Shown here: positions 1-53,509 of the stretch, piece after piece
Layout of the letters: every line of letters begins with the position of its first letter
Numbering within the stretch: the first letter of the stretch is position 1
Assembly: GCA_944351415.1 (NCBI GenBank)
Contig: CALVPQ010000009.1
Span: 1-53,509, forward strand
Reading direction: 5' to 3'
Length of the DNA: 53,509 nucleotides
Source: an uncultured Clostridia bacterium
GTDB taxonomy: Bacteria; Bacillota; Clostridia; Christensenellales; UBA1242
Position numbers and translations under genes: made by a program
Notes under the pieces: generated by a model
What the model saw: the letters and a program-made list of their open reading frames with translations, nothing else
What the model was told of the DNA's origin: nothing
Database searches by the model: none

Positions 1-87
1 GGTGTTTCAATTTAACTGTTTTTTATAAATTATTTAACTTCTAGCCCCTTAATATTTTTTTAAAAAGAAGTTTATTTATAGATTCGA

Positions 88-116
88 CAAAAAAAAGAGT
101 ATGAGTATACTCTTTT
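88..116 (-). terminator. Intrinsic terminator after the membrane protein gene at 133-744
   Basis: A 10-bp perfect stem (93-102 with 107-116, loop GAGT) is followed on the minus strand by a run of T. It lies just downstream of the stop codon at 133. The first 87 bases of the window hold no gene that I can see. Confidence 0.75.
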
Positions 117-132
117 AAAATCTATTTTACTA

Positions 133-744
133 TTAAAGTAGATAATCTATTTGTTTATTTTTCTCTCCTACTAAACTATGCCATTCTTGCATTATTTCAT
201 CAATATTTAAGCGGTTGACATTTCCTGAAACTTTCATATTATTCTTTATTAAATTTAACATAATTATAAATTGTTTTCTTGTATAATAACTGACTGCCAT
301 TCTCTCCTTTTTGCCATCGGTTAATAAAAATTCAATATATTTTATTGGCATAGAAGGGCCTTTCCCCTTAAGTTGTATTGTCTGTCTCTTTGAGTTTAAA
401 TGGGAATAGATTATTTTTGCACTTTTTATATCTTTATAACTTAAAGAACATTTATACTGAAGCTTTAGAACTTTTGGATAGAAATCACCATAAGTATAAA
501 TTTCACTTTCCTTTAAATTTATTATTAAACCAAACAAAAAATTTATAGAACTATAAAAAAGATAAATATCAGCAAGTGCTACAACTATACACATACTATA
601 ATCAAAAGACGTGCCCATATCTATTACATTACAACATATAAGAATAATCAATATTAAAGCCAGAATGCTAAGTCCCCATAAAAATGTATTTAAAAATATA
701 AAACCAAAAGAAAGTGGAATAAATCTTTTTTTAATGCTTTTCAT
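133..744 (-). CDS. Hypothetical membrane protein with two N-terminal membrane segments and a soluble tail
   Basis: The 203-residue product has two strongly hydrophobic segments at about residues 12-38 and 50-75. A soluble region of roughly 125 residues follows, with alternating beta-strand-like sequence from about 78 to 150 and a helical C-terminus. This layout resembles small bacterial membrane proteins with a PH-like domain after two helices, but I see no diagnostic motif and assign no function. The start ATG has a GGGG ribosome binding site a few bases upstream. The gene stands alone, with a clear terminator after it, and is not obviously in an operon with cmk, whose stop lies about 100 bp further on. 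Confidence 0.6.
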   Translation of the reverse strand: MKSIKKRFIPLSFGFIFLNTFLWGLSILALILIILICCNVIDMGTSFDYSMCIVVALADIYLFYSSINFLFGLIINLKESEIYTYGDFYPKVLKLQYKCSLSYKDIKSAKIIYSHLNSKRQTIQLKGKGPSMPIKYIEFLLTDGKKERMAVSYYTRKQFIIMLNLIKNNMKVSGNVNRLNIDEIMQEWHSLVGEKNKQIDYLL

Positions 745-846
745 TTATAACCCCTATATATTTGATTTACCTTTCTCCTTTAAGAATATTAAGACTGAAT
801 TTTTTATAAATATTTATAATATCAGTTTTGCAGATATTTGATAAAA

Positions 847-1515
847 TTAAATGTTGGTCTTGCTTTTTATTATTTTTAGGCAATATTCTATAGTTTGCTC
901 TAGGTTCATATTACTTGTATCTATAATAATTGAATCACTTGCAGGCTTTAGCGGAGCAACTTCTCTGTGTTCATCTTTATAATCACGCTCTCTTAAATCC
1001 TTTAGTATTTCATCATAAGATGGAGCATCTGGTTGATTTTTTATTTGCTCATACCTTCTATTAGCTCTAACTTTTTCATTAGCGGTTATAAATATTTTCA
1101 CATCTGCATTAGGTAGCACTACTGTGGCTATATCCCTGCCTTCCATTATACAATTGTTTTCTTTAGCAAAATCACGTTGAAGAACAACAACTTTATCTCT
1201 AAGTATTTTATATGGAGAAATTTGTGCGGCTAGCATAGAAATTTCTTCTAATCGTAAATATTGTGTATAGTCTTTTCCACATACAACTATATGTTGTAGT
1301 TTATCTTCAAAAAAAATTTTCACATCTATGTCTTTTAAAAAGTCTTTTATATTCTCTTCATTGACACCATTATATTTTTTTTCTTTGTATGCACAGGCAA
1401 GCCCCCTATAAATTGCACCTGTATCAAAAACTTTAAAGCCAAGTCTGTCTGCAAGCCCTCTTGCGAGTGTGCTTTTACCACTTCCAACATGACCATCAAT
1501 TGCTATATTTATCAT
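847..1515 (-). CDS. cmk: Cytidylate kinase
   Basis: This enzyme phosphorylates CMP and dCMP with ATP in pyrimidine nucleotide recycling. The 222-residue length is normal for the family. The P-loop GHVGSGKS is at residues 8-15, followed by FDTGAIYRG (the CMP-binding start of the family) and EGRDIATVV near residue 125. The arginine-rich lid (ANRRYEQ) and the RDYKDEHREVAPL segment are typical. I start at ATG 1515 rather than an in-frame GTG nine bases upstream, because AGGGTG then serves as ribosome binding site. In many Clostridia cmk sits beside plsC and rpsA; here those genes lie 12 kb away in another group. A good sigma-A-type promoter is close upstream. Confidence 0.95.
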   Translation of the reverse strand: MINIAIDGHVGSGKSTLARGLADRLGFKVFDTGAIYRGLACAYKEKKYNGVNEENIKDFLKDIDVKIFFEDKLQHIVVCGKDYTQYLRLEEISMLAAQISPYKILRDKVVVLQRDFAKENNCIMEGRDIATVVLPNADVKIFITANEKVRANRRYEQIKNQPDAPSYDEILKDLRERDYKDEHREVAPLKPASDSIIIDTSNMNLEQTIEYCLKIIKSKTNI

Positions 1516-1532
1516 TTTTTTCACCCTTTTTT

Positions 1533-1562
1533 AGTATACAATATTTGATTTGTCTTTGTAAA
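1533..1562 (-). promoter_or_regulatory. Predicted sigma-A promoter of cmk
   Basis: On the minus strand TTTACA (1562-1557) and TATACT (1538-1533) are separated by 18 bases. Transcription would begin within about 15 bases of the cmk start codon, giving a very short leader. Confidence 0.55.
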
Positions 1563-1623
1563 ATAAATTAGCTTTTAATTATAAAATATTTATATAATTT
1601 TTTATAAAATACATTAAATGTGT

Positions 1624-1652
1624 TTGACAAACTACCATAAAAATATTATTAT
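1624..1652 (+). promoter_or_regulatory. Predicted sigma-A promoter of the DNA glycosylase gene
   Basis: TTGACA (1624-1629) and TATTAT (1647-1652) are separated by exactly 17 bases. Predicted transcription starts near 1659, leaving only about 17 bases before the ATG at 1676. Confidence 0.65.
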
Positions 1653-1675
1653 ATTTTCAGGAGAAATTGAAAAAT

Positions 1676-2152
1676 ATGGAAAACAAAACAAAAGTTGCGG
1701 GAATTGAGCCACTTGTTTTTGAAGATAGCCAAATTTTAATTTTGGGCTCATTCCCATCAGTTAAATCAAGACAAAATAATTTTTATTATGCCAATCCTCG
1801 AAATAAATTATGGAAATTGCTTGCTTCTTTTTTTAATGAAGAAGTGCCACAAAGTGTTGAAGAAAAAATTGATTTTTGTAAAAGACACAAAATCGCTTTA
1901 TGGGACGTTGTGACTAGTTCTAACTTAAAAGGTTCAAGTGATGTTAATTTAAAAAAATCTAACTATGATGTTGCAGATATACCTGGTTTATTAAATACTC
2001 ACCCTGATATTAAGGTTATCCTTTGTAATGGTAAACTTGCATACAATCTTTTTACAAAGCATTTTAATGTTGCTCTGCCTGTTTATTATGCTCCTTCAAC
2101 AAGCCCTGCAAATACACGTTTTGATATAGATGCTTGGCGTAAACATTTTTAA
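1676..2152 (+). CDS. DNA-deoxyinosine glycosylase (UDG superfamily, HDG-like)
   Basis: The 158-residue protein resembles the hypoxanthine-DNA glycosylase branch of the uracil-DNA glycosylase superfamily, which removes deaminated adenine (inosine) from DNA. GSFPS at residues 24-28 corresponds to the catalytic motif region, NPRNKLW at 40-46 is a strong family signature, and APSTSPAN near residue 140 matches the second, DNA-intercalating motif. I prefer ATG 1676 over the in-frame TTG 1667, because the AGGAG at 1659-1663 is too close to the TTG. The gene stands alone on the plus strand between minus-strand genes and has its own promoter and terminator. Substrate assignment rests on family resemblance only. 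Confidence 0.82.
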   Translation: MENKTKVAGIEPLVFEDSQILILGSFPSVKSRQNNFYYANPRNKLWKLLASFFNEEVPQSVEEKIDFCKRHKIALWDVVTSSNLKGSSDVNLKKSNYDVADIPGLLNTHPDIKVILCNGKLAYNLFTKHFNVALPVYYAPSTSPANTRFDIDAWRKHF

Positions 2153-2261
2153 GATGTGTTTTATAACTTATTTTAAAGTTCGATAAACCGAGTTTTTCTA
2201 TTAGAGAATATAGATATTCTTTTAATAAAAATAACAAATTAATTAAATTTATTTTACATAA

Positions 2262-2326
2262 AAAAAACTCAAAATGAAATTTATTCTTTTAAGTCTTTGA
2301 CTCTAAAAGTTCATTTTGAGTTTTTT
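2262..2326. terminator. Bidirectional terminator between convergent genes
   Basis: A 17-bp inverted repeat (2262-2278 with 2310-2326) has A-runs on the left and T-runs on the right. It can terminate both the glycosylase gene (plus) and the membrane protein gene that ends at 2330 (minus). The intervening sequence contains a smaller hairpin. Confidence 0.8.
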
Positions 2327-2329
2327 GTT

Positions 2330-2830
2330 TTATTTCTTTTTACGTGGTGCAAATATAAGACATAGTAGTGACGAACCAAAAGCTACAAGTAAGCCCCAAC
2401 CCACTGTATAGTAGGTGCCAAATTCTCTTAATGCGTCCCATGCTTCTTTACCGCCGCCAGGTATTATAGCAAGTCCATCATTGATACAATACATTCCAAC
2501 CATGATTACAGTTACAAGCATACATAAGAAAAACAGTAAAGCGGCAACCTTTGCGCCTATAAATGCTTTATTACTTGATGCACGTGCAATAAGATTTACA
2601 AGTGCAAGTAAGAGCATAATACCTGCAAAAACTAATGAAAGTATTATAAATACACTTGCCACCGTTTGATATGTTCCCCCTTCAAAATTAATGAAGTCAA
2701 ACACACTTTCATTTGGGCTTGTTACTACAGGTGAACCATCTGGGTCTTTTCCATAGTAACCAGTTACAGGTTGTGTGAACATAATGACTGCAAGCACTCC
2801 AAAAACAAGAGTTATTATACCACCAATCAT
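2330..2830 (-). CDS. Hypothetical four-helix membrane protein
   Basis: The 166-residue protein has four predicted membrane segments: about residues 2-20, 58-84, 88-115 and 140-160. A polar loop of about 35 residues between the first two is rich in Gly, Pro and Asp and probably lies outside the cell. The C-terminus is basic (APRKKK), consistent with a cytoplasmic end. A strong AAGGAGG ribosome binding site sits six bases before the ATG. I do not recognise the family. Confidence 0.65.
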   Translation of the reverse strand: MIGGIITLVFGVLAVIMFTQPVTGYYGKDPDGSPVVTSPNESVFDFINFEGGTYQTVASVFIILSLVFAGIMLLLALVNLIARASSNKAFIGAKVAALLFFLCMLVTVIMVGMYCINDGLAIIPGGGKEAWDALREFGTYYTVGWGLLVAFGSSLLCLIFAPRKKK

Positions 2831-2935
2831 ATCTTCCTCCTTATTAGTATTTTACTACAAAGATTGTTATATTGTCAATTAAATATTTATCTAAGCCGTA
2901 ATAAAAATTGATATAAATTGACCAGCATTATTTTT

Positions 2936-3898
2936 CTATTTATTTTGGTTATTATCTGATAAATTTTCGTTATTAGATTTTTCAGTATCAGAACTAGCTT
3001 TACTGTTTTGTTCTATTTCTGCTTCAACTGAATTTTCTTTATTATGTGTTTTTATATATTTTGTCCATTTAATATATCCGTAAGTGGTGTTCGTCAGATA
3101 GCCTGCCTTTAACACTAAGAATACCCACTGCCCAGATATTATGTTTATTGCTGTTTCTAAAAAAGTTGACAAATACCATGCAAGCCATTGTTCACGATAC
3201 CTAAACAGGATAAATAATCCATTAGCCATACCCACTGCACTTACACAAGCGTCAAGATAGGCAACTGCCCGCTCTATAGTGTCGCTACTATAAAAATCGG
3301 TTTCTGGACCATAAGCTGCCAATACATAACCTATTCCAACAGTCCACACAGCAATTGCAAAAACTACGAGTAGTGATTGCCACCATTTTAGTGTTTTTAC
3401 AACCGTGAGCTCTTGTTCATCTTTATCTTTATGTTTCGACCACATAACAAAACTTATAATATCTATTGGAATCCAGAAAAATACTGTGACTGCCATTGTT
3501 GCAAATCGTGATGCTAGTATTATAAGTGTTACAATTTCAACAATTTCTACACCTAATGAAACAATAAAATTCCATCTGCTTTGCTTTGAAATTAGAAGTT
3601 CACAAGTTATATTTAAAATAATATCTGCTAGATATAATATCATTATTATTGTGCCATTAACCCCATTGACATCTTCTTCTGGAAAAACAAAAGCAAAGAT
3701 TATTGATAACACAAGTATACTTATATACCATATCTTTTCATAAGTGGTAAAATAATTCCATAGTTGTTTTAATTTATTAGGCTTTTTGACGGAATTGTCT
3801 TGATTGTTTTCAAGATTTTTATTAAGCTTTTGCAAATCTTTTTGTAGCTTCTTTGTATTCTTATCTATTTCTTTTGTATTTTTCTTTATTAAACTCAT
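2936..3898 (-). CDS. PnuC-like nicotinamide nucleoside/NMN transporter with a coiled-coil N-terminus
   Basis: The 320-residue protein has about 50 N-terminal residues rich in Lys, Asn and Leu, probably helical and cytoplasmic. These are followed by seven or eight membrane segments from about residue 55 to 285 and a charged tail. The later segments match the PnuC family by pattern: FRYREQWLAWYLS, then ETAINIISGQWVFLVLKAGY with its Trp and polar residues, then TTYGYIKWTKY. PnuC proteins carry nicotinamide riboside or mononucleotide by facilitated diffusion. The charged N-terminal extension is longer than usual. No neighbouring NAD gene or riboswitch was seen, so the substrate is inferred. Confidence 0.72.
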   Translation of the reverse strand: MSLIKKNTKEIDKNTKKLQKDLQKLNKNLENNQDNSVKKPNKLKQLWNYFTTYEKIWYISILVLSIIFAFVFPEEDVNGVNGTIIMILYLADIILNITCELLISKQSRWNFIVSLGVEIVEIVTLIILASRFATMAVTVFFWIPIDIISFVMWSKHKDKDEQELTVVKTLKWWQSLLVVFAIAVWTVGIGYVLAAYGPETDFYSSDTIERAVAYLDACVSAVGMANGLFILFRYREQWLAWYLSTFLETAINIISGQWVFLVLKAGYLTNTTYGYIKWTKYIKTHNKENSVEAEIEQNSKASSDTEKSNNENLSDNNQNK

Positions 3899-3930
3899 TT
3901 ATATCTTTTTTTATTATCTCCTTTACACTT

Positions 3931-3962
3931 AAAAATGGCGAAATAAAATTTCACCATTTTTA
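3931..3962 (-). terminator. Terminator of the mscS-like gene
   Basis: An imperfect stem of about 14 bp (3931-3944 with 3948-3961, one mismatch) with a T-run on the minus strand lies just after the stop codon at 3975 and before the start of the PnuC-like gene. Confidence 0.6.
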
Positions 3963-3974
3963 CTTTAGAATAAT

Positions 3975-5072
3975 CTATATTTTGATTTTATTAAACTTTT
4001 TTAAGTTTTTAGGTTTAGATTTTCTATTCAGATTCTCTTGAGATTTAGCTATTAAAAGTTGATTATCAAATGCTAAGTTAATTTTATCGTTAAATGTTTT
4101 TTCTAAAGCTTGCAATTTAAGTTTTTTTGATTTACGCTTGTTACTTTGCCTTCTAAAAATTTCTGTGAAATCAGCATTTTCTAAATCAATAGAGTTTGTC
4201 TGTTTTCTTACTTTTTCCACACGTTTTGGAATACCTTTATAATCAACAGGCATTTTTACAACGTCTTTACGTTCTCTTATTTCAATTTGCTCATAAGGTA
4301 TAGAAATATTGTTACGTTTAAGTTCATTATACACAAGTTCAAGAACATCGTGGTATACGTCCCAATAATCTTCTTCATCACACCAACACCTTGACACAAA
4401 TTCTATGCTACTTGAATTTAATGCATTAAGTCTGCAAAATGGTTCTGGGTCTAGAAGAACCTTGCCATTACTCTTCATACAATCAATAATTAATTTCTTA
4501 ACTACCTCAACATCACTTTCGTAGGCTACATTAAATTTTATATCCACCCTTCGAGTTTTGCTTGTGTCGTAGTCAACAACTGGACTATTTACTATAGTTG
4601 AGTTTGGAATTGTGATACGCTTATTATCTGAAGTCATAATTGTTGTGAAAAGGAAATTTATTTGAACAACATTACCTTCTTTTCCATCAACTTCTATATA
4701 ATCGCCTTTTTTAAACATCTTATTTGATACTATAACAATACCATTTGCAGCATTTGCTATGATATTTTCAAGAGCCATACCAATAGCAAGAACAAGGGCA
4801 CTTAAAGCAGTAAGCAGGCCTGTTATATCTATTCCTATAATACTTAAAAGTATCAACACTAAAACTAAATACAAACATATCTTCAAAAGTGTGCAAATAA
4901 AACCAATTGTGATTTTTTCCATTCGTGTTTTATTTAAAAGCCTTCGAGTTATATTCATTAATAGTTTCACAACTATTATACCAATTATTAGAACAGCAAA
5001 GAATATAACTATATTCCAAGCATTTGTTTTAAAAAAAGTTACAATATCATTCCAAATAGCATTCCAATTCAT
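3975..5072 (-). CDS. Small-conductance mechanosensitive channel, MscS family
   Basis: The 365-residue protein has membrane segments at about residues 17-40, 60-85 and 88-125. The last is the Ala/Gly-rich pore helix leading into the cytoplasmic beta domain. GDYIEVDGKEGNVVQI, followed by ITIPNSTIVNSPVVDY, is the classic MscS beta-domain signature. The cytoplasmic alpha/beta domain runs to about residue 275. A basic tail of about 90 residues (many Lys, Arg, Asn) is longer than in simple MscS proteins. The channel opens under membrane tension to release solutes during osmotic downshock. It lies downstream of the SAM synthetase gene on the same strand, but with a gap of about 70 bp. Confidence 0.93.
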   Translation of the reverse strand: MNWNAIWNDIVTFFKTNAWNIVIFFAVLIIGIIVVKLLMNITRRLLNKTRMEKITIGFICTLLKICLYLVLVLILLSIIGIDITGLLTALSALVLAIGMALENIIANAANGIVIVSNKMFKKGDYIEVDGKEGNVVQINFLFTTIMTSDNKRITIPNSTIVNSPVVDYDTSKTRRVDIKFNVAYESDVEVVKKLIIDCMKSNGKVLLDPEPFCRLNALNSSSIEFVSRCWCDEEDYWDVYHDVLELVYNELKRNNISIPYEQIEIRERKDVVKMPVDYKGIPKRVEKVRKQTNSIDLENADFTEIFRRQSNKRKSKKLKLQALEKTFNDKINLAFDNQLLIAKSQENLNRKSKPKNLKKFNKIKI

Positions 5073-5142
5073 AATATCCTCTTTTGTTATAATTAAAAAT
5101 AATATTTTGCAGTATTTATAATAAAACTATTCTACAAAAAAG

Positions 5143-6516
5143 TCAATTAATATTTAAAAATTTTATTTTTTCCCAAGGAAAATTATCCCTACCAAAATGT
5201 CCATAGCAGGCGGTTTCTTTATATATTGGCTTCAAAAGGTTAAGTTCCTTTATAATATTATCCAAAGAAAAATCAAAATTTTTCTTTACAAAGGCATATA
5301 TCTTATCTATAGAAACTTTATTTGTGTTAAAGCAATCAATATACAAACTTATTGGTGATGGTTTTCCAATTGAGTAGCTAACTTGCAATTCACATCTATC
5401 TGCTAAACCTGCTGCAACAATATTCTTTGCGACGAACCTTGCATAATATGCCCCTGACCTATCAACCTTAGTTGCATTCTTTGAACTGTAACACCCACCG
5501 CCAACTCTGCCAATTCCGCCATAACTATCAACTACAATTTTTCTTCCAACACAACCGCTATCTGAAAATGAACCCCATATTGTAAATTTGCCACTTGGAT
5601 TTATTATATATTCGGTTTTATCAGTGACTTTATCGCTGTATTCTTTTAACACTTTATCAACAACATTTTCTTTTATATTGCTATAAATTTGTGCATTATC
5701 AAGTTCTTCAGTATGTGAAACGGAAATAATTATTTTTGCAATTTCACTTGGTTTTTCATCGATATACTTAACTGAAACTTGACACTTTGCATCTGCAAAA
5801 TATTTGTTATTTGTTTTGCGGTATTGTTCATAAGTTCTCATAAGTTTATGCGCTATAATTATTGGAAGAGGCATATATTCTTCAGTTTCATTTGTGGCAT
5901 AGCCATACATCATACCTTGGTCGTTTGCACATAAAGTCTTTTTTACTACAGCTTGATTTATATCTGGACTTTGCTCGCTGATTTCCTTTATAACTATAAA
6001 ATCATTTTTGTAGCCTATATCTTTTAAAATATCTTTAGCTATTTTTTCATAATTGATTTTGGCTTTTGTTGTGGCTTCACCATAGATAAAAAGTTTATCG
6101 TTTTTTATTGCACACTCCACTGCCATCTGGCTGTTTTTATCTTGTTTTAATGCCTCATCTAAAAATGCATCAGCAATTGTATCACAAGTTTTATCTGGGT
6201 GCCCAATATTTACACTTTCACTCGTTATAATCTTCTCTATTCCTGCTCCGAATAGACCTTTAAATTCATCATAAGTTATTTTTTTACCCTTAAAATTTTT
6301 ATAGGCAGATGTATGCACATTTGATATAAAACCATTTTTTTCTATTGCTATATGAAATGAACAGTTATCGTTTGATTTTATGGCTTTGCCACCAAGCCAT
6401 TTAAACCCATTTTCTACGGCAAAAGATAAAAATTCTTTTCGTTTTGCACCTAAATCTACAAAAATAGTTTCGTTTTTTGTTAGTTTTTTTAATTTCTCTT
6501 TTAATTCCTTTTTCAT
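5143..6516 (-). CDS. metK: Divergent S-adenosylmethionine synthetase with an N-terminal extension
   Basis: The enzyme makes SAM from methionine and ATP. In the 457-residue product the ATP motif GHPDK is at residues 105-109. SPDINQAV, ANDQGMMYGYATNE, INPSGKFTIWG, GRKIVVDSYGG, TKVDRSGAYYARF and AAGLADRCELQVSY follow in normal family order. Two features are odd. The first 92 or so residues precede the usual start and form an extra domain (with FKWLGGKAI and YDEFKGLFG). The usual Gly-Pro phosphate-loop segment after FTI reads WGSFSDSG. Divergence and extension resemble phage-type SAM synthetases. ATG 6516 is chosen over 6534 because AAAGGAGGA lies at 6521-6529. A SAM riboswitch precedes it. Confidence 0.88.
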   Translation of the reverse strand: MKKELKEKLKKLTKNETIFVDLGAKRKEFLSFAVENGFKWLGGKAIKSNDNCSFHIAIEKNGFISNVHTSAYKNFKGKKITYDEFKGLFGAGIEKIITSESVNIGHPDKTCDTIADAFLDEALKQDKNSQMAVECAIKNDKLFIYGEATTKAKINYEKIAKDILKDIGYKNDFIVIKEISEQSPDINQAVVKKTLCANDQGMMYGYATNETEEYMPLPIIIAHKLMRTYEQYRKTNNKYFADAKCQVSVKYIDEKPSEIAKIIISVSHTEELDNAQIYSNIKENVVDKVLKEYSDKVTDKTEYIINPSGKFTIWGSFSDSGCVGRKIVVDSYGGIGRVGGGCYSSKNATKVDRSGAYYARFVAKNIVAAGLADRCELQVSYSIGKPSPISLYIDCFNTNKVSIDKIYAFVKKNFDFSLDNIIKELNLLKPIYKETACYGHFGRDNFPWEKIKFLNIN

Positions 6517-6534
6517 TCTTTCCTCCTTTATCAT

Positions 6535-6681
6535 ACCATAAAGAGAGTAAAAAGAAAAAGCCCATCGTTCTGATGGACATTAGAATTATTTCATTTCGCC
6601 ATCAGTCAGCCTTTAGCACCTTGAGTTAAACTTAGGTTGCTGTGTGGTCAAAGGGGCTGTCCCTCGCACACTCTTTATGGT
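6535..6681 (-). promoter_or_regulatory. SAM-I (S-box) riboswitch controlling metK
   Basis: On the minus strand the leader contains the S-box landmarks in order: AAGAG, GAGGGACAGCCCC, UUGACC, GCAACC, AAGGUGCUAA, then a terminator. GUGUG and CACAC form the helix around the first internal loop, and AACCU/AGGU form the next. The downstream strand CTGATGG (about 6605-6599) can pair with CCATCAG of the terminator, an antiterminator arrangement. An 11-bp perfect inverted repeat (6671-6681 with 6535-6545) encloses the whole aptamer plus terminator. That is unusual for the first helix of this class. SAM binding should switch off metK. Confidence 0.88.
6549..6578 (-). terminator. Riboswitch terminator hairpin
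   Basis: A 7-bp stem (one G-U pair, loop AGAAC) at 6560-6578 is followed on the minus strand by TTTTTCTTTTT. It is the expression platform of the SAM riboswitch. Confidence 0.75.
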
Positions 6682-6690
6682 TATGATATA

Positions 6691-6719
6691 ATTATAATTT
6701 ATTAAAATTTATTTTGCAA
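6691..6719 (-). promoter_or_regulatory. Predicted promoter of the SAM riboswitch and metK
   Basis: On the minus strand TTGCAA (6719-6714) and TATAAT (6696-6691) are 17 bases apart. The predicted transcript begins near 6684, directly before the first riboswitch helix. Confidence 0.7.
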
Positions 6720-6762
6720 TCTTTTTTTAAAAATTTTTATTTATTTTTTGTGTTTTAAAATC

Positions 6763-6861
6763 GTGCGACAAAATTGTTTTGCGAGAATGCAAAACAAGAA
6801 ACTTTTGCCTTGGCAAAAGTTTCTTTCAAGCTCTCTTTGTGAGAGCTTGATTTTGTCGCAC
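6763..6861. repeat. Multi-hairpin intergenic element A (closing stem plus three hairpins)
   Basis: A perfect 12-bp outer inverted repeat (6763-6774 with 6850-6861) encloses three consecutive hairpins. They are 8 bp (6775-6796, loop GAGAAT), about 13 bp with a tiny loop (6797-6824) and 9 bp (6827-6849, loop TTTGT). Almost every base is paired, giving a four-way-junction fold. It lies 24 bp after the stop of the flavodoxin-ferredoxin gene and upstream of the metK promoter. The layout matches the elements at 20220 and 42557, but this copy lacks their shared 24-nt box. Confidence 0.7.
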
Positions 6862-6884
6862 ATCACAATAAAATTCAACAATGC

Positions 6885-7802
6885 TTAAACCTTCACAACT
6901 TCTTCATCTTCTTGTTCTTCGTTTTGAACAATTTCACCACGAGCTTTAGCTATTTTTTCGTTGCATCTATTAAAATATTTTATGTATGATTTTTTACAAT
7001 ATTTTTTATGTGCATCTTCTTCATAGTCATTAGGATTATTAAAATTATATGCACCATTAACCTTCCATTTTTCAAATAATCCTATTTTTATTGCGCTCTT
7101 AGGGCAAAAGAAGGAACATCTCATGCACATAATACAATTTTTGCCAAAATGAAACTCTCCATTTTCAACTGTTATATTATGCGTTGGGCAAGTGCTTACA
7201 CACTTATTGCAATGAATACACTTATCATTAACCTTATATTGTTTACCATTAAATCTGCCACCCCAAAATTCAATACGGAATAGCCATGCAATAAAACTTC
7301 CCATAAATACCCCAGAAAGCTTAACAGGTATATTATTTAGAATTTCCTTACAATCAATCGGTATAACCTCTTTGGCTGTTGCCCACATCTTATATGCCAT
7401 ATTGTCGGTATGACGGAAAATAATATTATATGGCATAACATAATGATATTCGTTAGTGACAATATACCCCTTTTTCTTTAAAATCTTTTTTAACTTTATC
7501 GATGAGATATTGTTAAGTTTTAACGGCTCGCCTGATGTTTTAATAATAAAAACTTTTTTACCATCAACATTTTTTAAACTTTTAGCAAACTTAAGAATTA
7601 TAGATGGTGCATTAAAAGCATGAATAGGATACCCTATTCCTATATAATCATAGTTATTTACATCAAAATTAAAATTATTATCTTCTATCTTATATGTATC
7701 AACCTCGCAGCCGTTATCTTCAAAAGATTCAACAAACTTGTTTACAACTTTTCTTGTATTGCCTGTGCCAGAAAAATAACAAATTAAAATTTTCATCATC
7801 AT
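6885..7802 (-). CDS. EFR1-type protein: flavodoxin domain plus two [4Fe-4S] clusters
   Basis: The 305-residue protein has an N-terminal flavodoxin-like fold with the FMN phosphate loop SGTGNTRKV at residues 11-19 and GIGYPIHAFNAP near 55-66. Two ferredoxin cluster motifs follow at residues 195-205 (CIHCNKCVSTCP) and 223-234 (CIMCMRCSFFCP). Proteins with this architecture are electron carriers of uncertain partner in anaerobes. Three ATG codons in a row (7802, 7799, 7796) follow an AAAGGA site; the second or third is best spaced. The gene begins 5 bp after the SDR gene at 7808-9352, so the two are probably co-transcribed and may act in the same redox step. Confidence 0.85.
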   Translation of the reverse strand: MMMKILICYFSGTGNTRKVVNKFVESFEDNGCEVDTYKIEDNNFNFDVNNYDYIGIGYPIHAFNAPSIILKFAKSLKNVDGKKVFIIKTSGEPLKLNNISSIKLKKILKKKGYIVTNEYHYVMPYNIIFRHTDNMAYKMWATAKEVIPIDCKEILNNIPVKLSGVFMGSFIAWLFRIEFWGGRFNGKQYKVNDKCIHCNKCVSTCPTHNITVENGEFHFGKNCIMCMRCSFFCPKSAIKIGLFEKWKVNGAYNFNNPNDYEEDAHKKYCKKSYIKYFNRCNEKIAKARGEIVQNEEQEDEEVVKV

Positions 7803-7807
7803 TTCCT

Positions 7808-9352
7808 TTAGTTCTTCTCAATTCTTGCATTAAATTTTTCATCAAAATAGTATCTATTATTTTCATTTTTATCATGGGAGTCTAGCCACACTTGTGCAAA
7901 AATTTTATCTTTTTTTGAAAGTCTGTCAAAGTCCCAAACATTTTCACGATATATTGGATTATACCAATGTCCAGCTTTCATAATAGTAAAGGCACTAGCA
8001 GTGAACTTTTCACCATCTTGTGTAAGCCAATCTAATTTTTCGTATAAATCTCCGCTATAACTTTCTGACAAAAGTTTGCCACCATGAGCCTGGGCAACAT
8101 TTTGTATATCGCTTAAAGTTATTTTATCATAATTTTCTATATTGTAATAATAATTTATAAGCCTTGCATTTTCCTTTTTTCGTAAAGATTGATAGTCAAT
8201 AAAATCACCATTTTCGTTTTTATTTTCAATAAGTAGGTTAAACTTTGACCAATCTTCCCCTAAACTTTCATAGGCATCTTTACCGCCAAAATAAGCTATC
8301 AATTTTGCTTCATCATTATGTTTTGCCCAGTATGCTGGTGAATTTTTACTTTTGAAAAGTCTTTTGATTGCAAAAGTTCCTATAACACCTTTAGGAAGGA
8401 TTTTACCCAATTTATAATATGAATGAGATTTCTCAATCTCCTTCCAATACATTTCTGTTGTCTGTTTTTGATAATCAAAAAGTTTATTTAAAAGTTCGCC
8501 ATCATAGAACCATAAGCCATGGAAATTTCGTGTTGCATTGTAATATGGCTTAAAGAAATCCTTAGTTGAACCGCCTATCATTTTAAAACCGTCGTTAAGT
8601 GTATCATAACCCGTGATGCAGTTGACTTGTCCACCGCCAATATTGAAGCATCTCTTCCAGAAAACTTTTGATAAATCTTCTTCTTTATCCTTTTTTAAAA
8701 TATTTGCAATAAGAACTCCGCTATCGGTCGCTGTTACCCATTCTAGTGGTGCATTAAAACAGGTATGGAACATAAGTCCATCGCTCATATTATCTGAAAG
8801 CATATTTTTATGAAGCATGGCAGTTTGTCTTAGTATAACCCATGTTTTAATCTTAGATTCAAGGACCCTGTATTCTCCACGTAGTTTGGTTGCTGAATAA
8901 ATGTCGTAAGGACTTACAAGCAGTGGGTCGCCTATCTGCCCATAAGGGTGTTTATAATTTCTATTACCATAGAGAGCAACCGTTGAGATATGTATAAATT
9001 TAGGCTGAATTTCAAGTTCCTCTATTGATGAAACAAGTGCATTGACCCCTAATTCATTGCATTCCACTGCTTTTTCAGGAAATTGGTCTGAATGTGGCGG
9101 AATAACCGCTGCCAAGTTGATAACATAATCACAACCTTCCACTAACTTCTGACACTTTTCCTTCTCGGCAAGATTGCCATATATAACTTCAAATTTATCT
9201 TTACAATTTTTATACTTTTTCAGAAGTTTTTTAATTCGTTTGTCATCTGGCAAAACCAAAAATTTAAATTTATCTATAAAATCAAGTTTAACAAGCTCGT
9301 TAAGTGTAGCCTGCCCCATATTACCTGTTATTCCTGTTACTGCAATTTGCAT
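7808..9352 (-). CDS. Extended SDR (NAD-dependent epimerase/dehydratase) protein with a long C-terminal domain
   Basis: The N-terminal part is an NAD(P)-binding Rossmann fold with TGITGNMGQ at residues 6-14. VINLAAVIPPHS follows near residue 78, and the catalytic YxxxK pair is in YDIYSATKLRGE near 150. About 340 residues cover the extended SDR domain. The remaining 170 are uncharacterised to me and include WAKHNDEAKLIAYFGGK and FTIMKAGHWYNP. Total length of 514 is well above a simple epimerase. The gene is followed within 5 bp by the flavodoxin-ferredoxin gene, suggesting a redox partner. Substrate unknown; a nucleotide-sugar or a lipid-type ketone are both possible. Confidence 0.8.
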   Translation of the reverse strand: MQIAVTGITGNMGQATLNELVKLDFIDKFKFLVLPDDKRIKKLLKKYKNCKDKFEVIYGNLAEKEKCQKLVEGCDYVINLAAVIPPHSDQFPEKAVECNELGVNALVSSIEELEIQPKFIHISTVALYGNRNYKHPYGQIGDPLLVSPYDIYSATKLRGEYRVLESKIKTWVILRQTAMLHKNMLSDNMSDGLMFHTCFNAPLEWVTATDSGVLIANILKKDKEEDLSKVFWKRCFNIGGGQVNCITGYDTLNDGFKMIGGSTKDFFKPYYNATRNFHGLWFYDGELLNKLFDYQKQTTEMYWKEIEKSHSYYKLGKILPKGVIGTFAIKRLFKSKNSPAYWAKHNDEAKLIAYFGGKDAYESLGEDWSKFNLLIENKNENGDFIDYQSLRKKENARLINYYYNIENYDKITLSDIQNVAQAHGGKLLSESYSGDLYEKLDWLTQDGEKFTASAFTIMKAGHWYNPIYRENVWDFDRLSKKDKIFAQVWLDSHDKNENNRYYFDEKFNARIEKN

Positions 9353-9462
9353 TTTCTTCCCCTTATGTATAAATTTGTTTTATTTTAACATATAACCATT
9401 TTAATTCAAAATATTTTTTCAATAAAAAAAACATTGTTATAAAATTGATTGTTTTATAACAC

Positions 9463-9491
9463 AAAAAAAACCTATTGGAACTTCCAATAGG
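9463..9491 (-). terminator. Terminator of the membrane protein gene at 9578-10063
   Basis: An 8-bp stem CCTATTGG / CCAATAGG (9471-9491, loop AACTT) is followed on the minus strand by eight T residues. The gap 9353-9577 otherwise holds nothing that I can identify. Confidence 0.75.
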
Positions 9492-9577
9492 GCTTATAGT
9501 TAGATAAAAATTCAGATATTTTTAAGTTTCATTTTATATGAAAAACTACAAGTTTCACGGTTGTATTTTTATTAAGT

Positions 9578-10063
9578 TTAGTTTGACATTGCTATAATTG
9601 CTAGAGCAATAAGGTAGCATACTAAAAAGGTTAAACCTAATGTTATAATTGAAATTATAAGTTTTAGCCACCATTGCTTAAATTTTTTGATTATAACTAA
9701 GTTGACACAACAAAAGATTGCACTGATAAGTCCACCAACCGCGCCGCCAACAATAGGCACAAGCTCACATAATGCAACAATATTGCCCCATATCATAACA
9801 AATACGAATGGCAAAGCTGATAAAAGATATTCATACCACTTAACACTTGGAGTGAGTTCTATAGTTTCATCTTCAAAAGTCATTTTGCAACCTTGAATAA
9901 AATTGCCAGACAAAGTTAACGTTTTTTCATCTTCAGTTTTAAAAGTTGTTTTATCGACTTTTGTAAGTGGTTTACCTGCGATAGATATTTTTTTCTTTCC
10001 CGTCCATGCACTTTCTTCAAAGACAATTTCGCCTAATTTTTCATTTTGTATTGTGCTTTTCAT
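9578..10063 (-). CDS. Hypothetical protein: N-terminal beta domain and C-terminal membrane helices
   Basis: The 161-residue protein starts with about 72 soluble residues of beta-strand pattern (Thr, Lys, Glu-rich, many short alternating strands). Hydrophobic segments follow at about residues 77-98, 100-122 and 132-158. No family is recognised. The Gly-rich VGGAVGGLISAI stretch suggests tightly packed helices. It may sense or stabilise something at the membrane, but nothing in the neighbourhood supports a role. The gene is monocistronic with its own terminator. Confidence 0.6.
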   Translation of the reverse strand: MKSTIQNEKLGEIVFEESAWTGKKKISIAGKPLTKVDKTTFKTEDEKTLTLSGNFIQGCKMTFEDETIELTPSVKWYEYLLSALPFVFVMIWGNIVALCELVPIVGGAVGGLISAIFCCVNLVIIKKFKQWWLKLIISIITLGLTFLVCYLIALAIIAMSN

Positions 10064-10189
10064 ATAAATCCTCTTCTTAAATGTTTTTATTTATAATAGC
10101 ACACTAAGTTGTAGCAGTCAACTATAAGTTTACAATCTTTAGTAAACTTCAATTTAGGTGTGCATTTTATTTGTTTTATAAAATTTTGC

Positions 10190-10861
10190 TTATTTATAAA
10201 ATTTTTGTGTTCTATCAAATAACTCTTTAACCAAACACTCTCGTGCAAGTTCCTTATTTTGAAACATTTTCAATACAAAAGATTTATCATAATTTTCAAT
10301 TAAGTATTTCGTAATTAAATAATAGTCATCATAATAATATTGCTTTTCATCAAGTATTTGCTCCTTTGTTGCATTAAGCAATATTGTTTTACCATCATAT
10401 TGACCACTTAGATAGGTTGCAATTCCTTCTTGCAAATATTTTTCGGTATCTTGGCATTTATGTATTTTATTAAAACATTCGTTTACATAATGAATAAACT
10501 CGTGCAATATAGTTTTTTTGTAATATTCTAATGCCTCGTCATATTTATCATTATTAAATGAATGTGAGGTGTTTTTATAATCATTCAAAGAAAGATATGT
10601 TATAACACCATCTTGGCAAGTTCCTATCAGCCATTTTGGAACAGCATAATCTGAAGAAAGTTTTCTGGTTGTTCTAATAAAATTATCGTATTCTTCCTTG
10701 GTTGGAATAATATTAATTACAGCCTTCTCCTTAGGTTTTTCTATTTCAAAAAAATCAAAAATTTCTTGAGCATGACTATCTATAAATTTTGATAAGTCTT
10801 TAATCAAATCTTTATCATTTTCATTAAATTTAAAAATGGCAACTTTACCACTCTTTTTCAT
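10190..10861 (-). CDS. Zincin-like metallopeptidase-family protein
   Basis: The 223-residue protein carries HEFIH at residues 120-124, the HExxH zinc-binding and catalytic motif. LQEGIATYLSG follows about 20 residues later and its Glu (about 145) fits the third zinc ligand of gluzincins (peptidase MA-like clan). No signal peptide is visible, so it is probably cytoplasmic. I choose ATG 10861 because AGGGG lies seven bases upstream; a longer ORF begins at 10891 but lacks a site. Length is short for a full peptidase, so it may be a minimal catalytic domain. Substrate is unknown. Confidence 0.72.
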   Translation of the reverse strand: MKKSGKVAIFKFNENDKDLIKDLSKFIDSHAQEIFDFFEIEKPKEKAVINIIPTKEEYDNFIRTTRKLSSDYAVPKWLIGTCQDGVITYLSLNDYKNTSHSFNNDKYDEALEYYKKTILHEFIHYVNECFNKIHKCQDTEKYLQEGIATYLSGQYDGKTILLNATKEQILDEKQYYYDDYYLITKYLIENYDKSFVLKMFQNKELARECLVKELFDRTQKFYK

Positions 10862-10972
10862 AACCATTCCCCTAATTCCTTTATTTAACAATATACATTA
10901 TCTTTAAAGATTTTATCTATTCAAAACTACAATCATATTATAATGTTCTTTTTTTTATTTCACCTATTTTCT

Positions 10973-11168
10973 TGGAGCTAACGGCGGGAATCGAACCCGC
11001 GACTACGTCACATACTTTCTTCGTTTGCAACTTGCCTTCTGCAAGTCTTTTCGAAGCGAAAGTATGCTTCTTTCCCCACAAATCTGCCTTATTTGTGGGT
11101 GCCCCATCGACAGGTCGCGGATTTGCTTTGTTTTTCTTTTTTTTCTTTATTTGTTTTTATATTTTTTT
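10973..11168 (-). repeat. tRNA-Thr-derived tandem unit 1 (196 bp)
   Basis: The unit begins with a 31-bp exact copy of the 3' end of tRNA-Thr (T arm, acceptor 3' strand, discriminator and CCA). A hairpin-rich core follows: an outer imperfect stem of about 13 bp with an inner GACTTGC/GCAAGT(T/C) hairpin, then a CCCACAAAT/ATTTGTGGG hairpin. Next is an inverted 15-bp copy of another tRNA segment (11106-11120) and a T-rich tail. This copy differs from the other two by a few substitutions, so it is probably the oldest. The region 10892-10972 before it holds nothing recognisable. Confidence 0.85.
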
Positions 11169-11364
11169 TGGAGCTAACGGCGGGAATCGAACCCGCGACT
11201 ACGTCACATACTTTCTTCGTTTGCGACTTGCCTTCCGCAAGTCTTTTCGAAGCGAAAGTATGCTCCTTTCCCCACAAATCTGCCTTATTTGTGGGTGCCC
11301 CATCGACAGGTCGCGGATTTGCTTTGTTTTTCTTTTTTTTCTTTATTTGTTTTTATATTTTTTT
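11169..11364 (-). repeat. tRNA-Thr-derived tandem unit 2 (196 bp)
   Basis: This unit has the same organisation as unit 1 and is virtually identical to unit 3. It starts with the 31-bp tRNA 3'-end copy and contains the inverted 15-bp tRNA segment at 11302-11316. CCGCGAC and GTCGCGG near its ends can close the whole core into one branched structure. Confidence 0.85.
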
Positions 11365-11558
11365 TGGAGCTAACGGCGGGAATCGAACCCGCGACTACGT
11401 CACATACTTTCTTCGTTTGCGACTTGCCTTCCGCAAGTCTTTTCGAAGCGAAAGTATGCTCCTTTCCCCACAAATCTGCCTTATTTGTGGGTGCCCCATC
11501 GACAGGTCGCGGATTTGCTTTGTTTTTCTTTTTTTCTTTATTTGTTTTTATATTTTTT
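11365..11558 (-). repeat. tRNA-Thr-derived tandem unit 3 (194 bp)
   Basis: This unit directly abuts the 3' end of the true tRNA-Thr gene. It is two bases shorter than unit 2, apparently in the homopolymer T tracts. The inverted 15-bp tRNA segment is at 11498-11512. ORFs that read through these units are artefacts of the repeat. Confidence 0.85.
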
Positions 11559-11634
11559 TGGAGCTAACGGCGGGAATCGAACCCGCGACCTGTCGATTAC
11601 GAATCAACTGCTCTACCGACTGAGCCACGTTAGC
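11559..11634 (-). tRNA. tRNA-Thr, anticodon CGT
   Basis: On the minus strand the acceptor strands GCTAACG and CGTTAGC pair over 7 bp. The D arm contains GGCTCAGTCGGTAGAGC. The anticodon arm GTTGA-TTCGTAA-TCGAC gives anticodon CGT, and the T arm has CGGGTTCGATTCCCG. The discriminator is T, followed by an encoded CCA. It reads the threonine codon ACG. The gene is followed immediately by three tandem units that each repeat its last 31 bases. Confidence 0.95.
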
Positions 11635-11843
11635 ATAAGGTGCAAATACACATATTCTAAAGTATCTGCTTGAATTATGTTACCTGCCCTTATAGTAACA
11701 CAAAATTACTTTTATATCGTTTAAAAAAATTAAACGTGATGACTTATAAAATTTCTTTTATTGCTTATTTTGATGTCTGTTCTTAATATTTATTTCAACA
11801 AATCAACAAACCTTTATATTTGATTTATTTTCAAGTGAAAATT

Positions 11844-12194
11844 TTAAAAGAATTTATACTCATTTGTAAGGCGATTAGTCCATCTCGGGTTGCTATAAAG
11901 AATAGCATCAATATGAGCCATATCTTTTATAAAAATCTTTTCCATTTCAAGTTCATATTTATCTTGTCCGTCTGGTGCAATAAGTTTGCCACTCTTTTCG
12001 TCTAGATATTTATAAGTATACAAGTTGATATAGCCACGATAATCAATGCCCTGCTTCAAATAGCCTATATGCTCTTCGCCGTCAAGTGTTGTCACCTTTA
12101 CTTTCATGCCGTTGGCTTTAGACACATTCTCTTCACTCAGTGGCTCTTCGCTATCAAATTGTCCATTTAATTTGTAAAATTCAATATTTTTCAT
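11844..12194 (-). CDS. Hypothetical small protein, last gene of the gpr-rpsA gene run
   Basis: The 116-residue product is soluble. A central stretch (MKVKVTTLDGEEHIGYLKQG, about residues 25-45) has strand-turn-strand features like small beta-barrel RNA- or protein-binding domains. A C-terminal helix-rich part ends in NPRWTNRLTNEYKFF. I do not recognise the family. I start at ATG 12194 (MKNIEFYKL), where a GGAG site precedes; an upstream extension to 12269 would overlap the S1 protein gene and lacks a site. The 61-bp spacing suggests co-transcription with that gene. The 200 bp between this gene and the tRNA hold nothing clear. Confidence 0.6.
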   Translation of the reverse strand: MKNIEFYKLNGQFDSEEPLSEENVSKANGMKVKVTTLDGEEHIGYLKQGIDYRGYINLYTYKYLDEKSGKLIAPDGQDKYELEMEKIFIKDMAHIDAILYSNPRWTNRLTNEYKFF

Positions 12195-12255
12195 TTTATT
12201 TTTCTCCACAATATATAGTATTATGTCTTGCATAGTAGACATTATATATAGTATT

Positions 12256-13326
12256 TCAGTGAGTTGCAACTAATTTGAAAGACACACGCTCGTTCTCTTC
12301 ATCTTTTGAAATAACTTCAACTTCTACCTGCTCGTCGAGTTTTACAATTTCATAAATTTGTTTATTATTCGCTTCAGTTGCATTCTTGATATGAAGCAAG
12401 CCTGTTGCACCATTTTCAAGTTTTACAATTGCACCAAACTGCAGAATTTTGATAACTATACCCTTATATATTGCACCAACATGGAGCTCTTTTATTGCAA
12501 GAAGACGTGGGCTTTCTTGAAGTGCCTTAAGGCTTAGAGCTACCTTTTTATTTTCTCTATCAACTTCTATAACTTTGAAGTTATACTCCTGCCCTTCCTT
12601 TATAACTTCGTCTGGATTACCAATCCTGCTATAAGACATATTTGAAATATGAATAAAACAATCAACACCACCAACATCTATAAAAGCACCATAAGGAAGT
12701 ATCTTTTTAACCTTTCCGCGAACTACTTTATTTATAAATATGGAGTTCCAAAAGAGAGTTTCGTTTGTTTCTTTAATTTTATCCTCAAGAAGTTTAATAC
12801 TTGCAATAATTAATTTTTTATCTTTATCAATTTCTGTTGCCACTGCTTCAAATTGTTTGCCAACAGTTTTTCTTATATCCTTTGTTGTGTTAGAAATTTC
12901 ATTAATTGGTATGAACACTGAATATTCACCAAGTTTTGAATAAAGCCCTTCCCTATCTTGATATGTTACAACAAAAGTAAACTTACTTCCTAATTTTAAT
13001 CTGCTTGCATTTTGCGTTGCAATTGCTATGCCGTCTGCCATAGATTTTGACACAATAAGCATGCCATCGTCTGTTTTATTATTTGTTATAAGCACCTTAA
13101 ATCTATCACCTATTTTTAGATTATTATAATCTTCAACTTCTTCTTTAGGCAGATATGCATCATTTTTGCCACCTATATTGAATATACAACCATCTTCATG
13201 CTTTATTACCACAACACCATCAAAAATTTGCCCACGTTTATAGTTTGTGAATGTTCTATCAATTGCCGACATATCAAACTTTTCATCAACGAATTGTGAT
13301 TTTTCTTGTTTTTTATTCTCTTCCAT
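12256..13326 (-). CDS. S1-domain RNA-binding protein (ribosomal protein S1 homologue)
   Basis: The 356-residue protein contains four S1 domains in series, at about residues 30-95, 110-180, 197-268 and 285-353. The third (KVVRGKVKKILPYGAFIDVG, with CFIHISNMSY) and fourth (GAIYKGIVIKILQFGAIVKL, with GLLHI) are the most canonical. This matches the shorter S1 homologue of Firmicutes, which helps mRNA binding or RNA handling and lacks the six-domain layout of proteobacterial S1. It follows plsC by 35 bp on the same strand, an arrangement known from Clostridia where plsC and rpsA are neighbours. Confidence 0.9.
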   Translation of the reverse strand: MEENKKQEKSQFVDEKFDMSAIDRTFTNYKRGQIFDGVVVIKHEDGCIFNIGGKNDAYLPKEEVEDYNNLKIGDRFKVLITNNKTDDGMLIVSKSMADGIAIATQNASRLKLGSKFTFVVTYQDREGLYSKLGEYSVFIPINEISNTTKDIRKTVGKQFEAVATEIDKDKKLIIASIKLLEDKIKETNETLFWNSIFINKVVRGKVKKILPYGAFIDVGGVDCFIHISNMSYSRIGNPDEVIKEGQEYNFKVIEVDRENKKVALSLKALQESPRLLAIKELHVGAIYKGIVIKILQFGAIVKLENGATGLLHIKNATEANNKQIYEIVKLDEQVEVEVISKDEENERVSFKLVATH

Positions 13327-13360
13327 ATCTTAAATCCTTTATTACTCAAAGTTTATCATT

Positions 13361-13969
13361 TTATTTTTTCTTTGTCAAAGAATTCATCGCAAATTCTCTT
13401 AGTTCATTCATTTTTGCAGTTACTATTTCCCCTGCTTTATTCATTTCCTTTTCTGTTAATTTTTTGCCGTAGAAATCTTCAAGAGTAAATGGCGTGCCTA
13501 CATAAATTCTATTACGTTTAAACATTTTAGGTGTTCTTGTTATAAAAATCGGAACAATTGGAACTTTTGCCTTAACTGCAAACATTGCAACTCCATTTTT
13601 AACCTCTCCGAGTTCCATATTCTCATTATGAACCCGAGTGCCTTCTGGAAAGATGACAAGTTTTTTATTCGCTTTAAGAATCTTAAGACAGTTCTTTACT
13701 GCTGTTATGTCATTTGCTTGTCTATCAATTTTTATTGCTCCAAGTTTTTTTAGAATAAAACCCATAAATTTATTTTCAAAAAGTTCTTTCTTTGCAAGAT
13801 AATATTTTTTCTCCCATGTCTTTACAGCAAGCACAACAGAGTCCATATTTGACGTATGATTACACGACAATATGCATGCGCCTTTTGGTATATTTTTCTT
13901 GCCAACTATCTTAGTTGGGAAAAATATTCTTATTGGAAGTGCTAATAATATTTGAATAAAATGAAACAT
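13361..13969 (-). CDS. plsC: 1-acyl-sn-glycerol-3-phosphate acyltransferase
   Basis: This enzyme acylates lysophosphatidic acid to phosphatidic acid in membrane lipid synthesis. The catalytic NHxxxxD motif is present as NHTSNMD at residues 37-43, and the acceptor-binding FPEGTR is at 107-112. The 202-residue length is typical for small PlsC proteins. A hydrophobic N-terminal stretch (residues 3-17) would hold it at the membrane. I start at ATG 13969, preceded by AAAAGGGG, not at the in-frame upstream codon at 13996. It sits between the flavoprotein and the S1 protein genes. Confidence 0.92.
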   Translation of the reverse strand: MFHFIQILLALPIRIFFPTKIVGKKNIPKGACILSCNHTSNMDSVVLAVKTWEKKYYLAKKELFENKFMGFILKKLGAIKIDRQANDITAVKNCLKILKANKKLVIFPEGTRVHNENMELGEVKNGVAMFAVKAKVPIVPIFITRTPKMFKRNRIYVGTPFTLEDFYGKKLTEKEMNKAGEIVTAKMNELREFAMNSLTKKK

Positions 13970-14126
13970 GAAATTCCCCTTTTTATTATGATACAACGAA
14001 ATTTTATTTATGGCAAAGGTTTTATAAAATTTTTGATTGCAAAATTTGTAAATAATCTAGTAAATAAGCAAGTTTATTATTAAAACCTCTCTTTTAGATT
14101 TCTAATACCTTTATTGAATATATTTT

Positions 14127-15353
14127 TCAAACTTTGTCTGCCTTTAAAATTATTGCCTCTGCCGCTGCATAACCTGATGAAAATGCTGTTTGAAGGTTAT
14201 ATCCACCTGTTAAACAATCTATATCTAAAACTTCTCCAACAAAGTAAAGGTCTGAAACTTTTTTACTCTCCATTGTTTTTGGATTTATCTCTTTTAAGTC
14301 CACACCGCCAGCTGTGACAATACCACTTTCTATTGGGTAAAGTCCTTCATATATAAGAGTGAAATTTTTAAGCTTATTAACTATTTTATTTCTCTCTTTT
14401 GCCGTGATTGAATTTACTTTTTTATGCTCATCTATGCCACAACAATTTAAAAATATTGAGGTAAGTCTATGAGGCATAAGCCCCCTTATTATATATGAAA
14501 TCTCTTTATTTAGATTCTCTTTAAAATCACGCATAATTCGTTCTTCAAGTTTTACACTGGTAAGGGCTGGTTTAAAATCAAGAGAGAGTTCTACTTCTTT
14601 ATTTTCCCCTATATAACTTGAAAGTGATAGAGCTATTGGACCTGTGATTGCATTTTTAGCGAACAGCATTTCTCCAAACAAACTTTTAACTTTACCATTG
14701 ATTTTTGCATTAAGTTGAACATTTTTAAGCGATAATCCCTCAAGTTCACTGCAAAATTTATCTTTAATTTTAATAGGAACTAGTGCAGAATAAGGCGTTA
14801 TAACGTTTATACCAAACATTTTTGCAAACTTATAGCCGTCACCTGTGCTACCTGTTGCTGGATAACTTTTCCCACCTGTTGCGATAACTACGGCATCAAA
14901 AAAATAGTCAAATTTTTCTGTTTTAACAATAAAACTTGACTTTTTGTTTATTGATATTACCCTTTCATTAAGATGTATTTGAATAAAATCTTTATTAATA
15001 TTTTTTTCTAATGCTTTTGTGATGTCACTTGCCTTATCAGAAGATGGAAAAACCCTTCCACCATGTTCAGTTTTAAGAGGACAACCCAATTTTTCAAAAA
15101 AATCAATAGTGTCTTGACTATCAAATTGGTTTATTGCCGAATACATAAATTTTTTGCCACGGACCACATTTTTTAGGTAGTTTTCTTTATCACAGTTATT
15201 TGTTACGTTACATCTGCCCTTGCCCGTGATATATATCTTTTTGCCAAATTTCTCATTGCCATCAAAAATATAAGTTTCAATCTTTGCCTGTGTGAGTTTT
15301 CCTGCAACAAAGAGTCCACTTGCTCCGCCACCTATGATTGCAACTTTCACCAT
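14127..15353 (-). CDS. HI0933/BaiN-family flavoprotein (NAD(P)/FAD-dependent oxidoreductase)
   Basis: The 408-residue protein opens with the FAD dinucleotide-binding motif IIGGGASGLFVAGKL. FGKKIYITGKGRCNVTNNC follows, which is diagnostic of this family. VIATGGKSYPATGSTGDGYKFA near residue 160 and the C-terminal GGYNLQTAFSSGYAAAEAI are also typical. The family is widespread but its reaction is unresolved in most bacteria; some members act on bile acids. Its start overlaps the end of rluB by 7 bp, indicating translational coupling. There is a gap of about 160 bp before plsC, in which I see nothing clear. Confidence 0.9.
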   Translation of the reverse strand: MVKVAIIGGGASGLFVAGKLTQAKIETYIFDGNEKFGKKIYITGKGRCNVTNNCDKENYLKNVVRGKKFMYSAINQFDSQDTIDFFEKLGCPLKTEHGGRVFPSSDKASDITKALEKNINKDFIQIHLNERVISINKKSSFIVKTEKFDYFFDAVVIATGGKSYPATGSTGDGYKFAKMFGINVITPYSALVPIKIKDKFCSELEGLSLKNVQLNAKINGKVKSLFGEMLFAKNAITGPIALSLSSYIGENKEVELSLDFKPALTSVKLEERIMRDFKENLNKEISYIIRGLMPHRLTSIFLNCCGIDEHKKVNSITAKERNKIVNKLKNFTLIYEGLYPIESGIVTAGGVDLKEINPKTMESKKVSDLYFVGEVLDIDCLTGGYNLQTAFSSGYAAAEAIILKADKV

Positions 15354-16051
15354 AGCCTCGCTAGACTATTGAGCTCGGTTTCTGTTAAATCCTTATACTC
15401 ACCACGACTTAATCCACCAAGTTTGACTTCTCCAATACGGACACGTTTTAAAAGTTTTATATCTCGCCCTATAGCCTCAAACATACGTCTTATTTGTCTA
15501 TTCTGCCCCTCATCAATAACTACTGAAAGTTTTGTGTTTTTCCCATCAAAAGATATACGTTCAACTCTGGCACTCGGCATTCTTTCGCCATCAACTACTA
15601 CACCTTTCCGCATAACAGCAAGTTCACTTTCTTTTATCTCACCTTCAATTGTAACACGATACTCCTTTTCTGTATGATACCTTGGGTGAGCAACTTTATT
15701 AGCAAAATCACCATCATTAGTAAGTATTATAAGCCCTTCTGTATCATAGTCAAGTCGCCCTATTGAAAAAAGTCGCTCATCACACCTTACTAAGTCATAG
15801 ATTGTTTTTCTTCCTTTTTCGTCTTTTGCAGTGCATGCATAACCTTTAGGTTTGTTTAGTTTTATATACACAAAAGAAGAAGGAAGGGATATAACCTTAC
15901 CTTCAACTGTTATTTTATCTCTTTTCTCGTTTATTTGCATACCAGCTGATGCCTGCTTTCCATTAACAAAAACTTTACCTGCTTTTATAAGCTCGTCACA
16001 CTTTCTTCTTGAGGCAACTCCGCTATTACTTAAAAACTTATTTAATCGCAT
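15347..16051 (-). CDS. rluB: 23S rRNA pseudouridine synthase, RluB/RsuA family
   Basis: The protein converts a specific uridine of rRNA to pseudouridine. In the 234-residue product an S4 RNA-binding domain occupies residues 1-60 (RLNKFLSNSGVASRRKCDEL). The catalytic domain has GRLDYDTEGLIILTNDG, containing the catalytic Asp, then KEYRV and RQIRRMFEAIG. It starts 1 bp after the carboxypeptidase gene and overlaps the flavoprotein gene. In related genomes it follows scpB, which is not present in this window. Confidence 0.93.
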   Translation of the reverse strand: MRLNKFLSNSGVASRRKCDELIKAGKVFVNGKQASAGMQINEKRDKITVEGKVISLPSSFVYIKLNKPKGYACTAKDEKGRKTIYDLVRCDERLFSIGRLDYDTEGLIILTNDGDFANKVAHPRYHTEKEYRVTIEGEIKESELAVMRKGVVVDGERMPSARVERISFDGKNTKLSVVIDEGQNRQIRRMFEAIGRDIKLLKRVRIGEVKLGGLSRGEYKDLTETELNSLARLW

Positions 16052-16052
16052 T

Positions 16053-17213
16053 TTACCACTGTTCTATTAGGTCTTTCAGTTTCTCCCAAATAGAATTTCT
16101 CCTTACAGTTTCCATTGTATATATTTTTTCACTAAAATGCAAGTTATTATCAATAAAAATTTCAACTTTCCCAACTACCTGTCCGCTTTCGATGGGTGCT
16201 TCTATACTATCGGCAATAGTATATTTATATTTAACCTTTTTAAGTTCTTCCGTCTTTAATGGATAGTAATAACTTTCTTTAGTGCCTATTTTTACGTATT
16301 CCTGCTGTCCGCTTTCAACTTTTATTTTTGTTTTAAAGGCATAACCGCTTGTAAGGTCCACTAAATGATATTCGCTAAATGCTTTATTAATAAGAACTTC
16401 ACTTTCTTCAAACATTGGCCCGCAGTTTAAAACCACACAGACAATATTCATTCCATCACGTTCACAACTTGTGACTAGACATCTGCCTGCATCGTCTGTA
16501 AAGCCTGTTTTAACACCATTGCAACCTTCTAGCTTAGAAAGTAGCTTATTCTTGTTTTTTAAATACCTATTTTTACCATCGCTATTTGTTATCTTTATAT
16601 TTTTTGTTGATACTATCTCTTTAAAAATTGGGTTTTGCATAGCATAACTTGTGATAAGAGCAAGGTCTCTGGCTGTGGTATAGTGGGTTTTTGAATCTAA
16701 ACCGTGCGTATTATCAAAGTGAGAGTTTATTGCTCCTATCTCTTTCGCCTTATTGTTCATCATGTCTATAAACTTTTCTACGCTTCCACCAACATATTCA
16801 CCAATAGCAACACTTGCATCATTGCCTGATATAAGCATAAGTCCATATAATAAATCTCGTAAAGAAAACTTTTCTCCAGCCCTTAAATATAAACTTGTGC
16901 CACTAACCCCAACTGCTTTTGGTGATATTTCAAAAACCTCATCTAAATTAACACCGCTTTCTATTGCAGTTATTGCAGTCATAATCTTGGTGGTGCTTGC
17001 CATGGGGAGCTGAACATTAGAATTCTTTTGGGCAAGCACGCGTTGAGAATGTGCCTCCATGACACACATTGCTTTTGCAGACGTGTTATAACTTTCGGCA
17101 AACACCCTTTCATTTTCATGAAATAATAAACTTAATCCTCCTGCAAATACTGAAAATAAAAATATTATTACAAACAGTAGACAAAGGGCAGAAATAAGTT
17201 TATTCTTCATCAT
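16053..17213 (-). CDS. dacF: D-alanyl-D-alanine carboxypeptidase (DacF-like penicillin-binding protein)
   Basis: This is a low-molecular-weight penicillin-binding protein that trims the terminal D-Ala of peptidoglycan peptides. An N-terminal signal or anchor segment covers residues 6-30. The active-site motifs are STTK at 73-76, SGN at 129-131 and KTG at 235-237. A C-terminal beta domain and a terminal amphipathic helix (SIWEKLKDLIEQW) fit membrane attachment. Its neighbours ytfJ, DUF2953 and gpr favour the sporulation-related DacF assignment over DacA. Start ATG 17213 overlaps the end of ytfJ by 14 bp and has AGGG upstream. Confidence 0.9.
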   Translation of the reverse strand: MMKNKLISALCLLFVIIFLFSVFAGGLSLLFHENERVFAESYNTSAKAMCVMEAHSQRVLAQKNSNVQLPMASTTKIMTAITAIESGVNLDEVFEISPKAVGVSGTSLYLRAGEKFSLRDLLYGLMLISGNDASVAIGEYVGGSVEKFIDMMNNKAKEIGAINSHFDNTHGLDSKTHYTTARDLALITSYAMQNPIFKEIVSTKNIKITNSDGKNRYLKNKNKLLSKLEGCNGVKTGFTDDAGRCLVTSCERDGMNIVCVVLNCGPMFEESEVLINKAFSEYHLVDLTSGYAFKTKIKVESGQQEYVKIGTKESYYYPLKTEELKKVKYKYTIADSIEAPIESGQVVGKVEIFIDNNLHFSEKIYTMETVRRNSIWEKLKDLIEQW

Positions 17214-17619
17214 CTTCGCCCTGCTTTGCAGTATCTTTTTGTTCTTGCTCATTCACCTTAGCAAGAAGTGCATTAAACATATTAAGCACTGTTTGATATA
17301 GTGATTTATTTTCTACATTTATAAACCTTACCTCTCCACCTGACACAATAAGAAAACCAACTGGCGTTACAGACATACCACCACTTGAGCCACCTGCCAT
17401 TGGAAAGTGATTAGCCACACGTCTTGCAGAAAGGTCTGCATATTCACCACCACCTACCACATAACCAACTGTTACCTTAGATATAGGAATTATTGTTGTT
17501 CCATCATCGGTTTCAACCTTTTCTCCTATGATTGTGCTTGAATCAACTATTGTTTTTATCTTTTCCATAGCACTATCAATAAGTCCGTTGATATTTTCAT
17601 TCCCAGTGTAAAACTTCAT
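17200..17619 (-). CDS. ytfJ: GerW/YtfJ-family sporulation protein
   Basis: The 139-residue protein has the family pattern: an N-terminal helix, then DGTTIIPISKVTVGYVVGGG, a Gly/Ser-rich stretch (AGGSSGGMSVTPVGFLIV), and a C-terminal amphipathic helix with acidic end. YtfJ (GerW) is made in the forespore in Bacillus and is needed for normal spore germination. Homologues also occur in lineages where sporulation is unproven. It precedes dacF and follows a DUF2953 gene, the usual conserved order. Confidence 0.9.
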   Translation of the reverse strand: MKFYTGNENINGLIDSAMEKIKTIVDSSTIIGEKVETDDGTTIIPISKVTVGYVVGGGEYADLSARRVANHFPMAGGSSGGMSVTPVGFLIVSGGEVRFINVENKSLYQTVLNMFNALLAKVNEQEQKDTAKQGEDDEE

Positions 17620-17698
17620 ATTCTTCTCCTTTTTAAAAATTGCAAACTGTCAATTTTTAATTTATCTTTTGCATAAGTTTAATTCTTATACAAAAAAA

Positions 17699-18283
17699 TT
17701 ACCTTTTATTTGTCTTTAATACTTTTTCTTTGGTAATCTCTGCATGTTTCTTTTTGCTTAAGATGATTGAATTTATTAACGAATAAACAATATCAAAAAG
17801 AGAAATCGACATGATTAGTTTTACAGCTAATTGGCAAACTTCTCTATTATATGAAACAGTATCATTAAGAGATAATGATGCTGTTGGTTTTTGATTCTTT
17901 ACATTTGTTAGAAATATTGTTATTGCAAGGTTTATAAATCCGGCAAACATAGCAGATAGAAAGGCGTCTTTAAAACCAATATTATAATATATTGAAATTT
18001 CTTTTAACTTTGTTTTATCTTTTATCTCTTGTGAAAGAGTTTGAATAAAAATAACTTCACTGCTTTGAAAATCAATTTCCTTTGTTTCTATTTCATTATC
18101 ACTTTTTGTTATAATTTTCTTCCCCTTTAGCCAAAACTGTTCGTGCATAACTTTCTTTTTATATAAAAATATTCCAAAAGCCCCTGAAAAATCTAAAACA
18201 TTAAATGACACCCTTGCCTCAAGTTTTATAGGAAGGAAAAATAGTATTATTAAGAAAAAAGGAATTAAAAGATAATAGTTCAC
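17699..18283 (-). CDS. DUF2953-like membrane-associated protein (YtfI-type)
   Basis: The 194-residue protein begins with a membrane segment (residues 3-20). A beta-rich region follows (ARVSFNVLDFSGAFGIFLYK), then the phrase FKDAFLSAMFAGFINLAITI, which fits the YtfI/DUF2953 family. A second hydrophobic stretch lies near residues 155-175. The identification rests on this pattern and on its position directly before ytfJ, where DUF2953 genes are usually found. Function is unknown even in Bacillus. Its start overlaps the gpr stop by 4 bp, so translation is probably coupled. Confidence 0.65.
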   Translation of the reverse strand: MNYYLLIPFFLIILFFLPIKLEARVSFNVLDFSGAFGIFLYKKKVMHEQFWLKGKKIITKSDNEIETKEIDFQSSEVIFIQTLSQEIKDKTKLKEISIYYNIGFKDAFLSAMFAGFINLAITIFLTNVKNQKPTASLSLNDTVSYNREVCQLAVKLIMSISLFDIVYSLINSIILSKKKHAEITKEKVLKTNKR

Positions 18284-19029
18284 TTTAGCACCTCTGAGAT
18301 TGCACTTGCTATAATTTGCCCTGCAATAGACACATTTTCTTTTATATCTTTAGGTGTTAAAACTAAATCTTGAGGGCTATTTTTATTAAGTTCGCTTGCA
18401 AAAATCATAAAAGGCACACCTATTGAAAGGCATGGAACACCCATTGTTTCTTGGTCAATTCGCCTAGAAAATCTGGCAATCCCACTGCCTGGTGTCATTC
18501 CACTAGTGGTTATTTGAAAAGAACAACCTAACCTTTTTGGATTATTTGTTGTTAGACTATCAATTATTATGCAATAATCTACATACATACATTTTACAAG
18601 CATTTCAACCATATCAACAGTTTCAATTCCTGTTGAGAAAAAGATATTTGGACAAATTTTAAAAATATTATTCATTTTATTTAGTGCGTCTATTGTGATA
18701 TTATCAAAAACTTCTTTGCCAAGTCTATCAGCTGAAATATCTGGATTACCAAGGCACACAATAAGAACCTTATCTTTGTGACGAAGTCTTAAATCTTTGC
18801 TAAACTTTTTTAGGTGTTCGGAAAGTATCTCGGCAATATAAACTTGACAATCTAGTCTATAGTCATAGAGATGTGGGCAATTTAAAATAAAATATTCCCC
18901 CACTCTCATATCACTTTCTTCATCTTCAACACTCATCTTACCTATGCTTATACCAAATTTTTCAAGTTTTTTGGTGGTGTAGCCTAAATTTTCAAGGTCT
19001 TTTCCACATTCATCAATTAAATCATACAT
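18280..19029 (-). CDS. gpr: GPR-like germination protease, shortened
   Basis: GPR is the spore protease that degrades small acid-soluble proteins at germination. The 249-residue product matches it in LIVCLGNPDISADRLGKEVF, STGIETVDMVEMLVKC, IIIDSLTTNNPKRLGCSFQI, SGMTPGSGI and the MGVPCLSIGVPFMI segment. It is about 100 residues shorter than Bacillus GPR. The propeptide and N-terminal segment are missing or very diverged, so zymogen control may differ. No clear ribosome binding site precedes ATG 19029. As first gene of a run with DUF2953, ytfJ and dacF it supports a spore-forming ancestry, though not proof of current sporulation. Confidence 0.85.
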   Translation of the reverse strand: MYDLIDECGKDLENLGYTTKKLEKFGISIGKMSVEDEESDMRVGEYFILNCPHLYDYRLDCQVYIAEILSEHLKKFSKDLRLRHKDKVLIVCLGNPDISADRLGKEVFDNITIDALNKMNNIFKICPNIFFSTGIETVDMVEMLVKCMYVDYCIIIDSLTTNNPKRLGCSFQITTSGMTPGSGIARFSRRIDQETMGVPCLSIGVPFMIFASELNKNSPQDLVLTPKDIKENVSIAGQIIASAISEVLK

Positions 19030-19070
19030 ATTTATATTTTGATTATTTTTTAAAAAATTATTTATTTTAC

Positions 19071-19099
19071 TTGATTTTATTATTTTTATGTGATATACT
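19071..19099 (+). promoter_or_regulatory. Predicted promoter of rpsT
   Basis: TTGATT (19071-19076) and TATACT (19094-19099) are separated by 17 bases. AAAGGAG at 19114-19120 is the ribosome binding site for the ATG at 19127. Confidence 0.7.
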
Positions 19100-19126
19100 C
19101 TTAGAGAAATTTTAAAGGAGAATACT

Positions 19127-19402
19127 ATGCCTAATATTAAATCAGCAGAAAAAAGAGTTAAGATTATTGAAAAGAAAACAGCTCAAAACAAATCTGTTAA
19201 GAGCAAAATTTCAACTTATATTAAAAAATTTAAAGCTGCTATTGAAAATAAAGATGTAGAAGTTGCTGAAGTTGCTTTCGGTGACGTTGTTTCTTTGCTT
19301 GACAAGGCAGCTAGTGATAACGTTATACATAAAAATAACGCTGATAGAAGAAAAGCTCACTATGCTAAACTTTTAGACGACTTAAAAAAAGAAGCAAAAT
19401 AA
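19127..19402 (+). CDS. rpsT: 30S ribosomal protein S20
   Basis: The 91-residue basic protein starts MPNIKSAEKRVKIIEKKTAQ and has the helical, Lys/Ala-rich pattern of S20, including KAASDNVIHKNNADRRKAHYA near the C-terminus. It binds 16S rRNA early in 30S assembly. The gene is monocistronic on the plus strand with its own promoter and terminator, divergent from the gpr gene run, as is common in Firmicutes. Confidence 0.97.
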   Translation: MPNIKSAEKRVKIIEKKTAQNKSVKSKISTYIKKFKAAIENKDVEVAEVAFGDVVSLLDKAASDNVIHKNNADRRKAHYAKLLDDLKKEAK

Positions 19403-19420
19403 GTTGAACTAAGTTAAAAT

Positions 19421-19448
19421 AAGAAGAAGGTTTGAGTCTTCTTTTTTA
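19421..19448 (+). terminator. Terminator of rpsT
   Basis: A 7-bp stem AAGAAGA / TCTTCTT (19421-19427 with 19437-19443) is followed by a T-run. Confidence 0.6.
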
Positions 19449-19452
19449 TAAA

Positions 19453-19498
19453 AAAAACACGGATAATATATGGGTAATACCTTTTTATCCGTGTTTTT
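19453..19498. terminator. Bidirectional terminator between rpsT and hpf
   Basis: A 14-bp stem (19453-19466 with 19485-19498) has A-runs outside on the left and T-runs on the right. It serves as a second terminator for rpsT and as terminator for hpf on the minus strand. Confidence 0.75.
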
Positions 19499-19568
19499 AA
19501 TATTAAAAATTTGAATGATTATTTTTAATTTTAAACTTTAACTAAATTATTTTTAAAGTTTATATATC

Positions 19569-20105
19569 TTAATAATTTAAGTCAATAAGACCAAACTTGC
19601 CATCTTTTCTTCTATAAAGAACATTGATTTTCCCTGTTTCTGCATTTAAAAATACATAGAAATCATGTCCAAGACGTTCAATTGCAAATCTTGCATCATC
19701 AACAAGCATTGGGTCAAGGTCAAAAGTCTTTTTCTTGTAGATAGTTGGCAACTCCTCTGGCTCTTCTTCAATAAACTCGAATGGTAAGAAGTTCTCTTGT
19801 TTTGAACCTTTTGCCTTTTTCTCCTTTCTCTTCTCATTATTTCTTACAATTTGTTTTTCAAGTTTTGGAAGAGCATAGTCAATATTATCATACATATTAT
19901 CGCTTGAAACTTCGCTTCTATATAATAATCCTTTACTTGTGATTGTTATTTCAAGCTTCTCTTGCTTTGCTTCTTTTTGACATACTACCTTAGCATTTGC
20001 ATCATCATCAAAATACTTTGAAAGTCTTTCAAGTTTTTCATTTAATATTCTTTCAAGTCTTTGTGAAACAGTGTAGCCACCTCTTGCCAAAATATCTATT
20101 TTCAT
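19569..20105 (-). CDS. hpf: Ribosome hibernation-promoting factor, long form
   Basis: The 178-residue protein has the N-terminal HPF/YfiA domain (MKIDILARGGYTVSQRLERI to about residue 98), a charged linker with KKAKGSK and EEEPEELPTIYKK, and the C-terminal dimerisation domain (LDPMLVDDARFAIERLGHDFYVF, then VLYRRKDGKFGLID). Long HPF joins 70S ribosomes into inactive 100S dimers in stationary phase. An AGGAGGA ribosome binding site precedes the ATG. It is separated from clpC by 290 bp that contain multi-hairpin element B. Confidence 0.95.
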   Translation of the reverse strand: MKIDILARGGYTVSQRLERILNEKLERLSKYFDDDANAKVVCQKEAKQEKLEITITSKGLLYRSEVSSDNMYDNIDYALPKLEKQIVRNNEKRKEKKAKGSKQENFLPFEFIEEEPEELPTIYKKKTFDLDPMLVDDARFAIERLGHDFYVFLNAETGKINVLYRRKDGKFGLIDLNY

Positions 20106-20219
20106 ATTATTTCCTCCTATATTTTTATATTAGCAAATTTACTAAAAAAAACAAAGTAAATTTATAAAATGTTGCTCTATTTATTAAAAATTATTATTAA
20201 AAACCACTTTTTTAACTGG

Positions 20220-20371
20220 ATTTTTAGTCTAACTTAAACGAAGAAAAAGAGCGGCGGAATATAATGCAAATTTTTTTTGCATTATCATAAGAAAACATTA
20301 TGGTTTTCTTATGAAATTTTGTTTACAAAATTTATTCCGCCGCCCTGTTCTTACTTACAAGATTTTTTATT
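20220..20371 (+). repeat. Multi-hairpin intergenic element B (24-nt box, closing stem, three hairpins, AT-rich tail)
   Basis: The element starts with a 24-nt box (20220-20243), followed by a 7-nt spacer. An 11-bp closing stem, GC-rich at its base, pairs 20251-20261 with 20333-20343. Inside are three hairpins: 9 bp (20262-20284), 12 bp (20285-20314) and about 8 bp (20315-20332), with no unpaired linkers. After the stem, 20353-20371 matches the 26-bp repeat found after element C at 15 of 19 positions. The box matches the one at 42557-42580 at 22 of 24 positions. It sits between clpC and hpf, 52 bp after the clpC stop. Confidence 0.75.
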
Positions 20372-20394
20372 AGATAATAAGCTTAGAATAATTA

Positions 20395-22851
20395 TTAATC
20401 ATTAGTAAAGGTAAGTTTTCCATCTTGCTCATCAATAATAATCTCGCCTTCATTTTTAAGCTGACCAAGCAAGATTTTTTCTGCAATTTGGTCTTCAACT
20501 TCTTGCTGAATATATCTTTTAAGGGGTCTTGCACCATACTCTGAATTTGAGCCTTTATTTACAATAAAAGTAAGGGCATCTTCTGTTATCTTAAGTGAGA
20601 GATTTTTTTCTTTAAGTCTTTTGTTTATATTTGATATTAGTATCTTTGCAATCTTAACAAGGTCATCTTGAGTAAGCGGAGAAAAGATGCATATAACATC
20701 AATACGATTGATGAACTCTGGCTTAAATTTATTTTTTAATGCGTCCATATAAATAGCTTTAGAGTCGATTACTTCATCATCTTCTTGCCCACCAAAACCA
20801 AGTTGTTTGCGGTGTTCTTTAACTTCCTTTGCACCTAAATTGCTTGTCATGATGATGATTGTGTTTTTGAAGGATACAGTTCTTCCTTGCCCATCAGTTA
20901 AACGACCATCATCAAGAATTTGAAGCAGTGCATTAAGAACATCTGGGTGTGCTTTTTCAATCTCATCAAATAAAACTACTGAATAAGGGTGACGACGAAT
21001 TTGCTCGGTAAGTTGCCCACCTTCATCATAACCTACATATCCTGGAGGTGAACCTATAAGTTTTGAAACTGAATGTGACTCCATGTATTCACTCATATCA
21101 ATACGAACAATATTATTTTCATCATCAAACATAGCCTCTGCAATAGCTTTGCAAAGCTCTGTTTTCCCAACACCTGTTTGTCCCATAAATAAGAATGAGC
21201 CTATTGGTCTCTTGCTGTCTTGAAGCCCCACTCTTGAACGTCTAATTGCTTTTGCAACGGCATCTACCGCATCATTTTGCCCCACAACACGTTTATGCAA
21301 GATGTCTTCAAGATGCAATAATCTATCTTTTTCACTTTCAGTTATCTTTGTTACAGGTATACCCGTCCATTTTGATACAACTGCCGCAATTTCATTTGCA
21401 CCAATTGAATTTTTATTTGACTTCTCTTTTTTAACATCAAACTTTTCTTCTTTTTTCTTTAAATCATTTTCTAAATTTATAATTTCTGATTGAAGACGAG
21501 CTGCCTTTTCATAGTTTCGTTGCAAACTTGCTTCATCTCGACTTGATGAAAGAGCTCTGATTTTATCTTCAAGTGCCCTTATCTCTTGTGGCTTTAATGT
21601 GTAGTTTACCTTAGCCTTTGAACTTGCTTCATCTATTAGGTCGATGGCTTTATCTGGCAAGCTTCTATCAGAAATATATCTATCAGAAAGCACAGCCGCC
21701 GCCTCTATAGCTTCGTCTGTTATTGTGATTTTATGGAAGGCTTCGTAGCTATCACGGAGACCTTTTAAAATTTGTATGGTCTGTGCAACTGTTGGTGGGT
21801 TTACCATAATTGGTTGGAAACGTCTTTCTAGTGCTTTATCTTTTTCTATAAATTTGCGGTATTCATCAGTTGTTGTTGCACCAATAGTTTGAAGCTCTCC
21901 TCTTGCAAGATATGGTTTTAGCATATCAGCAGGAGATGTTTCGCCTTTTTCAGAACCTGCTTGGGCAAGAGTATGAATTTCATCAATAAAAACAATTATA
22001 TTTTTACTTGCTATAATGGTTTCTATGGCATCTTTAAGTTTCTCTTCCATTGAACCACGGTATTTTGTGCCTGCCATAAGTCCGCCTATTTCTAGTGCAT
22101 ATACAACTTTATCTTTTAAAACTTCTGGCACGTCTCCTGATACAATTGCTTGGGCAAGTCCTTCGACAACTGCGGTTTTCCCAACCCCAGCTTCACCTAT
22201 AAGCACAGGGTTATTTTTTGTTTTACGACAAAGAATTTCAACAACCCTTTGTATTTCTTCTTCACGACCTATAACTGGGTCAAGTTTATGTTCTTTTGCC
22301 TTTAATGTTATATCTGTTCCCATATCAAGCAATTTTTCTGGTAATGTGCTTCCTGCCTGCTTGTTTGATGATTGCTCAGATTTTTCTTCCCTATTGTTTG
22401 GACTTGCAGACATTAGTGCCTTTGTGACTTTATCACGAAGTCTATCAATATCAACGCCATATTGCCCTACAAGTATTCTATAAGCGACACTTCCTGTGCT
22501 TGATAAAAGTGCAAGAAGAAGGTGTTCTGTTCCAAGAAATGAATGGTTCATCTGAAGAGCTATTTGCTGTGCTATTCTGAATAAATCCTTTGTTCTTGGA
22601 GTCATTTCAACTTCATCTGAAAAAAGGATATTATCTTCACTGACATTATCTTCAAAAAACTCAAATAAACTTGGTTCTGTGACGCCAACTTCCGCTAAAA
22701 ATTGGCTAGCAAGACAGTCTTTAACGCTTGTTAACCCGTATAAAATATGTTCACTTCCGATTAGGTTCGAGCCAAAACGGAGTGCAAATTTGCTTGCATT
22801 TTTTATGACTTTTTGTATGTTGTCTGAAAATGCTGATGATTGATAATTCAT
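20395..22851 (-). CDS. clpC: ATP-dependent Clp protease ATPase subunit ClpC
   Basis: ClpC is a hexameric unfoldase that feeds substrates, including arginine-phosphorylated proteins, to ClpP. The 818-residue product has two Clp-N repeats (residues 1-145) and a first AAA module with Walker [10 protein letters not shown] (about 218) and [10 protein letters not shown] middle domain of UVR type (about 430-475, [16 protein letters not shown]) follows. The second AAA module has GQTGVGKTE (about 555), [16 protein letters not shown] and the GYVGYDEGG pore loop. The C-terminal D2-small domain ends near residue 810. It follows mcsB by 4 bp, so mcsA-mcsB-clpC form one operon, without ctsR. Confidence 0.97.
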
Positions 22852-22855
22852 AGTT

Positions 22856-23863
22856 TTAAACCCCCTTTGTTAATTCTCGGACTTTGTTAGATATATACTC
22901 CGCTCTTATAATATTTTCCTTTTTTTTATTTGAAAATTCAAAAATTTCCTTTAAATTTGCACTCATACCCTCATAAAACAATTTTTGATATTTTTCGTCA
23001 GAGATTATATCTATAAAGCCTAATACCTGCCCTAGTTTCACAAGTGATAAAAGTTCTATCATTTCATCTTCTTTAAGTGTATAACAGTTTGTTAAAATTC
23101 CATAAGCACGACAAGTTTTATCCTTATATAAATCATAGTCATTTTCAAGAAGAAGCTCTCTTAACTCTCGTTCTTTATTGCATACTGAATAAATAAACTC
23201 GCTAACTTTATCTATGATTTCATCTTCATCAAGCCCTAACGAGCCTTGATTTGAAATTTGATAGAAATATCCTAGTGCCTTACTGCCTTCACCATATATT
23301 CCACGAACGGTTAGTCCATCTTCCTTTGCTAAGCTGATTATTTCTTCAATCTTCCCTGCAAGTTGACATGCTGGCAAAAAACACATGACAGATGCACGCA
23401 TTCCAGTTCCTAAATTTGATGGACTTGCCGTTATAAACCCCAGTTCATTATCAAAGGCAATTGGCATACTTTTTAAAATTTCATCATCAATTTTGCTTAT
23501 ACGTCTATATGGTTTATATAAATTAAAACCTTTTTCAAGGCATTGTTCTCTTATATGGTCTTCTTCATTTATCATGACTATTATCTTTTCATCTTCACTT
23601 ATCGCCACTGATGAAATATCTTTATTTTCAATTAGTTCTTTGCTTATAAGGTGTTTTTCAAAAAGTGCATTACACTCATTTAAAGATAAATCTTTTAATG
23701 ACATAAAGTTAAAAACATCAAATTCTTCAAGAGTCTTCATGACAGAATTTGTGATATACTTTGCATCTATATCACTTTGAAGTTTTGTGTAAAATTTCAA
23801 CCCTTCTATATTCCTTGCAAGACGAATACGCGATGTGATGGCTATATTATCAAATATTTCCAT
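22856..23863 (-). CDS. mcsB: Protein arginine kinase McsB
   Basis: McsB phosphorylates arginines on proteins, marking them for ClpC-ClpP. The 335-residue product has the phosphagen-kinase-type ATP site: SRIRLARNIEG near residue 10 and SPSNLGTGMRASVMCFLPA near 155-173 (family CPTNLGTG). The RGIYGEGSKALGYFYQISNQGSLG segment follows near 195-220. A longer reading frame starts at 23902, but ATG 23863 has a GGTGGGTGG site and gives the normal family N-terminus (MEIFDNIAITSRIRL). The start overlaps the mini-mcsA stop by 14 bp, indicating coupled translation. Confidence 0.95.
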   Translation of the reverse strand: MEIFDNIAITSRIRLARNIEGLKFYTKLQSDIDAKYITNSVMKTLEEFDVFNFMSLKDLSLNECNALFEKHLISKELIENKDISSVAISEDEKIIVMINEEDHIREQCLEKGFNLYKPYRRISKIDDEILKSMPIAFDNELGFITASPSNLGTGMRASVMCFLPACQLAGKIEEIISLAKEDGLTVRGIYGEGSKALGYFYQISNQGSLGLDEDEIIDKVSEFIYSVCNKERELRELLLENDYDLYKDKTCRAYGILTNCYTLKEDEMIELLSLVKLGQVLGFIDIISDEKYQKLFYEGMSANLKEIFEFSNKKKENIIRAEYISNKVRELTKGV

Positions 23864-24020
23864 TGCCACCCACCTTTTTCCCTTTATGTTTTTTTTCGCC
23901 ATACATCTTTTTTATTGCAAGTTTTAGCTCTGGAATTTCTTTATAACAATGACTGCACCCCACAAAGCCAGTTTGCAAAATTTCATTATATGTTGTGTTA
24001 CAATATGGACATCTGCTCAT
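23850..24020 (-). CDS. mcsA: Mini-McsA: zinc-binding activator of McsB, single zinc-finger domain
   Basis: This 56-residue ORF contains CPYC at residues 4-7 and CSHC at 22-25. YNEILQTGFVGC lies between them, and LKLAIKKMYGEKKHKGK follows. The arrangement matches the second zinc-binding module of McsA (CPxCG...TYxxF...G..GCxxCY...L..I.G...H.GK). McsA is usually about 170-185 residues with two zinc modules and a C-terminal UVR domain; here only one module remains. Position directly before mcsB, with a 14-bp overlap and a GGTG site before ATG 24020, supports the assignment. It probably still activates McsB but cannot contribute a UVR contact to ClpC. Confidence 0.82.
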   Translation of the reverse strand: MSRCPYCNTTYNEILQTGFVGCSHCYKEIPELKLAIKKMYGEKKHKGKKVGGNGNI

Positions 24021-24179
24021 TCTTCACCTTATTTATTATAATTATATCATACTTGGATTATATTTTCACTTAATTATAATGTATTTTATAAAAAACAAAA
24101 GATAATTGTTGAAAAAATTGAAAAAATATAGCTTGTAAAATATCAAAACTTTTCAATATTTTATCAATAAGTCAATAAC

Positions 24180-24211
24180 AAAAAGATGCTAAGAAATTTT
24201 AGCATCTTTTT
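24180..24211 (-). terminator. Terminator of tex
   Basis: A 13-bp stem (24180-24192 with about 24199-24211) has a T-run on the minus strand directly after the tex stop codon. The rest of the 24021-24179 gap contains TATAAT-like sequences that may belong to the mcsA promoter, but no convincing -35 or CtsR operator. Confidence 0.7.
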
Positions 24212-24216
24212 CCATC

Positions 24217-26367
24217 TTATTCTTTTTCAATCCCTTTCATAGTGAGAGATATTCTCTTTTTAGGAATGTCAACTGATAAAACTTTAACATCTACTCTGTC
24301 GCCAACCTTTAAAACTTCGCTTGGGTGTTTGATAAATGCATCTGAAATTTGGCTTATATGAACAAGCCCATCTTGGTGAACACCAATATCTACGAATGCA
24401 CCAAAATCTACTACATTACGCACAACACCTGAAAAAACCATTCCCTCCTTAAGGTCTTCAAGAGTGATAACATCACTTCTTAATACCGGTTTTGGCATAC
24501 TTTCACGAATATCACGACCTGGTTTTAAAAGCTCGTTTGTGATGTCGTTAAGAGTTGGCAAACCTATCTCACATTCCTTTGCAACCTTATCTTCACCTTT
24601 TAATTTGATTAGATTTGGAAGATTCGCAATATTTCCATTTTTAACGTCTTCTTCACTCATATCAAAGAGTTTTAAAAGTTTTCTTGTTGCAATATAACTT
24701 TCTGGGTGAACAGCGGTGTTATCAAGAATTTCATCGCCACCTACAACTCGAAGGAAACCTGCACACTGCTCGAATGCTTTTGGACCTAGTTTTGATACCT
24801 TTAAGAGCTCTTCTCTGTTCTTAAAGCCTTTTACTTTTGCCCTATAATCCACTATATTCTTAGCTATAGACATATTAAGCCCTGATACATAGCTTAAAAG
24901 TGATGGGCTTGCTGTGTTTAGGTCTACCCCTACACTGTTTACACAATCTTCTACCACCCCTGTTAACACCTCTGTAAGACGATTTTGTGGCATATCATGT
25001 TGATATTGACCTACCCCTATTGATTTAACGTCAATCTTTATAAGTTCGGCAAGTGGGTCTTGAAGTCTTCTTGCAATTGAAACCGCTGACCTGAGTGAAA
25101 CGTCGTAATCTGGAAATTCTTCAGCACCAAGTTTTGATGCTGAGTAAACTGACGCACCAGCTTCGCTTACAACTGCATAGCTTACTGGGCGTGAAACATG
25201 TTTAATAAGTTCCGCAACAAATATTTCAGCCTCTTTTGATGCTGTTCCATTGCCAATTGAAATAATATCTACTCTATCTTTTTCTATAAGTTTTTTAAGC
25301 TTTTCTATTGACTCTTCGGTTTTTGATTGTGGTGGTGTTGGGTATACAACTGCTGTGTCTAGCACATTGCCATTTGTATCAATAACTGCAATCTTGCAAC
25401 CTGTTCTATAGGCTGGGTCTAAACCCATTATAACATTATTTTTTAGAGGCGCTTCCATAAGAAGTGGTTTTAGGTTCACTTCAAACATCTTAATTGCTTG
25501 TTCGTCTGCTCTGTCAGTTAAATTATTGCGACATTCACGTTCTAGTGCTGGAAATAAAAGTCTGTCATAACTATCTTGCAAGGTCTCTTCTATAAGTTTA
25601 TCGGTGTCTGGGTTGTTCTTCTTGAAATACTTATAAATAACCTTCATGGTAAGCTCTGGATTTATTTCAATTTCAACCTTTAGGCACTTTTCCTTTTCTC
25701 CACGATTGATTGCAAGTATACGGTGGCTTGGCAACATTTTAACTTCTTGTTTGAAACCATTATACATCTCATAAGTTGGGCTGTTTTCGTTTTCGACAAG
25801 TTCGCACTTTATAAATGCCTTATTCTCGAGTAGCTCACGAAGCTCCTTGCGAAGTTCTGCATTGTCTGACACTCTTTCTGCAACAATATCTTTTGCACCT
25901 TGAATTGCCTCGTCAACATTCTTAACTTCTTCTGTGATATATTTTTCAGCTTCCTTTAAAATTTGGTATGATTTAGACTGAGCTTGCAAAATATCAGCAA
26001 GTCCTTCAAGCCCTTTTGCAATTGCGACTGATGCCCTTGTTTTTCTCTTTGGTTTATAAGGTCTATAAATATCTTCAACTTCTGTTAAAGTTTTTGCATT
26101 CTCTAGAGCTAATTTTATCTCTTCAGTCCACTTACCCTGCTCGGTTATTGCCTTTTCAACTTTCGCCTTTTCATCGTTTAAATTTCGCAAATACTTAAGT
26201 CTATCGGCAAAAGCTCTTAGTGTTTGGTCATCGCAAGTGCCGTGCATTTCCTTTCTATAACGTGCAATAAATGGTATTGTGCAACCTTCATCAAGAAGGT
26301 TTATAATATTCTGTGAATACTCCTGTTTTAAGCCAAATTCTTGGGCAAGAGTGGTTGTTATATCCAT
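24217..26367 (-). CDS. tex: Tex-family RNA-binding transcription accessory protein
   Basis: Tex proteins bind nucleic acid and affect transcription and stress tolerance. The 716-residue product shows the usual order: N-terminal helical domain (FIARYRKEMHGTCDDQTLRAF near 33), LTEVEDIYRPYKPKRKTRA, and the YqgF/RNase H-like domain with IMGLDPAYRTGCKIAVID near 315. The HhH region (SIGVGQYQHDM, then GLNMSIAKNIVDYR and LGPKAFEQCAGFLRV) follows. The C-terminal S1 domain (GMVFSGVVRNVVDFGAFVDIG) ends near 710. The start codon overlaps the stop of the preceding gene in a TAATG arrangement. Confidence 0.96.
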   Translation of the reverse strand: MDITTTLAQEFGLKQEYSQNIINLLDEGCTIPFIARYRKEMHGTCDDQTLRAFADRLKYLRNLNDEKAKVEKAITEQGKWTEEIKLALENAKTLTEVEDIYRPYKPKRKTRASVAIAKGLEGLADILQAQSKSYQILKEAEKYITEEVKNVDEAIQGAKDIVAERVSDNAELRKELRELLENKAFIKCELVENENSPTYEMYNGFKQEVKMLPSHRILAINRGEKEKCLKVEIEINPELTMKVIYKYFKKNNPDTDKLIEETLQDSYDRLLFPALERECRNNLTDRADEQAIKMFEVNLKPLLMEAPLKNNVIMGLDPAYRTGCKIAVIDTNGNVLDTAVVYPTPPQSKTEESIEKLKKLIEKDRVDIISIGNGTASKEAEIFVAELIKHVSRPVSYAVVSEAGASVYSASKLGAEEFPDYDVSLRSAVSIARRLQDPLAELIKIDVKSIGVGQYQHDMPQNRLTEVLTGVVEDCVNSVGVDLNTASPSLLSYVSGLNMSIAKNIVDYRAKVKGFKNREELLKVSKLGPKAFEQCAGFLRVVGGDEILDNTAVHPESYIATRKLLKLFDMSEEDVKNGNIANLPNLIKLKGEDKVAKECEIGLPTLNDITNELLKPGRDIRESMPKPVLRSDVITLEDLKEGMVFSGVVRNVVDFGAFVDIGVHQDGLVHISQISDAFIKHPSEVLKVGDRVDVKVLSVDIPKKRISLTMKGIEKE

Positions 26368-27326
26368 TAAATTTTCTCCTTTATCTTTTTTACTATTTTT
26401 ATTACTTTTTCTCGCAGTGGCAAAAAGTTAGCATTATCTATAAACACCTGCTTATCAAATATATTTGAAAGTGGCTCTAAAATGCTCATCTCAATTTCAA
26501 GACAGTCTTCTGCTTGTTTGTAACATAGTGAGTTTAATAGCAGACTATCATCAATTAACGAGCTATCATGCATAAGATTTGAAGTGTTTAATTTTGCCAG
26601 CTTTCCCTGCGCAAGCATATTAATATTATAGCATCTTCCACTTGAAAAACAAAATTTTAAATCGTTATAAATAAAATTATATAAATTTATTGCACCTCTT
26701 CCCTCTTCTCCATCGCTAATCGGAGAAAAAATACAAGTTTCTTCATACTGTTTTATCAGTTTTTGGTCGTCTTTATCTATATAATTAAGTCCATATAAAT
26801 AACACTTTCTATCAAGAAAACCATAACTTTCAAGAAGCTCTAATGGTGAGCATTTGTATATATTTGCCACTTTTCCAAGCTCTTCTAGTGTTTGTCCGAG
26901 CTTAAATAAAAGTGGAGTGTCTGTTCTTGCTGAAAAGTCTGCAATATCATTTAAAAAACTCTGATTTACATCTGCTAGGCTTTCTATCTCTAGCAAAACA
27001 CGATTTCCTAGAAAAGCAGAAGTTGGCATTGAATTATATAGGCTTGCATCAACTATCTCTTTGCCAGTAAGTCCATATTTTTCAAGTGAATTCACACCAT
27101 AGCCAAAGGAAGGAACTTTGATAAAAAGTTCTTTTACCCCTGCCATTTTATTTTTTAAAACTGCATAATCTATAAGAATTGATAAATCTTCTTGCGAAAG
27201 TTCTTTTGAAATTTTTTGGTATAAATCTTGGTCTAAAACAAAAAATTCACTTAGTGAAGAATAAAGTCCATCACAATAAAAATTTGAAAAGCCACTTAGC
27301 AGCACCTTATTTTCTTGTCTTTGCAT
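26367..27326 (-). CDS. Degenerate amidohydrolase-like protein lacking metal ligands
   Basis: I do not recognise this 319-residue protein with certainty. Residues 136-220 follow the pattern of the second half of metal-dependent amidohydrolases: a strand then QTLEELGKVANIYKCSPLEL, then YGFLDRKCYLYGLNYIDKDD, then CIFSPISDGEEGRGAINLY. In true enzymes these carry His ligands (HxxET before the helix, then the His of the AHAVHL-type segment). Here they read LFKLGQT and YLYGLN, with no His. The C-terminus (FDKQVFIDNANFLPLREKVIKIVKKIKEKI) also fits the end of that family. It would therefore be a catalytically inactive relative. It is coupled to tex by a 1-bp overlap. Confidence 0.5.
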   Translation of the reverse strand: MQRQENKVLLSGFSNFYCDGLYSSLSEFFVLDQDLYQKISKELSQEDLSILIDYAVLKNKMAGVKELFIKVPSFGYGVNSLEKYGLTGKEIVDASLYNSMPTSAFLGNRVLLEIESLADVNQSFLNDIADFSARTDTPLLFKLGQTLEELGKVANIYKCSPLELLESYGFLDRKCYLYGLNYIDKDDQKLIKQYEETCIFSPISDGEEGRGAINLYNFIYNDLKFCFSSGRCYNINMLAQGKLAKLNTSNLMHDSSLIDDSLLLNSLCYKQAEDCLEIEMSILEPLSNIFDKQVFIDNANFLPLREKVIKIVKKIKEKI

Positions 27327-27375
27327 AAAACCCCTATTTTTTACCTATTATACAATAAATGGAGATTTTTGGCAA

Positions 27376-28566
27376 ATGAAAGAAAGGGTTATTTTGCATT
27401 CTGACGTAAATAATTTCTTCGCCTCGGTTGAGTGTGTGACGCGACCTGAGCTTAAAGATAAGCCTGTTGCTGTGACCGGAAATCCTGAAAAGCGTAATGG
27501 CATTATTCTTGCTAAAAATGAAATTGCAAAAAGCTATGGTGTTAAAACAGCACAAACTATAGGAGAAGCGAAGGCATTATGCCCTGGGCTTATATGTTTG
27601 CCACCGCATTATGACATTTACGAGGAGATAAGTTTGCAGCTGCATGGTTTATATCTTAATTACACCAATTTTGTTGAACCGCTTGGGCTTGATGAGTGTT
27701 GGCTTGATGTGACTGATAGTCTTAGATACCTTAAAATGACTGGCAAAGAGATAGCTGATGAAATTCGTAAAAAAGTTAAAGATAAGTTTGGCTTTACCGT
27801 GTCGGTTGGTGTGTCGTTTTCTAAAATCTTTGCAAAACTTGGCTCTGATATGCATAAACCTGACCGAACAACAGAGATTTTAAAAAGTAAATTTAAAGAG
27901 ATAACTTATCCACTGCCACTTAATTCTATAATTGGAATTGGAAGACGGCTTGAAAAGAAATTTTCTTCTATTGATGTTAATACCATTGGCGACTTTGTTG
28001 AACTTGATGATGACTATCTTGATGGAATCATGGGTATAACTGGACTTAGGCTTAAACAAGACCTTTTGGGAGTAAGGCAAGAGCCTGTTGCCGATTATTA
28101 CACCCTTCCTCCGCCAAAAAGTATTGGTAATGGCACGACAACATTAAAAGACATTGTGACACGAGATGATGTTAAAAAAGTTGTTTATTTTCTTGCTGAA
28201 AAGGTGTCTTATAGACTTATTAAGCACAAAGTTAAGGCTGGTGTTTTATCTATCACTATTAAAGATAAAGACCTTAAAACTTATCATAAAAGTCAAAAAA
28301 CTGTTCCAACAAATAAAATTGATGAGATTGCAAATGGTTGTCTTGCACTTGCTGATAAGATATGGAAATATAACTATCCATTACGAGCCATACGAATTAA
28401 AGGTTCTATGCTTACAAGGGCAGATGTATGGCAGATTAGTATGTTTGATGAGGTTAAGGCAGATTTTTCTCAGACTGTTAAATTTATAAACGACAAATAT
28501 GGAAAGATTGAACTTGCCTCAAATATGGCTGACTTTATCAATAAAAACTCTCACCCCCAAGAATGA
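27376..28566 (+). CDS. dinB: DNA polymerase IV (Y-family translesion polymerase)
   Basis: The 396-residue protein has the Y-family palm residues: HSDVNNFFASVE at the N-terminus (first catalytic Asp) and EPLGLDECWLDVT near residue 100 (the catalytic Asp-Glu pair). The conserved SVGVSFSKIFAKLGSDMHKPD follows near 140, and the helix-hairpin-helix thumb (PLNSIIGIGRRLEKKF) near 180. The little-finger domain covers about residues 235-350. It copies damaged DNA with low fidelity. The C-terminus has no obvious sliding-clamp box beyond QISMFDEVKAD, which could serve as one. The gene is divergent from the tex pair. Confidence 0.94.
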   Translation: MKERVILHSDVNNFFASVECVTRPELKDKPVAVTGNPEKRNGIILAKNEIAKSYGVKTAQTIGEAKALCPGLICLPPHYDIYEEISLQLHGLYLNYTNFVEPLGLDECWLDVTDSLRYLKMTGKEIADEIRKKVKDKFGFTVSVGVSFSKIFAKLGSDMHKPDRTTEILKSKFKEITYPLPLNSIIGIGRRLEKKFSSIDVNTIGDFVELDDDYLDGIMGITGLRLKQDLLGVRQEPVADYYTLPPPKSIGNGTTTLKDIVTRDDVKKVVYFLAEKVSYRLIKHKVKAGVLSITIKDKDLKTYHKSQKTVPTNKIDEIANGCLALADKIWKYNYPLRAIRIKGSMLTRADVWQISMFDEVKADFSQTVKFINDKYGKIELASNMADFINKNSHPQE

Positions 28567-28655
28567 ATTTCTATAAATTTAAAAAGATAAAAAAGAATTA
28601 AGGCATAAAAAGGACAAAAAATGGCAAAGATTCTTATTATTATTTCATTTTTACT

Positions 28656-28683
28656 TTGATTTTATGAAAATTTGTAATATACT
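28656..28683 (+). promoter_or_regulatory. Predicted promoter of the degV-family gene
   Basis: TTGATT (28656-28661) and TATACT (28678-28683) are 16 bases apart. It lies about 100 bp before the start codon at 28786; nothing else recognisable is in the 28567-28785 gap. Confidence 0.5.
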
Positions 28684-28785
28684 TAATATAGAATTTAGCT
28701 ATTTTACAATCTAACCAAAACATAAAATTTTACAATTCAATTCTAATGTTAAAGAATATATAATAAAATAAATTAGGAGATTATA

Positions 28786-29613
28786 ATGAAATATCAAATT
28801 TTAGTTGATAGCGCCTCAGACCTTTTGAGTGACTATATTAAAGATGAAAATATTGGGTTTAAAGTTATTCCATTAACAATAAATGTTAATGACAAGGAAT
28901 ATGTTGATAACGACGAACTTAATGTTGAAGAGATGCTTAAGGATATGCATGCTTCAAAGAAAAATTCTTCTGCTTGCCCTGCTCCTGAATCTTTCTTGCA
29001 GGAATTTGATAATGCCGAATATACTTTTATTGTGACGATTACTTCTAAACTTTCTGGTTGCTATAATGCTGCTTGTGTGGCTAAACAATCCTATTCAAAA
29101 CCTGAAAACATACATGTTATAGACTCTAAGCAAGTTAGCGGAACGGAAATACTTCTTGTTGACAAGCTTGTTGAACTTATAAAACAAAACCTTTCTTTTG
29201 AAGAAATAAAGAAAGCAATTGATGAATATAGAGACAAAAAAAGCCTTTATTTTATCTTGCAAAAATTTGACAATCTTGTGAATAATGGAAGAATGAGTAG
29301 AATTGCAGGCCTTATTGCAAGCACACTTGTTATTCGCCCTATCTGTATAGCTCACGAAGGTGAAATTAAAATGGCAAAAAAGATTATTGGAATTAAAAAC
29401 GCCTTTGCAAAACTTGTGCAGATGATTGTGGAAAAAGCAAAAGACTTCTCTAAAGAAACTCTTATCATTACACACTGTTTGGCTGAAGACGAAGCAAAGA
29501 TAATAAAGTCTGACATTGAAAAAAAATGTAATTTTAAAGAGATTAGGATTCTTCCGATGCGCGGACTTTGCTCATATTATGCCCTTGAAAAAGGTGTGAT
29601 TGTTTGCCATTAA
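28786..29613 (+). CDS. DegV-family fatty-acid-binding protein
   Basis: The 275-residue protein has the DegV N-terminus (ILVDSASDLL), then SSACPAPESFLQEF. FIVTITSKLSGCYNAACVAK (the fatty-acid-contact loop region) follows near residue 85 and NNGRMSRIAGLIAS near 165. The C-terminal domain contains LIITHCLAEDEA. FakB-type DegV proteins hold a fatty acid for phosphorylation by FakA; no fakA is present in the window. It has an AGGAG site and its own promoter and terminator. Confidence 0.92.
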   Translation: MKYQILVDSASDLLSDYIKDENIGFKVIPLTINVNDKEYVDNDELNVEEMLKDMHASKKNSSACPAPESFLQEFDNAEYTFIVTITSKLSGCYNAACVAKQSYSKPENIHVIDSKQVSGTEILLVDKLVELIKQNLSFEEIKKAIDEYRDKKSLYFILQKFDNLVNNGRMSRIAGLIASTLVIRPICIAHEGEIKMAKKIIGIKNAFAKLVQMIVEKAKDFSKETLIITHCLAEDEAKIIKSDIEKKCNFKEIRILPMRGLCSYYALEKGVIVCH

Positions 29614-29667
29614 AATCATGGAACAATCTATAGACCGAGATAATTCTTCTATAAATATATTACACAC

Positions 29668-29699
29668 AAAAAAACGTTAGCGGGTGCTAACGTTTTTTT
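29668..29699. terminator. Bidirectional terminator
   Basis: A 14-bp perfect stem (29668-29681 with 29686-29699, loop GGGT) has A and T runs on either side. It ends the degV-family gene and the converging membrane protein gene. Confidence 0.85.
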
Positions 29700-29750
29700 A
29701 TTTATGAAAAATGTTGATGAGTGTTTCTTTATAAGCACAAAAGTGATTAT

Positions 29751-30263
29751 CTATATATTTTCTTTTGGTTTCTCTTCTGGTGTAGTTTCATTGATTGGGG
29801 CTTCTGAAACTTCTTTGATTTCTTTGTTTTGACTTTCTTCTCTTGTTTCTTCGTTTGACTTGATTTCTGCTGTAGTTTCCATTTTCATTTTTAAAAGTTT
29901 AGTTACAAGAAGCATTACAACTATGCTAAGTTCCGCAAAAGCTGAAATTAAAACCGCTTCTGAAGTGACAGTTATAATATCAAGAACTTTACCTACAATA
30001 GTAAGCACAATTACCACAAAAATGTTTGTAACGTAAAAAGCAATTTCCAATTTTTCATATTTTTTCTTTGAAAAGAAATTGTAAATAATTATTGCAACAC
30101 ACAAAATAGAACTTATTAATAAAAAAGTAAATGTTAATATAGGAAACAATCTATTGTCAAAACGAAAAATCCATGTTCCTATAATTGTAAAAACAAAACT
30201 AAATAGACTTACAAAAGCTAGAATATATATAATGTCTAATACATTTTTCTTTGTAAAATTCAT
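29751..30263 (-). CDS. Hypothetical four-helix membrane protein with an acidic tail
   Basis: The 170-residue protein has membrane segments at about residues 10-32, 38-62, 72-95 and 100-122. A cytoplasmic-looking tail of about 45 residues, rich in Glu, Lys, Thr and Asn, follows and ends in EEKPKENI. No family recognised. It lies 69 bp after the trxB start region on the same strand, but has its own start region; a functional link with trxB is not evident. Confidence 0.55.
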   Translation of the reverse strand: MNFTKKNVLDIIYILAFVSLFSFVFTIIGTWIFRFDNRLFPILTFTFLLISSILCVAIIIYNFFSKKKYEKLEIAFYVTNIFVVIVLTIVGKVLDIITVTSEAVLISAFAELSIVVMLLVTKLLKMKMETTAEIKSNEETREESQNKEIKEVSEAPINETTPEEKPKENI

Positions 30264-30332
30264 AATATCACTCCTATAAATATAGTATACAACTTTTATA
30301 TTAAAAAATAAAATAAAATAACGTAATCTTAG

Positions 30333-31271
30333 TTATTTTTTCATAAGCACATATTTATTCGCTTCAGTGCCGGCGATTGCACCTTCTCCTACCGCTGTGG
30401 CAATCTGTTTTATTGTGTTTTCTCGCACATCTCCGCAGGCAAATACACCCTCTACACTTGTTTGCATCTTATCGTCTGTGATGATATAGCCATTTGGGTT
30501 GAGCGAGAGTTTGTCTTTTAAAATTTCGGTATCTGGTTTTCTGCCGATAGCAACAAAAACTGCATCAACATTAAGAGATTTTTCTTGTCCATTGTTATCG
30601 TAGATAAGTTTTTCAAGTTTATCGCTTCCTTCAATATTTTTTGATAAAGCATTTCTTAAAATCACAACATTTGTCTTGTCTTGCAAGTCATTTTCTGTAT
30701 AATTATGCAATTTTAAATAGCTCTTGGTAAGCACATAAACCTTATTGCAAATATTGGAAAGATAGAGTGCATCTGAAAAAGCTGAGTCGCCTGAGCCGAC
30801 GACTGCAACATCTTTACCTTTAAAAAAGTTGCCATCACAAAGAGCACAATAGCTTACACCCCTGCCTAAAAAATGCCTTTCCCCTTCAACATTAAGCTCT
30901 TTTGGGTGACTGCCCATTGCCAATATTATAGCCTTAGTTTTATATGTGTGATTTTTGCAAATAACTTCTTTGTCATCACTCTCTAGTTTATAGTCAACTA
31001 CTTCTTCCGGTTTAACCAGAATACCTAGGCTTTTTGCATGAGCTTTAAACTTATCAGCAAGCTCGTTTCCGCTAATTTTAGGAAAGCCTGCATAGTTTTC
31101 AATCTCGCCAATAAGGTTGAGTTGACCACCTATAACGAACTTTTCAAGCACTAAAATATCTCTTCCAGCACGCTTTGCATAAATAGCTGCAGAGATGCCT
31201 GCAACCCCACCGCCAACTATGATAATATCATAAATTTTATCGTCATTTTTTACGATTTCGCTATTACTCAT
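30333..31271 (-). CDS. trxB: Thioredoxin-disulfide reductase
   Basis: TrxB transfers electrons from NADPH through FAD to thioredoxin. The 312-residue product has the FAD motif IIVGGGVAGISAAIYA near residue 17, the redox-active CALC at 142-145 and the NADPH motif VVGSGDSAFSDAL near 157. The C-terminal FAD contact is GVFACGDVRENTIKQIATAVGEGAIAG. The usual CATC is here CALC, a common variant. No thioredoxin gene is present nearby. Confidence 0.94.
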   Translation of the reverse strand: MSNSEIVKNDDKIYDIIIVGGGVAGISAAIYAKRAGRDILVLEKFVIGGQLNLIGEIENYAGFPKISGNELADKFKAHAKSLGILVKPEEVVDYKLESDDKEVICKNHTYKTKAIILAMGSHPKELNVEGERHFLGRGVSYCALCDGNFFKGKDVAVVGSGDSAFSDALYLSNICNKVYVLTKSYLKLHNYTENDLQDKTNVVILRNALSKNIEGSDKLEKLIYDNNGQEKSLNVDAVFVAIGRKPDTEILKDKLSLNPNGYIITDDKMQTSVEGVFACGDVRENTIKQIATAVGEGAIAGTEANKYVLMKK

Positions 31272-31289
31272 TTTAATCTCCTACTATAT

Positions 31290-31319
31290 ATCATACTAAA
31301 AAAGACGACTTATTGTAAA
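31290..31319 (-). promoter_or_regulatory. Predicted promoter of trxB
   Basis: On the minus strand TTTACA (31319-31314) and TATGAT (31295-31290) are separated by 18 bases, just ahead of an AGGAG site and the trxB start. Confidence 0.5.
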
Positions 31320-31430
31320 GCAAATTCGCTAAGATTTTAGTGCTAAAAAATAGCAAAATTTTAGTTATTATTTTATGACCAATTGTGTTATATTAAAAAT
31401 CTATAGTAAAATTTAAACTTTTTTATATAA

Positions 31431-31460
31431 AAAAAGACAGCTTTGATATGCCGTCTTTTT
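31431..31460 (-). terminator. Terminator of the rplM-rpsI operon
   Basis: A stem of about 10 bp with one G-U pair (AAAGACGGC with GCTGTCTTT on the minus strand) is followed by a T-run, a few bases after the rpsI stop. Confidence 0.8.
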
Positions 31461-31467
31461 GAAAAAA

Positions 31468-31878
31468 TTATCTCTTTGAGAATTGAGAAGCTTTTCTGGC
31501 TTTCTTTAAACCATACTTCTTTCTTTCTTTCATTCTTGGGTCACGAGTGAGAAGCCCTGCTTCCTTAAGTTCTTTCTTATACATTTCATCAGCTTTTACA
31601 AGTGCTCTTGCAATACCATGACTGATTGCACCAGCTTGACCAGAAATTCCGCCGCCGATTACTTTTACTATAATGTCGTATTTATCACCTGAGTTTGTTA
31701 CATCAAATGGACGACGAGCAACTAAAAGAAGAGTGTCTCTTTGAAGATACTCACCCATATCTCTTCCATTAACAGTCCATTTGCCATTCCCTGGGAATAA
31801 TCTTACTCTTGCGATTGATTTTTTTCTTCTTCCAGTTGAGATAATTTGACTTGTTTTATTTGTCTTTTTCTCTGCCAT
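31468..31878 (-). CDS. rpsI: 30S ribosomal protein S9
   Basis: The 136-residue protein shows the S9 core: [61 protein letters not shown] and the C-terminal SQFSKR that reaches the ribosomal P site. It overlaps the rplM stop by 1 bp and forms the standard rplM-rpsI operon. Confidence 0.97.
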
Positions 31879-32321
31879 TATTCTCTAACTCCTTTTAATT
31901 CAACTTTTTCAGGTTGTTGAGCTTGTTGTTTGTGTTCTGCATCTTTATATACATGAAGTCTTGTGAATTGTTTTCTTCCAAGGCTTGTTTTTGGAAGCAT
32001 TCCTTTAACAGCAAGTTCTATTGCCTTTCTTGAATCTCTTTGCATAAGTGTGCCATAGTTTTCTTCTTTAAGACCGCCAACATAGCCTGTGTGCCATCTA
32101 TGCTTCTTGTCTATAAGTTTGTTACCTGTAAGCACAACTTTATCTGAGTTGATAACAATTACAAAGTCTCCACAATCTACGTGTGGTGTATAAATTGTTT
32201 TGTTCTTTCCTGTTAAGATGTCTGCAACCTGACTTGCAACACGACCAAGTGAAACATTTGCAGCATCTACTAAAAGCCATTTTCTTTCTATTTCTTCTGG
32301 CTTTGCCATATATGTTTTCAT
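31878..32321 (-). CDS. rplM: 50S ribosomal protein L13
   Basis: The 147-residue protein has the family start [20 protein letters not shown], then [48 protein letters not shown] and [13 protein letters not shown] start at ATG 32321 rather than GTG 32324, since GGAGG lies six bases upstream and the MKTYMA start is conserved. A leader of about 140 nt with hairpins precedes it. Confidence 0.97.
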
Positions 32322-32470
32322 CACTTTCCTCCGTAATAAAATCTATCTTTTTTAATTTAATTAAAGCAACTTAAACCTTCGGGATTTTATGTTACTTTTC
32401 CGCCCTAAAAGGCAAATTTTATTCACGGGGCTAGTGCAAACAAAAAACGCCTTGAATTTAAGACGTCTTT
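32322..32470 (-). promoter_or_regulatory. Structured 5' leader of rplM-rpsI (L13-leader-like)
   Basis: The predicted transcript starts near 32464 and runs about 140 nt before the rplM ATG. At the very 5' end ACGTCTT can pair with AAGGCGT (one G-U pair) followed by TTTTTTGTTT, a terminator-like hairpin. Further on, GCCTTTTAGGGC and nearby GC blocks can form more helices. Firmicutes rplM leaders are known autoregulatory targets, but I cannot confirm a match to that family by eye. Confidence 0.5.
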
Positions 32471-32499
32471 ATTTTATAAAATAACTATGAGTTTGTCAA
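32471..32499 (-). promoter_or_regulatory. Strong predicted promoter of rplM-rpsI
   Basis: On the minus strand TTGACA (32499-32494) and TAAAAT (32476-32471) are separated by 17 bases, as expected for a ribosomal protein operon. Confidence 0.75.
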
Positions 32500-32617
32500 G
32501 TGTTTTTACTAGATTTATATAATTTATTTTTATAAGATTTTTATTTTAAGCTGTTTTATTATCACTACTTTTTATTAAAATAAAACAAAAAATTTGCTTA
32601 CTTTATTTTTTCTTAAT

Positions 32618-33286
32618 TTATGCCTGAGTTTCTAAAAGCTCTTCTTCGCTTTGACGAGCTATTTCATTATCAGCATAAAAGCCTATAAGATAGTCAGTTA
32701 GCCTTGTATAGTATTCAATTTTATCTGATATTGCATCTTGCGCCATCTTTGCACATACGGCTTTTGCCCTTTCTTTGTAGGCATTGATTGCCGTGCTGTT
32801 GTTTCCACAAATTTTTATTGCTGTTTGCTCTATAAATTCAGGGGTAAACTTTTCTTCTGCCATCTCAAAATCATTTATACTATTTGTATAGTTTGTTTTG
32901 TCGTTATCTATATTAATTCCGCTGTTGCGACTATATTTCCCTACTTTAGCCTGCATTAATACTGCAACATTCATAAGGGAAGAAAGAGCTTCTTTATAAT
33001 TGCTTTTGCTTAGTTTAATTTCACTTGGAATACTGTTAATATATGCTTCCATACACTCTTGATGCGAAGCTATATCAAAGTATTTAGCATATTTTGGTAA
33101 TGATTTCATAACATTCTCAAAAAGTATATTTCCTTGTTCTTCCTTCGCTTTCTCCCCTTGAAGTAAGCGGCTGTTTTTCTTATAATTTGTTATTATTCCA
33201 TTACATAAAGCCAGGTATTCTTCTTCATCAATTTCTTTTTGGCTTAAAAGTTTTTTAGTGATGTCTTCTATGTATTTTACTTGCAT
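32618..33286 (-). CDS. Hypothetical soluble helical protein
   Basis: The 222-residue protein is predicted almost entirely helical, rich in Lys, Glu, Asn and Ala, without a signal peptide or membrane segment. Recognisable landmarks are ITNYKKNSRLLQGEKAKEEQ near residue 30 and AINAYKERAKAVCAKMAQDAI near 170. It ends in an acidic LLETQA tail. I find no family. ATG 33286 is chosen because AAAGGAG lies seven bases upstream; the ORF extends upstream to 33364 without a site. It is divergent from the surface-protein operon starting at 33426. Confidence 0.6.
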   Translation of the reverse strand: MQVKYIEDITKKLLSQKEIDEEEYLALCNGIITNYKKNSRLLQGEKAKEEQGNILFENVMKSLPKYAKYFDIASHQECMEAYINSIPSEIKLSKSNYKEALSSLMNVAVLMQAKVGKYSRNSGINIDNDKTNYTNSINDFEMAEEKFTPEFIEQTAIKICGNNSTAINAYKERAKAVCAKMAQDAISDKIEYYTRLTDYLIGFYADNEIARQSEEELLETQA

Positions 33287-33425
33287 TTTTTCTCCTTTGT
33301 TTATCACAATCTCATTATAGCAAAAGAAATTATAATATGCAAATAATTTTGCATAATTATGCATAAAAATTTATTATTATAACTTTGCACTATTGAAGAT
33401 TTTTTTTATTTTTTTAAAAAAAACG

Positions 33426-33454
33426 TTGACTTTCCCCTTATTATAATATATAAT
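33426..33454 (+). promoter_or_regulatory. Predicted promoter of the surface-protein operon
   Basis: TTGACT (33426-33431) and TATAAT (33449-33454) are separated by 17 bases. Transcription would begin near 33461, giving a 5' leader of about 85 nt before the small ORF and 283 nt before the 498-residue protein. Confidence 0.7.
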
Positions 33455-33546
33455 ACTTGTAGTTGATAAATATATACATTATTATATTTGCTGATTTGCA
33501 GTGACTTTGAAATTATTTGTCAATCATATTTAATTTAGGGGGTATT

Positions 33547-33756
33547 ATGGTAAATAGTTATACTGTTTTAGCCATGCAAGACCTTTTAGTGAAAGGTCTA
33601 TCAGCCTTAACATTTGTCAAATTTGACCACTCCTTAAACCTACATGAAATTAATTCACACGGACAAGCCGTGAATACATATATACAACTGAATATGTCAA
33701 AAGTAGACGAGTGTGCTGAGCCCTTAAGTAAGGGGCGACGAACATGGCTAGACTAA
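33547..33756 (+). CDS. Small leader ORF overlapping the start of the next gene
   Basis: The ORF encodes 69 residues (MVNSYTVLAMQDLL to GRRTWLD) with no recognised domain. AGGGGG lies seven bases before ATG 33547, a good ribosome binding site. Its stop (33754-33756) lies inside the next gene, overlapping its start by 13 bp. The same stretch contains several hairpins (33579-33599; 33653-33675; 33720-33736). So it may be a real short protein, a translated leader that couples expression, or a structured RNA that happens to be free of stops. I favour a coupling leader, at moderate confidence. Confidence 0.45.
   Translation: MVNSYTVLAMQDLLVKGLSALTFVKFDHSLNLHEINSHGQAVNTYIQLNMSKVDECAEPLSKGRRTWLD
33720..33736 (+). 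promoter_or_regulatory. Hairpin sequestering the ribosome binding site of the 498-residue protein gene
   Basis: GCCCTT (33720-33725) can pair with AAGGGGC (33730-33736, one bulged G). The right strand AAGGGG is the ribosome binding site of ATG 33744, eight bases downstream. Ribosomes finishing the small ORF would open the hairpin, so the two genes look translationally coupled. Confidence 0.55.
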
Positions 33757-35240
33757 GAGATAAAAAGAATAAAACTGCTTTAAACAGTGATGATATTAAA
33801 CTTAATAATAAAACAAATTATGATGCAGAGATGCATCAGTCTTTTGTTGATTATAATGTTCAAAACGAAACAATTTTAAGTGATGAAAATCATCAGAATA
33901 TAGATAATGAGATAAACTTAAATAGTAGCGAAGATGATTTATTAGAAAATTCACAAACTATAAATGCTATTCCCCTTTCAAATAAAGGTGAAAAGAAAAA
34001 AAACGGTGGGAAAAATAGCAAAAAGAAAAACACTAGTGAAAAAAGCAATGCAAGCGAAAACGAAGAAGAGCAAAATGCTTTGACTAATGAGGATTATAAA
34101 AAGATTGAAGAGCTTATGCAGAACCCTGGTCTTTATGAAAAATCTTCTCAGCAAAGTTCTGAAACAATAGAAGAAGATGATAGCAGTGTTGTGGACGTTG
34201 CTCTTCAAGAACTTAGTAAAGATGGAAATAAAAATTTTAGGCTTTCCAAAAAAACTGCCAAAAGACATGATAGTAGCAATATTAAGAAAAGTGCTAAGCC
34301 TAAGAAAGTTGTTAAAAAAAGTTTCAAGCAAAGAATGAAAACACTTGGAGTTTTGATTGTTCTTGGTGTGTTTACTGGAAGTGGGCTTGGCGTGTGGTAT
34401 TTTAATAGTGTGCTAAGACCTAATGTAAACTATGATGACTACATTATTTCTGACTATGTTGTGACAGCTAACGAAGTGCTTGAAAGCACTTTTGGTATAA
34501 GCACTAATCAAGAAAATTGGCTGGAAGATATTAGAACTGCTCCGCAATATGAGCAGTATAAAGATTACACCCCACTTAACCTTTCTCCAGCACAGAACTT
34601 TATTTTAGCTGAATATAATGCAACCTTAGCTAACACCTTCCATGCCGTGGGAAATGGAAAGGTTGAAACAATTGCAACTCAATCTGTTTATAGTGAAAAG
34701 AACTATGATGGAAACAGATATACCTTTGAAAGTATCAGTAAGGGACTTATGCCTATTGCTATCTGCTCAGCTATGAATAAAGGTGCAAATACTGTTGAGC
34801 TTTACTCAGGCTCTGACATTCAGCCTGATGATGCCGTTTGGGGCGAGCCTGAAGTTTATTCTGATGATGAGTATACTGAGCTTGCCGGCTCAACACCTGA
34901 TGCTATTCAACCTTATATAATATCTGACAAAACTATCTTGAGCCAAACCGAAGTTATCTATGATGAAGAAACTGGCTATTACTCATTCACAGTTGAACTT
35001 GACCCTGTGACAAGTGTTCTTAGATATGCAAGACAGGTTCAACAAACAAGTGGACTTAGTCGCCCCCCTGAATTTGATTCTGTTACTCAAACCATCACTA
35101 TTGATGGAGATTGGAATATTATATCTCTTGATATTCGTGAAACCTATAGTGTGGTTGTCATGGGTGTGCCTGCGGATTGTGTTGGAACGCTAACAACATA
35201 CTACTACTTTAATGTAGATGATGTTGTTCTCCCTGTTTAA
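33744..35240 (+). CDS. Membrane-anchored surface protein with a long disordered cytoplasmic N-terminus
   Basis: Residues 1-195 are charged and low in complexity (Lys, Asn, Ser, Glu), with a basic stretch (KKVVKKSFKQRMK) just before a single membrane segment at about 198-222. About 275 residues outside follow, predicted beta-rich, with repeated Tyr and Thr, and ending DDVVLPV. This is a type II topology. Some stretches (FNVDDVVLPV, YYSFTVELDPVT) resemble lipoprotein-sorting-like beta folds, but no family is certain. The gene lies 12 bp upstream of the 2328-residue protein, so the two are probably partners at the cell surface. Confidence 0.65.
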   Translation: MARLRDKKNKTALNSDDIKLNNKTNYDAEMHQSFVDYNVQNETILSDENHQNIDNEINLNSSEDDLLENSQTINAIPLSNKGEKKKNGGKNSKKKNTSEKSNASENEEEQNALTNEDYKKIEELMQNPGLYEKSSQQSSETIEEDDSSVVDVALQELSKDGNKNFRLSKKTAKRHDSSNIKKSAKPKKVVKKSFKQRMKTLGVLIVLGVFTGSGLGVWYFNSVLRPNVNYDDYIISDYVVTANEVLESTFGISTNQENWLEDIRTAPQYEQYKDYTPLNLSPAQNFILAEYNATLANTFHAVGNGKVETIATQSVYSEKNYDGNRYTFESISKGLMPIAICSAMNKGANTVELYSGSDIQPDDAVWGEPEVYSDDEYTELAGSTPDAIQPYIISDKTILSQTEVIYDEETGYYSFTVELDPVTSVLRYARQVQQTSGLSRPPEFDSVTQTITIDGDWNIISLDIRETYSVVVMGVPADCVGTLTTYYYFNVDDVVLPV

Positions 35241-35252
35241 AAGGAGTTTATT

Positions 35253-38200
35253 ATGAGAAAGATTTTTAAAGTTCTATCTTATTCTCTGCTTTATTTAATT
35301 ATTTCAATAGCATCAGCTTATGGTGTTATTACTATTTCGATGAATAATTACAATAAATCACAAAATCCTGATGACCCTACAGTTGTTGTTGCTGAGGAAA
35401 TAACAACCATGATAAACCATATAACTAGTTCTAGTGCTTTGGGGCTTGACCTTGATATTGAAGTTGGAGCAAGTGGGCAGGTTTTTGATATTGCTATTGA
35501 TGGAAATATCGACTTCTCAGATGGTTTTGAAAACTTGGCGGTAGATGCTATTATTAATGTTGCTCTTAGTCAAGATAGCTCCTTTGATATTGGTGTTGTA
35601 TATAAAGATGGCAACTTATATTTTGAACTTCTTAATAATAAGTTCTTTATTGAAACTGATAACTTAATGACTTCGCTAAATCAAGTTCTTGGACTTGTTG
35701 GTGTTGAATTGCCTGATATTGACAGTATTTTAGGTTCCCTTAGTCTTGATAGCATTCTTGGTATGCTTTCAAATTTCGAAGAAATCGTTGCTGAAGATGG
35801 CTCTCTTATACTGCAAGTTGCCCTTCCAGTTGTGGAACAAATTAATCTTATATGCACTCCTGAATATAAACTGACAGGACTTAGCCTTCCACAAGCAACT
35901 ATTGAAGGTGTTGAGCTCGCTGTGAATGGTGATATAGACTATCCTGAAGAAGTTATAATTGAAGATGAAGATAGTTCAAACTATATCAATCTTACAAATG
36001 TTATCGACCTTGCCTGTGGTATTATTGACTTTGCTTCCCAAGAACAAATCGGGCTTGAATATAATGTGGTTTATAATAATATAGACCTTGCAGGACGAAT
36101 TGATATTAATATGGCAAGCAAAGCCGTTAGAATTACTCTTGGGCTTGACCAATTAGAGGCTAATTTAATCTTTATTGATAATACACTATATCTTGAAGCC
36201 TACAATATCTATGCTAAGTTTAGCATTGGGCAAGTGGGAGAAGTTGTGACTTTAGTTGAAAAATACTTTAACTTTGACTTGCCTGATGAATTAATTGCAA
36301 GTGTTGTTTCTGCTATTGAAAGTGGTGACTTTAGCGAATTGCTTGATAGTTTTGAATTGCCTGCAATTGACCTTGGCTCTATTGACCTTTCTATTCTTGA
36401 AAGTATTGTTAAAAATGGTGATGTTACTTCTATCTCTATTGCAGATATTGGTAAGATTGATGTGACTTTAAGTGATGGGAAACTTAGCTCTATTGGTTTT
36501 AATGGGCTTGGCGCTAATGCTCTGCTTAGCACAACAAACTTTACTGACTTTGCTTTAACTACTGCTACTGAAAACTACATTGACATTGCTAAACTTATCC
36601 CTACCCTTGATAATATCCTTGCTATTCTACAAAACAACACATTCTCTGGAAGTGCAGTTATCACTTACAAAGAATACAGCTTTGATGTTAACTACACTAT
36701 CCACACACGTGAAAACAACAAGTTTATCACCCTTTCAACTAGTGTGTTTGGACAAAACATTAAACTTAATATCTTTAATAACAAAGCATACCTTGAAATA
36801 AGTGAAACTAAACTTGTTTGCCAGCTTAATAACCTTGAAAATGTTATCAATAAGGTTCTTGCAACTTTTGGTGTTGAATTTGATAGTTCTTCACTAACTG
36901 ATGGGCTTAAGAGTTTAATCAATAGTGAAATCAATCCACTTTTAATCACAAGCTTTATTGAAAATGAAAATGGTATCTCTATTGCTTTGCTTGATAAACT
37001 TACAATAACTTTAACAAATGCTACAAACGAGCTTAAACTTGATGCAAACTATCAAGACTTAACAGTTAGTGCAAATGTTATTGGCAGTGAGCAAGAACTT
37101 ACTGTTCCAGTTATTACAGAAAGTCAATACTCACCTATTGAAGATATTGTTGATAGTGTGATAAATGTGTATGACTACGTTCTAGCTAAAACTTTCTATC
37201 TAAGCTTTGATGCAAGCTATCAAGATATTAAAGTTGAAGGTGCTTTAAATTATGATGTTAATGGTCTTTCAGCTACTGCTACACTTACCTATCAAAGTTT
37301 AACTGCAAATGTTATGCTTTATGAAAACAAAGTATACATTACAGCAGAAAATATTAAACTTGTGTTCAACTTAAGTGATATTGACTATGTTAAGACCTTC
37401 TTAAATCAATACTTTGGTGTTGATGTTGAGGGTATGCTTAATGAAATCTTAGGTAAGGTTGGAATTAACCTTAATAGTGAAGAAGATAGTGATATGCTTT
37501 CTAGCATATTAAATGGACTTGATATTGAAGCTTTACTTAGTGGTGCTACATTTAATATCTCTACAAACTCTATTACCCTTTCTGCTCTTGATGGACTTGG
37601 TGTTAATATTACTCTTGTAGACAAAATGATTAACAAAATTAATGTTAATTATACAATTACTGGTGAGAATGAAGAGCAAACAACAATTTCAGCAAACCTT
37701 TCAATTGAAAAGGAAATTAATAAATTCTCTGTTGCAGATGAAAGTGAATATATTGATGTTGTTGAACTTCTTGATATTGTAAAAGCATTTATTGACTTTG
37801 CTTCCCAAGAACAACTAGCTATGAATTATCAAGTTAGCTATGACGAATTAATTTTAAGTGGTAAACTTGACTTAAATATTGCAGAAAAAACCGCTAAATT
37901 ATCAATCAACTTAAATGATAGTATAAAGGCAAACGTAATCTACTCAGATGGTATGCTCTACTTTGAAGCCTACAATATCTATGCTAAGTTTAGCATTGGG
38001 CAAGTGGGAGAAGTTGTGACTTTAGTTGAAAAATACTTTAACTTTGACTTGCCTGATGAATTAATTGCAAGTGTTGTTTCTGCTATTGAAAGTGGTGACT
38101 TTAGCGAATTGCTTGATAGTTTTGAATTGCCTGCAATTGACCTTGGCTCTATTGACCTTTCTATTCTTGAAAGTATTGTTAAAAATGGTGATGTTACTTC

Positions 38201-41200
38201 TATCTCTATTGCAGATATTGGTAAGATTGATGTGACTTTAAGTGATGGGAAACTTAGCTCTATTGGTTTTAATGGGCTTGGCGCTAATGCTCTGCTTAGC
38301 ACAACAAACTTTACTGACTTTGCTTTAACTACTGCTACTGAAAACTACATTGACATTGCTAAACTTATCCCTACCCTTGATAATATCCTTGCTATTCTAC
38401 AAAACAACACATTCTCTGGAAGTGCAGTTATCACTTACAAAGAATACAGCTTTGATGTTAACTACACTATCCACACACGTGAAAACAACAAGTTTATCAC
38501 CCTTTCAACTAGTGTGTTTGGACAAAACATTAAACTTAATATCTTTAATAACAAAGCATACCTTGAAATAAGTGAAACTAAACTTGTTTGCCAGCTTAAT
38601 AACCTTGAAAATGTTATCAATAAGGTTCTTGCAACTTTTGGTGTTGAATTTGATAGTTCTTCACTAACTGATGGGCTTAAGAGTTTAATCAATAGTGAAA
38701 TCAATCCACTTTTAATCACAAGCTTTATTGAAAATGAAAATGGTATCTCTATTGCTTTGCTTGATAAACTTACAATAACTTTAACAAATGCTACAAACGA
38801 GCTTAAACTTGATGCAAACTATCAAGACTTAACAGTTAGTGCAAATGTTATTGGCAGTGAGCAAGAACTTACTGTTCCAGTTATTACAGAAAGTCAATAC
38901 TCACCTATTGAAGATATTGTTGATAGTGTGATAAATGTGTATGACTACGTTCTAGCTAAAACTTTCTATCTAAGCTTTGATGCAAGCTATCAAGATATTA
39001 AAGTTGAAGGTGCTTTAAATTATGATGTTAATGGTCTTTCAGCTACTGCTACACTTACCTATCAAAGTTTAACTGCAAATGTTATGCTTTATGAAAACAA
39101 AGTATACATTACAGCAGAAAATATTAAACTTGTGTTCAACTTAAGTGATATTGACTATGTTAAGACCTTCTTAAATCAATACTTTGGTGTTGATGTTGAG
39201 GGTATGCTTAATGAAATCTTAGGTAAGGTTGGAATTAACCTTAATAGTGAAGAAGATAGTGATATGCTTTCTAGCATATTAAATGGACTTGATATTGAAG
39301 CTTTACTTAGTGGTGCTACATTTAATATCTCTTCAAACTCTATTACCCTTTCTGCTCTTGATGGACTTGGTGTTAATATTACTCTTGTAGACAAAATGAT
39401 TAACAAGGTTAATGTTAACTATCAACTCACTGATGGGGAAAATAGTTCTGCCATTAATGCAAATATCACTGTTGAGCAGATGGCTAGTATCTTTAATCCT
39501 GTTGGCGATTATACCGATGTATCAACTATGCTAAGCTATGTTGAACTACTTTTAGATTATGTTAATACTAAAAAGATGCAATTTGGTATAAATGTAAACT
39601 ATGGTGAAAAGAATATTACAGGAAATGTTCAACTTGATATAACTTCTATGCTTCTTATGAGTGCTAGTTTAAGTTCAGAAGATATTGAAAACTTTGACTT
39701 GAATGCAAATATTGAAAATGGCATGTTCTATATTGACTATAGTGGACTTTGTTTGAAGATTGATAATGAAAACTTTAAAGAACTTATCGTTATTGTGCTT
39801 GAAGTTTTAGGTATTGATTCTAATAGTATACCTTTCCTTGAAAATGTTGACCTTGGACTTGATTTCTCTCAAATTGAAACAGACATTGCTTCTCTTGAAA
39901 TTAGTATTGATGACATTGTGAATATCTTAAAGTTGGTTAAAGGTATTGAATTAAAGGATAATAGTCTTGATATAATACTTGACGGAAAATCAATCTATAA
40001 TAACCAAAATGCAAGTGATATGATTATTTCGCTTACTAAGGAAAATGGTGCTATCAAATCTTTGACACTTTCTAATATCTACCTTGACGACACTCTTGAA
40101 ACAAAGATTGATGTTACACTCACCTTTGAAACATTAAGCAAATTTAACTACGTTGACCAAAACAAGAATTATATTGATATTTCTGGCTCAAACGAACTTG
40201 TTAAAGCACTTATCAATATGACAATTGATACAGACTTCCATGTTCAAGGCTCATTTGATATTATCGGTTCTCTTGCTGGTTTTGATATTTCTTGGAATGT
40301 TCCTTTTGATTTCAAAATCAACGTTGTGGGCAAGGGAGATATTGAACTTTATGGTGTTATTGGTGAAATCCCAGCTATGATTGGTGTTAATAATGACGTA
40401 CCTCCACAGGTTGGTGACACAGAAAGCGGTTCTGACAGATACCTTTATATCTATTATAAAGCTGGCTATGTTTATTTCTATAGAAGCGAAAAAGTTGATA
40501 TTATGTTTGGTATTAGCTCTCGAACTTATGAAAAGTGCACTAAAATTTCGATTGATACCCTTCTTGCTGACCCATTCTATTATATTCAATACTGCTTTGG
40601 TTTTACTGATACAATTATGAAAGCTATTAAGGATTCTATGAATAATCCACGCACTGAGCCTATGGACTTTGGTAATATCATATATTCTTTCACAGTTCTA
40701 GACAACAAGAATTTCACAATCAACCTTAATATGCGTGAACTTACAAATAATCCTGACCTTGATAGTTTAATTGTTTCTCTTGGAATTAAAAAAACAGCTG
40801 AAGGGAAAAATTATGTTGGTAAACTTCAACTTAGTTTATATATGCCACTTGCCGATATATTCACTCTTACTCTTTCTACTTCTGATACTCAAATCGTTGA
40901 CTATGGAACAGAAGTTGATATGAGCCCACTTTATGACTTTATCAACAACTATAAATACGGAAATGAAACTGAGTGGGAAGCAAGTAATGGTAATTGGGAG
41001 ATGTCTAGTGAAATTCTTTATCAAGTAAATTTTGTGACAAATAGTAGTGAAACTATTGAAACACAAGATTATCATTATAAAGATGGACTTAATTTACCTA
41101 CACTTTCTGACTATGTTGTTGACGATGGGATAACACACGTGAATTATCACTTTGCTGGCTGGTATGAAGATGAAACTTTTACAACAGAGTTTACAAACGA

Positions 41201-42239
41201 TACCATGCCTAGAGGAGATATAAACTTATATGCTAAGTGGGAACTTACAACTAAAAATTACTATACAATAGATTTTGTTACTTATAGTGACGATAAAATT
41301 GATAGTATAACTAAACTTGAAGGCGAAAGTATAAACATTCCTACACTTACAACAAAAGAAGTTACAGAAGAAAATTTCACTTCATACTACGAATTTGCTG
41401 GTTGGTATACAAGTGGAGATTTTGCTGAAGGCACTTTATTCAATTCAAATATAATGCCTTCTCGCAACACCACCCTTTATGCCAAGTGGAACTTAATAAA
41501 AACTGAATATACACGTCTGGTTAATGTTTATGATGGTGAAGAACTTCTATTGTCAGAACGTTTTAAAGTTGGAGATACAATCGACTTCTCATCTATAGAA
41601 AAAGTGAATGATACAACCAAGTTCTATCTTGACTCATCTTTCACTACAGAGCTAACCAACTTTACAATACAAGATAAAGACCTCAATATTTATATAAGAA
41701 ATATGTATACATTAACCTTTACAAGTGCTTATGGCAACACTAAAACTGTTACACTGCAACTCTATCAAGGCGAAAATATTACCGACAAAATACCAGAACA
41801 AGCAAGTTATGTTTACGATGATGGCACACAAACAGCACAAATAACTTATACTTTTAATGGCTATAATAGCGATACAGTTATGCCGAATCATGATGTTACT
41901 TATAGTGCAGATTGGAATGTTGATGAAAAACTTTATTACACAGTTTCATTCGACCTTAGATGGTATCTTGTTCTTGGTTGCACAGCTGGTAGCAAGATGA
42001 AGGATTCCCCTAGTCCTATCGCTTCGTTCAAAGAGTTAGAAGGAACAACTATTGATTTGAAACAGTATGCACCTACCTGCACAGCTTATTTGACTGCATT
42101 CCCAATAGATGCAAAAAACTTTAAAGCAACATCTTGGGGAACAAGTGCTTGGGGAGATTACACTGATGGTGGAAGCGGATTCACATCAATAACTATCACT
42201 GGCGACACAACCTTGTATGCTTGTTGGGAAAGAGTTTAA
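35253..42239 (+). CDS. Giant surface protein with repeated beta domains and C-terminal InlB B-type repeats
   Basis: The 2328-residue protein has an N-terminal signal or anchor segment (residues 7-28). About 1880 residues of repeated beta-rich domains follow, each with a long hydrophobic helix pair and a short strand phrase like NTLYLEAYNIYAKF or NKAYLEISETKL. These look like LolA/LppX-type half-barrels, inferred from pattern. From about residue 1922 come Listeria-Bacteroides (InlB B) repeats: FAGWYEDETFTTEF with LYAKWEL, FAGWYTSGDF with LYAKWNL, then diverged copies ending LYACWERV. No LPXTG motif is present, so anchoring is probably N-terminal. Residues about 314-794 and 904-1384 are near-identical. 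An AAGGAG site precedes the ATG. Confidence 0.8.
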   Translation: MRKIFKVLSYSLLYLIISIASAYGVITISMNNYNKSQNPDDPTVVVAEEITTMINHITSSSALGLDLDIEVGASGQVFDIAIDGNIDFSDGFENLAVDAIINVALSQDSSFDIGVVYKDGNLYFELLNNKFFIETDNLMTSLNQVLGLVGVELPDIDSILGSLSLDSILGMLSNFEEIVAEDGSLILQVALPVVEQINLICTPEYKLTGLSLPQATIEGVELAVNGDIDYPEEVIIEDEDSSNYINLTNVIDLACGIIDFASQEQIGLEYNVVYNNIDLAGRIDINMASKAVRITLGLDQLEANLIFIDNTLYLEAYNIYAKFSIGQVGEVVTLVEKYFNFDLPDELIASVVSAIESGDFSELLDSFELPAIDLGSIDLSILESIVKNGDVTSISIADIGKIDVTLSDGKLSSIGFNGLGANALLSTTNFTDFALTTATENYIDIAKLIPTLDNILAILQNNTFSGSAVITYKEYSFDVNYTIHTRENNKFITLSTSVFGQNIKLNIFNNKAYLEISETKLVCQLNNLENVINKVLATFGVEFDSSSLTDGLKSLINSEINPLLITSFIENENGISIALLDKLTITLTNATNELKLDANYQDLTVSANVIGSEQELTVPVITESQYSPIEDIVDSVINVYDYVLAKTFYLSFDASYQDIKVEGALNYDVNGLSATATLTYQSLTANVMLYENKVYITAENIKLVFNLSDIDYVKTFLNQYFGVDVEGMLNEILGKVGINLNSEEDSDMLSSILNGLDIEALLSGATFNISTNSITLSALDGLGVNITLVDKMINKINVNYTITGENEEQTTISANLSIEKEINKFSVADESEYIDVVELLDIVKAFIDFASQEQLAMNYQVSYDELILSGKLDLNIAEKTAKLSINLNDSIKANVIYSDGMLYFEAYNIYAKFSIGQVGEVVTLVEKYFNFDLPDELIASVVSAIESGDFSELLDSFELPAIDLGSIDLSILESIVKNGDVTSISIADIGKIDVTLSDGKLSSIGFNGLGANALLSTTNFTDFALTTATENYIDIAKLIPTLDNILAILQNNTFSGSAVITYKEYSFDVNYTIHTRENNKFITLSTSVFGQNIKLNIFNNKAYLEISETKLVCQLNNLENVINKVLATFGVEFDSSSLTDGLKSLINSEINPLLITSFIENENGISIALLDKLTITLTNATNELKLDANYQDLTVSANVIGSEQELTVPVITESQYSPIEDIVDSVINVYDYVLAKTFYLSFDASYQDIKVEGALNYDVNGLSATATLTYQSLTANVMLYENKVYITAENIKLVFNLSDIDYVKTFLNQYFGVDVEGMLNEILGKVGINLNSEEDSDMLSSILNGLDIEALLSGATFNISSNSITLSALDGLGVNITLVDKMINKVNVNYQLTDGENSSAINANITVEQMASIFNPVGDYTDVSTMLSYVELLLDYVNTKKMQFGINVNYGEKNITGNVQLDITSMLLMSASLSSEDIENFDLNANIENGMFYIDYSGLCLKIDNENFKELIVIVLEVLGIDSNSIPFLENVDLGLDFSQIETDIASLEISIDDIVNILKLVKGIELKDNSLDIILDGKSIYNNQNASDMIISLTKENGAIKSLTLSNIYLDDTLETKIDVTLTFETLSKFNYVDQNKNYIDISGSNELVKALINMTIDTDFHVQGSFDIIGSLAGFDISWNVPFDFKINVVGKGDIELYGVIGEIPAMIGVNNDVPPQVGDTESGSDRYLYIYYKAGYVYFYRSEKVDIMFGISSRTYEKCTKISIDTLLADPFYYIQYCFGFTDTIMKAIKDSMNNPRTEPMDFGNIIYSFTVLDNKNFTINLNMRELTNNPDLDSLIVSLGIKKTAEGKNYVGKLQLSLYMPLADIFTLTLSTSDTQIVDYGTEVDMSPLYDFINNYKYGNETEWEASNGNWEMSSEILYQVNFVTNSSETIETQDYHYKDGLNLPTLSDYVVDDGITHVNYHFAGWYEDETFTTEFTNDTMPRGDINLYAKWELTTKNYYTIDFVTYSDDKIDSITKLEGESINIPTLTTKEVTEENFTSYYEFAGWYTSGDFAEGTLFNSNIMPSRNTTLYAKWNLIKTEYTRLVNVYDGEELLLSERFKVGDTIDFSSIEKVNDTTKFYLDSSFTTELTNFTIQDKDLNIYIRNMYTLTFTSAYGNTKTVTLQLYQGENITDKIPEQASYVYDDGTQTAQITYTFNGYNSDTVMPNHDVTYSADWNVDEKLYYTVSFDLRWYLVLGCTAGSKMKDSPSPIASFKELEGTTIDLKQYAPTCTAYLTAFPIDAKNFKATSWGTSAWGDYTDGGSGFTSITITGDTTLYACWERV
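36193..37636 (+). repeat. Internal direct repeat, copy 1 (1444 bp) within the giant gene
   Basis: This block recurs at 37963-39406 (offset 1770 bp). I found a single base difference (37563, giving Thr versus Ser); I compared it by eye, not by alignment. Identity drops sharply outside both ends. Confidence 0.88.
37963..39406 (+). repeat. Internal direct repeat, copy 2 (1444 bp) within the giant gene
   Basis: Second copy of the block at 36193-37636. Silent sites are also identical, so duplication or gene conversion was recent. The flanking 326 bp between the copies are a diverged domain of the same type. Confidence 0.88.
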
Positions 42240-42241
42240 TT

Positions 42242-42277
42242 AAAAAAATAACAGAGATAATTCTCTGTTATTTTTTT
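42242..42277. terminator. Bidirectional terminator after the giant gene
   Basis: A 15-bp perfect stem (42242-42256 with 42263-42277, loop ATAATT) has A and T runs. It serves the giant gene (plus) and the small minE-like gene (minus), whose stop codon it overlaps. Confidence 0.85.
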
Positions 42278-42509
42278 AAGGTTTTATATATCCGTAAGGT
42301 TTTATGCGCTCGGCAGAAAACTCTATCCAAAAAGTGCTGTTTTTGTTCTTTTCCTTTCTAAATCGCACTTTTATATCACTATTAAGCTCTATATAACTTT
42401 CTATTAGTGGTTTTAATTCATCTTCTAACACTTCACATATATGCTGTGGGTCTGGCAATTTATCATTCCTTAAAATATTATTCATTCTTCTTTCTATTCT
42501 ATATTCCAT
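42276..42509 (-). CDS. Possible MinE (cell division topological specificity factor), diverged
   Basis: The 77-residue protein has a charged N-terminal helix (EYRIERRMNNILRNDK). A helix with Pro at its start (PDPQHICEVLEDELKPLIESY) follows, then two strands, IELNSDIKVRFRKEK and STFWIEFSAERIK. That order and spacing fit the MinE topological domain (PE-helix, YVxID..I.V.., then a final strand). It lies downstream of minD on the same strand, the usual place for minE. However, 360 bp with a multi-hairpin element and tandem repeats separate them, and sequence similarity is weak. An AAGGAG site precedes the ATG. Without a structure prediction I hold this only as a possibility. Confidence 0.42.
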   Translation of the reverse strand: MEYRIERRMNNILRNDKLPDPQHICEVLEDELKPLIESYIELNSDIKVRFRKEKNKNSTFWIEFSAERIKPYGYIKP

Positions 42510-42556
42510 ATACTTACTATCTCCTTTTTTTAAAAAACAATATATAAAAAACTTAA

Positions 42557-42674
42557 ATTTTTAGGCAAACTTAAACGAAGTGATAAAGGCACAAAAGTGT
42601 AAGCGATAAGCTTACAAAAGAAAGCAAGACTTTCTTTTAAAAATTAAATGAAATTTAATTTTTGCTTTTGTGCC
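42557..42674 (+). repeat. Multi-hairpin intergenic element C (24-nt box, closing stem, three hairpins)
   Basis: The 24-nt box at 42557-42580 matches that of element B at 22 of 24 positions and is followed by a 7-nt spacer of the same length. A 10-bp closing stem pairs 42588-42597 with 42665-42674. Inside are three hairpins: 7 bp (42598-42616, loop GATAA), 8 bp (42617-42637) and 11 bp (42639-42663, loop GAA). The stem sequences share nothing with element B, but the layout is the same. The 42510-42872 gap contains only this element and the tandem repeat that follows. Confidence 0.75.
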
Positions 42675-42680
42675 GTTTTT

Positions 42681-42784
42681 TAATACAACTTATAATATCT
42701 CTTATTTAATACAACTTATAATATCTCTTATTTAATATAACTTATAATTTCAATTATTTAATACAACTTATAATGTGAGTTATA
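42681..42784 (+). repeat. Four-copy 26-bp tandem repeat after element C
   Basis: Copies begin at 42681, 42707, 42733 and 42759. The first two are identical over 26 bp; the third and fourth differ at several positions. All keep ACTTATAAT. The tail of element B (20353-20371) is 15/19 identical to part of this unit, suggesting that it belongs to the element and was amplified here. Confidence 0.85.
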
Positions 42785-42872
42785 TTTTTGCAACTATATA
42801 AACAACTTTTTCTAATTTTACAAACCACTAAAATAGTAAAATTTTCGCTTTTTAATAGCTAAATAAGGATAT

Positions 42873-43664
42873 TTATACATGTTTTTTTAAATTACGTTTT
42901 ATATAACCCATAAGCCCACGGTATTTATATGTGCAATCAAAGATTTTTTTTGAACCATTATGAATATTTTCGCTTAAAAGAGTAAATGCCCTTGCGCTTT
43001 CTATTGACTGAACTCTTCCACCAAGTGAGTTTGATGCCCCTATCGCATCATCTTCTGGAATAACACCAAGAAGGGGTAAATTCAGGGCTCGGACTATATT
43101 TTCAACACTCATCACCTCACCATTTAATAGTAAATCCCCACGCATTCTGTTTATGACTAACCCTTTATATTCAATATCATATTTGTCTAAAAGTCCAATA
43201 ACTTTATCAGCATCACGAATTGATGAAAGATGAGGAGTTACAACTATTAAGGCTTCGTTTGCGGGAAATACCGCTCTATGAAAGCCCGCTTCAACACCTG
43301 CTGGGCAATCTATTAGAATATAGTCAAAACTAGAGTCAAGTTGCTCTATAACACTTTTAATATGTTCGCCCATTATATTTGTTTTATTATAAGCATGAGC
43401 TGATGGAAGAATATAAAGTGATGAAATATTTTTATCTTGAACAAGAGCTTGTCTTGCTCTACATCTTCCCATTATAACATCTGTTATATCAAATACAACT
43501 TGTTCTTCAACCCCCATAACTACATCAAGATTGTTTAGCCCAATATCCACATCAAAAAGAACCACTCTAAACCCTAATTTCGCTAAATTTATACCTAAAT
43601 TTGCACATATTGTTGTTTTACCAACACCACCCTTTCCGCTTGTTAAAACAATCTTTCTTGCCAT
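42873..43664 (-). CDS. minD: Septum site-determining protein MinD
   Basis: MinD is a membrane-binding ATPase that helps place the division septum. The 263-residue product has the deviant Walker A motif GKGGVGKTT at residues 10-18, FDVDIGLNNLDVVMG near 38-52, ILIDCPAGVEAGF near 115 and VTPHLSSIRDADKVIGLL near 140. The C-terminal 16 residues (YRGLMGYIKRNLKKHV) form an amphipathic basic helix, the membrane-targeting sequence. No minC is adjacent. A possible minE lies 360 bp downstream. Confidence 0.94.
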   Translation of the reverse strand: MARKIVLTSGKGGVGKTTICANLGINLAKLGFRVVLFDVDIGLNNLDVVMGVEEQVVFDITDVIMGRCRARQALVQDKNISSLYILPSAHAYNKTNIMGEHIKSVIEQLDSSFDYILIDCPAGVEAGFHRAVFPANEALIVVTPHLSSIRDADKVIGLLDKYDIEYKGLVINRMRGDLLLNGEVMSVENIVRALNLPLLGVIPEDDAIGASNSLGGRVQSIESARAFTLLSENIHNGSKKIFDCTYKYRGLMGYIKRNLKKHV

Positions 43665-43770
43665 CTTTATCTCCTTGACTTTTATTTTATCAAAATAGGT
43701 TATATAAATAAAGCGAAGAAATGTCGTTTTACACTTAATTTTGTCTTATTTCGGTATTTAGTATAATAAA

Positions 43771-43800
43771 AAAAGATAGACAAATAAAAGTCTATCTTTT
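43771..43800 (-). terminator. Terminator of the MreB-like gene
   Basis: An 11-bp perfect stem (43771-43781 with 43790-43800) is followed on the minus strand by A/T-rich sequence with T residues. It lies right after the stop codon at 43802. Confidence 0.7.
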
Positions 43801-43801
43801 G

Positions 43802-44803
43802 TTATGTATTTTCATAAATTTTTTGCAAGAGTTCTGGGTCATCAAGAAGTTTTCCTGCACCCAAGATTGATACATTTTCGCCATCTTCTATTATCTTAAA
43901 TGGATAACGAAAGTTTTGCCTTAAATATTTATCTAGTCCTGCAATTTGGCTCATTCCACCAACAAATAGAACACCATTATTTATAATATCTGTTGTAATC
44001 TCTGGTGGTAATGATGTTATTGTTACATCAAGTGACCTTATAATTTCATCAAAAAATGGTTCTAAAACAACTAGTAAATCATTTGAAGAAATTATGTAAG
44101 AGCGAGGAACTTTGCTTTCTATATCAACCCCTGTGATTTCCATATTTAATGTATCGTTTGGATAAAGGCTACCTACTTCTTTTTTAAGCCTTTCGCTTGT
44201 TCCTAGTCCAATAACCAAGCCTTGATTATATGCTATTGTGTTCGCAATTGCAACATCAACAGCCCTTCCGCCAAGCCCAAGTGTTGCTCCTTTAATTATT
44301 GAATTCATATTTATTACAGCTATATCGGTGTTTGCACCACCAATATTAACTATCATATTGGTTTTTGTTGAACTTATATTCTTTCCAGCCCCAATACATG
44401 AACATATAACAGTTGGGATAAGAGTGACTTCTTTAAATCCAAGTTCATAGAGTAGTGACAAAAAAGGCTCTTTATCTTTCTGAGATAGCCCACAATTTAT
44501 AAGCACCATAATTGATTCTCTTTTCTTTTTTAGAGCTATTTTTTCAAAGAAATATTCAAGTAGTGCTTTTAAATACTCATAATTTTTTATTTGCCCATTT
44601 GAAATTGGACTGAAAACTTCAACACTATCATTTGTTTTGCCCATCATTTTTTTTGCTTCACTGCCAAGCCCTATAATTTGATAGCCCTGTGGAGTTGGCT
44701 CGGCAGCAACCAAAGTTGGTTCACAAAGAACAAAGCCATAATCTTTTACATAGATTTTTGTGTATGAACCACCTATTTCAATTGCACACTTACATTTATT
44801 CAT
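43802..44803 (-). CDS. MreB-family actin-like protein
   Basis: The 333-residue protein has the actin-type nucleotide fold: IEIGGSYTKIYVKDYG (phosphate 1), NMIVNIGGANTDIAVIN (phosphate 2) near residue 150, and GVLFVGGMSQIAGLDKYL (adenosine motif) near 285. SLPPEITTDIINNG precedes the latter, as in MreB. MreB forms membrane-attached filaments that organise wall growth. This copy differs from standard MreB at the first loop (IGGSYT instead of LGTANT), so it may be a specialised paralogue. It begins 12 bp after the HtrA-like gene, so they are probably co-transcribed. Confidence 0.85.
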   Translation of the reverse strand: MNKCKCAIEIGGSYTKIYVKDYGFVLCEPTLVAAEPTPQGYQIIGLGSEAKKMMGKTNDSVEVFSPISNGQIKNYEYLKALLEYFFEKIALKKKRESIMVLINCGLSQKDKEPFLSLLYELGFKEVTLIPTVICSCIGAGKNISSTKTNMIVNIGGANTDIAVINMNSIIKGATLGLGGRAVDVAIANTIAYNQGLVIGLGTSERLKKEVGSLYPNDTLNMEITGVDIESKVPRSYIISSNDLLVVLEPFFDEIIRSLDVTITSLPPEITTDIINNGVLFVGGMSQIAGLDKYLRQNFRYPFKIIEDGENVSILGAGKLLDDPELLQKIYENT

Positions 44804-44815
44804 AATATTCTCCCA

Positions 44816-46201
44816 TTAAAATTGTATTGTTATTTCATTCATCTGACTTGCATACTGATAACTTATTACCACTTGGTCCTCTGGCATAATAGTTATTAAC
44901 CTATATAATAATTCATTTCTATCAGATACTGCAAACGTTTCCCCATTTATTGATATTGATTTTATTATAGAATCTTGTGTGATGGCTGTGCTTTGTGAAA
45001 AACTATTGTTATTTGCTAGTATATATACCCCTTCTTCTTCAAAACTAAAGGCAGAGCTATAAGTTAAAACATTATAATAGTTACCATCAAATAAATATCT
45101 GTTTGATAAGCCGATATTTTCTAAAATTGTAAGTTGTTCTTCATGCAAAATTGACACGTAAGCTGCCTCGTTGCTATCTAAGCCTACAAGCCCTAGGTCT
45201 TCTAAGGTATAGATAATATAATCAGTGCCATACTCATTATTTGATATAATCCTATCAAGTGCTTGCATAACCGGATAAATTGGCACTGCACCATTCATCT
45301 GATTCCCATTTGTGCTTGAAACAGATGTGCTCATTGTTACAAGCCCAACAAGATTTCCTTTGCTATCAAATAATCCGCCACCTGAGTTGCCTGGTGTTAT
45401 ACCAAGACTTAAATCTATAACATCTTCATAAAGATTGTTTAAATATATAACTTCGTAGTAAACAGTATTAGCTGGAACACTTTCTTCACTTGACACACTC
45501 TCTAAAAGTCCTGAAAAACGATTAAAATAATAGTAGTATGCCATTGCTGTTGCCTGTGTTAAATCGTTATTGCTGGCAACATTACCAAAGGTTACCCTGT
45601 TTAAATACTGCATACTAAGTGGTGTGCCAATTGTGAAAACTTCTTCAATATCGAGTTTATCTTCACTTGAACAGTAAATAGAACGGTCTGCCATTCTTAT
45701 AAAATCAAGCTCTATCTCACTGCTATAAAGAATTGCTACATCAAAGTTCCTATTTGACCATAAAACACTTGCTTGATATTCACTTTCATCTTCCGTTACA
45801 ATTGTTATAGATATATTTGAGTAGTTTTCATCATAAACCCAATCTATTACATGATAATTTGTGACTATATAACTTCCTTCTTTAACCATGATACCATCAA
45901 GCTTTGAATAAATTGATGAATAACCTGTTGATGCCACACATATTCCACTGCCTTGTGATGTATAACTGGCTGATAATTCGTTATCATAGGCACTTACTCT
46001 TATAGCTACACTTGCATTATCTCGATAGAGTTTTGATATTTCTTGAAGCGTCATATCTTCTGTGATTTGGTCGTTAAGGCAATAGGTTTGAGAGCTTGTT
46101 TTATCACTTAAAATTGGCAAAAGAAAAGCTGATGCTAAAAATGATAGCACAAGAACAAGTATTAAAGTTAAAACAATCATCATATAGCTTTGTTTATTCA
46201 T
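44816..46201 (-). CDS. HtrA-like trypsin-family serine protease, membrane anchored
   Basis: A hydrophobic N-terminal anchor (residues 7-30) exports the protein. The catalytic triad reads TNYHV (His 117), NFDVAIL (Asp 154) and GNSGGGLF (Ser 273), the trypsin/HtrA order. Between Asp and Ser an unusually long loop of Tyr, Ser and Glu residues (about 210-265) is inserted. The C-terminal 60 or so residues (IKSISINGETFAVSDRNELLYRL) look like a PDZ core. HtrA proteins degrade or refold misfolded exported proteins. It lies immediately upstream of the MreB-like gene. Confidence 0.87.
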   Translation of the reverse strand: MNKQSYMMIVLTLILVLVLSFLASAFLLPILSDKTSSQTYCLNDQITEDMTLQEISKLYRDNASVAIRVSAYDNELSASYTSQGSGICVASTGYSSIYSKLDGIMVKEGSYIVTNYHVIDWVYDENYSNISITIVTEDESEYQASVLWSNRNFDVAILYSSEIELDFIRMADRSIYCSSEDKLDIEEVFTIGTPLSMQYLNRVTFGNVASNNDLTQATAMAYYYYFNRFSGLLESVSSEESVPANTVYYEVIYLNNLYEDVIDLSLGITPGNSGGGLFDSKGNLVGLVTMSTSVSSTNGNQMNGAVPIYPVMQALDRIISNNEYGTDYIIYTLEDLGLVGLDSNEAAYVSILHEEQLTILENIGLSNRYLFDGNYYNVLTYSSAFSFEEEGVYILANNNSFSQSTAITQDSIIKSISINGETFAVSDRNELLYRLITIMPEDQVVISYQYASQMNEITIQF

Positions 46202-46292
46202 AAACTCTTTCCTTTTCTATTTCCCCTTTTTTATATTTTTTGTTGATTTATATATTTTATTACTATTAAAATTAAATGTTGCTTTTAATGAT

Positions 46293-46316
46293 AAAAAGGC
46301 ATTCTTTATAAATGCC
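46293..46316 (-). terminator. Terminator after the Ppx/GppA-like gene
   Basis: A short 6-bp stem GGCATT / AATGCC on the minus strand is followed by five T residues, a few bases after the stop codon at 46324. Confidence 0.55.
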
Positions 46317-46323
46317 CCTTACC

Positions 46324-47805
46324 TTAAATTATTTGTAAACTTTTCTTGTATACTTTTCTGTAATCTTGGGCAACCTTCATTCCCTCAAGTATTTCATAAG
46401 TTGCATCACCTTCAACAACTGTTTTCATAATAATTGAATCGCCTAAAATATCACAAACTATATCTTGAATAATTGGTTTGTGTGATGCATTAAGAGCAAC
46501 TGCAAGTTTTACAATTATGCCTAGCTTTCTTACTGCATCGAGGTCTTCTTCTGTTAATATATCTTTATATTTTATCCAATCATTAAGAGAAAAATCATCT
46601 AGGTTTTGGCATCTGCAAATAAAACCTGCTATAAGAAGTTCTCTATGAGTGACACCTGCAAGGTCTGAAAATACTATTTTTTCAAAACCATACTTAGAAT
46701 AGTTTTCACTGTTGATACACTTGCCACTATCATACATAAATGATGCTATTCTTAGTGGTTTTACATAAAATCTTGGTAGTTTATGCATTACTTTAAGTTG
46801 TTTAAAAAGAATTGTTGCCATATTATATACATGACTATTTATTGAAAATTCATCATTATTAAATTCATAATAACTTTCTAGTGAATTTGATAAAAGGTCG
46901 TTAAATTTTTCTTGGCTTGCATTTAAAATATTTATTTGCAAAAGTCCTGCTCTTAAATTTGCTGTTGAAATTGTTATTTCTTTGATTGATAAAGCCTCAA
47001 AAATAGCTTTAATTATCACAAGCCCTATCATAATTCTATCAGCATTATCATAATCTATACCCTTAATTTTCTTAATCTTATCAAGGTCTAGCTCTTCAAC
47101 AAATTGATACGTTTTTTCCATATTTGAAGAGGATAATTGAAAATTATTATCTACGTCAAGTGGATAACGTTGAATTTTCTTTGCAATTCTTCCAAGTGAT
47201 ATAAAACTGTCTCCAAGCCCTACAAATTTGCTATCTTCATCTAACTCTTGCAAAATTCCGTCAAGGATTATCTTTTTCTTTATTTCTTCTATTGTTTTAT
47301 TGTTATCCCCTTCTAGCTTTGTATTGTATGTTCCAAAAGGTAATATGCTACTATTAAGTATGGCACGTCTGTTATACTTTACAATATATGATACATAAGC
47401 CCCAACATATACAAACACACCCTTTGCACTATCTATGCTATTAACAACTGCATTGAATAAATTTTTAATATAATCCTCATCGCTGAGTATTACAAAATTA
47501 AGGCCTGTATTATTATAAATTTCATCTAAAAAACCTCTATAATTTCTTGCCTTTAAAACTACATTTGTGGTTACTGATATTATCTTGCCTACACCATAGC
47601 TTTCTATCATCTTTCGGTATACCTTAAGAACATCTAAAAGTTCATTCTTCGTGTTAGGATTTAAAAGTTCGTCTTTATCAAGTTCCTCACCAAGCGCAAC
47701 ATTCTGATTTTTATATAGCGAAAGCATACTTTTTCCGTTGCTAATTTTATATATAGATAATTTTAATGCCTTTTCATTAAGCTCAATTATTGCTACTTTT
47801 TCCAT
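46324..47805 (-). CDS. Degenerate Ppx/GppA-like (exopolyphosphatase family) protein
   Basis: The 493-residue protein follows the Ppx/GppA layout. The actin-like N-terminal domain reads VAIIELNEKALKLSIYKI, where true enzymes have DIGSNS-type sequence. A second phosphate loop reads GVFVYVGAYVSYIVKY, where the family has DIGGGSTE. ISTANLRAGLLQ near residue 285 fits the family VSxxGLREGLL. The C-terminal helical HD-like domain (about 310-490) has ADNSH-type ligands partly replaced. The catalytic loops look lost, so it may be a regulatory pseudoenzyme, perhaps sensing (p)ppGpp or polyphosphate; this is inference. Its start overlaps the ferredoxin stop by 23 bp. Confidence 0.72.
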   Translation of the reverse strand: MEKVAIIELNEKALKLSIYKISNGKSMLSLYKNQNVALGEELDKDELLNPNTKNELLDVLKVYRKMIESYGVGKIISVTTNVVLKARNYRGFLDEIYNNTGLNFVILSDEDYIKNLFNAVVNSIDSAKGVFVYVGAYVSYIVKYNRRAILNSSILPFGTYNTKLEGDNNKTIEEIKKKIILDGILQELDEDSKFVGLGDSFISLGRIAKKIQRYPLDVDNNFQLSSSNMEKTYQFVEELDLDKIKKIKGIDYDNADRIMIGLVIIKAIFEALSIKEITISTANLRAGLLQINILNASQEKFNDLLSNSLESYYEFNNDEFSINSHVYNMATILFKQLKVMHKLPRFYVKPLRIASFMYDSGKCINSENYSKYGFEKIVFSDLAGVTHRELLIAGFICRCQNLDDFSLNDWIKYKDILTEEDLDAVRKLGIIVKLAVALNASHKPIIQDIVCDILGDSIIMKTVVEGDATYEILEGMKVAQDYRKVYKKSLQII

Positions 47806-47980
47806 TTTTACCTCTACTTAAATCTATAGCTTCAACTGGACAACTTGCTTGACAAGCCCCACATCTTATGCACTTATTTGTGTCTATTAAAGCCTTGCCG
47901 TCGCTGTCAAAACTTATTGCTCCAACAGGGCAAATTGCAACACAAGTTCCGCAACCTATACATTTTGTTTTGTCTACCAC
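47783..47980 (-). CDS. 2[4Fe-4S] ferredoxin
   Basis: The 65-residue protein has two complete cluster motifs: CIGCGTCVAICP at residues 7-18 and CIRCGACQASCP at 37-48, the clostridial low-potential electron carrier pattern. I choose the GTG start at 47980. GGAGG lies at 47990-47994, nine bases before it, and the upstream ATG at 48013 would place that site inside the gene. The neighbours are the two TauE-like genes upstream and the Ppx-like gene, which it overlaps by 23 bp. Its partner is unknown. Confidence 0.93.
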   Translation of the reverse strand: MVDKTKCIGCGTCVAICPVGAISFDSDGKALIDTNKCIRCGACQASCPVEAIDLSRGKNGKSSNN

Positions 47981-48032
47981 TTTAGTAATCCTCCGTCTGA
48001 GACATTTTAGCACATTTTTGCAAGAAAGTAAA

Positions 48033-48407
48033 CTAATTTTTAAACACTTTTATAACTTCAAATATAGATAATATACATAAGAAGATGCCAAAGGCTATTT
48101 TTAACACTTTGCTAGGTAAAAAACTTGCAAGACATGCTGATAAACAAGAAAAAATAATACCACTTATGATGATATATAATATACCTTTCGTTTGCAAATA
48201 TCCATTCTTATAATGAATGATAAGTGCAAAGACTGCCATCACTAAAAATGACACCAAATTTATTCCTTGACAAAGTTTTTGGTCAAGCCCTAGAAATATC
48301 GTAAGTAGTGGTATTAAAATAGTTCCGCCACCCATACCAAGTCCGCCAAAAATCCCCGCTAAAAAACCAAATAAAATATATAAAAATATCGTTAAATATA
48401 TGCTCAT
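48033..48407 (-). CDS. TauE/SafE-type membrane protein, C-terminal half-size subunit
   Basis: The 124-residue protein has four membrane segments and the family glycine signature GGLGMGGGTILIPLL near residue 21. TauE/SafE (TSUP) transporters, which move small organic or sulfur anions, are normally about 250 residues with two such halves. Here the halves are separate genes: this one and the next, overlapping by ATGA at 48404-48407. They probably form a heterodimer. The substrate is unknown. Confidence 0.8.
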   Translation of the reverse strand: MSIYLTIFLYILFGFLAGIFGGLGMGGGTILIPLLTIFLGLDQKLCQGINLVSFLVMAVFALIIHYKNGYLQTKGILYIIISGIIFSCLSACLASFLPSKVLKIAFGIFLCILSIFEVIKVFKN

Positions 48408-48934
48408 ATTATAAGTTTCACACCCCCTACAAACATGATTAAAGCAAAAATAAATCTTATTGCCTTAGGTGGCAAAAACTTTAAAGCAAAAGCTCCGAGA
48501 AGTCCACCAGCAACAACACCAAGCCCTATTGTTATAAGTGGAAAGGATTTTATGTAGCCATTGATAACATATATAAAGGCTGAAATTAAGCTTAATGGAA
48601 AAATAACAGCTATTGCAGTTGCATGCGATTGTTTGGCATCAAGCGATAACACTTTTTGAAGTATTGGCACACATACAATACCACCGCCACCACCAAAAAA
48701 ACCATTTAAAAAACCTATTATCATGCCACTTAACAAAAGTAAAAACTTCTCTTTTTTAGAAAAATTTTTGACGTTTTTTGACGAATTTGATTTATTTTCT
48801 TTTTTATTCCTTTCTTTCGGCAAATTTTGCATGACAATTTTATTTTTTCTTAGCTTTTTTATTATATTGTTGCTAGGTTTTGCACAATTTAAGTTAAAAC
48901 ATATTTCTTTTATACACAAATTACTTTTTGCCAT
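48404..48934 (-). CDS. TauE/SafE-type membrane protein, N-terminal half-size subunit with a basic tail
   Basis: The 176-residue protein has about 65 basic and polar residues at the N-terminus, then four membrane segments. FLNGFFGGGGGIVCVPIL near residue 75 is the half-site signature, followed by KQSHATAIAVIFPLSLISAF. The N-terminal region contains a CFNLNC pair. No good ribosome binding site precedes ATG 48934 or the internal ATG at 48832, so the start is uncertain. It is coupled to the next half-size gene by a 4-bp overlap. Confidence 0.75.
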   Translation of the reverse strand: MAKSNLCIKEICFNLNCAKPSNNIIKKLRKNKIVMQNLPKERNKKENKSNSSKNVKNFSKKEKFLLLLSGMIIGFLNGFFGGGGGIVCVPILQKVLSLDAKQSHATAIAVIFPLSLISAFIYVINGYIKSFPLITIGLGVVAGGLLGAFALKFLPPKAIRFIFALIMFVGGVKLII

Positions 48935-48966
48935 ACAATTATTATAAATAAATATGTAAAAATTAT

Positions 48967-48995
48967 TTGATTATAAAGAAAAAATGTTGTATACT
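48967..48995 (+). promoter_or_regulatory. Predicted promoter of the 1139-residue surface protein gene
   Basis: TTGATT (48967-48972) and TATACT (48990-48995) are separated by 17 bases, giving a leader of about 80 nt before ATG 49081. Confidence 0.65.
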
Positions 48996-49080
48996 ACTAA
49001 GGTAAATGTCTACGGCATATTTCAGGATATTCCATGGTTTTATGCTAAGATTACTTAATTATCATTTAAAAGGTGGATTT

Positions 49081-52000
49081 ATGATTAAAACTAGAAATAA
49101 ACTTAAGTCAACTAGAACTAAACTTTTAAAATTATGTGTTGCTTTCTTGTTCCCTTTTACTTTAATTGGTGGACTTTTTTCTATTACATCTCAAACTAAT
49201 GCAGTAAGTGCTGATTATGTGCCATCTTATCAAGAAAATGTTAGTGTGACTAATGCTTCCTTTGAAGAAGGTTCAACACCTTATGCAACTGGCAATTCCC
49301 TTTCTGGGTGGACTGCTATTGAATCAAGTTCTACCGCTCAAGGTATGCTTATAGATGTTGGTTCTGGCACTTCAAGTGATGGAAGCGCTAACACAACATT
49401 TTCTAATAATCAAGAAATTTATATGCTTCAATCTAACCCTGGCTCTTGGGGCGATGATGATAGCAGAATTTTAATGATTAATTCAAAGCAAAATAGCGAT
49501 GACCACAATATCTATGCATCTAAAGGTTATAGGTCAAGTTCAATTACACTTGAAGCCAACTCTTATTATAGATTTTCTGTTGCTGTTAAAACACTGCCTA
49601 ATGGTGATGATAGCGCTTATGCTTCAGTTTATGTTTCAGGCCTTGTTGATAAAGATAATGAACAAGTTGAAGTTGGTGTTGAAAACATTACTTCAAATGT
49701 TTGGAATGAGTATTTCATCTTTGTTGCTACCGGTGATGAAAGTCAAACTGTTACTGTTGACCTTTATTTAGGCGGTAACGATGCTATGACTAGCACTGGT
49801 GTTGTGTTCTTTGATGAAGTTAATGTTAATAGATATTCTGAAAATGCTTTCTATGAATCCTGTTATGATGATTTTGGATATGTAGGCGAAGATACACTTA
49901 ATAATCTAGATAATAGATATTGCTTTGTTATTGATGCTTTGCGTGATAACTCTGCCCTTATTGACACAACTGGGTATAACTTTGATTTTGAAGATACAAT
50001 AACTTCTTCAAACACCCTAGGAGAAAGCTGGACTAGAATTGGAAATTCTCATGGTCATGCAATTATCACTTCAAGCATGAATAATGACTTTACAAAATTG
50101 ACAGGTGGCTATTCTTATGTGGGTTATGACCTTAGTTATGCAAATAGCCAAGTTTTAACTCTATTTACAGATGAAGATGGTGGCTATGTTGGTGTGGAGT
50201 CTAAACCTTTTGATGTTAAAGCACACGGAATTTATAAGATTTCAGTTAATATGAAGGTTTCTGACACAATTTCAAGTGGTTCTTTCTATGTTAAAGTTCA
50301 AGAAAATGACACAATTTATAGTCTTTATCCTAACCTTTTAACAGATGATGAAGATAATGATGATAATACACTTGAATACTATGAACTTCAAAGTGGTCAA
50401 ACTAGTGGTTATACTTCTAACAATCAAAATGATTTTACTAACGATTATCAAACAATTGAAATTTATGTTAAAGCTCATTCATTATATGATAGTTCGATAA
50501 ATATTCAACTTTGGCTTGGTGACTCTTCTACTACCGCTAATGGTTGTGTTGTTGTTGATAACCTATCAATTGAATATGCTACAGAAGAAGAGTTTGCAGC
50601 AGCTTCAAATAGTGTTGAACTTCTTTCCTTCTCTTCAACCCCTTCAGGAATAGCAAATCCTTACTTTAATGAAGCAAACAACAATACTTATGCTTTAAAC
50701 TATCCAATTGCCGCTTCTGATTGGACAACTGCTATTGAAAATGAAAATTATAATGAAAGCGGAATTTTATATCTTTATAATAATGAACATTATAAGGAAA
50801 CTTACTCTGGTAAATATAGCTGGGCTGGGAATTACCCTGGTCACCCTGATAATACAACTGGTATTGACCTGCCAAATAATGTTTATATGATGTATAATAA
50901 CAGAAACAGTTATCAATCAATCACATCGGCAAGTTATAACCTTGCAAGCAACTCATACTATAAACTTTCATTTGATTATTACAACCAAGATAGAACTGGG
51001 CTTAACCCTTCTGAAATAAAAGTTGAAGTGATTGATGGAAATGGTATCACCCTATTTTCACAAGCCGGAATTGCTAGCACAAACCTTTGGAATACTATGA
51101 ATATCTATTTCCACACTGCTGAAACTGTTTCTCACGATATTCAAGTTGTTGTTTCTCTTGGAAGCGGAGATGCTAAAGTTGGTGGGCTTGTTTATCTTGA
51201 TAACTTTATTGTTGAAAGTTCTAGCGAGAACGAATTTAACTCCTCTGATGCATATTTTAAAGCAGACTTAACTGATTATTATCTTAACTTAACTGTTAAT
51301 GGAGAAATCTCTAATGAAATTCAAGAATCACCTGCTTACAATTTAAGCATTGACCAAATATATGACTCTAATTTAACAGATGCTGATGAATTAGATTGTG
51401 CAGTAGCCGGCATCATAAGTGGAAGTGATAATCCTTATGGAGAAGAATACATTATAGACGATTCAAATTATATTGCTATTCAAACAAAATATGCAAGCAG
51501 TGCCACACTCACCTCCGCCTACACGGTATCGCTAACAGCTGACACCTATTATAAATTGACTTTTGACCTGGCAACTATATTTAATGATTCAGCAGCAAAT
51601 GCAAGCACTGATGAGCATAATTGTGCTTATGGTGTGACTGTTGCCGTTGATGGATATGATGCAATAACTGAAATTGTTAATGATGGACAACTTCTTCAGT
51701 ATTCAATCTATCTTAGTGCTGACGCTGATTCTACCCCTACTATTGCATTTACTCTTGTTTCTGATTGTTATGAAACTCTTGGGCTTGCACTTATCACTCA
51801 TTTAGACCTGACACCAGTAGATGAAACTGAATGGACAAATGCAAGCATCTCACCTTTATATAATCAGCGAGTATTTGTTGCAGATGCTAGTGCTACGGCA
51901 GAAGATGATACAACTGATGAAGATACATCTGATGATACAACTGATGACACAACTGTTGATAATACCGCTTGGCTTACTATTCCTTCAATAATATTTGCTG

Positions 52001-52500
52001 TTGCTATTATTGTTGCTGTTGTTGGATTTGCTTTAAGACATGTTAAAGTTAAGAAAATTGAAAGAATTAGAAAGGAAAGTTATGACAGAAAACTATCTGC
52101 TAACCATGACGTAATCCTTGTTGAAGCTCAAAAGAGAAGAGATAAAGAGCTTGCTGACCTTATGCAGGCTAAAAAGATTCTTGAAAGTGACAAGGCTAAA
52201 CTTGAACAAGAACATAAAGATTTTGTTAAAGAAAGTCAACTCAATAGCAAAGGCAAACTTTCTAGAGAACTTGAAAAAGAACTTAAAGCTTATAACCTTA
52301 ATATCATTAGAGTTGATGAAAAAATCAATATTATAAAAGAAAAGATTGACACTGTTATGTCAGCTGACTACCTGCTCTCACTAGAGAGAAAGATTGTTGC
52401 TGAAGAAGATGATGCCTACAAAAAAGAGAAGAAAGCTTATAAAGCAAGTCTTAAAAATAAAGACGTGACTCAAAACTCAAGTGATGACAGTGAAAATTAA
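49081..52500 (+). CDS. Large surface protein with repeated carbohydrate-binding-like modules and cytoplasmic coiled coil
   Basis: The 1139-residue protein has a signal peptide (residues 1-41, basic then hydrophobic, ending near TNAVSA). Four or so beta-sandwich modules follow that resemble carbohydrate-binding modules. Each has a FEE or FNEANN-type start, a Trp, a Tyr-rich SYYKLSF or SYYRFSV strand and a final DNLSIE or DEVNVN strand. A Thr/Asp-rich spacer (about 940-962) leads to a membrane helix (about 963-990). A charged coiled coil of about 150 residues inside the cell is rich in Lys and Glu. ATG 49081 follows AAAGGTGG and is preferred to an in-frame codon at 49006. It may link a sugar-rich surface to an internal partner. 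Confidence 0.75.
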   Translation: MIKTRNKLKSTRTKLLKLCVAFLFPFTLIGGLFSITSQTNAVSADYVPSYQENVSVTNASFEEGSTPYATGNSLSGWTAIESSSTAQGMLIDVGSGTSSDGSANTTFSNNQEIYMLQSNPGSWGDDDSRILMINSKQNSDDHNIYASKGYRSSSITLEANSYYRFSVAVKTLPNGDDSAYASVYVSGLVDKDNEQVEVGVENITSNVWNEYFIFVATGDESQTVTVDLYLGGNDAMTSTGVVFFDEVNVNRYSENAFYESCYDDFGYVGEDTLNNLDNRYCFVIDALRDNSALIDTTGYNFDFEDTITSSNTLGESWTRIGNSHGHAIITSSMNNDFTKLTGGYSYVGYDLSYANSQVLTLFTDEDGGYVGVESKPFDVKAHGIYKISVNMKVSDTISSGSFYVKVQENDTIYSLYPNLLTDDEDNDDNTLEYYELQSGQTSGYTSNNQNDFTNDYQTIEIYVKAHSLYDSSINIQLWLGDSSTTANGCVVVDNLSIEYATEEEFAAASNSVELLSFSSTPSGIANPYFNEANNNTYALNYPIAASDWTTAIENENYNESGILYLYNNEHYKETYSGKYSWAGNYPGHPDNTTGIDLPNNVYMMYNNRNSYQSITSASYNLASNSYYKLSFDYYNQDRTGLNPSEIKVEVIDGNGITLFSQAGIASTNLWNTMNIYFHTAETVSHDIQVVVSLGSGDAKVGGLVYLDNFIVESSSENEFNSSDAYFKADLTDYYLNLTVNGEISNEIQESPAYNLSIDQIYDSNLTDADELDCAVAGIISGSDNPYGEEYIIDDSNYIAIQTKYASSATLTSAYTVSLTADTYYKLTFDLATIFNDSAANASTDEHNCAYGVTVAVDGYDAITEIVNDGQLLQYSIYLSADADSTPTIAFTLVSDCYETLGLALITHLDLTPVDETEWTNASISPLYNQRVFVADASATAEDDTTDEDTSDDTTDDTTVDNTAWLTIPSIIFAVAIIVAVVGFALRHVKVKKIERIRKESYDRKLSANHDVILVEAQKRRDKELADLMQAKKILESDKAKLEQEHKDFVKESQLNSKGKLSRELEKELKAYNLNIIRVDEKINIIKEKIDTVMSADYLLSLERKIVAEEDDAYKKEKKAYKASLKNKDVTQNSSDDSEN

Positions 52501-52505
52501 AGTCT

Positions 52506-52540
52506 AAAAAAAGTGTGCAAAAAAAAACACACTTTTTTTT
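52506..52540 (+). terminator. Terminator of the 1139-residue protein gene
   Basis: A 12-bp stem (AAAAAAAGTGTG with CACACTTTTTTT) is followed by further T. The loop is a run of A, so it is A-rich throughout. The 52541-52679 gap is A/T-rich with nothing recognisable. Confidence 0.75.
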
Positions 52541-52679
52541 ATTTGCTATTCAAAAAATCCAAATATTAAAAATTAAAATATTAAATAACAAAACAAATAT
52601 TAAATATTTAAATAGAAAGTTTAAAATAAATATATTTTTAAAATTTAAAATAATTTGTTTTAAAATTTTTATAATTTTT

Positions 52680-52707
52680 TTGAAAATATAAGAAATAGTT
52701 ATATAAT
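52680..52707 (+). promoter_or_regulatory. Predicted promoter of the 209-residue protein gene
   Basis: TTGAAA (52680-52685) and TATAAT (52702-52707) are 16 bases apart, about 27 bases before the start codon. Confidence 0.55.
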
Positions 52708-52734
52708 AAACCATATAGATTATAAGGGATTATT

Positions 52735-53364
52735 ATGGAAAAGTTTACAAGAATGGACACAGTTAAAGGTGCATTTAATTACTATGATTTATCTAAATAT
52801 ATTTCAGCTGAAGAGATAGAAAAATTGGCAAGCGAAGTTGATAAAATGCTAGAACAAAAAAAGAACTATTATAAAGTTTTAGGTTTTGTATATGAAAAAC
52901 TTACAAAAGTGAAAGCTGATATTGACAAAAGATATTGCAAAAAGATTGTGAATGATATTTTTATAAATATAGATTTCGCAGATGAAGTAAATGAATTTAT
53001 TGAAAACCCTATTTTGAAAGATAAAATTGGGGTTGATTTTGATAATGCAATACTCACCCTTCGTGTGCATGATGGCTTTGTTGTTAAAAGCGATATAGGT
53101 GCAGGAAAAACATACATAAATGGAAAATATTACTATGATATAGAAGAGCAAGATTTGCTTGAGTGTTATTGTGATTTTGTGACGGACAATAAGTCGCTTT
53201 ATGTGCAATTTTCAAAGAAAAAAATTTCAGGCGGATTTTTCCTTGACCCTTATATGTCATATTTTAAAACTTATAAGAAAAAAGCTGACAGGCTTGAAAA
53301 ACTGAAAAAGAAAAAGGATGTTGAAATGATTTTTGATAATAAAGAAATTTTATATAAAAAATAA
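52735..53364 (+). CDS. Hypothetical soluble protein
   Basis: The 209-residue protein has a helical N-terminal half (about residues 15-85, Lys and Glu rich). A beta-rich centre follows (GVDFDNAILTLRVHDGFVVK, then YINGKYYYDIEEQDL), and a basic helix of about 40 residues ends it. No motif, signal peptide or membrane segment was recognised. AAGGGAT lies a few bases before ATG 52735. It follows the large surface protein gene, with its own promoter, so it is probably independent of it. Confidence 0.55.
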   Translation: MEKFTRMDTVKGAFNYYDLSKYISAEEIEKLASEVDKMLEQKKNYYKVLGFVYEKLTKVKADIDKRYCKKIVNDIFINIDFADEVNEFIENPILKDKIGVDFDNAILTLRVHDGFVVKSDIGAGKTYINGKYYYDIEEQDLLECYCDFVTDNKSLYVQFSKKKISGGFFLDPYMSYFKTYKKKADRLEKLKKKKDVEMIFDNKEILYKK

Positions 53365-53509
53365 ATTCTAATATTTAAAGCTTTTTAGTTTTTTTATTTT
53401 AATTATTATTTTAATAAAAAAGAGACTTTATAATAACCCGTAGGGTTAAAACGGACTAATAATTAAAAAGAGAGTGATGCAAGAGCTTGTTTCCTAAATT
53501 GCATAGGGG
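53365..53509. other. Unassigned window-end region
   Basis: No gene is visible. A TATAAT at 53429-53434 and a small AACCC/GGGTT hairpin suggest a promoter and leader of a gene beyond the window. I cannot classify the leader. Confidence 0.3.

Follow-up and report, generated by a model that had tools for sequence, protein, structure and literature searches.

A family of intergenic cloverleaf repeats with paired changes in its stems, apparently hosted by uncultured Clostridia

REPs are repeats of conserved sequence that bear a GTAG or CGTC tag and form single or paired hairpins. The cloverleafs presented here differ from them in that they keep shape and not sequence, join three hairpins to a closing stem, and occur with no PF01797 match in the four genomes of the genus that have most of them. 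The attC site of integrons is recognized as a folded single strand of variable sequence; it is one hairpin with extrahelical bases, whereas the cloverleaf is a four-way junction. As portrayed in the sections covered of PMC3733652 and PMC2817692, REPs and BIMEs with their RAYT resemble cloverleafs as short intergenic palindromes, present in many copies and presumed to act as DNA structures. The ERIC, Efa-1 and Pae-1 stem-loop families are also intergenic and repeated, with a common fold and often on both strands; in the part of PMC2267715 covered, they were found through sequence similarity, they are single or paired stem-loops, and no cloverleaf is named. That part also mentions further complex structures, so overlap with the cloverleafs is possible. 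Palindromic covarying motifs of gut bacteria have been collected as candidate RNAs from human microbiomes (PMC8040213), and 230 of 250 were predicted there as terminators; the sections covered of that paper's text contain no cloverleaf DNA family. Hairpins shaped by template switching, in the portions covered of PMC8604942 and PMC8794818, share with cloverleafs the homogenization of arms, multi-base paired changes and loop inversion, but concern yeast coding DNA and RNA genes and not a repeated intergenic cloverleaf. A cloverleaf DNA repeat of bacteria is not named in the titles or abstract openings of the open PMC literature found, nor is one described in the sections covered of PMC2267715, PMC3733652, PMC13155455, PMC8040213 and PMC2864571.

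The window, which is the whole stretch of DNA that was analyzed (53,509 bp, contig CALVPQ010000009.1), contains an intergenic element that is real and is one member of a large family. A preliminary description had given the layout of this focal element as a 24-nt box, a 7-nt spacer, a 10-bp closing stem and hairpins of 7, 8 and 11 bp. Our finder, which looks for a perfect Watson–Crick closing stem enclosing a given number of adjacent hairpins, returned the same stem lengths in its strict form. The second cloverleaf has a closing stem of 10 bp with hairpins of 10, 11 and 8 bp; the third, mentioned in that description as a fold at 6763, follows the same plan and lacks a box (closing stem 11 bp, hairpins 9, 11 and 10 bp). 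When the window was Markov-shuffled 20 times, the strict finder detected no cloverleaf, and the fold z-scores against shuffles were -6.1, -9.5 and -9.8 for the focal, second and third elements, respectively. The likeness claimed between the two boxed elements also stands, with 22 of 24 box bases identical and a 7-nt spacer in each. These are the only two sites in the window that match the box pattern with up to three mismatches, compared with a mean of 0.01 in shuffles. The AT-rich tail is a genuine tandem repeat, as proposed, with matches of 92%.

Table 1. Coordinates of the cloverleaf elements and of other features in the window.
Feature	Positions	Strand	Remarks
Focal intergenic element	42557-42784
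Box, 24 nt	42557-42580	+	variant box in the G055 ortholog (judged by eye)
Spacer, 7 nt	42581-42587	+
Focal cloverleaf	42588-42674		strict finder
Closing stem, 5' arm, 10 bp	42588-42597	+	strict finder; identical arm in G055
Hairpin 1, 7 bp, loop 5	42598-42616	+	altered in G055
Hairpin 2, 8 bp, loop 5	42617-42637	+	loop holds about 69 nt in G055
Hairpin 3, 11 bp, loop 3, AT-rich	42639-42663	+	strict finder
Closing stem, 3' arm	42665-42674	+	strict finder
Tandem repeat, 26 bp, 3.7 copies	42679-42774	+	judged incidental
Box of second element	20220-20243	+
Second cloverleaf	20251-20343	+	strict finder; within the clpB-hpf spacer
Third cloverleaf, without box	6763-6861	.	strict finder and fold score
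SAM riboswitch	6596-6683	-
Tandem array, 196-bp unit	10967-11589		3.2 copies, 98% matches
tRNA-Thr gene	11559-11634		overlapped by the 196-bp array
2328-aa ORF	35253-42239		long internal repeats (by eye)
77-aa ORF	42276-42509

Of the neighboring features, the 2328-aa ORF probably encodes a surface protein, judging from its sequence. The 77-aa ORF presumably resembles MinE; a Pfam search with a query that carried one wrong residue gave no match. The 196-bp unit apparently repeats the 3' part of the tRNA-Thr gene.

The finder was applied to 819,523 bp, comprising the window and 40 stretches from five genomes, a sample that is not random, as 8 of the 20 stretches from relatives had been picked for box hits. 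In its strict form it detected 26 cloverleafs with three hairpins and none with two, four or five. The relaxed form detected 27 with three hairpins, eight with two, one with four and none with five, and no cloverleaf at all in one shuffle of each source. Three hairpins are the preferred shape of the family, whose members are intergenic stretches of about 90 bp in which a closing stem and three hairpins make a near-perfect four-way junction. Across the 453,509 bp covered of the window's own genome, the relaxed finder found 17 cloverleafs, or roughly one every 27 kb.

A covariance model (R1) built from three copies recovered 24 at E ≤5e-4, those three among them, and a second model (R2) was built from the 24. 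At E ≤0.01, R2 found copies in at least 36 of the 112 genomes of the genus, with at least 23 apiece in the window's genome and in G055; these counts are lower bounds, since 32 candidates were scored per genome. Among 297 genomes drawn from the family, at least 38 matched at 1e-4, in at least 8 of 42 genera (12 candidates scored per genome), and among 396 drawn from the order at least six matched, all from the same family (nine candidates scored per genome). Five loci from three further genera have the identical plan of a closing stem and three hairpins. An exact core pattern, too restrictive to chart how widely the family occurs, hit five contigs from three uncultured Clostridia assemblies, so that uncultured Clostridia are the apparent hosts. 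The preliminary description had suggested a covariance-model search of related genomes for the boxed fold, and further copies with box and fold were indeed found at L009, L010, L013, L020 and L066.

We examined 150 places, the weakest near E 0.01. Copies have a median length near 91 nt (n=148), and their closing stems often open with GGC and extend to GAAAG; in the list of the 20 commonest starts, GGC accounts for 29 of 148 stems. The last hairpin is mostly AT-rich in the model's orientation (AAAATTTTTAAC..GTTAAAAATTTT). Many copies score on both strands, and the model can err in orienting a single copy because the shape is nearly symmetric. Stem sequences vary among the 150 copies, even between copies within one genome. 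In G111 (L209:1428-1676), two nearly identical copies stand in tandem, 140 bp apart. The near-identical copies L154, L155, L156 and L049:13379 form a subfamily with a common, conserved sequence downstream, close to surface-protein-like genes (G055, G000), which suggests a larger dispersed unit.

The preliminary description held that the fold is kept while the letters change, and the stems bear this out. Because the finder admits Watson–Crick pairs only, pair statistics were drawn from the covariance model and from plain alignments. In the model-fitted alignment covariation was 0.879, compared with 0.199 when shuffled and 0.19-0.20 for one-column slides, and all 37 pairs change on both sides. 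Fitted alignments lean to their own structure, so the count was redone with plain pairwise alignments of orthologs, leaving out 52 helices below 60% identity and 13 comparisons that lacked a perfect reference fold. The 143 directed comparisons gave 4379 pairs that were the same, 140 double changes, 45 G-T, 43 A-C, 127 other mismatches and 352 gaps; both directions of each ortholog pair are included, hence these numbers are not independent events. About one double change was expected by chance. The 140 occur in 19 of 32 locus groups and, per pair, are commonest in hairpin 1 and rarest in hairpin 3. Single mismatches (215) outnumber them, which argues that the matching of arms is not instantaneous. 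An earlier figure of 606 double changes, taken from ortholog pairs in the model alignment, was too high owing to register shifts (as in L169/L175) and is superseded. In L169/L175 the differences are merely local, on the 5' side.

These paired changes accompany inheritance at the same loci. Many copies group as orthologs by 162 flank matches, from which the groups were picked by hand; pairs in opposite orientation (among them L050/L062, L108/L185, L116/L193, L117/L127 and L033/L206) and weak flank matches (such as L136/L192 and L105/L145) were omitted. The mean gapped identity of elements was 0.90, compared with 0.86 and 0.84 for the 80-bp flanks, and conservation was higher in the element than downstream in 41 of 57 cases and than upstream in 43 of 56. 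G000, G055 and G069 each have a cloverleaf in the clpB-hpf spacer, with different stems in all three, the G069 copy having a GC-rich hairpin at the position of the AT-rich one in the other two. At the minD locus, the closing stem is unchanged in G055, where the first hairpin differs and the extra sequence sits in the loop of the second; the finder detected no cloverleaf in the other 28 of 30 loci, though long-loop forms escape it, as that of G055 did. None of the 16-mers of the extra sequence (L071, around 1163-1348) is present in the other loci compared. At 6763, G000 has a cloverleaf, where in G055 a plain hairpin stands that retains the closing arms; in the nine other relatives that have the orthologous gene, no cloverleaf was detected by the finder within 420 bp beyond it. 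In L166/L171 (G060 versus G032) the 5' side of the element is unrelated while the element and its downstream flank are nearly identical, as if a rearrangement had broken at the 5' side of the element.

Two parts of the focal locus do not define the family. Of 147 copies, 15 have a box with up to two mismatches on their upstream side (14 of 89 in G000, G055, G069, G060 and G032; 1 of 58 elsewhere), compared with 1 of 147 on the opposite side and none in shuffled upstream sequence; the search zone was 28 nt long, stopped 4 nt short of the stem and does not catch L066, a boxed copy in G032. With three mismatches, 101 genomes gave 22 box matches, six of them at a cloverleaf, against 45 for the reversed control (hand count), and the box was rejected as a defining feature. 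A refined pattern with two mismatches gave seven matches in 112 genomes against four for the control, and six of the seven lie at a cloverleaf. Put to the test suggested in the preliminary description, the box thus predicts copies in close relatives, but most of the family is boxless. The 26-bp tail was rejected as part of the element, for tandem arrays are no commoner in the flanks of 148 copies (16 upstream, 10 downstream) than in control spacers (25 of 210).

We interpret the family, at about even odds (a probability near 0.5), as a REP-like DNA element of intergenic spacers, which folds once its strand is single, was inserted near genes and then inherited, and has its arms matched by template switching, selection or both. 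The shape would act at the DNA level, where the strand is single (on the lagging-strand template, in replication or in repair) or where a cruciform is extruded. DNA polymerase would switch template between the arms, which would keep them matched and flip the loops, and selection may remove copies that lose the cloverleaf shape. More tentatively, a REP-like action might consist in a structure near gene ends being met by a structure-reading protein, by gyrase or by passing polymerases. Template switching is the best mechanism for arm matching: the sections covered of PMC8604942 present it as a cause of arm homogenization and spacer inversion, and those of PMC8794818 as able to keep stems matched. 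Loops with identical arms are flipped between close relatives in L167/L173 (AAG to CTT) and L056/L065 (TTT to AAA). Among loops of equal length that differ, 7 of 34 are exact reverse complements, against a null mean of 3.3 (69 of 2000 replicates reach seven), a modest excess that comes from the 122 of 148 copies that could be decomposed and from cases that include overlapping pairs. A REP-like structural role would be our first choice, and the placement of copies seems REP-like, short of proof. Against the REP analogy, the palindromes are not conserved in sequence among copies, in stem or box, and none of the four genomes of the genus that are richest in copies (G000, G055, G069 and G060) has a match to the Y1 transposase (PF01797). 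No partner protein was found, which counts against our reading. A neighboring reading, possible though with the odds somewhat against it, is a heritable DNA element of shape only: a four-way-junction cloverleaf at fixed places whose sequence turns over, whose fold would be rewritten by template switching, and which a structure-reading function would keep.

A structured RNA, cis-regulatory or small and selected as RNA, would account for the strong covariation within a common architecture and for copies that adjoin genes; one at L010 in G069 stops 17 nt short of the start of an ORF that we take to be thymidylate kinase. Pair identities make this reading unlikely. G-T makes up 53 of 5075 standard pairs (1.0%) in the 150 copies, compared with 18 of 315 (5.7%) for 19 tRNAs from this genus (odds ratio 5.7, p 7e-8), with the tRNA register set to maximize standard pairs, which leans towards G-U, and with tRNA stems also richer in G-C. 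Between orthologs, the G-T:A-C ratio is 45:43 compared with 18:3 in tRNAs (p 0.006); A-C being as common as G-T favors DNA over RNA. The third measure, the family-wide ratio of 53:25, is indistinguishable from that of the tRNAs (p 0.17) and speaks for RNA, but on the other two G-U does not behave as a tolerated pair. Also counting against our DNA reading is a G-T:A-C ratio of 13:7 for hairpins before T-runs, compared with 89:90 for others, in a flawed control limited to one-mismatch hairpins, perfect ones being lost. Against an RNA, loops are variable, and Rfam gave no match up to E 1 for 42500-42800 and only sub-threshold matches for 20180-20400 (best 23 bits against a gathering threshold of 65.3). 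The DNA fold is likely what counts. Of the three natures guessed in the preliminary description, a DNA structure is favored, and mobility at some time is likely as well.

A bidirectional transcription terminator of unusual shape would also disfavor G-U, because both strands must fold. Placement fits a terminator in part. Divergent spacers of at least 150 bp in the stretches from the five genomes contain no copy (0 of 34), compared with 23 of 199 others (p 0.03), and 44 of 64 copies are oriented against the surrounding genes (p 0.004). The preference for gene ends is not absolute, since, when smaller ORFs were admitted in the set of 64 copies, divergent ORFs flank 5 of the 60 whose two neighbors are known. 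The six bases that precede the closing stem are enriched in A (0.40-0.53 compared with 0.34 further off), and A-runs of at least four precede it in 30 of 148 copies (16 in the control), but most copies lack a run; T-runs follow the stem in 22 of 148 (control 19), so a T-run directly after a GC-rich stem is a feature of single copies and not general. In the clpB-hpf spacer a T-rich run follows the G000 and G055 copies in the gene sense, and not the G069 copy. We regard a terminator as improbable.

A non-autonomous, MITE-like element still moved by an unseen enzyme is equally hard to credit. The clpB-hpf spacer shows insertion-like presence and absence, measuring 289, 334 and 307 bp with the element and 74-189 bp in 11 other relatives without it; filled and empty spacers are too diverged to place the ends, and target duplication is not established. 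Copies are sparsely distributed, and several G055 places have near-identical copies with shared downstream sequence, but the stems differ among copies of one genome. Flank matches gave a G032 partner for 10 of 13 G060 places, so little recent movement is seen. PF01797 is present in 13 of the 112 genus genomes, and copies occur in 10 of these 13 compared with 26 of the 99 without it; its absence from the four richest genomes led us to reject it as the mover. A viral origin was dismissed, one exact core pattern having no match in viral contigs.

Covariation is commonly read as a mark of RNA; here it is strong over 150 places, with G-T between orthologs no commoner than A-C. The cloverleaf family can serve as a test case for the conservation of structure at the DNA level and for template switching as a force that matches stems, and as a caution for the discovery of structured RNAs in gut metagenomes.

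Follow-up and report, generated by a model that had tools for sequence, protein, structure and literature searches.

Interspersed palindromes are usually found through sequence similarity, and covariation is usually read as a sign of RNA. MITEs are small, palindromic, non-coding and patchily distributed. The cloverleaf element described here shares these features, lies in intergenic DNA and carries a terminal inverted repeat, but it differs from MITEs in that neither a target duplication nor a parent transposon was found and that its single copies look maintained. The BOX elements of Streptococcus pneumoniae (boxA-boxB-boxC) are short, dispersed, present in high copy number in few close species and slow in present movement, and their ends are paired as a duplex round an inner module that varies in number (PMC3049150). 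Our element resembles them in being short, dispersed, high-copy and lineage-limited, with ends paired round an inner part; BOX modules, however, are found by sequence models and show terminal repeats and target duplications, whereas our element has a fixed shape with mostly free letters, and no target duplication of the BOX or MITE kind was seen at its flanks. REP sequences and BIMEs, together with RAYT, are presented as interspersed extragenic palindromes, mobile in the past and proposed to act on DNA topology (gyrase) (PMC3733652). The cloverleaf element is also an interspersed extragenic palindrome. A REP is a single palindrome of 20–40 bp with a GTAG-type tag, while our element has four helices in about 80–130 bp; the GTAG tag was not among the motifs from a flank motif search, which gave a degenerate CG-containing motif, and the Y1 (HUH) transposase of RAYT (Y1_Tnp, PF01797) had no match in this genome (G000) or in its nearest relative (G202), the two genomes richest in elements. 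Like the multi-stem-junction RNAs of Rfam, the element has a four-way junction backed by covariation, but it is built almost only of Watson-Crick pairs and does not show the G-U tolerance of structured RNAs. Neither a four-armed interspersed element nor repeats in this bacterial family were found in the full-text literature, a search that mostly excluded subscription papers. The cloverleaf family would work like REP/RAYT and BOX/MITE elements without passing the tests that define them, and we take it to be a new form of interspersed palindromic element.

The window, that is, the whole stretch analysed, comprises 53,509 nt of contig CALVPQ010000009.1 from an uncultured Clostridia bacterium of UBA1242, a family in the order Christensenellales described as gut bacteria with reduced genomes (PMC12306168). 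The element in focus is a four-way junction at 42588..42674 (+), which scores 44.9 bits with model R1, built from one member, and 56.6 bits with model R2, built from 16 members of this genome. Its closing stem of 10 bp (42588–42597 paired with 42665–42674) surrounds a first hairpin of 7 bp (42598–42616), a second of 8 bp (42617–42637) and a third of 11–12 bp (42638–42664). Pairing is free of errors, almost no base is unpaired at the junction, and the fold is stable as RNA; a T-run follows the closing stem. A box of 24 nt (42557..42580, +) lies 7 nt (42581–42587) before the closing stem and corresponds to a degenerate CG-containing motif in other members. The anatomy of the original prediction (24-nt box, 7-nt spacer, 10-bp stem and three hairpins) was thus borne out, with 11–12 bp for the third hairpin. 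Directly upstream of the element, in the gene's own reading direction, is a MinD-like ATPase gene (minD; 42873..43664, −; Pfam CobQ/CobB/MinD/ParA). On the other side lies an ORF of 77 aa (42276..42509, −) which has no Pfam match and is called minE-like from its position and its resemblance to ORFs after minD in other members of the genus. The gene and the ORF (both −), with the element between them, run in one direction, and a convergent setting is ruled out, since minD and the minE-like ORF are on the same strand. A BLAST search of phages and plasmids with the element gave no match, and a viral search with a neighbouring protein found no relative. Rfam gave no match on the elements of the window (gathering scores) or at 18 loci (E 0.05), which is consistent with the earlier statement that no named element with this layout is known.

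Two further copies are present in the window. The second, at 20251..20343 (+), lies between a clpB-like gene and an S30AE/HPF-like gene, and its orthologue in G202 (locus L106) has two-sided stem changes. Its upstream box (20220..20243, +) is nearly identical to that of the 42588 element and is followed by the same 7-nt spacer, while the stems are different; both boxes match TTTTAGNCNAACTTAAACGAAG with 0 mismatches, just as had been predicted for this pair. The third copy, at 6763..6861 (−), lies downstream of a ferredoxin/flavodoxin-like gene (6885–7802) and has the same layout as the other two without their box; the matching site in G202 holds one long hairpin only. Adjoining this copy is a SAM riboswitch (RF00162, 6596–6683) before an S-adenosylmethionine synthetase gene. 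The three-hairpin junctions of the window score 37, 39 and 40 with our scanner, and 200 dinucleotide shuffles of the whole window yielded 4 such junctions in all, with a top score of 29. The cloverleaf folds of the window are not chance.

These folds belong to a family dispersed through the genome as intergenic elements of about 80–130 bp, each with a closing stem round three abutting hairpins. Scanning 20 stretches of this genome (378,300 bases) gave about one fold per 25 kb, while the best score in one shuffle was 26. With the window included (431,809 bases), 19 distinct three-hairpin members with a score of at least 29 were obtained, and the number rose to 33 once the loci from pattern, DNA and model searches were added. 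G202, whose ClpB in L106 is 97% identical, has 54 three-hairpin members in 791,202 bases, and three shuffles each of the stretches of both genomes contained no such fold under the same settings. One locus with four weak AT hairpins (L025:6020) was dropped as probable chance. Among the 85 members scoring at least 32, the closing stem is 9–15 bp in 76 (maximum 31 bp), hairpin stems are 6–12 bp in 246 of 255 and loops are 3–4 nt in 221 of 255. The hairpins usually follow one order: the GC-richer one comes first, one whose two arms are A-rich and T-rich second, and an AT-only one third; some members have no clear order. The inner closing arm is usually A-rich, e.g. GAAAG. The closing stem forms a terminal inverted repeat, and no element of this genome and 2 elements of G202 lie inside ORF calls of at least 90 aa.

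A sub-type with the closing motif GGCAAGCGAATG or a near form of it has copies that are more alike and closing stems of up to 31 bp. It occurs at L072–L075 in this genome and at L217, L222, L233, L236, L244, L247 and L249 in G202. A paralogous ORF for a secreted protein (MSLKVKLIS...; its later part in L222) lies near the elements of L072, L073, L217, L222, L233 and L236; the neighbour is another secreted protein in L074 and a terminase-like ORF in L075. G202 also contains a repeat of about 890 bp (L214:7934–8824), comprising the start of a secreted-protein gene with a cloverleaf in its upstream region, which recurs at full length in L249 (92%) and partially in L213, L225 and L232.

The original prediction held that the shape rather than the sequence is under selection, and covariation supports this. 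In the 16 members of this genome, 98.9% of the cells are paired and two-sided change is seen in 37 of 39 pairs. Their covariation of 0.905 compares with 0.208 for shuffles and with no more than 0.212 once the partners are slid. The proposed covariance-model search recovered many further copies in related genomes and in this one. The A9 set comprises 40 members, located in 39 of the 40 loci that were searched; they come from 23 other genomes outside model building. In this set 96.9% of the cells are paired, 38 of 39 pairs have changed on both sides, and covariation reaches 0.895, whereas shuffles give 0.186 and sliding gives 0.153 at most. Because a model supplied the members and the alignments follow the structure, these results rest mainly on the comparison with the slid and shuffled controls. 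The number of pair types, 109 against 103.3 in shuffles, does not exceed the controls, as 43 of 500 shuffles reach 109. Mean pairwise identity in A9 is 47%, with a weak consensus (an A-rich inner closing arm and an AT-only third hairpin). Since the shape is conserved and the letters are not, the family would largely be missed by sequence-similarity search.

We compared the 33 elements of this genome copy by copy with the 791,202 bases of G202. Both flanks were matched for 23, and some of these matches are short: in two cases one flank matched over 95 and 92 nt, respectively. The four-helix fold is kept at 19 of the 23 sites, in 5 of them with one or two mismatches. The other four are 6763 with its single hairpin, L028:17724 with a different element, L070 with none, and 42588, whose orthologue has the same four helices and, in the second hairpin, 71 loop nucleotides where 42588 has 5. 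In the 19 pairs, with these four left out, 10.0% of stem positions (153/1532) and 45.4% of loop positions (104/229) differ, where the loops stand in for the neutral rate. The cells of these pairs, classed only roughly because the alignment is blind to structure, comprise 656 the same, 42 with two-sided change, 37 mismatched, 18 with a single change or G-U, 23 gaps and 2 unchanged non-pairs; the mismatched, single-change or G-U and gapped cells beside the two-sided ones mean that intermediates exist. At the sequence level, this comparison of two species shows that a copy is usually kept in place, with stems that change little and partly on both sides and loops that change much. Of 16 pairs that were scored, one has the whole element turned round between flanks of unchanged direction (reverse-complement score 112 vs 66), which would be expected of arms that meet as DNA. 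The other 15 are not inverted, one of them being the site with a different element.

Taken together, we favor the reading, at a probability of roughly 0.55, that the cloverleaf is a once-mobile, REP/BOX-like dispersed palindromic DNA element that is now kept by selection on its DNA fold. RNA, remains of a MITE and mutational upkeep each explain part of the data. Under the first of them, a structured RNA, the cloverleaf would be transcribed within mRNAs, either in 3' regions or in the spaces separating cistrons, and would stabilise the message or act as a processing site or an attenuator. Such a role would agree with the strong covariation, with the stable RNA folds and with the position of copies between same-strand neighbours (minD and the minE-like ORF; clpB-like and hpf-like genes). 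It would also be suited by the unequal orientation in tandem gene pairs, 24 vs 6 (12 vs 3 in this genome alone), for which p = 0.0014 is too small because orthologues in both genomes were counted, and from which 21 A-type elements of ambiguous orientation were set aside. However, constraint at the RNA level should tolerate G-U pairs, and constraint on both DNA strands folding does not. Internal G-U pairs, away from stem ends, make up 17 of 2161 pairs (0.8%) in the elements, against 26 of 310 (8.4%) in 66 predicted terminator-like hairpins of the same DNA taken with the same scanner, 61 of 1028 (5.9%) in 47 tRNAs of this genome and relatives, and 16.7% in hairpins of shuffled DNA. They are thus about tenfold rarer than in the terminator-like hairpins and sevenfold rarer than in tRNAs, and in A9 they occupy 12 cells beside 47 other non-pairs. 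The scanner behind most members requires unbroken stems, so the scan set is biased to perfect folds; the model-based sets and the partner sites in G202 are less biased.

The gene contexts and the flanks also speak against an RNA. The tandem/convergent/divergent contexts resemble the background, at 20/7/3 against 120/31/31 in this genome (the 42588 element being tallied as convergent there because the 77-aa ORF falls below the size limit) and 33/5/7, plus 2 inside ORF calls, against 197/63/67 in G202. Flank composition revealed no uniform T-tract, though single copies such as 42588 have a T-run, and an intrinsic terminator found no clear support in contexts or T-content. With no Rfam match on the elements in addition, we consider the RNA unlikely. 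The near-absence of G-U argues against it and points to pairing that is probably kept in DNA, and a DNA structure would agree with pairing that is strict in both strands. The element may form a cruciform, of which strict pairing, short loops and the in-place inversion would be indirect signs. Of the three guesses made originally, the structured RNA therefore lost ground with the near-absence of G-U, the cruciform gained from the strict pairing, and the mobile element stands as past mobility, which the patchy spread favors.

Mutational upkeep, in which template switching or hairpin-templated repair copies arm onto arm and palindromes stay perfect without selection, would produce the two-sided changes and leave G-U no commoner than other non-pairs, and the in-place inversion and extended flanking palindromes suggest interacting arms. 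Alone, however, it should let stems drift at the neutral rate, which the divergence of 10% in stems and 45% in loops does not fit, and G-U pairs do persist in the terminator-like hairpins of this DNA. We regard it as improbable.

The preferred reading of a once-mobile DNA element draws on the spread across lineages. Copies lie scattered between genes; some lineages of the family have many, and at the same loci in close relatives none were found. In the gap between minD and the minE-like ORF, the element occurs in 2 of 29 readable loci of the genus, this genome and G202 only, where it was recognised through orthologue comparison and not by the scan. These loci come from the best 30 of 75 matching genomes; three have less than 700 nt behind the gene, and no gene was found in one of the 30 (L278). 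An AT-rich scan hit 434 nt downstream in L263 was judged chance. The gap between the clpB-like and HPF-like genes was read in 28 of 80 ClpB loci, and 2 of these besides the window have the element, in the same orientation in L106 (G202) and in the opposite one in L110; a hit in L117 that starts inside the end of clpB was judged chance. When all 80 ClpB loci (1.19 Mb) were scanned generically, 5 of them contained 6 folds in total, and one shuffle gave none. R2 matches were found in 31 of 247 genomes of the family, its own included, in 4 of 297 of an order sample, all of the same family, and in 1 of 348 of a phylum sample, this genome itself; R2, whose members all come from this genome, counts too few divergent members, as with a junction in G100 that it missed, and searches over 40 genomes used strict filters. 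The spread is patchy and, within the samples searched, limited to one family, and such patchy, lineage-specific presence fits past mobility.

Among 19 genomes tested for a Y1 transposase, 9 of them carriers, 2 matched, both carriers: G216 with a stop inside and G246 with a fragment. No IS110 transposase was found in any of the 19, G000 and G202 included, and both transposases were rejected as the mobiliser since the two richest genomes lack them. The flanks carry no direct-repeat signal of a target duplication, the longest shared word being 6.47 against 6.53 in mismatched flank pairs; a repeat noticed by eye at L023:16392, about 9 bp long, did not hold across flanks generally. Flank pairs with inverted matches of at least 9 nt make up 14% of the total; the controls give 6%. 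No clean empty site was found. Past mobility is read from the distribution only, because target duplication, clean empty site, Y1 and IS110 are all lacking. A lack of the palindrome nuclease SbcD might be permissive for such elements. SbcD did not reach the curated cut-off in any of 19 genomes (G000 and 18 relatives), and weak matches occurred in 14; a missing SbcD was set aside as the cause, as these weak matches occur alike in genomes with and without R2 matches. It is very improbable that the copies are inert MITE-like remains, spread by a lost transposase, functionless and slowly decaying, for although the patchy amplification (6 junctions in 5 of 80 ClpB loci; 31 of 247 family genomes), the lineage-specific presence and the damaged Y1 matches in 2 of 9 carriers would suit them, most copies are undecayed, 19 of 23 matched sites keeping the fold while loops differ by 45%, and there is no target duplication nor, in the two richest genomes, a Y1 or IS110 transposase.

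The box had been put forward as a signature of the family, and this was not confirmed. The near-exact box occurs 2 times in this genome and was not found in 146 relatives with up to 2 mismatches allowed. Many folds have a degenerate motif with a CG step ahead of them, at the end where the GC-richer hairpin lies; by eye this motif is sometimes doubled, with copies about 36 nt apart. The flank motif scored 100 against 46–49 in letter shuffles, which were given fewer restarts than the real run. The corresponding matrix gave 66 hits of at least 12 bits, of which 21 lie within 60 nt before a fold, a share that is not independent because the matrix was built from these very sites, and 45 lie elsewhere; many folds have no degenerate box. 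The box was therefore rejected as a signature, its near-exact copies being only two and the degenerate motif only partly linked to folds, and is a degenerate side motif of the cloverleaf elements. The repeat tail at 42679..42774 (no strand assigned) is likewise outside the element. A 26-bp AT-rich repeat is indeed present, as predicted, but in 3.7 copies rather than four, and it is a separate minisatellite, since the orthologous site in G202 lacks it. Other repeats were observed in the window: 10967–11634 contains 3.2 copies of a 196-bp unit, 98% alike, which adjoin and overlap the tRNA-Thr gene (11559–11634) and carry part of it, and which look like a repeated attachment-site or tRNA-fragment duplication; a predicted surface protein of 2328 aa (35253–42239) has a long, near-identical internal duplication, offset by about 590 residues by eye.

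For the once-mobile DNA element, we propose that copies would have spread in the past as non-autonomous mobile elements, as their distribution suggests. What is kept would be a fold of the DNA: a cruciform, or hairpins clustered on a strand that is briefly single. The host would keep it on account of a protein that recognises the shape or the crossovers of DNA, or of control over local supercoiling. The working mode would then resemble that of BIME/REP clusters. More tentatively, selection may act copy by copy on a four-armed DNA shape that is almost free of sequence, with covariation arising at the DNA level and the shape being read by a protein or by chromosome topology.

A long-standing question is whether cells make use of extruded DNA folds. 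If the DNA reading is true, the genomes of this family would offer dozens of natural sites each at which to ask it, and covariation can then arise from DNA. The G-U test offers a simple way to separate DNA from RNA in other discoveries based on covariation.
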